From the IMG/VR virus record IMGVR_UViG_3300037149_000040, positions 1 to 31,078 of that record: a DNA stretch of 31,078 bases. One strand, 5' to 3'. Under the pieces are notes generated by a model. That model made no database searches, was not told the DNA's origin, and saw only the letters and a program-made list of their open reading frames with translations. The DNA is from a virus. A program made the position numbers and the translations under genes. Position 1 is the first letter of the stretch, and each line of letters begins with the position of its first letter. Positions 1 through 31,078 of this stretch are shown here, one piece after another.

Positions 1-40
1 CACCCCATGTCTACCTCCCACCCCATGTCTACCTCCCACC
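1..40 (-). repeat. 18-bp tandem repeat carrying a duplicated leftward SD-ATG
   Basis: Two exact copies of CACCCCATGTCTACCTCC occupy 1-18 and 19-36, followed by the first bases of a third. On the minus strand each copy reads GGAGG-TAGAC-ATG, a near-ideal ribosome binding site and start codon, so a leftward gene may begin at 26 or 8 and leave the window at once. Both ATGs are in one frame and would give a repeated M-G-W-E-V-D. Only a few codons are visible, so the product is unknown. The repeat itself is certain; the gene start is an inference. Confidence 0.6.
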
Positions 41-215
41 CTAGACACATATAGAAGGTGGTGCGTTATAAGCGGCTACTATTCTAATAAACTACAAAGC
101 TATTACACTATATAACTAGCTAAGTTACTATAAATATTTGTAGAAAGTTGTTGACTTAGTAATATAAGTATGTTTTCATTATTACACCCCGAAGCATGGG
201 GATTGGGAGACCGGC
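41..215. promoter_or_regulatory. AT-rich control region upstream of the rightward operon
   Basis: This stretch is much more AT-rich than the genes around it and has no ORF. It contains CTACAAAGCTA (92-102), a motif found again at 6455-6465, 28475-28485 and 28552-28562, always in AT-rich control DNA. It also holds TTTGTAGAAAGTT (137-149), shared exactly with 6459-6471. AGTTGTTGAC (146-155) recurs in the clear promoter near 23.67 kb. A possible -35 TTGACT (151-156) has only a weak -10 (TTTCAT, 174-179). The alternative TATAAG (163-168) lacks a good -35. A promoter driving the 216 gene is likely; its exact elements are not certain. Confidence 0.45.
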
Positions 216-566
216 ATGATAAGGTCATCAATCACACCCCCCGCAACCAAGGCGCTTTCACTCGCCTTTGACCTTGACTCCGCGCTACTCCGTGGCCCCG
301 TCCCGGCCCGTGCAATCGCCGTGGATCTTGCCGAAGCGCTCCGTGTCCTCGCGCTTCATGCGGCCGGTACCGCCGCCGAGGATGACGCCATCATAGCGTG
401 GGAAGCCTCCCGTGACGCCCGGGCCATCCTCTCCCGTCCGGAGCTTGAGGAGGAGCGGCCGGGCGTCAACTCGCCGCTCTATGGCTCCGTGCTTTCGTCC
501 ATCGATACCGTGTGCTCGGTGCTTTTCAACCTCACCGGCACCCGTCCCGCCTACACTTCGCACTAG
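216..566 (+). CDS. Hypothetical protein, first gene of the rightward operon
   Basis: The 116-residue product is not recognised. It is a soluble-looking, acidic to neutral, alanine-rich helical protein: residues 30-70 have long Ala/Leu/Glu stretches, and there is no signal peptide, membrane segment or cysteine motif. The ATG is preceded by GGGAG at suitable distance (GGGAGaccggcATG), which supports the start. It is followed after 11 bases by the next gene and is probably co-transcribed with it. Nothing beyond a cytoplasmic phage accessory role can be inferred. Confidence 0.6.
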   Translation: MIRSSITPPATKALSLAFDLDSALLRGPVPARAIAVDLAEALRVLALHAAGTAAEDDAIIAWEASRDARAILSRPELEEERPGVNSPLYGSVLSSIDTVCSVLFNLTGTRPAYTSH

Positions 567-577
567 GTCACCCCGCC

Positions 578-940
578 ATGCGCAACCTCGCCGCCATCCT
601 CACCGCCGCCATCCTCGCCATGCCCGCCACGGCGAGAGATCCGTGGAGCACACAAGACAAGGCGCTAGAAGGCGCGTTCATCGTGTCCATGGCCATGGAC
701 TACCGCCAAACCTCCGACCTCCACACCGGCCCATGGCATGAGGAGAATTCCATTCTTGGCCGGTTCCCGTCCCAAGCCACGATCAACGAGTATTTTTTCG
801 CTACCACCGCGCTTCATGCGGTAGTGACCGAACTACTCCCGGCCGGGAAGATCCGTACGGTATGGCAATGTGCGTGGATCGGCATGGAGCTTGGAACCGT
901 GGAACGAAACTACCGTCTCGGTATCCGTCTGAATTTCTGA
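578..940 (+). CDS. Small exported or membrane protein with N-terminal signal
   Basis: The frame is open further upstream, but the ATG at 578 is chosen because it lies just after the preceding stop, has AGGT ahead of it, and gives a classic signal peptide: M-R-N, a hydrophobic core to about residue 17, then A-T-A as a probable cleavage site. The 120-residue protein then carries E-E-N-S-I-L-G near the middle, a hydrophobic stretch with Y-F-F, and a second hydrophobic segment near W-I-G-M-E. From memory this E-x-N-x-I-L-G plus P-S plus Y-F layout resembles small membrane proteins common in phages and prophages. Function is unknown; an envelope or lysis-related role is only a guess. Confidence 0.65.
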   Translation: MRNLAAILTAAILAMPATARDPWSTQDKALEGAFIVSMAMDYRQTSDLHTGPWHEENSILGRFPSQATINEYFFATTALHAVVTELLPAGKIRTVWQCAWIGMELGTVERNYRLGIRLNF

Positions 941-1000
941 CACCATTCCGGCCCGTGTGCCGGACTATCGCCCGCACCAATGGGGCTCACAAGGAACACC

Positions 1001-1954
1001 ATGAAGACCGTCCAAACTCCCCGCAAGTCCTCCGCCCCCGCTCCGGCCCCCGTGGCACCGGTCAAGCGCTCCAAGCCCGCTCCGGCCCCCGTGGCACCGG
1101 TCAAGCGCTCCAAGCCCGCTCCGGCCCCCGCTCCGGCCCCCGTGGAGCCCCCGGAACACCTCCGCGCCGTTAAGGCCGGGGCCACGCTCGCCGAATGTGT
1201 CAAGGCGTTCAACAATGCTTCCACCGAAGCAACGAAGCACCCGCGCTCGGCTTCGGCCCGTGAAGCCGTGGCTATCGCGGAGACCGCGCTCGGCAAGGCA
1301 AAGGCCCGCGCCAAGGCCGCCAAGGCCGCCGAATTGCTCCGCGATGGTCCCACCACTCCGGCCACCGCCCCGCGCGCCAAGGAAGCCAAGGAAGCCAAGG
1401 AAGCCAAGGAAGCCCGGAGACTCGCCGAGGTTCAAGCGGACATCATCGCCCGGAAGGCCGAAGACAAGGCCAAGGCGCGCAAGCTCGCGCTCGCCACTCC
1501 CGCCCCGGCCCGTGCCGCCAAGCCCGTCATGGATCGTGCCACCAAAACAAAAGTTTTTTCGCACGTCAACGCCTATCTCGCGGAGCACGAGGAAGAAGAC
1601 GGCATGGTGGAGCTCTCGGCATTGTGGGGCGCGATGCCCGCAAAATACGACGAGTACGCGGAAATGGCTACCGTGCGCGCTTTCACGGCGCTTTTGCGGG
1701 AAAACCCGGACATCAAGCTAGGTTACGATGACTTAGCCCCCACCAAGCCCGCTCGCAAGTCCAAGCCCGCCCCGGCGGACGAGGAAGAAGGCGAGGACGA
1801 CGAACCGGCCCCCGCACCTCGCCGCAAGCCCGCCCCCGCCCCCGCCCCCGCCCCCGTGGCTCCGGTCAAGCGCTCCAAGCCCGCCCCCGCCCCCGTGGCT
1901 CCGGTCAAGCGCTCCAAGCCCGCCCCGAAGCCCGCGCGCAAGTCTCGCCGCTAG
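1001..1954 (+). CDS. Lys/Ala/Pro-rich repeat protein with central folded domain
   Basis: The start at 1001 is chosen over an in-frame ATG at 980 because AAGGA lies 5 bases upstream of 1001. The 317-residue protein has basic low-complexity tails: A-P-V-K-R-S-K-P-A-P units near both ends, encoded by 39-bp tandem repeats. There is an alanine/lysine helical stretch at about 50-160, with repeated A-K-E units, and a probable folded domain at about 170-240 (aromatic and acidic). An acidic patch (E-E-E-G-E-D-D-E) precedes the C-terminal repeats. The tails resemble histone H1-like bacterial proteins, so nucleic-acid binding is plausible. The central domain was not recognised. The tandem DNA repeats suggest recent length change by slippage. 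Confidence 0.65.
   Translation: MKTVQTPRKSSAPAPAPVAPVKRSKPAPAPVAPVKRSKPAPAPAPAPVEPPEHLRAVKAGATLAECVKAFNNASTEATKHPRSASAREAVAIAETALGKAKARAKAAKAAELLRDGPTTPATAPRAKEAKEAKEAKEARRLAEVQADIIARKAEDKAKARKLALATPAPARAAKPVMDRATKTKVFSHVNAYLAEHEEEDGMVELSALWGAMPAKYDEYAEMATVRAFTALLRENPDIKLGYDDLAPTKPARKSKPAPADEEEGEDDEPAPAPRRKPAPAPAPAPVAPVKRSKPAPAPVAPVKRSKPAPKPARKSRR
1040..1117 (+). repeat. 39-bp tandem repeat, two exact copies
   Basis: Two perfect 39-bp units encode 13 residues each of the A-P-V-A-P-V-K-R-S-K-P type at the N-terminus of the Lys/Ala/Pro-rich protein. Being a multiple of three, the repeat keeps frame. A partial third copy follows. Confidence 0.9.
1856..1918 (+). repeat. Second 39-bp-period repeat in the same gene
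   Basis: A 24-bp block beginning GTGGCTCCGGTCAAGCGC occurs at 1856-1879 and 1895-1918, spaced 39 bp apart. It encodes the same K-R-S-K-P-A-P motif as the N-terminal repeat but with different codons (GCT for GCA, CCC for CCG). The two ends of the protein therefore share the motif at protein level and expanded separately. Confidence 0.85.
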
Positions 1955-1956
1955 TC

Positions 1957-2031
1957 ATGCTAGGCGCGCTTATCATCTTCGCGGTTTGCTTTTGGGCGGT
2001 AGCACACTACATGCTTAGGCCCCACCGCTAG
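1957..2031 (+). CDS. 24-residue single-span membrane micro-protein
   Basis: A 24-codon frame starts two bases after the stop of the Lys/Ala/Pro-rich gene. It encodes M-L-G-A-L-I-I-F-A-V-C-F-W-A-V-A-H-Y followed by a short basic tail. This is one hydrophobic helix of about 17 residues with a positive C-terminus, the size of phage micro-membrane proteins. There is no strong SD, so translation would depend on reinitiation from the gene before. It could be a chance frame. Confidence 0.4.
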   Translation: MLGALIIFAVCFWAVAHYMLRPHR

Positions 2032-2108
2032 TACCGTTTCCGCCATACCCGGCCCGTCATCGGGCGGGCCGGTCCTACGCTTCCATCCTTCGCCCATGAG
2101 GTTCCGCC

Positions 2109-2327
2109 ATGTCCACCAAGCCCGCAACCAAGCCCACCAAAGCCGCCCCCCTCTCCGTCGTCGTGGAAAATGGGCGATTGATCATCAATGCCCCGCTCGA
2201 AACTCCCCGCGCATCGGCGAGCGGAAAAACAATGGTGGTCGTGTCCACCCACGGGAACATCGATACCGGAGCCGAGCTTGACGGGGAGCCCTTGATCATG
2301 GGTCTGAACGTCTACTATCGCGCCTAA
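2109..2327 (+). CDS. Small hypothetical protein, last gene of the rightward operon
   Basis: The 72-residue product has a short basic, Thr/Lys/Ala-rich N-terminus (residues 1-15), then a compact beta-rich part with V-V-V-E-N-G-R-L-I-I, a conserved-looking S-T-H-G-N segment and G-L-N-V-Y at the end. From memory, similar S-G-K-T-x-V-V-x-S-T-H-G-N sequences occur in other phage small proteins of unknown role. GAGG lies 8 bases before the ATG. An intrinsic terminator follows 18 bases after the stop, marking the operon end. Confidence 0.75.
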   Translation: MSTKPATKPTKAAPLSVVVENGRLIINAPLETPRASASGKTMVVVSTHGNIDTGAELDGEPLIMGLNVYYRA

Positions 2328-2345
2328 CTCGCCCCGATCCACCCG

Positions 2346-2377
2346 CCCGGTCCCGGTCACACGGGACCGGGCTTTTT
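2346..2377 (+). terminator. Rho-independent terminator of the rightward operon
   Basis: A perfect 9-bp stem (CCCGGTCCC / GGGACCGGG) with an 8-base loop is followed by CTTTTTATT. The stem and U-run are typical of intrinsic terminators, and the site lies directly after the last rightward gene. Confidence 0.92.
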
Positions 2378-2378
2378 A

Positions 2379-2620
2379 TTGCCCGATTGCCGGGCCTCCA
2401 AGGGGCCTCCAAGGGGCCTCCAAGGCGCGTTGGACCCTAGCTTGGTAGATCCCTAGCACCCTAGATCCCTAGCACCGCGCGTAGTGAGAACGTGTCGCAA
2501 CATGCGCTAATTGAGATCCGTTCTCAACGTCTAAGGCGCTAGGTTGCTACGCCGCTATGGATCTAGGTTGTTAGGCTTTTGACGCCGTGGCGAGGCCCTA
2601 GCGCCCCGGCAATCGGGCAA
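2379..2620. repeat. Inverted-repeat-bounded CTAG-dense element in a convergent gap
   Basis: Exact 16-bp inverted repeats (TTGCCCGATTGCCGGG at 2379-2394 and its complement at 2605-2620) bound a 242-bp stretch without ORFs. Inside are three 11-bp units GGCCTCCAAGG (2393-2425), a 16-bp direct repeat TAGATCCCTAGCACCC (2446-2476), and inverted repeats TGAGAACG/CGTTCTCA (2485-2492, 2519-2526) and TTGAGA/TCTCAA (2511-2527). CTAG, usually rare in bacterial DNA, is repeated many times. It could be a MITE-like insertion, a replication or protein-binding site, or a bidirectional transcription barrier. No target-site duplication is clear. Confidence 0.8.
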
Positions 2621-2736
2621 ATTGACCTAGCGCTAGGGTGCCCGAAGCACCGGCCATTGAGACAGAATCTCACCTAGCGTACGCCGTTTAGGCAATCAAG
2701 CGCATAGCGGCACTTCCCCAAGTAGGATCACTAGAA
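2621..2736. other. Non-coding end of the convergent gap
   Basis: No gene is visible. The stretch contains the perfect 12-bp palindrome CCTAGCGCTAGG (2626-2637) and a small hairpin GGTGC/GCACC (2637-2651) that could stop leftward transcripts, though it lacks a U-run. Another TTGAGA/TCTCA hairpin lies near 2657-2673. It lies just beyond the stop of the last leftward gene. Confidence 0.5.
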
Positions 2737-3159
2737 TTACTTTTTCGCTCGTCTTTTGGCAAGCTCGATCCACTTCGAAGCTTGCGCTTGACGTTGCGCG
2801 GCCCGGTCCCGTAGGTACTCAACCGTGTCTTCGATCCATACCACGCGGGAAATAACTTCTTGCGCTTCCGCCGATACTCTCCACACGTGGTTACGTGTCC
2901 AACACTTCAAAAGATCCCCACCGCTCACATTCTCCGCTATGAAAAAGAGCTTTTCCGCATCTTCGCTATGGAGGTGCCGAATGCCTATAAGCTCATCCTC
3001 GCCCGATTTACGCCGGATAAGACACGTGGCGGATTTTTTGTCTCCCACGCTATGCACGTACTCGCCGCCGGCACACCCGCGCTCGAGTACGTGCATAATG
3101 CCGTTGCGGTTAGATACCATGAAGTAAAACCGCATACTGGAGTCGATTAACACGGTCAC
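2737..3159 (-). CDS. Hypothetical protein, last gene of the leftward array
   Basis: The 140-residue protein starts at a GTG overlapping the stop of the gene before (GTGA), the coupling seen throughout the array. Residues 1-90 look like a mixed alpha/beta domain rich in hydrophobic strands (F-Y-F-M-V, C-L-I-R-R). Residues 95-140 form a charged helix with R-D-R-A-A-Q-R-Q-A-Q and a lysine-rich end. No known motif was recognised. Confidence 0.7.
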   Translation of the reverse strand: MTVLIDSSMRFYFMVSNRNGIMHVLERGCAGGEYVHSVGDKKSATCLIRRKSGEDELIGIRHLHSEDAEKLFFIAENVSGGDLLKCWTRNHVWRVSAEAQEVISRVVWIEDTVEYLRDRAAQRQAQASKWIELAKRRAKK

Positions 3160-3530
3160 TCCGGCACCCCGCTATCGTAATGCCACGCTAGTACTTCCGT
3201 ACCCGGGAAAAGCTCTTCAAGCGTGGCGCGGTTCGTGGAGAGGGCCACAAGCTCGGGCGTTTTTACGTAAAACCGCTCTTCCGGTACTGAATCTTTCGCC
3301 GATGACATGCCCGCCGCTAGGAAGCCGTGCGCCCACTTCTTCGCTACCGCTTTCAGCACATAGCGCCCTTCACGGTAGAACTTGCCATCTCTGCGAATCC
3401 TGGCCTGTTCTGTGCCGGCGATCGTCCAGATGCGCGCGCTCTCAGGCTCCGTTTTCAGCACAAGCCGCACGAATAGTTTGCGCATTTCATCCGTGACTGG
3501 TGAGAAGGGGTGAATTGCCGCGTAAGCCAT
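3156..3530 (-). CDS. Hypothetical protein
   Basis: The 124-residue product starts at an ATG that shares bases with the preceding stop (TGATG); a GTG one codon upstream is an alternative. It is basic in the middle (R-I-R-R-D-G-K-F-Y-R-E-G-R) and ends with a hydrophobic and acidic segment. Its length and position suggest co-translation with its neighbours. No function is recognised. Confidence 0.7.
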   Translation of the reverse strand: MAYAAIHPFSPVTDEMRKLFVRLVLKTEPESARIWTIAGTEQARIRRDGKFYREGRYVLKAVAKKWAHGFLAAGMSSAKDSVPEERFYVKTPELVALSTNRATLEELFPGTEVLAWHYDSGVPE

Positions 3531-4267
3531 CACTTCACCTCCGCTTCGGGGAGATCGGCAATTGTCATGTCTTCCACCAATCGATCAATGTCCACGTACC
3601 CGCCCACTGCGCTCTCAGGGGACCAATAGGTGCTGGTCTTGTCGCATCGTTCGCGGTAAAGCTCGTAAAGCTGGTCATCCGTGATCGCGTCGATCTGATC
3701 CTCGCGCACATCGGTTGGATCGTCCTCGTCCTGGTTAAACTTCTTTTGTATCGCTTTCCTGAAATCGTAGCTGATCCACGAATCCCAGTCCTCGCTTTCC
3801 AATTCCATTTCCACCTCGGAAAGCGCCTCGTCGTCGATCACCGGGTAGCCGTCCAATTCATCGAACAGGTCGATCATCTCCCCGGTGATGGCGGAAAGGG
3901 AAATGGCCACGCCCTTGGTGCCGTACCCGCCCGTCGTCTCGTAGACGCCTTCCACGTCCTTGAACCGCTCCAGGAACTCTTTGCAGTTTGCGCGCTCCAC
4001 CGTGGAGCCGCTGTAATCGGAATACGTCATGTACTTCGGCTCGAACATCCACTCCCAGGTGACAGCGTCAAAGCCGAGTGCAAGCGTATGCTGTATATCG
4101 CCGTAGCTGATGCTGCGAATTCCCTCCTCCGGCGTCGTCAGCGTCGTCCACTGGTGGTCTGCGTCTGCGCCGCTGGTGTATTTCATATAGCGGTAGGCGT
4201 GTATCTCCCCGCACCGCTCCAAGCTCTCGCACAACGCCTTGAGCCCTGTGTCTTCGTAAGTGCGCAT
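3530..4267 (-). CDS. Hypothetical acidic protein
   Basis: This 245-residue protein is strongly acidic in its second half (runs such as E-V-E-M-E-L-E-S-E-D-W-D and D-E-D-D-P-T-D). Its first half is rich in aromatic residues (H-A-Y-R-Y-M-K-Y, W-E-W-M-F). It has no transmembrane segment or cysteine cluster. GGAGG lies close upstream of the ATG, and an AACAAC-hairpin element precedes it, so it opens a sub-block of three genes. The role is unknown; the acidity would fit a protein- or DNA-mimicking factor but is not proof. Confidence 0.7.
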   Translation of the reverse strand: MRTYEDTGLKALCESLERCGEIHAYRYMKYTSGADADHQWTTLTTPEEGIRSISYGDIQHTLALGFDAVTWEWMFEPKYMTYSDYSGSTVERANCKEFLERFKDVEGVYETTGGYGTKGVAISLSAITGEMIDLFDELDGYPVIDDEALSEVEMELESEDWDSWISYDFRKAIQKKFNQDEDDPTDVREDQIDAITDDQLYELYRERCDKTSTYWSPESAVGGYVDIDRLVEDMTIADLPEAEVK

Positions 4268-4285
4268 TCCTCTACCTCCGGAAAT

Positions 4286-4310
4286 GGGGAGCGCTACGAT
4301 CGCGCTCCCC
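4286..4310 (-). promoter_or_regulatory. AACAAC-hairpin intercistronic element
   Basis: A perfect 9-bp stem (GGGGAGCGC / GCGCTCCCC) with a 7-base loop lies between the stop at 4330 and the next SD. On the minus strand it is directly preceded by AACAAC and followed by ATTTCC. The U-run is too short for a strong terminator. It matches the arrangement at 4777, 14048 and 17771. Confidence 0.75.
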
Positions 4311-4329
4311 GTTGTTCGTTGTTGGCTAT

Positions 4330-4749
4330 CTACTCGTCGTCGCCGTCACTGGGCTCTTCCCGCCCCACACCCATGCCACCGAGGAGAGCCGCGAGGCTGG
4401 TCGGAATGCCGCTGCTGCGCTGAGTAGCGCGGTCGTGCTGCTTCTTGAACGAAGTCTTCCAGTGGTGCTCCATCATGACATAGCCCCGTTCGCTTTCCGC
4501 CATGATGGCCGCGATGCCGTCGCACGCTTGGCCTTCGTCCATGTCCACCAGGGAATCTCCCTCGGTGGGGAGCACGACGAGACCAATCGAGCCGATGTGC
4601 CCTTTGTTGTCCTGGAGGAGCCTGATCAGGCTCTCGATCTTCTCGCCGAGCGGCCCAGCATTGTGAGCGATGGCGGCACGGTTGAGATCAATGTTCTCGC
4701 CGCGGAGTTCGTTGATGCGCGCGGCGCGCTCTTCGTCGTTCTGAGACAT
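4330..4749 (-). CDS. Hypothetical protein
   Basis: The ATG at 4749 is preferred because GGAGAAGCAAC precedes it; the frame is open a little further upstream. The 139 residues include a charged N-terminal helix (N-D-E-E-R-A-A-R-I-N-E-L-R), a hydrophobic beta stretch (G-L-V-V-L-P) and a glycine-rich then acidic C-terminus. It sits between two hairpin elements and therefore may be expressed as a single-gene block. Not recognised. Confidence 0.7.
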   Translation of the reverse strand: MSQNDEERAARINELRGENIDLNRAAIAHNAGPLGEKIESLIRLLQDNKGHIGSIGLVVLPTEGDSLVDMDEGQACDGIAAIMAESERGYVMMEHHWKTSFKKQHDRATQRSSGIPTSLAALLGGMGVGREEPSDGDDE

Positions 4750-4776
4750 GTTGCTTCTCCTCTTTGGCGCTGTGAT

Positions 4777-4793
4777 GCTTGGAACCGCCAAGC
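4777..4793 (-). promoter_or_regulatory. AACAAC-hairpin intercistronic element
   Basis: On the minus strand AACAACCGC is followed by a 6-bp stem GCTTGG / CCAAGC with a 5-base loop, then AGAGGAG and the start at 4749. An alternative pairing TTGGCG (4764-4769) with CGCCAA (4786-4791) is possible. This is the weakest stem of the four such elements. Confidence 0.6.
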
Positions 4794-4809
4794 GCGGTTG
4801 TTGACAGAG

Positions 4810-4932
4810 TCAGATTTTAGTCATAGTGAAGGGGGTTCCGCTAAGCCTCAACGCCCGTGCCTGCTGTTCAGCGTGGTATTCGGTGTAAAACTGCATGGTG
4901 CAGTCGCCAAACTTGATGATCCAGATCCACAT
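4810..4932 (-). CDS. 40-residue small protein
   Basis: A short frame begins M-W-I-W-I-I-K-F-G-D and ends T-M-T-K-I. GGAGG lies 5 bases before the ATG and the stop precedes the next hairpin element, so the gene fits the spacing rules of the array well. The N-terminus is hydrophobic and aromatic; the middle is helical (A-E-Q-Q-A-R-A-L-R-L). It looks like a small cytoplasmic protein with one strand and one helix. No family is certain. Confidence 0.65.
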   Translation of the reverse strand: MWIWIIKFGDCTMQFYTEYHAEQQARALRLSGTPFTMTKI

Positions 4933-4964
4933 GGTGGCCTCCAGCTAGATGACGTGGCCGAGCT

Positions 4965-5477
4965 TTATTCGACTATCTCTTGCGCCCCTGCTTCTTTGGC
5001 GGCTTCGATAGCCACATCCAGGCCGATGAAACCACAGCATGACTCGATCTCTTCACCCTGTTCTTCATCGGCGAGAATGTAGCCGTAGCACTCGCCGTTG
5101 CTCCACGCGTCGAACTCCGCTACCTCAGCTTCAAGGTAGCTGACAATCTCCGCGTCAGTCTTGCCACCCTCGCCGTACTCCGCGTTGATCTTCTCACGGT
5201 CGATGTAGATCACCCCCGCCTGTCCAGAGTCCCATGGATCGGCGAAAGATCCCACGCGGGCACCGGCTTTGTAGTGCACCGAGCCGTGGTCATATGCCCA
5301 CACCGGGAGCATCACGCCATCGAAGCCGCCGGTCACGTGCTCCTGGACCCACCCGATAGACTCCTTGCTTTCATTGGGGAGATCGTAGCGCCGATGGAAA
5401 AGGCAGAGCGTGCCCAGGTTGTCGTTCTCACGCGGTGATGCGCAATCCTCGTCGTAGACTATCCTAGCGACTCTCAT
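4965..5477 (-). CDS. Conserved phage protein of unknown function
   Basis: The 170-residue product contains Y-D-E-D-C-A-S-P-R-E-N-D-N-L-G-T, F-H-R-R-Y, Y-D-H-G-S, and W-D-S-G-Q-A-G-V-I-Y-I-D in that order, then a late G-E-C-Y-G-Y and C-C-G-F. I recognise this pattern as a protein found across many phages and mobile elements, without an agreed function that I can state. The start at 5477 is chosen for its SD (GGAGGGCGCG-ATG); it overlaps the preceding gene by 14 bp. The protein is acidic and probably cytoplasmic. Confidence 0.8.
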   Translation of the reverse strand: MRVARIVYDEDCASPRENDNLGTLCLFHRRYDLPNESKESIGWVQEHVTGGFDGVMLPVWAYDHGSVHYKAGARVGSFADPWDSGQAGVIYIDREKINAEYGEGGKTDAEIVSYLEAEVAEFDAWSNGECYGYILADEEQGEEIESCCGFIGLDVAIEAAKEAGAQEIVE

Positions 5478-5661
5478 CGCGCCCTCCATAACCGTTCGTT
5501 GCGAACCTGCGGGCGGTCTTGGCGTGCGCAAATATGTCCACGCCGCACGTCTCCATGAACACCGCGTCGTAGAGTGTGACTTCCTCCACTATCTTCCGCG
5601 CACCTCTGCGAGCGATGACGCACTTGACTAACTCCTCCGGGTCCGGAAATAGCGCGGTCAC
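5464..5661 (-). CDS. Hypothetical small protein (GTG start)
   Basis: The 65-residue protein starts at GTG within GTGA, overlapping the preceding stop. It carries two cysteines that are not arranged as a zinc motif, and a basic C-terminus. Its end overlaps the start of the next gene by 14 bp, so the three genes are coupled. Function unknown. Confidence 0.65.
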   Translation of the reverse strand: MTALFPDPEELVKCVIARRGARKIVEEVTLYDAVFMETCGVDIFAHAKTARRFATNGYGGRDESR

Positions 5662-6020
5662 TTCTCGCCCCCTTCCCTCTTGTCCGGGGATATGTAGCGC
5701 GGCCGAAAGCCTCCGCGTGCCTTCTGCACCTCTGGCGATACCGCCGTCCCCGGCTTCTGGCGCTTCGTGTAGGCACGCTTGGGCTTCGGTACGTCCGGCA
5801 TCTTTTCAGCAGAAGGAAGGAAGTCTTCCGATGTCTCTGTCTCCTGGCTATATTCAGCCAGTACCTCCGTCTTGCCTAGATTGTCCACACGAAACTGGAC
5901 TGTCAGGTGTGGGCGAATGGCCTTGGAGAATTGTGTAAGGATCAGAGCCGCAAGCTCTTCCTGGTAGATCACACGCTCGAAGCTCCTGGTGGTTGTGATG
6001 GTGATCTTCTCGCCCTTCAT
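5658..6020 (-). CDS. Hypothetical protein with basic C-terminal tail
   Basis: The start at 6020 is the ATG in ATGA, overlapping the preceding stop; longer upstream frames would run through the neighbouring gene. The 120 residues divide into an N-terminal strand-helix-strand region (about 1-60) and a C-terminal tail rich in Lys, Arg and Pro (K-P-K-R-A-Y-T-K-R-Q-K). The tail suggests nucleic-acid or protein contact. No family is recognised. Confidence 0.7.
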   Translation of the reverse strand: MKGEKITITTTRSFERVIYQEELAALILTQFSKAIRPHLTVQFRVDNLGKTEVLAEYSQETETSEDFLPSAEKMPDVPKPKRAYTKRQKPGTAVSPEVQKARGGFRPRYISPDKREGGEK

Positions 6021-6394
6021 TTCGCCGGCCCCATCAGCATCTTGAAGGCATCGACGGGCACGTTGGCGATTCGCGTTTTCAGCACCGAAGCGCGCAACTC
6101 GGCATTGTCTTCTCCGGCGAGAATGCGCCGCAGCCCCTCCTCTTTGATCACACACCAATTGCCAGTGGGTCGGCACGTTTCCGACGGCGCGTCCTCCGTG
6201 ACTTCGACCAACGTAATGCCTAGCGCACGCTCCGACTTGCACGCATCGCAAGGTGCGTAGTCGAACACGGCGTTGCGCGGTGCTTCCACATCGTCTTTGA
6301 GCTGGCCCATGAGAGCGATTTCGTTCTTGGGCTTGCCACACCAGAAACACACTGGGATGGTGGCGTTGACGCCGTGCTTAGGTGAGAGTTTCAT
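6017..6394 (-). CDS. Zinc-ribbon phage protein
   Basis: The 125-residue protein begins with C-F-W-C-G-K at residues 16-21 and continues with Y-A-P-C-D-A-C at about 46-52, giving two C-x-x-C pairs that can hold one zinc ion. The order C-x-W-C-G-K, then G-I-T-L-V-E-V, matches a zinc-ribbon protein I recall from many phages and Firmicutes mobile elements. Its role is unknown. It is the first gene behind a promoter and 5' hairpin, with SD GAGGAGCGCACC before the ATG. Confidence 0.75.
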   Translation of the reverse strand: MKLSPKHGVNATIPVCFWCGKPKNEIALMGQLKDDVEAPRNAVFDYAPCDACKSERALGITLVEVTEDAPSETCRPTGNWCVIKEEGLRRILAGEDNAELRASVLKTRIANVPVDAFKMLMGPAK

Positions 6395-6417
6395 GGTGCG
6401 CTCCTCTTTGGCTTGCC

Positions 6418-6433
6418 GCGCGGATCGCCGCGC
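6418..6433 (-). promoter_or_regulatory. 5' leader hairpin
   Basis: GCGCGG-ATCG-CCGCGC forms a 6-bp GC-only stem with a 4-base loop. It lies a few bases after the predicted transcript start and ahead of the SD for the 6394 gene. Confidence 0.65.
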
Positions 6434-6445
6434 CGGTGAAACCCT

Positions 6446-6473
6446 AGTATAACATAGCTTTGTAGAAAGTTAA
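6446..6473 (-). promoter_or_regulatory. Sigma70-like promoter for the 6394 gene
   Basis: On the minus strand TTAACT (6468-6473), a 16-base spacer and TATACT (6446-6451) form a good promoter. The spacer contains CTACAAAGCTA, the repeated control motif. The flanking DNA is AT-rich, unlike the adjoining genes. The predicted start is near 6439. Confidence 0.65.
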
Positions 6474-6522
6474 ATAATTTTCTTTCGTTGGCAATGCTTA
6501 ACTTACGTATATTCTTAGATTT

Positions 6523-7002
6523 TTAAGCGCCATCGTTAAAAAATTTGCCGTGCAGATTTTCAGCCGCTGCACAATATGCGCTATATGCTGCATCTGGCGC
6601 GTCAAAATATCCAAGATTATAGTGGATGCCCGCAGCACTTATTTGTGCAACCCATTTTTGTTCCTTCTTGTTCCACGTCACGCCTTTGTAGCCAGAAGTG
6701 TTTCTAGTTCGCCTTCCACAGTTGTATAGGTTTTGCGAGTGCGTTGCTAAGCGCAAATGCTCTGGATTGACGCATGCCTTGTTACTACATATGTGATCTA
6801 TTTGCATTTTAGCAGGAATCGGTCCGACAAACATTTCATACGCAGCACGGTGCGCTAATTCAGTCCTCTTACCTACCAAAATCGTGCCATAGCCAGTTCC
6901 TATCTTCGCGCCCTTCCACCACCAACACGTAGATGTCTTTTGCACTTTACACAAAAATCTCTGCGCTAGAGTTTGCGGGTGTTTTGTCCAAAAATTAGCC
7001 AT
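6523..7002 (-). CDS. HNH homing-type endonuclease with AP2 domain
   Basis: The 159-residue protein has an N-terminal R-F-x-x-K-V ... C-W-W-W region (15-30), an HNH core with A-H-R-A-A-Y at 50-55, I-D-H at 68-70, C-x(4)-C and N-P-E-H-L at 79-83, and an AP2-like DNA-binding domain at about 103-152 (S-G-Y-K-G-V-T-W ... W-V-A-Q-I). This is the layout of free-standing phage HNH homing endonucleases, which nick DNA and spread themselves. It overlaps the end of the helicase gene by 8 bp and is clearly more AT-rich than its neighbours, a sign of later insertion. The key His and Asn residues are present, so it may be active. Confidence 0.9.
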   Translation of the reverse strand: MANFWTKHPQTLAQRFLCKVQKTSTCWWWKGAKIGTGYGTILVGKRTELAHRAAYEMFVGPIPAKMQIDHICSNKACVNPEHLRLATHSQNLYNCGRRTRNTSGYKGVTWNKKEQKWVAQISAAGIHYNLGYFDAPDAAYSAYCAAAENLHGKFFNDGA

Positions 7003-8917
7003 TTCGTACCTTCACTTTCTTCATCGCAAGTAGTAGCCCTCTCTGCGTCCTGTCCTTGCCCTTTAAAGCAAGCAGCACAGCCTCATCTATTGTTCCCTTC
7101 ATCATAAGATGATGCACAAAAACATGTGTAAACGCGCTCCCTTGTCTGTGCAGTCGATCAATAGCCTGCTGATATATGGTCAAGTCCCACGGAAGCCCAA
7201 ACCACAAAACGTGCTGCCCCCCACCCTGGAGGTTCAGCCCGTGACCGATGCTCTGTGGCTGGGCAACCATGAGCGTAATTTCGCCACGATTCCACTTATC
7301 GAAAAGCTCCCGTGACTTTTTGCCGGAGTAATCGGCCACTTGTGGAGCTTTGGGGAACGCCTTGCGTATCAGCGCTCGGTCGTGGTCATATGAATACAGG
7401 AGAAGCGTCGGCTTGCCGCCGATCTCCTCCACAAGATCCACAAGCGCTTCGATCTTGGCCTTGTGCACAAGCTTGGATTCCCTCTTCCACGTCTCGTCGT
7501 TCTGGTGATAGACGGATCCATTTGCAATTTGGAGGCAATTATGAACAAGCAGCGGAGCCCCATCATTACCGCGAGCAGTGAACCTATGCCGTGGACCGGC
7601 GTTCACGATGTCGTAGACCCTACTGGTCGCAGACTGTCCTTTACCGGCCAACCTTTTAGAACAAACCGCGCATAGAGTGTCACATATTTTATGCCATAGA
7701 CCTCTGCCGCCTGTTTGAGCGGCATCTTTCCTCGTGTCGTTTTGCTTCCTGCCCGCGCTAAAACCGTCAGGTAGCCGAACGTCTGCCCTCCCATATTCGT
7801 TGCGGGATTCGCCAGCAATAATCTCCTTTGCCGTGTGCCAACCAGCCGCCGTCATCACTTTGTGGTCTAGCGTCATCATGACGCCATGACATTCTACCAC
7901 GGGCTTAGACCCCATGCAAAGTAATTTGTTAGCACTTACCCACTCCGTACCATCCCACAGTTTGTCGCGCGGGTCGAAGTTCTCAATGCGCTTCCATCCA
8001 GAGTCCGTCAATACTTCGGTTCCTTCCGCCAAGCACTTGCCCGCTGCCACGGCGGTATTCACCGCGTTGATCTTAGTCCCGTCCTTCAACATGGTGATCA
8101 GCTTGCGCTCCATCTCCACATAAACGCGCATGGCGTCCTTCGGCATGTCGATCTTGATGTCGTTGAACACCAGTTTGGGAAGGGCATCGCCGAGCACGTC
8201 GTTGCCGATACGCAAAATGAGCGGGCGGATTTTTTTGTAGATCTTCTCCTCGGTCTTCTTCGTATCGCCCTTTTCATCTGGCTTCAGCACCCACTCGTAG
8301 TCACCGAATCCGGTCGCGTCGAAATACTTGTTTCGGAATGCTGTGATGAATGGCCCAAGCGCATCGCCAAGATCCAGGCAATAAATCTGTCCGAAGATGT
8401 CCATGAGCCCGTTCGGTGCCGGAGTGCCGGTGAGCCCCCATCTCCGGGTGAAGCGCCCAAGAAAGGGCTTCAGCATCTTGAAGCGTGTGGTATTGCTGTG
8501 TTTCAGCTTGTGGATCTCATCCATGGAAAGCAGATCGCAATCAAGCTTGGCGAGCCGCCCTTTCTGGAGAAGCCACGGGAGCCCTTCGTAGTTGATGCAG
8601 AAAACGTCGGCATCTTCGTTGAGCAACTGTTCCTTCTTTGGTCCGTGGAGCACAACCACTTTCAGGTGGCTGGTCTGCGTCCACTTCTTCGCTTCGTCAG
8701 GCCAAACCGCCCAACACACACGGAGCGGCGCGATCACCAACATGCGCCGCGCCGTGCGAGCCTTCTGGAGTTGCGCAAAGGCGTAGAGATCTATCATCGT
8801 CTTACCGAGCCCTGGGTCCAGCCACAAACCGGCGGCACCGTGGGAGAGAAGGAACTTGACAGCCTTCTTCTGGTAGTCGTGAGGAACCCAGGGCTTTGCG
8901 ACACGTCTAAGCATCAT
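6995..8917 (-). CDS. SNF2-type DNA helicase containing a mini-intein
   Basis: The 640-residue precursor is a superfamily 2 helicase. It has Walker A D-P-G-L-G-K-T at 34-40, D-E-I-H at 133-136, G-L-T-G-T-P at 161-166, and C-terminal motifs H-G-L-N-L at 559-563 and Q-A-I-D-R-L-H-R at 584-591. Residues 295-460 are an intein inserted between A-A-G-K and C-L-Q-I-A-N-G; removing it gives a normal 474-residue helicase. It probably remodels forks or recombination intermediates using ATP. It follows the methyltransferase by one base after the stop, and an HNH gene overlaps its end. A second ATG lies one codon in. Confidence 0.92.
   Translation of the reverse strand: MMLRRVAKPWVPHDYQKKAVKFLLSHGAAGLWLDPGLGKTMIDLYAFAQLQKARTARRMLVIAPLRVCWAVWPDEAKKWTQTSHLKVVVLHGPKKEQLLNEDADVFCINYEGLPWLLQKGRLAKLDCDLLSMDEIHKLKHSNTTRFKMLKPFLGRFTRRWGLTGTPAPNGLMDIFGQIYCLDLGDALGPFITAFRNKYFDATGFGDYEWVLKPDEKGDTKKTEEKIYKKIRPLILRIGNDVLGDALPKLVFNDIKIDMPKDAMRVYVEMERKLITMLKDGTKINAVNTAVAAGKCLAEGTEVLTDSGWKRIENFDPRDKLWDGTEWVSANKLLCMGSKPVVECHGVMMTLDHKVMTAAGWHTAKEIIAGESRNEYGRADVRLPDGFSAGRKQNDTRKDAAQTGGRGLWHKICDTLCAVCSKRLAGKGQSATSRVYDIVNAGPRHRFTARGNDGAPLLVHNCLQIANGSVYHQNDETWKRESKLVHKAKIEALVDLVEEIGGKPTLLLYSYDHDRALIRKAFPKAPQVADYSGKKSRELFDKWNRGEITLMVAQPQSIGHGLNLQGGGQHVLWFGLPWDLTIYQQAIDRLHRQGSAFTHVFVHHLMMKGTIDEAVLLALKGKDRTQRGLLLAMKKVKVRNG
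7538..8035 (-). mobile_element. Mini-intein in the helicase
   Basis: The intein runs from Cys295 to Asn460 (166 residues). Block A is C-L-A-E-G-T-E-V-L-T, block B is T-L-D-H-K-V-M-T with the T-x-x-H motif, block F is V-Y-D-I-V-N-A-G-P-R-H-R-F, and block G ends L-V-H-N followed by extein Cys461. All residues needed for protein splicing are visible: Cys1, TxxH, penultimate His, terminal Asn and +1 Cys. The linker at about 371-432 has no LAGLIDADG or HNH motif, so the intein lacks its own homing nuclease. It is therefore either degenerate or helped in trans. Confidence 0.92.
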
Positions 8918-8918
8918 T

Positions 8919-9503
8919 TCACCTCTTCCGAAAAATGGTGATCACACGAAAACGGTGGTTTGTGCTTTTCACCATGCCTATCACAGCCTCAAGCTCGAAC
9001 TGGTCCTTCCGGTACATCGGGAGAACTTGGTCAAGCCACACCACGTGCGCGCCCTTCTTCAGCCGCGCTCCTAGCGCCTTCATCACGACGTTGCGCTTGA
9101 CCATCGTTGTCTGGTAGTGGTCGCAGTCTTCTATGCTGTATGGCGGGTCAGCCAGAACCAAGTCATAGCGAGAGAGCGGTACCTTGGTGAGCCGGTGCGC
9201 GTCGTCCACAAAAGTAGGTTCACACGCTGCGTTGCTATCGACGGTATCGCCGGGTAAGCTCGAAAGATCCACTTTGCCAGAAAAGACATGTAGAACGTTG
9301 ATCTTGTCAGGGAATAGCGCCTTGATTCTTTTGAGATAGCCCGCAGGGTACCCGCCATAGTAGCCACTCCTCACACGATAATCATTGCCCATGATCCATG
9401 TGCCAACCACACGCCCATCATCTGCCTGGAAAAGCGCACGTGGGAAGCCCGTAGCTTTTGCCAACAACTGAATCCGTTCTTCCCACGCGAGCTTAGGCAT
9501 CAT
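8919..9503 (-). CDS. Adenine-type DNA methyltransferase
   Basis: The 194-residue protein has V-L-H-V-F-S-G-K-V-D at 70-79 as the S-adenosylmethionine-binding motif I, and L-A-D-P-P-Y-S at 117-123 as catalytic motif IV. D-P-P-Y is typical of N6-adenine methyltransferases. It is short, without an obvious target-recognition domain, like other phage solitary enzymes that protect DNA from restriction or mark it. The start overlaps the previous stop (ATGATG over TGA). No partner restriction enzyme is visible. The target sequence cannot be inferred. Confidence 0.85.
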   Translation of the reverse strand: MMPKLAWEERIQLLAKATGFPRALFQADDGRVVGTWIMGNDYRVRSGYYGGYPAGYLKRIKALFPDKINVLHVFSGKVDLSSLPGDTVDSNAACEPTFVDDAHRLTKVPLSRYDLVLADPPYSIEDCDHYQTTMVKRNVVMKALGARLKKGAHVVWLDQVLPMYRKDQFELEAVIGMVKSTNHRFRVITIFRKR

Positions 9504-9784
9504 TTCACCAACGAAAATTCTTGAGTGGTTCGGTTTACTGTGATTTTTCCTCTGCGCATGAGAACGCGCGCATTGGCTATGAACTCAGACTCGGATAGAT
9601 ACATCCCCATGTGCGAAAGCGTCCACCCACGAATATCTCCCTTGTTCATCGGCCGATCCTCTGTGGCAAGAGCGCTAAGTATTTCCGCGCGTCGTTCCTC
9701 CGGCGTGAACAGATCCTCCTTCTGGTAGACATGAACAACATTTTGCCCGTGGCCCTTAGTTTCAGTGAATCTTGTCTTCGCCAT
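9500..9784 (-). CDS. Hypothetical small protein, helix-turn-helix-like
   Basis: The start at 9784 has GAGGTG upstream, and the gene overlaps the preceding one by 23 bp. The 94-residue product has E-R-R-A-E-I-L-S-A-L, then K-G-D-I-R-G-W, L-S-E-S-E-F-I-A-N-A-R-V-L-M-R-R-G-K-I and a beta hairpin at the end. That is the helix-helix-helix-wing order of winged helix proteins. This is a reading of the pattern, not a family match. DNA binding is possible. Confidence 0.65.
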   Translation of the reverse strand: MAKTRFTETKGHGQNVVHVYQKEDLFTPEERRAEILSALATEDRPMNKGDIRGWTLSHMGMYLSESEFIANARVLMRRGKITVNRTTQEFSLVK

Positions 9785-9974
9785 CTCGCACCTCGGCAGC
9801 TTCCCGATAGAACTCATACGTGCGTTGCCACAAATCGTCGTCCATCACCATCGCATGAGCGCAAAATCGTGCCGCATACAACACACTGTGCGCGGCCGGA
9901 AAATACGCAAGGACGACGCACTCATGTCCGGTGTCCTTGCGTATCCATACTTGCCCCGATGCCGGGATCATCAC
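9762..9974 (-). CDS. Hypothetical small beta protein
   Basis: The 70-residue product begins with two Met codons and P-A-S-G-Q-V-W-I-R-K-D-T-G-H-E-C-V-V-L, a strand-turn-strand pattern seen in small SH3-like phage proteins, and ends in an acidic helix. Its ATG overlaps the preceding stop. Not assigned to a named family. Confidence 0.65.
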   Translation of the reverse strand: MMIPASGQVWIRKDTGHECVVLAYFPAAHSVLYAARFCAHAMVMDDDLWQRTYEFYREAAEVRDGEDKIH

Positions 9975-10264
9975 TCCCCTCGCACGTCGTTGAGCAGAGA
10001 AGCGTAGCCCGCAATGTCCACGCAGTTGTCCTTGCGTGCCTCCTGCGTTTCACGGGAGACTTTCAGGAGGATCATCACGATTGCCAGATCCTCAGCGGAA
10101 ATGTCTACCAGACCAGGACGACCGGTAGCCCGGCACATATCGCGCCACCGTTGAAAGTTCTCGCGTGCCGGGCCGTACGCTTCCTGTCCGTAAGTATCGA
10201 CTCGCTGGATGGCCTCTTCGAGAATGGTCATAGGGGAGGGGATGGCGGAAGTAGTCTTTTTCAT
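9971..10264 (-). CDS. DUF6378-like phage protein
   Basis: The start at 10264 lies in ATGA over the preceding stop. Within the 97 residues the order M-T-I-L-E-E-A, Y-G-P-A-R-E-N-F, I-S-A-E-D-L-A-I-V-M-I-L-L-K and D-N-C-V-D-I-A-G-Y-A-S-L matches the widespread phage family DUF6378. Members resemble the all-helical MazG-like nucleotide pyrophosphatase fold, but catalytic activity is not shown for this one. Length is normal for the family. It is probably a cytoplasmic accessory protein of phage nucleotide metabolism. Confidence 0.8.
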   Translation of the reverse strand: MKKTTSAIPSPMTILEEAIQRVDTYGQEAYGPARENFQRWRDMCRATGRPGLVDISAEDLAIVMILLKVSRETQEARKDNCVDIAGYASLLNDVRGE

Positions 10265-10479
10265 TTCAATTCCTCCTTGGGCGTGAATGTATTCCCCGTG
10301 TAAGCTTCCGAGAAGCACCCGCCATTGAGCGCGCTGTGACGACCGAACCGCTCTCCGCAATGGGCGCATATGGTGCTTAGCTGTTCTGGTGTGAAATGGT
10401 CATCGACGCGCTCCCACCAGTTGCTTTTTCTGTTACCGCACAAACGCTTGATGGTGCGATGCCACCACGCTTTGATCAT
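10261..10479 (-). CDS. Small protein with C-x-x-C motif
   Basis: The 72-residue protein is basic and tryptophan-rich at the N-terminus (W-W-H-R-T-I-K-R). It has I-C-A-H-C-G-E-R-F at about 37-45, half of a possible zinc site, with Cys55 and nearby histidines as other candidates. Its start overlaps the preceding stop. Function unknown. Confidence 0.65.
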   Translation of the reverse strand: MIKAWWHRTIKRLCGNRKSNWWERVDDHFTPEQLSTICAHCGERFGRHSALNGGCFSEAYTGNTFTPKEELK

Positions 10480-10817
10480 CTCGACTTCCTCGCTTTCTTT
10501 GCCGGCGAAATAACGATGAAGGATTTCAGGTAGGCGATGGCAGACTTTCGGTTATCGAACCACGTCACGTTGAAGCCCACCGAACGAAGTTCTGCCATCT
10601 TCTTTTCCTGGTTCTCCGTGGGAACGTGGTTGCGCCGCTTCATCTCAATCCACACACCCTTGACACTAGGATCGAAGCGCGTGGAATAGAAAAATTGATC
10701 GGGAAAATCTCTGTGGCCTGTTCCGTTCATTTTACGGTGTTTGATGCCGTTGGCGGTCGCCCACCTAGTAACTGCGTTCTCTTCTGCTTTTTCTAGCGGA
10801 CTTGTTTCGCGCATCAC
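10476..10817 (-). CDS. VRR-NUC domain nuclease
   Basis: The 113-residue protein fits a minimal VRR-NUC nuclease of the PD-(D/E)xK superfamily. It has E-N-A-V-T-R-W-A at 13-20, G-H-R-D-F-P-D with Asp37 and Asp40, W-I-E-M-K-R with Glu58 and Lys60, and T-E-N-Q-E-K with Gln70. The acidic and lysine residues needed to bind metal and cut DNA are all present. Phage stand-alone VRR-NUC proteins are thought to act on branched DNA or DNA ends. It overlaps the Cas4-like nuclease gene before it by four bases, so the two nucleases are made together. Confidence 0.88.
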   Translation of the reverse strand: MMRETSPLEKAEENAVTRWATANGIKHRKMNGTGHRDFPDQFFYSTRFDPSVKGVWIEMKRRNHVPTENQEKKMAELRSVGFNVTWFDNRKSAIAYLKSFIVISPAKKARKSR

Positions 10818-11524
10818 TTCCCTCCGTATTCACAAAGCCCCGTGCCAAGTTCCTTGCGGTATGGGCACCATCCACAGAGATTGGATGGGCACGGAGCGAA
10901 CGTTGTGTCATTGAACATGGCGAGCGTGCGCCGCTCCCAGAGCGTGATCAGGCGAGGAACCTGCGATCTCTCATACACCTCCGTGGCTTTCTTTTTCTGG
11001 TCCACATACAGATCCTCGCATGTCACGCGCTCGATCCACTCGTCGTGAAGGAACGTCACAAGCGCGTAGACCTCAAGCTGCTGTTTGTGTTGTGGGTAGA
11101 TGCGCCCACTCTTCCAGTCCACCACCCACGCTGAAGTTTTGTTTGTCATGGCCACGGCATCAAGCGCTCCGTGCCACCAATAGTCTTTGGCGTCGAACTC
11201 GCACGGCTCCCAGTCTCGCGTAATGCCGAGCTTGACTTCTGCCACGGCCCTGAGCCGGTGAAGCTCCTTCAACTCCTGTTTGAAGAACGTGAAGATCGGT
11301 GGAGTGGGCATGAGCTTCTTTGCCATGATCAGGTCTTCCGCTGTCTTGTGGATGACCGTCCCACGCCTCGCCGCCTTGTTCTTCTCGTCCTCTTCGTCCA
11401 CAAACAGGCCATCGATGTACTGGAGCTTCGCCTTGCGCGGGCATTGGGTGTAGGTCTGCCACCGGCTGAAACTCCAGTGCGGCGGCATACGTGGCGGTCC
11501 AGAGGAAACCTTGAGCTTTGGCAT
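10814..11524 (-). CDS. Cas4/RecB-like PD-(D/E)xK exonuclease, probable Fe-S
   Basis: The start at 11524 has GAGG six bases upstream. The 236 residues hold H59 in G-T-V-I-H-K, Asp122 in G-A-L-D-A-V, Asp136-x-Lys138 in V-D-W-K-S-G, and Q-x-x-x-Y at 149-153, the RecB/Cas4 nuclease motifs. Cys28 in the N-terminal region and Cys212, Cys217, Cys220 and Cys231 near the C-terminus are placed as in Cas4 and AddB, where four such residues bind an iron-sulphur cluster. It probably trims DNA ends for recombination or host DNA breakdown. No CRISPR array or cas1 is in the window, so a CRISPR role is not supported. Confidence 0.88.
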   Translation of the reverse strand: MPKLKVSSGPPRMPPHWSFSRWQTYTQCPRKAKLQYIDGLFVDEEDEKNKAARRGTVIHKTAEDLIMAKKLMPTPPIFTFFKQELKELHRLRAVAEVKLGITRDWEPCEFDAKDYWWHGALDAVAMTNKTSAWVVDWKSGRIYPQHKQQLEVYALVTFLHDEWIERVTCEDLYVDQKKKATEVYERSQVPRLITLWERRTLAMFNDTTFAPCPSNLCGWCPYRKELGTGLCEYGGK

Positions 11525-11525
11525 A

Positions 11526-11690
11526 TCAGCCTCGCTTTTTGTCGTTGATGTGTTGCGCTTGCCGAGCGCGCCGCGCATTCTCCTGCGTCTTGTTCTTGAT
11601 CCTCGGAAGCTTGGGCTCGGCGCTCTTCTTCAGGTGAAGCTTGAGCGCACCATTTTCTTCGCGGTCGAGAACGCTGGGATTGTAGGTCAT
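11526..11690 (-). CDS. 54-residue basic protein
   Basis: A short frame starts M-T-Y-N-P-S-V-L and ends D-K-K-R-G. AGGAG lies five bases before the ATG. It fits exactly between the polymerase gene and the nuclease gene, whose start is one base after its stop. The product is highly basic and helical (E-N-A-R-R-A-R-Q-A-Q) with no hydrophobic core. Such a peptide may bind nucleic acid or a partner replication protein. Not recognised. Confidence 0.75.
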   Translation of the reverse strand: MTYNPSVLDREENGALKLHLKKSAEPKLPRIKNKTQENARRARQAQHINDKKRG

Positions 11691-11702
11691 GTTGTCTCCT
11701 AT

Positions 11703-13577
11703 CTAATCTTTCCACTTAGACATAATTCCGTAGCTCGTGCCAGTCTTGCCGTCACTCCTCATCGGCACGTCCAACTCTAGGCCCTGAATTACTTTCTTGA
11801 GAATGTTCTGCTCCTGCCGCATCGCTCCTTTTGGCGAAGAAAACACTAGCTCATCGTGACACGTCAACATCATCCGTGATTCCTTGCGCCGCTTGTCAAA
11901 TTCGATGATGATACGCTTGAGCAAGTCGCCGCCGGAGCCCTGGATCAAGTAGTTAAGGAGCACGTAATCGCGGTTGCGCATCTCTACGCCATCAAAGAAC
12001 GGGGGGGGCATCCCATAGAGCCGTCCTCCCCAGGTGCAGATCTCTCCGCCTTCGTGCACCTCGTCCTTGATGCTTTCCACCAAGTCTGAAACTCCTGGCA
12101 TGACGGCATTCCACGTCTTGATCAGGTCACGCGCCTTGTGCTTCTCAATGCCTAGCCTGTGTGAAAGGCCCTTAGCACCCATGCCGTAGAGGATGCCGAA
12201 GTTCATGCGCTTGGTATCATAGCGGTCTAGCTCACGCCCGGCATTGGCGAGAAGATGCTGAACCATGAGGTGCACGTCCACGTTGCCGTCTTCGTCCAAC
12301 CATTCCTGTGGAGGATTCTTGGAGTTGTAGAGCGCCATCAACTCCGCATTTTCGAAGTGCGCAAGAATACGAAGTTCTTCCTGTGACACGTCTCGCACAC
12401 CTATAATCTGCCCTTTGTCGGCAAGAATGTAGTGGCGCAAACTCGGAAGCTCAAGCGCAAACTTCAGGAACTTTGGATGCTGGTATCCTTCTGCTTTCTC
12501 CAGATCCTCCTTCACGTTTTTGGTCATGTTCTGGAAATTGGGCGACGACGACAAGCGCCCCGTGATTGCACCGGCCCCCTCCTTCTTGACCTGTTGCCAG
12601 TGCGTGTGAATGGTGCCCTTCGTAGCATTTGCGGTGGCGAGCCACGGGCGCATGAACGTGGAAAGCGAATACGCCAATTTGCTGCGATACGTTAGCGCGC
12701 GATACACCTTCGGATCGTGGAATAGGTCAAGAGTGAGGTTCTCTTTGGAGGTGGAGATATTCCCCTTATCCGTCATCACGAAGTCCGTCACTACGCCCGC
12801 GCGTTCCAATGCTTCGGCAAGCTGCGGACCACTATCGATGTTCATGTCCGGTGATTCGAGTCGCCTCCTGATCCACTCATCCGTACGAAGAAGCACGGAT
12901 TCGTACGCGGCGGTGTCTTTCGCAAGCCCTTTTAGGTCCACGCGCACACCAGCTTGCTCATTGCGAAGAAGAATGGGCATCACCTCGCGCTCCGTGTCGT
13001 AGGCTTCTTTCATCCCACGGTCACAGATTCGCTGATAAAGCAACTTGAACAACTTCTCCGTTCGATCCGTGTCACCAATAGCGTATGGCTCCACAAGCTT
13101 TCCAGGAGCCATCCAAATATACTTGCCCATGTTCTCGCCACGGATGCCTAGCTCCTTTCGGTGCGCCCGGAGCCAAGCGTGCACCGCTTCCTGTTCGTAA
13201 GGGGCCATGCCGAGATACTTATCAGCGCTAGGCTTCAACGCAAGAGATTGCGAGTACGGATTGTCCAGGAAAAGAAGGAACATCGTATCATGGTACATGT
13301 CCCACGAAAGCATGGGCATTCCCATCTTCTCGGTGGCCTCCGCCACGTCGAAATTCTCGTTGTGGAATCCGAGCTGCAAACCGGATTTCCAGATCTCTTT
13401 CAGTGCGCGAAGCCCGTCAGCGTAGGAGCAGTTGTTGTCGCTACGATGACCCCACGCGTAGTACTTGCTCTTCTTGCCCGGCCACTTAATTGAAACCCCG
13501 ACCGGTTCTGGAGGGAACTGCGGTCGGGGCAAAATCTCGTGGCTTTCAAAATCGATAAAGCCCACGTCAAGTTTCAT
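11703..13577 (-). CDS. polA-like: Family A DNA polymerase with 3'-5' exonuclease
   Basis: The 624-residue enzyme is a phage replicative PolA. A DnaQ-type proofreading domain is intact: Asp9 and Glu11 (F-I-D-F-E-S), Asp77 (N-E-N-F-D) and Tyr165-x-x-x-Asp169 (Y-A-I-G-D). The polymerase has motif A D-V-S-Q-E-E-L-R with Asp396, motif B K-R-M-N-F-G-I-L-Y-G with Lys456 and Phe460, and motif C C-H-D-E-L-V with Asp575. There is no 5'-3' exonuclease domain. Phe460 lies at the position of E. coli Phe762. In motif A the usual Ile before the catalytic-side Glu is Glu400, which is unusual. SD GGGGAG precedes the ATG. Confidence 0.97.
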   Translation of the reverse strand: MKLDVGFIDFESHEILPRPQFPPEPVGVSIKWPGKKSKYYAWGHRSDNNCSYADGLRALKEIWKSGLQLGFHNENFDVAEATEKMGMPMLSWDMYHDTMFLLFLDNPYSQSLALKPSADKYLGMAPYEQEAVHAWLRAHRKELGIRGENMGKYIWMAPGKLVEPYAIGDTDRTEKLFKLLYQRICDRGMKEAYDTEREVMPILLRNEQAGVRVDLKGLAKDTAAYESVLLRTDEWIRRRLESPDMNIDSGPQLAEALERAGVVTDFVMTDKGNISTSKENLTLDLFHDPKVYRALTYRSKLAYSLSTFMRPWLATANATKGTIHTHWQQVKKEGAGAITGRLSSSPNFQNMTKNVKEDLEKAEGYQHPKFLKFALELPSLRHYILADKGQIIGVRDVSQEELRILAHFENAELMALYNSKNPPQEWLDEDGNVDVHLMVQHLLANAGRELDRYDTKRMNFGILYGMGAKGLSHRLGIEKHKARDLIKTWNAVMPGVSDLVESIKDEVHEGGEICTWGGRLYGMPPPFFDGVEMRNRDYVLLNYLIQGSGGDLLKRIIIEFDKRRKESRMMLTCHDELVFSSPKGAMRQEQNILKKVIQGLELDVPMRSDGKTGTSYGIMSKWKD

Positions 13578-13608
13578 GCTCGCTCCCCTTTGTTAGTGGT
13601 GTGCCGTG

Positions 13609-14028
13609 CTACCGAAGCGGCTGCATGATCTCGCTCTTCTCGCGGAGGCCGCGAAGCTTGTTCATCTTGCCATGGAGCCGGAGAAGGATGTTGGGGCGAC
13701 ACTGGCCCTTGCGCTCGGCGGTAATGAGCGCGGCAAGCTCGTCTTCGGCCATGTCCTTGACGGCGGCGTTCAGTTCCATCCAGCTATCCAGGAGGTTGAC
13801 GCGGAAGCCCGGAGCCTTGGTGAGCTTGCCCACGTCCTGCGGCACGCGATTCTTCGGCGCGCGATCCTTCTGCTCCTGGTCCTTGGGATCTCGCACACGC
13901 TTATCTTCGGTCTTGACGAGCACGCCTTCGGTGCCGGGCTTGAGCGGGAGTTTTTCCTTCTTCTTGCTGGGGTAGGGTTCGAGGTTGGGCTTTTCTTTGT
14001 CGGCGATCTTGCTCTTGGGCTTGGTCAT
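13609..14028 (-). CDS. Hypothetical basic protein
   Basis: The first 65 of 139 residues are lysine- and proline-rich and probably disordered (M-T-K-P-K-S-K-I-A-D-K-E-K-P). Residues 75-139 form a helical domain with W-M-E-L-N-A-A-V-K-D-M-A-E-D-E-L and R-L-H-G-K-M-N-K-L-R. It lies just upstream of polA in the transcript, after a hairpin element. Its basic tail suggests DNA or polymerase contact, but no family is recognised. Confidence 0.75.
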   Translation of the reverse strand: MTKPKSKIADKEKPNLEPYPSKKKEKLPLKPGTEGVLVKTEDKRVRDPKDQEQKDRAPKNRVPQDVGKLTKAPGFRVNLLDSWMELNAAVKDMAEDELAALITAERKGQCRPNILLRLHGKMNKLRGLREKSEIMQPLR

Positions 14029-14047
14029 GGTGTCTCCTTGAAAAGAG

Positions 14048-14078
14048 CGGGCCTAGCACGCCCCACGCGCTAGGCCCG
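14048..14078 (-). promoter_or_regulatory. AACAAC-hairpin element, terminator-like
   Basis: A perfect 10-bp stem (CGGGCCTAGC / GCTAGGCCCG) with an 11-base loop is preceded on the minus strand by GAACAA and followed by CTCTTTT. The partial U-run would allow leaky termination before the gene at 14028. The stem contains CTAG, as in the 2.4-kb element. Confidence 0.75.
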
Positions 14079-14095
14079 TTGTTCATTGCTTCAGG

Positions 14096-14308
14096 CTACT
14101 GCGCGGCGTCGAGCTTGGCCTGGAGCTTTTCGACCACTTTGAACGCCTTCTCCTCTTCCTTGCACGCGGCCTTGGCGGCGGCGGACAGGGGCTTGAGGAC
14201 GGCCTTGGCTTCCTTGATGTCGGTCTTCAGGGCCTTGAGATCGATGGTCTTGGGCTTGCGAACCGCCTTGGGAGCCGGAGCAGGGGCGGGAGCGATTTTC
14301 TTGGCCAT
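14096..14308 (-). CDS. Small Lys/Ala-rich helical protein
   Basis: The 70-residue product has a P-A-P-A-P-A-P-K stretch at residues 6-14 and then an almost pure Lys/Ala/Glu helix, with heptad-like hydrophobic spacing (L-K-A-L-K-T-D-I) that suggests a coiled coil. GGAGAATC precedes the ATG. It resembles the tails of the 1001 gene in composition. Function unknown; DNA compaction or oligomerisation is possible. Confidence 0.75.
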   Translation of the reverse strand: MAKKIAPAPAPAPKAVRKPKTIDLKALKTDIKEAKAVLKPLSAAAKAACKEEEKAFKVVEKLQAKLDAAQ

Positions 14309-14358
14309 GATGATTCTCCATTGGGAGATAAGGACAGATCACTGTCCTTGGGTGAAAG

Positions 14359-15261
14359 TTACCGCCGCGCGAATTTGCGGGCGGCCGGAGCGGCTTTCTT
14401 CGACGCACGGCCGACATTGGCAGGCGGCTCAGGAGCAGCTTTGCTGATCTTCTTCTTGGCGACGGCACCGCGCCCACGCTTGAGGGTGGGAACGTCTTCG
14501 CGCTTCGGGAACGGCTGGGTCATCTGTTTGACGGCCTCGCCGATGCGCGGAATGATGAACGCCACTTCCTTCTGTTCCAGTTCGCGCTCGAACGCGAAGG
14601 ACATGCCGGCGTAGGTCTTGCCGGGAACAGGAGCGATGGTGATCTCCGTCAGCACGCCGCACGTGGGAAGTCCCTCGCTGGAGGAGATCTGCGTGGCGTA
14701 GGTGGACCACGCCCGCACGGAAGTGACGGAGATGTTGAGCATGTAGAACGGGGCTTTCTTGTCGCCCAGGTCGTCTTCCAGTATCAGCATCACGCGGCGC
14801 TGATTCTTGCACGCCTTCCCACGCCCGGTGCTGGCGGTGGCCCACTCATTGAGCGGACAGTCAGCGCACATCTCGCCCTCTTCGACCTGCTTGTTCTCGG
14901 CCTCTTCGTGCGGGACCATCTCCGGGTCGTCGCCGTCGTCGTTCGGCACGCCGAACGCGTAGCAGTCAGGCGGCTGCGGATTCTGGTCGTCGAATGGCTC
15001 CTCGTAGAAGGCGTTGAACCACACCGCCTCCACGCACACGACGCGGATCTTGTCGCCCTTGATGAGATTGCCGCCGATGGTGAAATGTCCGCCCTTCGTG
15101 GAGATCGTGTTGCCGCCCGCTGACTTGCTCTCCGCGTGCTGTTGCCGAGCCGCGAGCTTGGCCATCTGCGCGTCGAATGAGTTGACCGGCATTTCGGGAC
15201 GAGGTTTTCCGGCGCGCTTCGGCGTCTCCTCTTCAACTTCGACTGGTGCCTTCCTTGCCAT
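14359..15261 (-). CDS. Putative phage ssDNA-binding or replication accessory protein
   Basis: The 300-residue protein has a central region with C-A-D-C-P-L-N-E-W and G-R-G-K-A-C-K-N-Q-R-R at about 132-155, followed by several beta strands (M-L-I-L-E-D-D, F-Y-M-L-N-I-S-V). The tail is highly basic, Ala/Lys/Pro-rich (about 262-300). The C-x-D-C-P ... G-K-A-C-x-x-x-R-R signature is one I associate with a phage family found next to polymerase and recombination genes and sometimes called ssDNA-binding; this assignment is tentative. It has its own strong promoter, which fits a product needed in quantity. The basic tail differs from the acidic tail of classical SSB. Confidence 0.6.
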   Translation of the reverse strand: MARKAPVEVEEETPKRAGKPRPEMPVNSFDAQMAKLAARQQHAESKSAGGNTISTKGGHFTIGGNLIKGDKIRVVCVEAVWFNAFYEEPFDDQNPQPPDCYAFGVPNDDGDDPEMVPHEEAENKQVEEGEMCADCPLNEWATASTGRGKACKNQRRVMLILEDDLGDKKAPFYMLNISVTSVRAWSTYATQISSSEGLPTCGVLTEITIAPVPGKTYAGMSFAFERELEQKEVAFIIPRIGEAVKQMTQPFPKREDVPTLKRGRGAVAKKKISKAAPEPPANVGRASKKAAPAARKFARR

Positions 15262-15279
15262 TTTCTCTCCTCACGTTGT

Positions 15280-15294
15280 CGGCGATCATCGCCG
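15280..15294 (-). promoter_or_regulatory. 5' leader hairpin of the 15261 gene
   Basis: CGGCGA-TCA-TCGCCG gives a 6-bp stem with a 3-base loop about six bases after the predicted transcript start, followed by GAGGAG and the ATG. Confidence 0.65.
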
Positions 15295-15307
15295 CACTGT
15301 GTTGACT

Positions 15308-15335
15308 ATTATACCAGGTAGCTAGTAAGCTACAA
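15308..15335 (-). promoter_or_regulatory. Extended -10 promoter
   Basis: On the minus strand TGGTATAAT gives a perfect -10 (15308-15313) with an extended TG motif. The weak -35 TTGTAG (15330-15335) lies 16 bases upstream. The surrounding DNA is AT-rich and contains GCTACC/GTAGC repeats. Predicted start is near 15301. Confidence 0.75.
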
Positions 15336-15379
15336 CTTTTTTCAATTATTTTTTGCTTTTGCAACTGTAGCAAACGCTG

Positions 15380-15682
15380 CTAGTTGCGGTCGTCACCTCC
15401 TTCCAAGAGGATTTTGTTGACTTCATCCTGCTCCTCGGGGCTTCCAACCGGCTCGGGCATCTCAAGCTTGGGTCCGCTCGGCCCTTCGAGGTTCGGGTCT
15501 TCGAGCACCGATTGGACGTTGTTGGCGAAGAAGCGATCGAAAAGATCGTGGTGGAACTTCTCCAATAGGAGAACGACACATGCCTGATCCTGCGTCGTCA
15601 TGCCGCCGAAATTCTGCACGTCGAGCGCCGGAGCTCCAGTGGCGCCGCGGAAGATGGTGACGCGTGCGAGGATGGTTTTCAT
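15380..15682 (-). CDS. Hypothetical acidic protein
   Basis: The ATG is in ATGA over the preceding stop, with AAAGGATATGAA just before it. The 100 residues include a helical L-L-L-E-K-F-H-H-D-L-F-D-R-F-F region and an acidic, proline-rich C-terminus. It is the last gene of its block before the next promoter. Unknown role. Confidence 0.7.
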   Translation of the reverse strand: MKTILARVTIFRGATGAPALDVQNFGGMTTQDQACVVLLLEKFHHDLFDRFFANNVQSVLEDPNLEGPSGPKLEMPEPVGSPEEQDEVNKILLEGGDDRN

Positions 15683-15888
15683 TTCATATCCTTTTGGAAC
15701 TTCCTGAAAGCGTGCACCACATACGCGACTACCGCGATGGGCACCGCTACCGAGAGAATTGCGCCGATGATGACGAGCACATCGGCATCGGAATTGAGGA
15801 GCGCCGGGAGTGCCGCTCCATAGAACATAGTGAGCGCTACGGCGATTGACGCCCACTTGATGAGGAACTTACTCGCTGGGTGTATCAC
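15679..15888 (-). CDS. Small membrane protein, two spans
   Basis: The 69 residues include two hydrophobic helices: about 8-30 (F-L-I-K-W-A-S-I-A-V-A-L) and 37-60 (V-L-V-I-I-G-A-I-L-S-V-A-V-P). A basic tail K-F-Q-K-D-M-K follows. The short loop N-S-D-A-D lies between them. It could be a holin-like or antiholin-like protein by size, but there is no lysin nearby, so this is not claimed. The start overlaps the preceding gene by 20 bp. Confidence 0.7.
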   Translation of the reverse strand: MIHPASKFLIKWASIAVALTMFYGAALPALLNSDADVLVIIGAILSVAVPIAVVAYVVHAFRKFQKDMK

Positions 15889-16303
15889 CGAACGCCTCCT
15901 CCACCTTCAGCGCCTTGTCGATCTGCACATGCATCAGTGCGGCGTCGATCTCATCCCTGCTGACGACCTTCTTTTCCCGCGCCGAATCCTCCTCGTCGTA
16001 CTTGGCGAACATCTCTTTGCGCTTCGCCACCCTGGCGTCGTCATCGGCCCATAGCGCACGCTGGCGTTCCCGCCGCTCCGCCATGATCTTCTCTTCTTCC
16101 CTGTTGTTGGCGGCGACGAGCGCGTCGTTCTCATGGAGGCTATTCTCGAACGCAATCAGCGCTTCCAGATGCTCGGCGGAGGCTTCCACTAGCGCTCTCT
16201 GTAGCTCCGTCACCTCCCTCTGTGTATCACGAACCTCCCGCGAGCAGTCTGCCATCAACTCGATGGCTTCCACGATTCGATCAAGTGCTTCGCTCTTTTT
16301 CAT
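15869..16303 (-). CDS. Coiled-coil protein
   Basis: The 144-residue protein is almost entirely charged helix: E-V-R-D-T-Q-R-E-V-T-E-L-Q-R-A-L-V-E-A, then a glutamate/arginine-rich stretch at about 70-115. The ATG at 16303 is preferred because GGAGGGAG precedes it; an in-frame GTG at 16381 overlapping the previous stop would add 26 residues and cannot be excluded. It is probably an oligomeric cytoplasmic protein. Function unknown. Confidence 0.7.
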   Translation of the reverse strand: MKKSEALDRIVEAIELMADCSREVRDTQREVTELQRALVEASAEHLEALIAFENSLHENDALVAANNREEEKIMAERRERQRALWADDDARVAKRKEMFAKYDEEDSAREKKVVSRDEIDAALMHVQIDKALKVEEAFGDTPSE

Positions 16304-16377
16304 TTTGTTGCTCCCTCCGAAAAGGTTTCCACAAACTTCCCGCTCTTCCTGGTGCCGCCGGAGACGATCTCCGCAGC

Positions 16378-16611
16378 TCACGCCTTGATACCCATGCGGC
16401 GAAGCGCCGCACGGTCTTCCTCGTTTATGGAGTCGTCCGCCTCCTCCTCCTTCTTCTTTTTGCAGTCAGGGCAGTCATTCCGTGCCGGGCACGCGGCACA
16501 ATCCTCCGGCGTCATGTCTTCGGAAGCGTGGCGCACTACCTCCACGCGTGCTCCTCCCATGAGCGCCGCAAAGATCATCATGAGCGCCGTCTTCTTTTCA
16601 TCGTTGTTCAT
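16378..16611 (-). CDS. Small cysteine-cluster protein
   Basis: The 77 residues include C-A-A-C-P-A-R-N-D-C-P-D-C at about 38-50, four cysteines spaced to bind one zinc or an iron-sulphur cluster. A lysine run and acidic helix follow. The N-terminus is a short hydrophobic helix (M-M-I-F-A-A-L-M-G-G). GAGGG precedes the ATG. No family name can be given. Confidence 0.7.
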   Translation of the reverse strand: MNNDEKKTALMMIFAALMGGARVEVVRHASEDMTPEDCAACPARNDCPDCKKKKEEEADDSINEEDRAALRRMGIKA

Positions 16612-16668
16612 CGGGGCACCCTCGATTGCGCTACAAGCGCATGAAAACTTCGTCCTTTGGAAATGCGT

Positions 16669-17739
16669 TCACGCCTTGGCGGTGGAAATAGCCTTCCAAT
16701 CGGCGGCATCAGACATGAGCACCTGCCCGCCGATCTGCTCGATCTCCACGCCGCGATCGTAGTCGTAATCGTAATCGTTGGCGACGGCCGTAACTGCGTT
16801 GGCAAGACCGAACCGCGTACGGTCGTTGCCTTCGAGGAAGTTGTAGAGCACATCCGTGCTTTCCTTTTCGTTGAGAAGGAACTTGTTTGCGAGCACCTCC
16901 ACCACTGCCTTGGGATCTCCGCTGACCGGTGCCTCGGTCTGCTCCTTGAGCCGATCCATGATGCGCTTGATGCCCTCCGGAGTGGAGAACTCCTTGATGT
17001 GGTCGCGTAAGCCGAACCACATTGCGTCGTCCGCTGCCTTCGTCGTCTCACTCGAAACGGCCACAAGGTACTCGTCGTCGGCATCCACCCGCCCGCCGAT
17101 GTGTGCCCGGCGCTTGGAGAACTCCGGTACGATCATGCCATTGGTGCATACGAGGCGCTCCATGAAAAGCTGGATGGAGAGACGGCCCTTGCCCACCTCG
17201 GAATCGGAAATGACCCACCCGAAGCGCACCGGGTCATGAAGCCGGATCTCCCCTTCGGCCCTCGGCGACACGGAATGGAGATAGAGCCGGTTGTCCGTGA
17301 CTTGTGCCGACGTGATCTGGTACCCGGCCTCCTGTACCATGGGAAGCACTCGGCTGAGCACGTCCACATAGTCGAGCCGGTGATAGCCGTTGGAAAGCCA
17401 CGCCCGCACATGCCCATGGAGCGTGCGGAGCATACGCTTGTCGTCGCCCCTGGTTTGGAGAAGGCGGTTGACGTTGGTGCGGACCAGGTCCGGAGCGTCG
17501 GTACGGAGCATGTCCACGAACCGTGAAGGGAGGTGGAGGTAGGTGTGAAGCTGGTTCTCGGCGAGCGGCGTCATGCGCTCACCGAACATGTTGGGTCCGC
17601 TCCCCCATGTGAGTATCGCAGGCCCCAGTTCGTTGGACATTTGCACGTTGTCCGCCGGGACGATGTAATCCGCCTTCGACTTAGCGTCTTCGATGACTCG
17701 CGCGACGAGGGTAGAGGTGGTAAGTGCACCCTGTAGCAT
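16669..17739 (-). CDS. DUF932-type phage/plasmid protein
   Basis: The 356-residue protein has the features of the DUF932 family: G-E-R-M-T-P-L-A-E-N-Q-L at 53-64, L-H-L-P-S-R-F near 68-74, R-A-W-L-S-N-G-Y-H-R-L-D near 112-123, G-W-V-I-S-D-S-E-V-G-K-G near 174-185, and L-V-C-T-N-G-M-I near 197-204. The family is common in phages and plasmids, and its biochemical role is not settled. The protein sits in the DNA-metabolism array, after a strong hairpin element and SD GAGGAG, so it may be produced in larger amounts. Confidence 0.85.
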   Translation of the reverse strand: MLQGALTTSTLVARVIEDAKSKADYIVPADNVQMSNELGPAILTWGSGPNMFGERMTPLAENQLHTYLHLPSRFVDMLRTDAPDLVRTNVNRLLQTRGDDKRMLRTLHGHVRAWLSNGYHRLDYVDVLSRVLPMVQEAGYQITSAQVTDNRLYLHSVSPRAEGEIRLHDPVRFGWVISDSEVGKGRLSIQLFMERLVCTNGMIVPEFSKRRAHIGGRVDADDEYLVAVSSETTKAADDAMWFGLRDHIKEFSTPEGIKRIMDRLKEQTEAPVSGDPKAVVEVLANKFLLNEKESTDVLYNFLEGNDRTRFGLANAVTAVANDYDYDYDRGVEIEQIGGQVLMSDAADWKAISTAKA

Positions 17740-17770
17740 TTCGTCTCCTCATGTTGTGGTGAAGAAAGGT

Positions 17771-17800
17771 GCCTTCCACGGCATGAACGCCGTGGAAGGC
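17771..17800 (-). promoter_or_regulatory. AACAAC-hairpin element, longest stem
   Basis: A perfect 12-bp stem (GCCTTCCACGGC / GCCGTGGAAGGC) with a 6-base loop lies ahead of the DUF932-type gene. On the minus strand AACAACC precedes it and ACCTTTCTT follows. It may be a leaky terminator, a processing site or a stabiliser of the downstream mRNA. Confidence 0.85.
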
Positions 17801-17825
17801 GGTTGTTTTCTGCTGGTCGTCGTCG

Positions 17826-18050
17826 TCATCGTTGGTGGTGTTTGCATTTGCGTTTGTGCGCTACTCCGTCAAGCACGCCGTAATCTACCAACTGCACGTG
17901 CTCGCCTTTATCGCCGTGCGCTATCAGAACGGCCGTCGCCACCGGACGCTTGCCGTCTCCTTTCTCGAAGCTCTGTGGAACGTCGATTGTTATTCCGGGT
18001 CCGCCGCAATGATCTCGAAGCTCTTTGTTACTCACCCGTATCGTGCTCAT
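17826..18050 (-). CDS. Hypothetical small protein
   Basis: The 74 residues have a beta-rich core (P-V-A-T-A-V-L-I-A-H-G-D, H-V-Q-L-V-D-Y-G-V) and a basic, histidine-rich end (K-R-K-C-K-H-H-Q-R). The start overlaps the stop of the micro-ORF before it. Not recognised. Confidence 0.65.
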   Translation of the reverse strand: MSTIRVSNKELRDHCGGPGITIDVPQSFEKGDGKRPVATAVLIAHGDKGEHVQLVDYGVLDGVAHKRKCKHHQR

Positions 18051-18130
18051 TTTTCACCTGCACAAAAGAACGCGCCGTGCCCGAGTTTGGATACTTTGGC
18101 CCAAAATCGCTCCTCCACAGTAGCCATCAT
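18047..18130 (-). CDS. 27-residue micro-protein, possible HNH remnant
   Basis: The frame starts at ATGATG over the stop of the preceding gene and ends in ATGA over the start of the next, so it fits exactly into the coupled chain. It encodes E-E-R-F-W-A-K-V-S-K-L-G and a late Cys. The R-F-x-x-K-V segment resembles the N-terminus of HNH endonucleases, including the one at 6523-7002. It may be a remnant of such a gene or simply a small protein. Not tested by search. Confidence 0.5.
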   Translation of the reverse strand: MMATVEERFWAKVSKLGHGAFFCAGEK

Positions 18131-18600
18131 TTTTCTCCTATTTTACAACACGACACCGTGACCACGGAGAACTTCTCCACGCCTGGAACCTTCTTGCCCT
18201 CCTCCCACCGGGCTTTTACCGCTGCGTCGTTAAGCCGTCGCTGCATGAGATCGAAAGCATCGTTCTTTTTGATGTACGCTTGGATTTTGGCCCAATCCTT
18301 GGCGGTAGGCACGTCCTTCTTCTCGATGCGGACTTGCGCCACCCTTCCTCGGACCCCAGAAGCTTCCTGCTTTGGGAGGTTGTTGATGATGAACTCGCGG
18401 ACTTGCGCTTCCTTCTTCAGCACCTCGTTAGCTTGGGCTTCGATCTCCAAGCGCTGCTCACGGAGTGTATAGAGAAGATCACCCGCCGCCGCGACGTTCT
18501 TGGGGATGATGAACACCGCCTTCTTTGGAGGTGCTGGCTCTGCGCGACCTACTCGCTTTGGAGGTGCTGGCTCTGCGCGACCTACTCGCTTTGGGATCAT
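18127..18600 (-). CDS. Conserved phage helical protein
   Basis: After a proline-rich N-terminal repeat (two copies of P-K-R-V-G-R-A-E-P-A-P, residues 3-25), the 157-residue protein shows A-G-D-L-L-Y-T-L-R-E-Q-R-L, V-R-E-F-I-I-N-N-L-P-K, V-R-I-E-K-K-D-V-P, D-A-F-D-L-M-Q-R-R-L-N-D-A-A-V-K and G-K-K-V-P-G-V-E-K-F. I recognise this as a common phage protein seen near SSB and recombination genes. Its layout somewhat resembles Gam-like nuclease inhibitors, but I am not sure of that. The repeated N-terminus looks recently duplicated. Confidence 0.75.
   Translation of the reverse strand: MIPKRVGRAEPAPPKRVGRAEPAPPKKAVFIIPKNVAAAGDLLYTLREQRLEIEAQANEVLKKEAQVREFIINNLPKQEASGVRGRVAQVRIEKKDVPTAKDWAKIQAYIKKNDAFDLMQRRLNDAAVKARWEEGKKVPGVEKFSVVTVSCCKIGEK
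18523..18594 (-). repeat. 33-bp in-frame tandem repeat
   Basis: Two exact 33-bp units (18523-18555, 18556-18588) and the start of a third encode an 11-residue repeat at the N-terminus of the protein above. Perfect identity suggests a recent duplication. Confidence 0.9.
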
Positions 18601-18782
18601 TCCGACCTCCTGAGATTAGCAAGAGCACGCGTGAGATCCATGGAGGACCGCATCACCGCGCCCTGCTCTTTGGGCCTGCCAAAAACGTATAGGTCATCCC
18701 CGTCGATGATGCGCAAGGCTTTAGCGCGCACCAAGAACCTCTCGGCTTCCTGTATTGCAACTTCAAGATCCGGTCTTTTCAT
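18597..18782 (-). CDS. Conserved small phage protein
   Basis: The 61 residues read as two helices: M-K-R-P-D-L-E-V-A-I-Q-E-A-E-R-F-L then a turn G-R-P-K-E-Q-G-A-V, and S-S-M-D-L-T-R-A-L-A-N-L-R-R. This two-helix signature recurs in many phages from memory; its function is unknown. The ATG is in ATGA over the stop of the 23-residue frame before it, with GGGAG upstream. A longer TTG-started form is less likely. Confidence 0.75.
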   Translation of the reverse strand: MKRPDLEVAIQEAERFLVRAKALRIIDGDDLYVFGRPKEQGAVMRSSMDLTRALANLRRSE

Positions 18783-18850
18783 TTCGGCATATCTCCCTTC
18801 ATTCTTGCTCTTGATGTGTGCCACGTCGCCTTGAGCTTTGGCCCTTTCAT
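18779..18850 (-). CDS. 23-residue basic micro-protein
   Basis: The frame begins at ATGA over the ligase stop and ends at ATGA over the next start, linking the two genes. It encodes M-K-G-P-K-L-K-A-T-W-H and a basic, Met-rich end. No SD is seen, so expression would rely on coupling from the ligase gene. It could serve only to carry ribosomes across the gap. Confidence 0.5.
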   Translation of the reverse strand: MKGPKLKATWHTSRARMKGDMPK

Positions 18851-19749
18851 TTTGGAAGATCAAGGTTATGCCGAACTTTTAAGAAAACCGGATGGCGAGG
18901 CTTGTCCTTGACGCCCACCGGGAAGTACTTGTATGTAACCACCATTCCCATAGCGCGAGCCCGATTGTCCCACCACCACTGCCGCGCCTCAGCGGTGAAC
19001 CCCGTTCCAAGCTCGAACTCCACGCCGGTTTCGATGTCCCGCACCATGAGCGCCCCCATGGTCCCACCGGCCGACTTGCCCTCCTGATTGGTGGAGCGCT
19101 TGAGCTTGCCCACTTCGTTGATCTTCTGTTCGTTGTTGTTGTGCTGAAGCTCGACGACGCCTTGCACAAGCGCTTCCGAGTCCACGAACCGCTTGAGCTT
19201 AACGGCGAAGCCCTCACGCAACGTCGATCGCCCCTGTTTGTAGCGCCCGGAAGGCGCACGGAGAATCAGCCCTTCGTAGCCGAGCGTCAGGGCGTGGCTC
19301 TCGTAATAGAGCACGTCGTCCCACGTCTTGCAAAGGTGCTGTGGGAGCTTGATGACGTTGGCTGGCATGTGCCGGCCATTTCCCATGAGCCGGAGCCGAT
19401 CCTCAAACGGAACATCGTCACGGAAGTCATCGAACACGTACCACCGAACGTCGGGGCGACCATCGACACGCATCACGGCGGAAACTGTCTTGTTATAGCA
19501 GAGTGCGTCGGTAGGATCGCCAAAGATCAGTTCACCATCGTAGTTCCAGTCTCCTGAAAAAAGCTCCCGAACGTGGGTGTTGGGAATGGGCTTGAAGGTC
19601 CGCGAAAGAAGCGTGCCATCCTGTCCAACGGCGCGAACACCGTCAAGCTTGAACGACGCGAGGAGCGGAAGGCGCGCCTTCACGATGGTAAGCTGTTTGG
19701 CGTTCTTGGGATCGAACTTAGCGGCGAGAAGTGGTTCAGTTATCCGCAC
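18847..19749 (-). CDS. ATP-dependent DNA ligase
   Basis: The 300-residue enzyme has all core nucleotidyltransferase motifs: K-L-D-G-V-R-A at 34-40 with the adenylated Lys34, D-G-E-L at 71-74, W-Y-V-F-D-D at 103-108, E-G-L-I-L-R at 159-164, and V-K-L-K-R-F at 183-188 with two lysines. The C-terminal part from about residue 215 fits an OB-fold domain. It is a short, T7-like ligase that seals nicks such as those between Okazaki fragments. It overlaps the preceding gene by 14 bp. Confidence 0.95.
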   Translation of the reverse strand: MRITEPLLAAKFDPKNAKQLTIVKARLPLLASFKLDGVRAVGQDGTLLSRTFKPIPNTHVRELFSGDWNYDGELIFGDPTDALCYNKTVSAVMRVDGRPDVRWYVFDDFRDDVPFEDRLRLMGNGRHMPANVIKLPQHLCKTWDDVLYYESHALTLGYEGLILRAPSGRYKQGRSTLREGFAVKLKRFVDSEALVQGVVELQHNNNEQKINEVGKLKRSTNQEGKSAGGTMGALMVRDIETGVEFELGTGFTAEARQWWWDNRARAMGMVVTYKYFPVGVKDKPRHPVFLKVRHNLDLPK

Positions 19750-19930
19750 GGCCGGCCTCCTCGATTGCCGCTATCTTGACGAACACCAGGAACTGCCTTG
19801 CGGCGAAGCTCCCGAGCACGGCAATGGTGGCCTCGGAAATGCGCGAGTCCTCGAAGAACTCTTGCGGCGGCTGGTCACGGAGAATGTCGTGAATCTCTTC
19901 GAGTGTGAACGTCTTCTTGGCGGCGCTCAT
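19736..19930 (-). CDS. Hypothetical helical small protein
   Basis: The ATG at 19930 lies in ATGA over the preceding stop and gives 64 residues: T-F-T-L-E-E-I-H-D-I-L-R-D-Q, P-P-Q-E-F-F, and a hydrophobic helix (A-V-L-G-S-F-A-A-R-Q-F-L-V-F-V). The product is probably an all-helical soluble or weakly membrane-associated protein. Not recognised. Confidence 0.7.
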   Translation of the reverse strand: MSAAKKTFTLEEIHDILRDQPPQEFFEDSRISEATIAVLGSFAARQFLVFVKIAAIEEAGRADN

Positions 19931-20109
19931 TTCGACTCCTTTATGTTGATGACTATTGTACGGATAGGCTGTGGTTCGGGAACACGGTACTCCACGCCGT
20001 TGATCCACATGGTGGGAATTTGCGCATGAAGCTCTTCGTGCCATAGCCCGCAGATCGAGCACCTACTTTTTGCGGGCGCTGGTTCGAGCGTTCTTATTTC
20101 GTTCGACAT
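19927..20109 (-). CDS. Small C-x-x-C protein overlapping the J-protein gene
   Basis: The 60-residue product has C-S-I-C-G-L-W-H at about 17-24, suitable for a zinc half-site, then strand segments (M-W-I-N-G-V-E-Y-R-V). GAGGAG precedes the ATG. It overlaps the end of the J-domain gene by 47 bp in another frame, longer than the usual few-base overlaps here. Function unknown. Confidence 0.7.
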   Translation of the reverse strand: MSNEIRTLEPAPAKSRCSICGLWHEELHAQIPTMWINGVEYRVPEPQPIRTIVINIKESK

Positions 20110-20434
20110 CCTTGCTCCTCTCGGTGTAGCCGACGCCGCGACAGGTCTTGCAGATCGTCGGCACGTTAGTTCGGGGATGGTACTTGGCCCCCGCCCCCTT
20201 GCACACGTGGCAAATGTCCATGGTGAGCGTGAGCTTGCCGTCGTACCTCTTGCGTTGCTGTGGGTGGACGAGAACGTTGTGCGCTTCAACGATCTCCACG
20301 AACTCGTCCAAGTTCCCACCGACATCAGGGTGTTTGATGCGTGCCACATCCCAATAAGCACGTTTGATCTCTTCCTGGGAAGCATCGTGGTGCACCCTCA
20401 ACACTTCATAGTAATTCTTCACTTCTGGACCCAC
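20063..20434 (-). CDS. J-domain protein with one zinc module
   Basis: The 123-residue protein starts with a J domain: Y-Y-E-V-L-R-V, then E-E-I-K-R-A-Y, H-P-D at 35-37 and R-K-R-Y-D at 61-65. H-P-D is the tripeptide needed to stimulate DnaK ATPase. Two C-x-x-C-x-G-x-G repeats follow at 75-82 and 95-102, where cellular DnaJ has four. The C-terminal substrate domains are missing. It may redirect host DnaK to phage complexes, as lambda replication uses DnaJ/DnaK. That role is an inference. Confidence 0.92.
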   Translation of the reverse strand: MGPEVKNYYEVLRVHHDASQEEIKRAYWDVARIKHPDVGGNLDEFVEIVEAHNVLVHPQQRKRYDGKLTLTMDICHVCKGAGAKYHPRTNVPTICKTCRGVGYTERSKDVERNKNARTSARKK

Positions 20435-20604
20435 CCGCGCACCTCCATTTCCCGGACAAGGGCCTCGGCCGCGTCACACGCCGTAGTAGCCGCCTCAGCC
20501 ACGTTTGGAACCACCCCTTGCGCCGCCAACTCGGCGTTTCCTGCAAGCGCCGCAAGAAAATCCCTAGCGGCGTTGGCGGCGAACATGTGCATGGCGGCGT
20601 TCAT
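20419..20604 (-). CDS. Hypothetical alanine-rich small protein
   Basis: The 61 residues form an Ala-rich helical protein (A-A-N-A-A-R-D-F-L-A-A-L-A-G, A-E-A-A-T-T-A-C-D-A-A-E-A-L-V). Start and stop overlap the neighbouring genes (ATGA; 16-bp overlap with the J-protein gene). No motif. Confidence 0.65.
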   Translation of the reverse strand: MNAAMHMFAANAARDFLAALAGNAELAAQGVVPNVAEAATTACDAAEALVREMEVRGWVQK

Positions 20605-20825
20605 TGCACAAGCTCAAGCGCGGAGTCGTTCACGCCCCAGATGCCGTCGCCGGACACACGTGCGTTGCCCTGGTTTTTGAAGTCCACGACATGCCCGTGG
20701 CTCATGTCATCACACAACACCACCACGCCAATGTCCCCGAGCGTGAAAAACTCACCATCAGATCCGCCCGAACCGAACCGATCGTTGGTCACGCGAACCC
20801 TGGCACCTACCGCGAAATTGCTCAT
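20601..20825 (-). CDS. Small SH3-like beta-barrel protein
   Basis: Start at 20825 lies in ATGA over the preceding stop. The 74 residues show alternating strand pattern V-G-A-R-V-R-V-T-N-D, G-D-I-G-V-V-V-L, G-H-V-V-D-F and a final helix, as in small KOW/SH3-like domains. Such folds often bind nucleic acid or protein. No family is assigned. Confidence 0.7.
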   Translation of the reverse strand: MSNFAVGARVRVTNDRFGSGGSDGEFFTLGDIGVVVLCDDMSHGHVVDFKNQGNARVSGDGIWGVNDSALELVQ

Positions 20826-21343
20826 GCGAGCCTCCGACGCGTGCTGTTGTTGTGGAAGTCGTACTCCTTGTTTTCGCACTTCCGTGAAGTGGTGCGGACC
20901 CACCCGGAATGCCGCATGTCGTACGTCGTGCCATCGGGCATCGTGGCGTAGCGGGGCCCTTCACGCTTCGGCGTAGGTTCCTCGGAGTACATATTCACGT
21001 CGAATTTGCTCCCGATGCCTTCCTTGTTCACCTTCTCGTATAGCGTGTGTGCATCCGGGAACATCACTCCGTCGCCCTCCTTGATCGGCTCCGTTTTCAT
21101 GGCGATGACTTCCATCGCTTCTTCGAGAGGAAGCAACGATAGCGCCGGCTCCCCGCAGTTTGCTTCAAGCGCCGTGCCGCCGATCACGCCGTCCACGATC
21201 TCCACGGTAGAGCCGCAATCCTTGCACGCCGCCATGTGCACCTCTTCGCCGCCTTGCACGCGCTGGAACTTGCCAAGGTTGTGCCCGTTGGCCACCGCGC
21301 TATCGAGCGCTTTCTTCTTGAGTGATTCGATGAGTCGCGGCAT
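20822..21343 (-). CDS. Zinc-binding phage protein with extra C-terminal region
   Basis: Residues 1-65 of 173 carry N-G-H-N-L-G-K-F-Q, then A-A-C-K-D-C-G-S-T-V-E-I and G-G-T-A-L-E-A-N-C. This is the same three-cysteine layout as the protein at 22568-22921, so the two are paralogues. The remaining region has T-M-P-D-G-T-T-Y-D-M-R-H-S-G-W and is unrecognised. The start shares bases with the previous stop (TAATG) and has GGAGGAC upstream. Confidence 0.75.
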   Translation of the reverse strand: MPRLIESLKKKALDSAVANGHNLGKFQRVQGGEEVHMAACKDCGSTVEIVDGVIGGTALEANCGEPALSLLPLEEAMEVIAMKTEPIKEGDGVMFPDAHTLYEKVNKEGIGSKFDVNMYSEEPTPKREGPRYATMPDGTTYDMRHSGWVRTTSRKCENKEYDFHNNSTRRRLA

Positions 21344-21699
21344 TACATGTCCTCCCATTTCGGTTTCGTGCAATTTTTCTCAGTCCACATCACGACGTGC
21401 GCGTCCTTGGTAAACCGCTCCGATTCTGCTGGTATCCACACACCAAAGATGGGGTGTCTCCTTGCATCCCACGCTCTTTTTCTAGCCGGACTTTCCATCC
21501 ACTCACCACGCCCAACACCAGTCTTGAATTGATCAGTGTGTCCACATGTGGGGCACACCTTTGGCGCATCCCCGGTCCACCCACGCCCACAGTGGCAGAA
21601 AGTTCCAGATACCCACTCCCCGTAAGCCGGAGCCCAATCGTCAGGGAGGCTGATGGGGGCGGCTACATCGCACCTACGCCAAAACGTGAAAATGCTCAT
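21343..21699 (-). CDS. Zinc-ribbon-like protein
   Basis: The 118-residue protein has F-C-H-C-G-R-G-W and C-P-T-C-G-H-T-D at about 34-55, two C-x-x-C units suited to one zinc ribbon. The C-terminal half is rich in Trp, Arg and Lys (W-D-A-R-R-H-P-I-F-G-V-W). Likely nucleic-acid or protein binding. Not recognised further. Confidence 0.7.
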   Translation of the reverse strand: MSIFTFWRRCDVAAPISLPDDWAPAYGEWVSGTFCHCGRGWTGDAPKVCPTCGHTDQFKTGVGRGEWMESPARKRAWDARRHPIFGVWIPAESERFTKDAHVVMWTEKNCTKPKWEDM

Positions 21700-21707
21700 G
21701 TGTTCTC

Positions 21708-21986
21708 CTATGAATGCTTGTGGGGTGCGCTGTTGTGGGGAGGAAGGTAGCGCGGATCGGTGATGTTGTTCCCGTCCTTGTCGAAACCATGCGGGAGCTT
21801 CCGGCGCGCAATGTTGGCCCTCAAGCGCTCGGCCCGGTGGAGACTCTGCGCCATGGGCTTCTGCTCGATGGTGTGCCGCGCTTCTAACCTTGTATAGCCC
21901 GCCGCGTTGCCTTCCGCTTCGATCGGCGTACCGGAGTATATCTGGTAACGCCCACCGCTCCGCGACACGAACACCTGATGAATCAT
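21708..21986 (-). CDS. Hypothetical basic protein
   Basis: The ATG at 21986 is chosen because AAGGAG precedes it; the frame stays open upstream only because it runs into the hexanucleotide repeat. The 92 residues include a beta region (V-F-V-S-R-S-G-G-R-Y-Q-I-Y-S-G) and a basic helical region with R-A-E-R-L-R-A-N-I-A-R-R, then N-N-I-T-D-P-R-Y. Function unknown. Confidence 0.7.
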   Translation of the reverse strand: MIHQVFVSRSGGRYQIYSGTPIEAEGNAAGYTRLEARHTIEQKPMAQSLHRAERLRANIARRKLPHGFDKDGNNITDPRYLPPHNSAPHKHS

Positions 21987-21996
21987 CTTGTCTCCT

Positions 21997-22239
<243 letters not shown>

Positions 22240-22242
22240 GGA

Positions 22243-22557
22243 TCACCAACCGGCGGTCACATTGATCTGCACAATGGGGATGCAGCGCACTACGCCATAG
22301 GCGTCATACTTTGTTTTGCCCGGGATCGGGCCATTGACCAATTCCCCAAGCCCACGTGTGGTGCCCCAATTCCGGATGTTCTGCGTATTCCGGATGGTCA
22401 CGGACCCGTCGGCGTGGTCCTCACAGTCGCCAACGAACACCCATCCACGATCCGCAACGATGATGCGCTTGTCTCCAAGTACCTGTGGCACGGCTTCAGT
22501 GCCTTTCTGCACGTATTCAATTCCATTGATGGTGATGGTGTTGAGATCCGCGTTCAT
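22243..22557 (-). CDS. DUF6948-like phage protein
   Basis: The 104 residues contain T-I-N-G-I-E-Y-V, R-I-I-V-A-D-R-G-W-V-F-V-G, I-R-N-W-G-T-T-R-G-L-G-E-L and N-G-P at positions typical of a small phage family I associate with DUF6948 (not checked). The fold looks beta-rich. It is probably cytoplasmic, with unknown role. GGAGAC precedes the ATG. Confidence 0.75.
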   Translation of the reverse strand: MNADLNTITINGIEYVQKGTEAVPQVLGDKRIIVADRGWVFVGDCEDHADGSVTIRNTQNIRNWGTTRGLGELVNGPIPGKTKYDAYGVVRCIPIVQINVTAGW

Positions 22558-22567
22558 ACCGTCTCCT

Positions 22568-22921
22568 CTAGTTATGACACTTGTTCGCTACCGCTGGTCC
22601 CACGATCGAATTTTCCTTGTTCATCTTCGCGTCAATCTGCACCCACGCCTCGCATGTTTTGCAGAACGAGCACGCCATCGTCTTCGCATTCTGGAAAGGT
22701 TTGAGGTTGTGCCCCAACTCCTCCGCCAATACCGCTGCGCGCTTCTTCAGGAGATCCAACTTCTTTTTCGTAGTGTTGTGGACCACCTTGCGCTTAGGTG
22801 GACGATCAAGAAGCCGCCGTATGACCGGCCTAACGCGCTCCACGGTAGATGATGCCGTGCGTGGCGCTAGGGTGAACCGGAAGGCGCGCCGTTCAACGCC
22901 TTCCGGGAGCTTTCGTGGCAT
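22568..22921 (-). CDS. Zinc-binding phage protein
   Basis: The 117 residues have a basic N-terminal part (1-60: R-R-A-F-R-F, R-P-V-I-R-R-L-L-D-R-P-P-K-R-K) and then L-G-H-N-L-K-P-F-Q, C-S-F-C-K-T-C-E-A-W-V-Q-I and V-G-P-A-V-A-N-K-C. The GHNL-F-C-x-x-C-C layout is shared with the 20822-21343 protein and is common in phages. It probably binds one zinc ion. Role unknown. Confidence 0.75.
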   Translation of the reverse strand: MPRKLPEGVERRAFRFTLAPRTASSTVERVRPVIRRLLDRPPKRKVVHNTTKKKLDLLKKRAAVLAEELGHNLKPFQNAKTMACSFCKTCEAWVQIDAKMNKENSIVGPAVANKCHN

Positions 22922-22928
22922 GTGGCCG

Positions 22929-23543
22929 CTACCTACGAGCGCGCCGGGCGGAACCGACCGCGACGGGCTTCTGATTCTTCAGCTTGGTGTCCTGGTTGAC
23001 GGCGCGGCCCATCTTCGGCGCGGGGCCCTTGGCGGCGGTCTTCTTGGCCTTGGGCGTGGGCTCGTCGTCCTCGGTCTGAGAGAGCGCGTCGAGCCGCTTG
23101 CTCATGTCGGCGATCTGCTTCGCCTGCTCCCCCACGATGGCTTCGAGCGTCGTCACGCGCTCATCGAGAGCATCGAGTCCGCCCGTCGTATCTTCTTCGT
23201 CCTCGTCGCCGTAGCCGTCGCCGTCCTCGTCGCCGTCCTCGTCGCCGTCCTCGTCGCCGTCCTCTTCGCTGCCTTCGATGGCCTCGTCGCCGTCCTCGTC
23301 GCCGTCCTCGTCGCCGCCCTCGTCGCCGTCCTCGTCGCTGCCTTCGATGGCCTCTTCGTGGTTGCCTTCGGCGTCCATGCCGACACACATCCGGTTCAGA
23401 AACTCCAGAAGGTCCGGCTTGCTGACTGGCACGGTGACGGGGACCACCTCGCCGTCATACTCCTTGTTCGTCCTCTTGGCGTCGGCCTGGGTGCCCTCCC
23501 ATGCCCTGATGATGCCGTTATCTACGATGCTATAGAGTTCCAT
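22929..23543 (-). CDS. Protein with acidic D-E-D-G repeat and coiled coil
   Basis: The 204-residue protein has four parts: a small folded N-terminus (1-55) that ends in a segment with D-L-L-E-F-L-N-R-M-C; an acidic repeat at about 64-119 made of D-E-D-G units; a predicted coiled coil at 122-157 (L-D-E-R-V-T-T-L-E-A-I-V); and a basic tail at 164-204. It is the first gene behind a strong promoter. The acidic block could mimic DNA or buffer a basic partner; the coiled coil suggests oligomers. None of this is established. Confidence 0.75.
   Translation of the reverse strand: MELYSIVDNGIIRAWEGTQADAKRTNKEYDGEVVPVTVPVSKPDLLEFLNRMCVGMDAEGNHEEAIEGSDEDGDEGGDEDGDEDGDEAIEGSEEDGDEDGDEDGDEDGDGYGDEDEEDTTGGLDALDERVTTLEAIVGEQAKQIADMSKRLDALSQTEDDEPTPKAKKTAAKGPAPKMGRAVNQDTKLKNQKPVAVGSARRARR
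23198..23354 (-). repeat. 12-bp repeat array encoding the acidic tract
   Basis: Repeats of GTCGCCGTCCTC (plus strand) encode D-E-D-G. The block ending in GCTGCCTTCGATGGCCTC occurs twice, at about 23262-23285 and 23331-23354, so a larger 69-bp unit has also been duplicated. Confidence 0.88.
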
Positions 23544-23561
23544 TGAAGGACTCCTCGGTAA

Positions 23562-23583
23562 ATAGCGCCACGATTGGCGCTAT
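23562..23583 (-). promoter_or_regulatory. Leader hairpin before the 23543 gene
   Basis: ATAGCGCCA-CGAT-TGGCGCTAT is a perfect 9-bp stem with a 4-base loop, 18 bases ahead of the start codon. It lies in the mRNA leader between the promoter and the SD. Confidence 0.8.
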
Positions 23584-23645
23584 GGTGATTGGTTGCGTGT
23601 GATGTGCCGCCGTTGCTCGCTTTCGTGAAAATTGATTAGGCAATA

Positions 23646-23674
23646 ATCATAAATCTAATGAAAACGGGCGTCAA
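23646..23674 (-). promoter_or_regulatory. Sigma70 promoter for the 23543 gene
   Basis: On the minus strand TTGACG (23669-23674), 17 bases, TATGAT (23646-23651): close to consensus with ideal spacing. AAGTTGT precedes it, as at 146-155 on the plus strand. Around it (23590-23799) there is no gene and the DNA is AT-rich. Confidence 0.85.
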
Positions 23675-23799
23675 CAACTTTTTTAGAAAATTTACTTGTT
23701 GAAAATGTAGCTACTTAGCAAATTATGAGTAGCGGACTAGGTGCTCCGAATTACCATGACGTTTAACAAATTGCACACGATATAGGGCACAATTTTTTG

Positions 23800-23952
23800 C
23801 TACTCATCGTCTTGTTTCCGCCGTTCCTCGCCGGCCTCCACTTGATCCCGCGTGAATGTTGCGTGTCCGCGCTTGTCCTTCCCGGTGGAGTGTTCGCCAT
23901 GCTTGACATAGAATCCCGCATCACGCCAGTCGTCGTAGGTCATCGCTTTCAT
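23800..23952 (-). CDS. 50-residue hypothetical protein
   Basis: The frame starts at ATGA over the stop of an 18-residue frame and encodes M-K-A-M-T-Y-D-D-W-R-D-A-G-F-Y-V-K-H-G and a charged helical end (D-Q-V-E-A-G-E-E-R-R-K). It is highly polar and closes its block just before the 23.6-kb promoter region. The Y-D-D-W-x-x-A-G-F-Y-V opening looks like a conserved small phage protein, though no name can be given. Confidence 0.7.
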   Translation of the reverse strand: MKAMTYDDWRDAGFYVKHGEHSTGKDKRGHATFTRDQVEAGEERRKQDDE

Positions 23953-24005
23953 TTCGTAGCCTCCATCATGAACGCGCGCCCGAGTGTGAACACTAGCTCT
24001 ACCAT
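23949..24005 (-). CDS. 18-residue micro-ORF
   Basis: It encodes M-V-E-L-V-F-T-L-G-R-A-F-M-M-E-A-T-K. TAGGAGAAG lies 4 bases upstream and includes the preceding stop; the end overlaps the next start (ATGA). A good SD and coupling support translation. It may act as a leader peptide for the next gene rather than as a functional protein. Confidence 0.5.
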   Translation of the reverse strand: MVELVFTLGRAFMMEATK

Positions 24006-24015
24006 CGCACTTCTC

Positions 24016-24240
24016 CTATGAAAGACGCACAAGCGTCATTGTCCTGTTCCACGTTGCCGTCGTCGTTGTCTCCACACACGCTCGGAGCGCGGTAGTTATC
24101 TCGGCGAATAGCACACGGTAGTTTGGTGTAATGTCGATGATTTCGAAGCGCACCGCGCTATCGTTATTGCTCTTCCAGATAGATCCGACGTACTTGGCCC
24201 GGTCTGCCGTGACCCCAAACATGCCAAAATCCTTCTCCAT
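24016..24240 (-). CDS. Hypothetical small protein
   Basis: The ATG at 24240 follows the preceding stop by one base. The 74 residues include V-R-F-E-I-I-D-I-T-P-N-Y-R-V-L-F-A and a threonine-rich end (V-E-T-T-T-T-A-T-W). A mixed alpha/beta fold is likely. Not recognised. Confidence 0.65.
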   Translation of the reverse strand: MEKDFGMFGVTADRAKYVGSIWKSNNDSAVRFEIIDITPNYRVLFAEITTALRACVETTTTATWNRTMTLVRLS

Positions 24241-24241
24241 T

Positions 24242-24460
24242 TCAGCCCTCGATGTTCTGTAGTTTGTTGTAGGCGCGGAGCATTTCGACCACATCGCCCG
24301 ATGCGACGGCCAACTCCATGGAGTGTAAAGCTTCCTCAATGAGATGCGTGTGAAACGCTCCCACGTTGCTAGGAAGCCCCTTGCGCTCGGCGAGGATTCC
24401 CCCGACTCTTAACACTTCGTCCGGAATAGCCTCGCTCAAAGTGCGTGTTTCCTGAATCAC
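24242..24460 (-). CDS. Hypothetical helical protein (GTG start)
   Basis: The GTG start has AGGAGG ideally placed upstream. The 72 residues form helices: E-A-I-P-D-E-V-L-R-V-G-G-I-L-A-E-R, F-H-T-H-L-I-E-E-A-L-H-S-M-E-L-A, and V-E-M-L-R-A-Y-N-K-L. No family recognised. Confidence 0.7.
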   Translation of the reverse strand: MIQETRTLSEAIPDEVLRVGGILAERKGLPSNVGAFHTHLIEEALHSMELAVASGDVVEMLRAYNKLQNIEG

Positions 24461-24475
24461 TCTATGCCTCCTATT

Positions 24476-24606
24476 TCAATAAAGGCGCACGACGCGTTCA
24501 TCAAAGACGAACAACACTTCTACCACCGGCTCGCCATCGCCACTTCGACATCGCCTTCATAGTCACGAATATCTTTTAACTGGGCTATCAGGTCCGTGAT
24601 TTTCAC
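24476..24606 (-). pseudogene. Small phage gene broken by a frameshift
   Basis: From a GTG (GTGA over the preceding stop, GGAGGAAG upstream) the first frame gives V-K-I-T-D-L-I-A-Q-L-K-D-I-R-D-Y-E-G-D-V-E-V and then ends after six more codons. In the -1 frame, from the same point, the DNA reads D-G-E-P-V-V-E-V-L-F-V-F-D-E-R-V-V-R-L-Y and stops at 24476. Joined, they form a typical small phage protein (K-I-x-D-L-I-x-x-L ... G-D-V-E-V ... P-V-x-x-V). The 131-nt length is not a multiple of three. No slippery heptamer is present, so a base loss or sequencing error is more likely than programmed shifting. Confidence 0.7.
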
Positions 24607-24860
24607 TTATCTTCCTCCTCTCTCAGCTCTATGGTACCGCGTTTGAAGTACTTCGTGGTCTGCTCTAGCTCCTTGTGATCAATCTTCGCTCCGGCGTTGA
24701 AACAGTCCATGTGAAAGGACATCTGCTCGTACACGCCATCGAATATTCCGCGCGTCAATAGGTAGGGAGCTAGCACCATGATTAGCTCTCCGCACCATGC
24801 GCACCGGATGTTGTACGGCGCAATCCTATGGAGTGGCGGGAATATCGTGATGTCGGTCAT
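24603..24860 (-). CDS. Small zinc-binding protein
   Basis: The ATG at 24860 follows the preceding stop by one base. The 85 residues contain I-R-C-A-W-C-G-E-L-I and later F-H-M-D-C-F-N at about 50-56, giving C-x-x-C and H-x-x-C ligands for one zinc. The remainder is charged helix. It is probably a cytoplasmic treble-clef-like protein; role unknown. Confidence 0.7.
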   Translation of the reverse strand: MTDITIFPPLHRIAPYNIRCAWCGELIMVLAPYLLTRGIFDGVYEQMSFHMDCFNAGAKIDHKELEQTTKYFKRGTIELREEEDK

Positions 24861-24861
24861 T

Positions 24862-25002
24862 TCACGGAATCTCAATAATCGTGACACTCTGTGGAGGACC
24901 ATATGTGCGCGCATCCAACCAACGCTGAAACAAGCCGCCGATGATCGTTCCGACCGCGAAGATCAGAAAGCGCACGAACCACGCAAACGATTTGCTATCC
25001 AT
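24862..25002 (-). CDS. 46-residue single-span membrane protein
   Basis: AGGAGAGG precedes the ATG, and the start is next to the previous stop. Residues 5-22 (F-A-W-F-V-R-F-L-I-F-A-V-G-T-I-I-G-G) form one hydrophobic span; the tail is polar with R-W-L-D-A-R-T-Y-G-P-P. An upstream in-frame extension is not supported by an SD. Likely a small inner-membrane protein; no function inferred. Confidence 0.65.
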   Translation of the reverse strand: MDSKSFAWFVRFLIFAVGTIIGGLFQRWLDARTYGPPQSVTIIEIP

Positions 25003-25003
25003 T

Positions 25004-25333
25004 TCACCTCTCCTGTCGCATATCTTCAATGAACTTATCAATGATCTTGCGCTCCGCAATGAGCCTATCCACAAAATCAGTAAGCACGTGCGCCGTGCCA
25101 TAGGAGCCCCTACTTGCGCGCTCTTGCCGCACTTCGTTGTATAATGGATGATCTTTCCAATGCGTTTCTATGCGCCGCGCCACATCAATCCACGAATTTG
25201 CGAACCCGGTAACTAGCTCCGTATGGAGGTTGGGATCGAACACCGCAAACTTCTTGCCTGCGCAATGCTCACCGTGTTCATCTCCCGCCATGTAGACCGT
25301 TTTGCACCCAAGACAAATCCACGTTCTGATCAT
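25004..25333 (-). CDS. Small zinc-motif protein
   Basis: The 109 residues start M-I-R-T-W-I-C-L-G-C-K-T-V-Y and continue with D-E-H-G-E-H-C-A-G at 18-26, so C-x-x-C plus His/Cys may bind zinc. The rest is helical (W-I-D-V-A-R-R-I-E-T-H-W-K, V-D-R-L-I-A-E-R-K-I-I-D-K-F). The gene follows the primase-helicase by one base after its stop. Not recognised further. Confidence 0.7.
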   Translation of the reverse strand: MIRTWICLGCKTVYMAGDEHGEHCAGKKFAVFDPNLHTELVTGFANSWIDVARRIETHWKDHPLYNEVRQERASRGSYGTAHVLTDFVDRLIAERKIIDKFIEDMRQER

Positions 25334-25334
25334 T

Positions 25335-27482
25335 TTAGCGCTCCTGTCGTTGTGTGTACTTCTTCTGCTCTTCTTCCATCCGATGTAGCCGCCCTAGGTA
25401 CTTCGCCCTATCTCCTTTGCGCATCTCCATGCGCGCCTTGATGCCGATGAAATTCCCCTCCTCATCGTAATGGTCAATCGTAGGCTCCACGTACACCGGT
25501 GGGCGCTCGACACGATCCGAGATCCATAGCACGCGCATCCATTCCTGTGACACCTTTCTTGGAATCTCAATCGCGCGGTTGATCAGCCATGGACGGACGT
25601 TGCGCCCATCCGGAAGCCTGAGTTGCGCCACACCAAGCGGCTGGCGGAAGCCTTCTTGACGGATTGCGCGCGCGAGCCCATTTTTGCTCCAGTTCGGCCT
25701 ATTCGCACGTAGAAGCAACTCATCCGTGGTCATGAGCGCGTGCATTCCGCGCACCTCACCGGTTCCCCAACACGTGTTGATCCACTCACTCATGTCCGAT
25801 CGTGAATCCTCGATCATGATCTGCTTGTCCTCGGTCATCGGCGCCGGGCGGAATGGCTCAAACCCAGTGAGATCAAGCGTCTTCAGATGATACATGAGCG
25901 CATTGATCCCGCGCTCGGAGCGATACCAGTGATCGTATGTGGAGGTGTACCATTCCGGTGGAAGCGGCTCTCCCTTGATCTCCACCACGAAATAGCGACG
26001 ATCCTTTCCTTCAAGAAAGAGAACGTCGCAATGGTTGCTGGTGAAGAGGTAGTTGATGCAATCCCTGATCTCGTATGTGGGGATGTACTTCTGATTCACC
26101 TCGATTCTTTGGCCGGTAATCATGCCCTTGAGCTTATTCCCTAGCTGCCGCTTCTCTCCACCGCCTGATCCCGTGATCTCGTCGGCTAGGATGAATTGCC
26201 GGTTCGTGGCGTAGGCGTTGAACGCTGAGTCAAGATCACGGTCGCCGATCTCCTTGTAGTTGTCCCCGTAGATTCTCCCTAGCGTGTAACCCACGAGCGT
26301 CTTACCTGTGCCTTGCTCGAACGACCAGAAAACTACCGCGGTATAGAGCTTAGTGCCTGGGCGCTGAATCGGGTAGGCGCACCATTGCTCGAACCATTTC
26401 CGATGTTCCGGGGACGTGTCCTTGAAGATGTAGTCCAGGAGTGTCGTCCATGGCTTGATGTTTCCCTTGACCGGTTTCGCTCCCCATCCTTTCCATTGGT
26501 TGTACTCGCCTTGTTTTGTGATCTCCCCTTCGCCTGGAGAGTACGCCATCTTCGACGCAACCGCGCGGCCGGGCCACTCTAGCCATTCCTTGGGAACGGA
26601 GCATGACGTGACCTTGTTCGGATCAGCATCGGTGGGAGTGGGCTTGAGGTACTTCCGATCCGCATAGAGCGGCATTACTAGATCCCGTGCCGACACACGC
26701 TGGCCGGTGGCGCGAATGACACACACTCCTGGATCGCGTATGAAGATCACCTCTTCGTTGAACTTGCGGAGTGAGGATGAAGTTTTCCACTCCTCGGCTT
26801 TATCCACAAGCTTGAGGAGCCGCGCACGTCCACCATGCTTGTCAATGAGGTAATCGTCCAAGCCTGTCTTGCCGTCCTTGGAGAGCGATGGAAGACGGAT
26901 GATGTGCACACGCGCACCGCGATTCACCAACCGTTGCGCAAGCGCATTCTCGGCCTGGAGGATGCTAGTGTTCTGGTCAGCGTCGGAATCGTAGCATATA
27001 TAGACATCCCGCCCCGCCCACGTGATCTGCTCAAGATCCGGCACAAGCTCTTGAAGCTTAGCTTTGGAACCGAAGCTCCACACGCCACCGAGCCCGATAG
27101 TGCACACGTCATTCTTGGTTGCACACGCTGCTTTCTTCTCACCTTCCGTGATGAAGATCGGCATGGATGCGTCTTTGTTGCGGGCTGCCCAATCCACAAA
27201 TGGAGGAAAATACACTCGGACGGGCGAACCCTTCAACTGAAAATATTTGTTCTTTGAGCGCTTACCTAGAAACCTATAGCGCCAAAAATCAGTCTCTTTC
27301 CCATTGGCATCGAAGTACGGAATTTTGAAGCCAGGGATGTCGAAGCCGGTAAGATCCACGGCGCGCGCACCGGAGAATGCCTCCATGTGCAGCTTCTTGG
27401 CATCGGTGTGATCGAGGCCCGATGCTGCAAGGGCGGAGATCATCGCGGTAGATGAGTCAATCTCGGGGCGCGCGCTCCTCAT
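25335..27482 (-). CDS. Primase-helicase: Toprim-like plus SF3 ATPase
   Basis: The 715-residue protein has an N-terminal Toprim-like (DUF3854-type) region, with I-T-E-G-E-K-K-A at 111-118 (Glu113) and Y-I-C-Y-D-S-D-A-D at 161-169. A D5/SF3-like ATPase follows: F-E-Q-G-T-G-K-T at 388-395 (Walker A), F-I-L-A-D-E-I at 430-436 (Walker B), N-Y-L-F-T-S-N-H at 477-484, and D-R-R-Y at 494-497 as a likely arginine finger. It would open DNA and prime synthesis for the PolA made later in the operon. Its ATG overlaps the previous stop. Confidence 0.93.
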   Translation of the reverse strand: MRSARPEIDSSTAMISALAASGLDHTDAKKLHMEAFSGARAVDLTGFDIPGFKIPYFDANGKETDFWRYRFLGKRSKNKYFQLKGSPVRVYFPPFVDWAARNKDASMPIFITEGEKKAACATKNDVCTIGLGGVWSFGSKAKLQELVPDLEQITWAGRDVYICYDSDADQNTSILQAENALAQRLVNRGARVHIIRLPSLSKDGKTGLDDYLIDKHGGRARLLKLVDKAEEWKTSSSLRKFNEEVIFIRDPGVCVIRATGQRVSARDLVMPLYADRKYLKPTPTDADPNKVTSCSVPKEWLEWPGRAVASKMAYSPGEGEITKQGEYNQWKGWGAKPVKGNIKPWTTLLDYIFKDTSPEHRKWFEQWCAYPIQRPGTKLYTAVVFWSFEQGTGKTLVGYTLGRIYGDNYKEIGDRDLDSAFNAYATNRQFILADEITGSGGGEKRQLGNKLKGMITGQRIEVNQKYIPTYEIRDCINYLFTSNHCDVLFLEGKDRRYFVVEIKGEPLPPEWYTSTYDHWYRSERGINALMYHLKTLDLTGFEPFRPAPMTEDKQIMIEDSRSDMSEWINTCWGTGEVRGMHALMTTDELLLRANRPNWSKNGLARAIRQEGFRQPLGVAQLRLPDGRNVRPWLINRAIEIPRKVSQEWMRVLWISDRVERPPVYVEPTIDHYDEEGNFIGIKARMEMRKGDRAKYLGRLHRMEEEQKKYTQRQER

Positions 27483-27661
27483 GATTTGCGCTCCATGTGG
27501 GAGGCTAGGAAATCTTCGAGTGAGACGATGATGCGGAGTGGCTCCGCTCCTGGTTTTGTGGACAATTCAATGTAGTCACCTGAATCCGTGGGAGACACGC
27601 CAAGATCGCCGATGAATGTAGCCGGGTACTGTAAAGTAGTGATTGTGATTTCGCTTTTCAT
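27479..27661 (-). CDS. Hypothetical small protein
   Basis: The ATG at 27661 overlaps the stop of the first gene (ATGA), with AGAGG before it. The 60 residues are beta-rich: S-E-I-T-I-T-T-L-Q-Y, D-Y-I-E-L-S-T, L-R-I-I-V-S-L-E-D-F-L. The final short helix may fold over the sheet. Not recognised. Confidence 0.65.
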   Translation of the reverse strand: MKSEITITTLQYPATFIGDLGVSPTDSGDYIELSTKPGAEPLRIIVSLEDFLASHMERKS

Positions 27662-28206
27662 AGCAACCTCTTCTTGTGCGTTTGCTCCCACTTCTCTAGC
27701 TTGTGACACATGCGCAGATACGTACGTAGGTCCCTGGGAATGCCGGACTTCCCATACTTCTTCTTTAGGTGGCGTAGGTATTGTTTAAACGAGGTAAACC
27801 CGGACGGCGGCTTTGGCTCGAAGCACGCACATGCGGGGCGCACACATGCACGCTCCCGCACACTTCTAGCATCTAGGTATCGTGCGTATTCTTGTTTGTA
27901 GAACTCCGGGGATTCGCACCGGGCGCAATAGTCCAACCATCTGCGCCAATCCGCGAGAGTCAATCTCTGCGACCTGTTATATAGTCTCCTAGCTTCATAG
28001 AGCTTTTTCATGGAGGTGTAATACTCCGGCGATGCCGCGAGCTTACATCTATGCAACCATGCCTTCCATGTGGACCACCCGTACGGACCCCGCGCGCTCA
28101 TCAAGAGCACGCGCCCGAGTTTCGTATCTCCGGTCACTCGTCTAGCCTTCCAAGACCAAATACTCTCCGGGACTTCGACGGCTCGGCCATCCTCATCGTG
28201 GCGCAT
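27658..28206 (-). CDS. First leftward gene: Trp-rich triple-repeat protein
   Basis: The ATG at 28206 is chosen over upstream in-frame starts because GGAGAG lies 4 bases before it; the longer frame would begin inside the leader RNA structure. The 182 residues contain two clear repeats, W-K-A-W-L-H-R-C ... S-P-E-Y-Y ... Y-E-A-R-R and W-R-R-W-L-D-Y-C ... S-P-E-F-Y ... Y-L-D-A-R, and a third, degenerate one (F-K-Q-Y-L-R-H-L ... Y-L-R-M-C). Each looks like a helical hairpin. The protein is very basic. As the first gene from the strongest promoter it may be an early host-takeover or DNA-binding protein, but no family is known to me. Confidence 0.75.
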   Translation of the reverse strand: MRHDEDGRAVEVPESIWSWKARRVTGDTKLGRVLLMSARGPYGWSTWKAWLHRCKLAASPEYYTSMKKLYEARRLYNRSQRLTLADWRRWLDYCARCESPEFYKQEYARYLDARSVRERACVRPACACFEPKPPSGFTSFKQYLRHLKKKYGKSGIPRDLRTYLRMCHKLEKWEQTHKKRLL

Positions 28207-28240
28207 AACACTCTCCATAGGTTTTGTTGTGTGGTGGGTT

Positions 28241-28340
28241 GCTCTCGGGTGTTCGCCTATCCTGCTCTTACGAGTGTCAGAGGAGCTTGACATTACGGGC
28301 GACACCACACCGCCCCGGATTTCGGCGAACACCCGAGAGC
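28241..28340 (-). ncRNA. Structured leader RNA candidate
   Basis: Read on the minus strand, a perfect 17-bp stem pairs GCTCTCGGGTGTTCGCC (28324-28340) with its complement (28241-28257). Inside, ATCC pairs with GGAT, followed by hairpins GGGCG/CGCCC, TGTCA/TGACA and CTC-GTAA-GAG (a GNRA-type loop). The predicted transcription start, 8 bases after the -10, coincides with the first base of the long stem (G, 28340). After the stem comes an A/C-rich unpaired stretch and the SD of the first gene. No known RNA family is recognised. Confidence 0.7.
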
Positions 28341-28347
28341 ACGGTCA

Positions 28348-28375
28348 ATTATAATCGTGCTTAAAAGAGCGTCAA
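28348..28375 (-). promoter_or_regulatory. Main promoter of the leftward array
   Basis: On the minus strand TTGACG (28370-28375), 16 bases, perfect TATAAT (28348-28353). It is among the best promoters in the window and is the only clear one upstream of the primase-helicase block. Confidence 0.9.
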
Positions 28376-28571
28376 GCGGAATTTACAAGAACCTTATAGC
28401 TAGTATTTGCTATATTTAGATCTTGACCACGTAGGTCACAATAATTTTATTACCTAGTTAGATTTGTAGGTAGTTAGCTTTGTAGCACGAGGGCAAAATC
28501 TATCGCGCCACCAAAACCTGGACGTGTGTGCTCCCACAAATCGCCCTAGTTCTACAAAGCTAAGAAAAACA

Positions 28572-28636
28572 CGTAAGTGTTGATCGCCGTACTTGTGCGT
28601 AGGACTTCTTCGCACAAGTAATTACCAACACTTACG
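28572..28636. repeat. Two-part nested inverted repeat
   Basis: Outer arms CGTAAGTGTTG / CAACACTTACG (11 bp) enclose inner arms TACTTGTGCG / CGCACAAGTA (10 bp), separated by 7- and 5-base bulges, with an 11-base loop. Both arms are perfect. It could extrude as a cruciform or fold as RNA on either strand. Confidence 0.9.
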
Positions 28637-29399
28637 GCCGGCTACGTTACAATGCCCTAAAAATCGGCCGATTTTGAAATCCACCTAAGACGTGTATTTT
28701 CATATAGCTACAAATCTACGAACTTGTGGGCCAATCCTAGAACACGAAATCGGCAAAATCGTGATATCTGAGTTTTTCGCGGTATTTGTATAGATGCGCA
28801 CCGCTACTACGTTTGCAAGAAACTACATCGTCAACACCGTGTTCTAGGGGCTTAAACCTCTCTCTATGTACTCCCCCCTCTCTCTTTCTCTTTCTCTTTC
28901 TCTTACCTATTATTTTTCTAAGAAGAAATAAAGATAGTGAAGAAAAGAAGCTAAGGAGTAGTGGTGTGGCCGTTCTTCAAAATTTTCTTCAGATTTGATT
29001 TTTGCCCGGAATGTGAAGAGAGTGGTGAAGAGATTTTCCGCGCCGTTCGGCCGTGACCCCCACATTCTAGGGCATCTACGTGATGCACAAAGTCACTTTG
29101 GAGAGTGTGCTTCGTAAATGCACGCCCCGCGCGAGGCCGTCAATCCTCAATTCCTTGTTGCAACGTCCCCGCAAACCCGCATGAACAGGGCGTCTACAAA
29201 AGTGAGTGTTTATGCGGTTCTACAAGCAAAGCCACTGACAGTGTGGCTTTGCGGTCAACGTAAGTTTGGCGCTACGGAAAGTGTAGCGAACGTAAGTGTT
29301 GACTACAATCCTACGAAATGAATGTTGAAACCCGCAAACGCAATGGCAGCGCGGCACGGATTGCTATAACGTGTCGTGGAGCGGTTCTACGTGGCGCAG

Positions 29400-29421
29400 C
29401 ACCAATGTTGCAACATTGGTG
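29400..29421. repeat. 22-bp perfect palindrome inside a wider inverted repeat
   Basis: The centre is ACCAATGTTGCAACATTGGT with one more C-G pair outside. GCGGTTCTA (29381-29389) and TAGAACCGC (29425-29433) flank it. It looks like a strong dimer-protein binding site or cruciform. Confidence 0.9.
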
Positions 29422-29617
29422 AGCTAGAACCGCGTGAATACTTGGTTTGACGTTGTTACAACATTGCTCCGCCTACTCAATAGGCTAATTCTGCGTGAGG
29501 AATGGCCCTGCGACCGTGTTCCAGACCAATATTCGGCTAAAACACGCGTAAATCCTCAATTCTTGCCTACAAGGGGCCTGCACGGCCTCGAAATCGCTTG
29601 GGAGGGGAGATATAGCC

Positions 29618-29645
29618 TTGACACGGCTACCGAGGCACCTACACT
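29618..29645 (+). promoter_or_regulatory. Rightward promoter of the ParB-like gene
   Basis: A perfect -35 TTGACA (29618-29623), 16 bases and TACACT (29640-29645) lie 37 bases before the ATG. The predicted start is near 29652. No strong SD is seen before the ATG, so initiation may depend on other features. Confidence 0.6.
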
Positions 29646-29682
29646 AGCCCTGTAGCCCGCGCGTGGGCTTGAAAGCACCCAT

Positions 29683-31078
29683 ATGAGCCTCAAGAAGCCA
29701 AAAACCCCGAAAAGGGCGGTTCCTGTGCCGAGTGTGGGCGTTTCGCTCAATGGCCGTGTGATTCTGCACAAGAAGCACGGCCAGGGCGGCGAGTTTCACG
29801 GCAAGAAGGCCACGAAGAACGGCGTGGCCAGTGCGGTGCCCGCTCATGCGAAGCATGGGACGCGGAAAGCCACGGATAGCGCCAGCGACTCAGCCGCGCA
29901 ACGTCCGTTGGGGGCCAGCCCGTTGAATCAGCCTCTCCACGTGGGGACACATGGAGCGCGGAAAGCCACGGATACCAACGTTGCCGAGAAGGCCGCTGGG
30001 CAACGTCCGTTGGGGGCCAAGCACGGAGAGCGCGGGGTGGTGGGGCATCGTGGGGAAGTTTCAACGCCTGGAAAAGTTTCGACCTTGCTCATGAGCACTC
30101 CGCCCACCGAAACCAAAAAAGGCAATTCCAAGAAGCCTCTTGTGGAAGCGCTCCGCAGTAGGATCGTAGGTCATGAGAACGTGTCACCGGATCTGATCAA
30201 GGCGCACGTGCTCAATTTCCGCAAGCACGGCGATGCGCAGATGAAGGCGCTCCGTGGCTCGATGGATGACATGGGGTGGCTCAAGGAAATCCTCGTTTCC
30301 AGGCGGACGAACACGATCATCGACGGCCACGCTCGGTGGGAAGAGGCGAAGCGTAGGAAGCTACCTTTTGTGCCCGTTACGTTCGTAGATCTTACGAAGG
30401 ACGAAGAGAACAAAGCCCTGGCCTTGCTCGATCCGATCACAGAGATGGCGACACGCGACGACGCCCTTTTCCTCAAGCTCTTGGACTCCGTGAAGACCGA
30501 CAACGACAGCATCAACGAAGTGCTCACGAAGATGTCCAAGCTCAAGGACATGCCTGAGATCACGAAGGTGCAGACCACGGACGAGATTCTCGAATACAGG
30601 ACGGACGTGTATTTCCCGTCCACAAACAAATGGGGCATTCCTGATCTCGATCCGAAGATGCTCTATGACGGCCCCGCTCCACACACGACGTGGCCGAAGA
30701 AGGATGACAGCGGCCGGCCGCAATTCTACGTGTTCGGTGAGGGCGGCTTTGATGAGCGCGTCACGGGCAAGATCCTAACTTTCTACACAGAGGATTGGCG
30801 GTTCGAGCGTGTGTGGGCCGAGAGCGTGGAATCGTTGAAGAAGATCGCGCCCCTCCATCCGGCCGCATTCACAGCGCCGGATTTTTCGTTGTTCGGTGAT
30901 GATCCACTCGTCGTGCAAATGTGGAACATCTACCGGGCCCGGTGGGTTGCGCGCTACTGGCAGAAAGCGGGACTCCGGTTGATCCCCTCGCTCGCCACTT
31001 CCACGAATCAGGATTGCTACGAGTTCGCGTACGCGGGCTTGCCAAAACATCCTTCGCTCATGAGTATGCAACTCCGGC
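29683..31078 (+). CDS. ParB-like/DUF4417 fusion, truncated at window end
   Basis: The open frame gives 465 residues and runs off the window. Residues 1-150 are basic and disordered, with a duplicated segment (R-K-A-T-D ... Q-R-P-L-G-A at 61-78 and 93-112). Residues 165-270 form a ParB/Srx-like domain: V-L-N-F-R-K-H-G, I-I-D-G-H-A-R-W-E-E-A-K-R, V-P-V-T-F-V-D-L. The C-terminal part has M-W-N-I-Y-R-A-R-W-V-A-R-Y-W-Q-K-A-G and L-I-P-S-L-A-T, then F-A-Y-A-G-L-P-K, which fits DUF4417. Phage ParB-like proteins of this sort often head late or packaging regions. The start is the only ATG after an in-frame stop at 29653. Function is unknown. Confidence 0.8.
   Translation, partial: MSLKKPKTPKRAVPVPSVGVSLNGRVILHKKHGQGGEFHGKKATKNGVASAVPAHAKHGTRKATDSASDSAAQRPLGASPLNQPLHVGTHGARKATDTNVAEKAAGQRPLGAKHGERGVVGHRGEVSTPGKVSTLLMSTPPTETKKGNSKKPLVEALRSRIVGHENVSPDLIKAHVLNFRKHGDAQMKALRGSMDDMGWLKEILVSRRTNTIIDGHARWEEAKRRKLPFVPVTFVDLTKDEENKALALLDPITEMATRDDALFLKLLDSVKTDNDSINEVLTKMSKLKDMPEITKVQTTDEILEYRTDVYFPSTNKWGIPDLDPKMLYDGPAPHTTWPKKDDSGRPQFYVFGEGGFDERVTGKILTFYTEDWRFERVWAESVESLKKIAPLHPAAFTAPDFSLFGDDPLVVQMWNIYRARWVARYWQKAGLRLIPSLATSTNQDCYEFAYAGLPKHPSLMSMQLR
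29862..30019 (+). repeat. In-frame imperfect duplication in the ParB-like gene
   Basis: GCGGAAAGCCACGGATA occurs at 29862-29878 and 29958-29974, and CAACGTCCGTTGGGGGCCA at 29899-29917 and 30001-30019. The spacings (96 and 102 bp) keep the reading frame. The segment between them has diverged. Confidence 0.9.

Follow-up and report, generated by a model that had tools for sequence, protein, structure and literature searches.

Among immunity RNAs, C4 and CI are textbook cases, found in a small number of temperate phages and satellites. The CI RNA of satellite phage P4 is a short processed RNA derived from the leader of the primase operon, which pairs with leader sequences and stops expression, and the put element of phage HK022 is a structured antitermination RNA that opens an early transcript. 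C4 is processed at its 5' end by RNase P at the foot of its P1 stem, and has a b' loop that acts over the ribosome-binding site and an a' loop that confers target specificity (PMC5320573).

The window analysed here, the whole 31,078-base record of an uncultivated phage, possesses a structured RNA at the head of its leftward replication operon. The balance of the analysis tilts towards an antisense leader RNA resembling C4, which would be processed, act in trans and limit expression of this operon.

Promoter, operon and structure of the leader RNA

With the adjacent primase as the query for relatives of the window, L001 (from IMG/VR) was the only close relative in the collections searched; its primase is 79% identical, and the next loci reach at most 59%. 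The main features of the leftward operon are as follows.

28375-28348, minus strand: sigma-70-type promoter TTGACG-N16-TATAAT, matching 11 of 12 consensus positions, with hexamers and spacing identical in L001
28341-28240, minus strand: structured leader RNA of 102 nt, closed by the 18-bp stem P1 (folding z about -7, covariation with L001, covariance model)
28216-28211, minus strand: Shine-Dalgarno sequence GGAGAG of the first gene, read from the sequence
28206-27658, minus strand: first gene, whose 182-aa product has no known function (homologue in L001, 54% identical)
27482-25335, minus strand: replicative primase (DUF3854 and DUF5906), the second main gene (PHROG 1156, E 1e-34; Pfam)

No other such promoter site was found on the minus strand within 27400-31078 (3.7 kb). 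Because the first base of the stem lies 6-7 nt past the -10 box, transcription is predicted to start at the stem or no more than about 2 nt away from it. A sequence-only reading of this DNA had drawn the same conclusion from the same promoter and had named a start more than about 15 nt from 28340 as telling against it; the start predicted from the promoter consensus falls at the stem. The A/C-rich spacer described in that reading is present, as are the GGAGAG that follows it and the ATG at 28206; an in-frame ATG at 28218 overlaps the Shine-Dalgarno sequence. The protein encoded by the first gene has no Pfam or PHROG match, and used as a query it recovered only its homologue in L001.

Several other sequence elements were observed around the two divergent operons. 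Upstream of the leftward promoter (28377-28429, minus strand), the blocks GGTCAAGATCTAAATA..GCAAATAC and CTTGTAAATT are kept in both the window and L001 and are likely to be binding sites of a transcription regulator. The divergent right operon has the promoter TTGACA-N16-TACACT (29618-29645, plus strand), followed by a small GC hairpin. Between the operons are two more large inverted repeats (28474-28563 and 28571-28640), which fold with z of -4 to -6 on both strands and have 21-nt arms that are 90% complementary, with a nested hairpin of 11 + 10 bp; no long hairpins like these were found in the matching intergenic region of L001. A perfect 22-bp palindrome, CACCAATGTTGCAACATTGGTG, at 29400-29421 and a second element, TGTTACAACATTG, at 29454-29466 lie close to a ParB-like gene (29683-31077, plus strand; assigned by eye), and these palindromes are possible partition or operator sites.

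The leader RNA itself consists of the closing stem, a 4-bp AUCC/GGAU stem inside it, and three hairpins.

28341-28324, minus strand: 5' strand of P1, half of a perfect 18-bp inverted repeat with six double compensatory changes relative to L001
28257-28240, minus strand: 3' strand of P1, the other half of the 18-bp inverted repeat, sharing the six double compensatory changes
28315-28297, minus strand: P2 hairpin, 6 bp, with three double compensatory changes relative to L001
28292-28275, minus strand: P3 hairpin UGUCA/UGACA, with the invariant loop AGCUCCUC (from the fold and the L001 alignment)
28274-28265, minus strand: P4 hairpin CUC-GUAA-GAG, which is CCC-GAA-GGG in L001, with one double compensatory change

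The segment 28340-28241 (minus strand) folds at -55.6 kcal/mol (z -7.1), none of 200 shuffled sequences folding as low, and the minimum free energy structure is identical to the centroid, so that a single structure dominates. The compact multi-hairpin RNA that had been recognised by eye at the start of the operon is thus recovered by computation, with its ATCC/GGAT stem and its three hairpins. Its closing stem, previously counted as a perfect 17 bp, is indeed perfect but extends to 18 bp when U28341-A28240 is included, and the GTAA (GNRA) loop that had been singled out is present in P4 of the window but is unconserved, L001 having a GAA triloop instead. Both DNA strands of the element fold well, so the strand is not named by folding alone; gene order, G-U pairs and the promoter all favour the minus strand.

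Conservation of the leader RNA in a related phage

L001 possesses the same promoter, spacing and leader element as the window. The stems of the two leader RNAs differ in sequence and retain their pairing, with ten double compensatory changes in all, which is the covariation that the sequence-only reading had proposed to look for in relatives. In the alignment of the two, 94% of pair cells are formed, versus 28-41% for slid structures, and none of 500 shuffles equalled this value. The core of the RNA (CCGAAA, GUCAAGCUCCUCUGAC and CAGGA) is nearly invariant, whereas the first genes of the two phages share just 54% identity. With only the window sequence as input, a covariance model detected L001 with an E value of 1e-15 among 82 loci (1.1 Mb), the only other match being the antisense of the window. 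Since pairs are kept despite the differing sequence, the leader is almost certainly a real and conserved RNA structure, for whose function these two genomes give strong evidence.

Scans for further members by short motifs were unproductive. An exact scan of viral contigs for the core GTCAAGCTCCTCTGAC gave 12 matches, of which L001 alone is real and the others are in unrelated contexts; a scan for GTGTGGTG-N6-22-CAAGCTCCTC gave 37 matches, none of which fits the model besides L001. No meaningful match to the leader element was found by BLASTN among cultured phages.

Complementarity between the RNA and its own leader

Two segments of the minus strand, one within the RNA and one downstream of it, are exact complements.

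28310-28303, minus strand: a', GUGUGGUG, the loop of P2 together with the G-U pair that closes it (invariant in L001, complementary to the a site)
28236-28229, minus strand: a site, CACCACAC, beginning 4 nt past the end of P1 and just before the Shine-Dalgarno sequence

The sequence-only reading missed this complementarity and offered a cis-regulatory RNA, a processed phage sRNA or a protein-binding RNA; the second of these fits best, because the P2 loop complements its own leader in both phages and the layout is that of the C4 RNA of phage P1. The a site is kept in L001 (7487-7494) within an otherwise divergent leader, where the match with a' reaches 10 bp; a second copy of CACCACAC upstream is found in L001 only. 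The loop and the site are predicted to be mostly accessible (mean unpaired probability of a', 0.81), with a loop-leader duplex of -14.5 kcal/mol. Compared with shuffled sequences, the match has a P value of 0.11 in the window and 0.02 in L001, modest values that are due to a short, CA-rich leader. Loop and site are identical in the two phages and so do not covary between them.

The loop of P3, AGCUCCUC, contains a CUCC that is complementary over 4 bp to the GGAG core of the Shine-Dalgarno sequence in both phages, and in the window only there is also a 7-bp match, GACACUC/GAGUGUU, beside the start codon; this loop may possibly correspond to b'. A pseudoknot in cis between a' and the a site was considered and rejected as geometrically impossible with P1 closed. 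Because a linker of 3 nt is too short to bridge a helix of about 22 bp, and the a site would be transcribed only once P1 had been completed, the geometry suggests that pairing takes place between two molecules, and a' therefore probably acts in trans.

Similar elements upstream of other phage primases

In more distant phages, similar elements with unrelated sequences are located upstream of the primase. In a blind test of the 325 nt before the primase at 78 non-redundant loci, a long stem (score of at least 30) was found in 28% of cases, whereas only 4% of the 2,719 control windows had one, a sevenfold enrichment (p 1.5e-12). In ten of the 17 best loci, picked by their stems alone, the stem is preceded at 4-9 nt by a -10-like hexamer, compared with about two expected from controls. 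A -10 element was likewise found 5-9 nt before the stem at 20 loci of a hand-curated set of 26, versus 0 to 7 at control offsets; this set is partly biased because some of its members were found via their promoters.

Segments inside the closed domain match their own downstream leader above shuffled sequences, both at the 26 curated loci (Fisher 5e-12) and in the blind set (combined P 5e-6, 14 loci tested), and the sequence of the loop/leader match varies from phage to phage. Start codons at these loci were assigned by eye. On that basis, element and leader of L067 match twice over 10 bp, once at -15 to -5 of the start codon; the match of L099, 12 bp long, runs across the Shine-Dalgarno sequence; L113 has a 9-bp match, ATCTCCGGT/ACCGGAGAT, at the Shine-Dalgarno sequence (-18 to -9) and another, TCCCTCAGC/GCTGAGGGG, further upstream, mostly of Watson-Crick pairs; and L103 has an 11-bp match. 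No convincing complementarity was found in L090, L097 and L119. The arrangement of a stem and a complement in the leader (CUCCUCAGC / GCUGAGGAG) is also carried by the cultured phages AXL3 and PW916. The virulent AXL3 is without lysogeny genes, and no lysogen of it could be isolated (PMC7504290); no integrase was found in a survey of its family (PMC11946847).

The RNA of the window and the other primase-leader RNAs share their position, the closing stem, the register to the start site and often a CUCC loop, and they share little sequence; they may be analogous rather than homologous. Just 3' of the closing stem there is often an ACC (A at 13 of 26 loci; CC at +2/+3 at 12 of 26, versus a background of 5.9%), which resembles the 3' end of a tRNA acceptor; examples are the window (28239-28237), L104, L113 and L070. 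The CC at +2/+3 is compatible with an RNase P-type or 3'-end signal and proves nothing. L002 and L003, whose primases are 59% identical to that of the window, have a 13-bp stem at a distance of 1.3 kb ahead of the primase; it was not counted because it is apparently within coding sequence and has no good -10 element. Repeated hairpins built on GTGTAACAC were observed near the primase region of L018 (3144-3592), and similar TGTTACA repeats in L038.

None of the elements upstream of primases in related phages was found to be annotated. In a limited check of the literature, the AXL3-family survey mentions no non-coding RNA (PMC11946847), and no paper was found that joins structured RNA, phage, primase and covariation. 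These observations tentatively suggest, as a possibility that does not quite reach the probable, a widespread class of C4-like antisense leader RNAs, apparently without annotation so far, at +1 of primase/replication operons in AXL3-like Mesyanzhinovviridae and their uncultivated relatives, each of which would rewrite its loops together with its own leader. Many of these RNAs would belong to non-lysogenic phages, in which they may time or cap early expression, or exclude superinfecting relatives, rather than provide prophage immunity. If this is true, self-directed antisense control would be a general phage strategy, virulent phages included, which would have stayed hidden because its sequences change too fast for family models. 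The cultured phages AXL3 and PW916 make the proposal directly testable.

Proposed mechanism and alternative explanations

In the proposed mechanism, transcription from the leftward promoter would begin at the stem, give or take about 2 nt, and the first 102 nt or so of the mRNA would fold, sealing the 5' end. The leader domain would probably be cut off in the A/C-rich spacer and persist as a small RNA with two exposed loops, GUGUGGUG of P2 (a') and AGCUCCUC of P3 (a possible b'). In a second mRNA molecule, a' would pair with CACCACAC upstream of the Shine-Dalgarno sequence, and b' may touch GGAG. Ribosome loading would then drop and, on the precedent of phage P1 C4, polarity would lower expression of the whole leftward operon. 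The RNA may in this way exert negative feedback on the replication genes, or it may shut out a superinfecting relative.

The same blunt stem at +1 could instead belong to a cis-acting 5' element, in which the sealed helix protects the 5' end of the mRNA and the fold is a platform for a ligand or for a protein of phage or host origin (for example, in autoregulation by the primase or by the first-gene product), and the match between loop and leader is incidental. A nearly invariant core is what would be expected of a binding site, but this explanation accounts neither for loops that match the leader and the Shine-Dalgarno sequence across many phages nor for the conservation of the a site in a divergent leader, and it is considered unlikely. 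Processive antitermination, in which a put-like RNA would act on RNA polymerase at the start of an operon of about 28 kb, would suit a set of structurally conserved stem-loops that directly follow the early promoter of a long operon. However, the divergent right operon has no copy of the RNA although its promoter is conserved: in the window, only a small hairpin and no second leader RNA was found after 29618-29645, and in L001 the promoter is kept near 6010-6065, again with no large leader RNA behind it. Nor does the element match any antitermination family known to Rfam, and this explanation appears improbable. The least probable alternative is a DNA-level feature, such as a replication-origin or cruciform hairpin near the primase and the ParB-like gene, for which two equally well-folding strands and the other large inverted repeats of the intergenic region would speak, and against which stand the fixed register to the promoter in many phages, the G-U pairs on the transcribed strand in P2 of both phages and the complementarity to the leader.

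Comparison with known RNAs

The Rfam search that had been suggested from the sequence yielded no family: at the curated cut-off there was no match in the window and 12 related loci, and permissive scans gave chance-level matches only (mir-4436 and similar). The C4 model (RF01695) has no match at E<=10 in the window, L001 or 11 other loci, whereas it identifies C4 of phage P1, used as a positive control, with 68.8 bits.

Like HK022 put, the RNA of the window is structured and located at the start of an early transcript; unlike put, it is present on one of two divergent operons only, has a different architecture, and carries loops that complement the leader. The likeness to the CI RNA of P4, which is not annotated in the P4 record, is drawn from its general description, and the window has a downstream site with no counterpart of the upstream target.

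The closest resemblance in layout is to C4 of phages P1 and P7. Both RNAs have a long closing stem around further hairpins, and the RNA of the window is situated, as C4 is, in the leader of the operon that it would control. In the annotated genome of phage P1, C4 occupies 48343-48419, with a2 beginning 4 nt on and b2 just before icd; the a site of the window is also at +4 past the end of the RNA. In phage P1, b2 lies on the ribosome-binding site; a possible counterpart in the window is the 4-bp CUCC/GGAG match found in both phages, the 7-bp match being specific to the window. Further differences from C4 are that the complementary segment is the P2 loop instead of a joining strand, that the window has no upstream a1b1 copy (and no match to RF03163), and that its RNA is predicted to start at the stem, with little or no 5' leader to remove. 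With a C4-like layout but no match to the model, the RNA is not a member of the C4 family as modelled. Unlike C4, which belongs to an antirepressor operon, the element of the window heads a replication operon, and the family of primase leaders to which it is compared includes phages without lysogeny.
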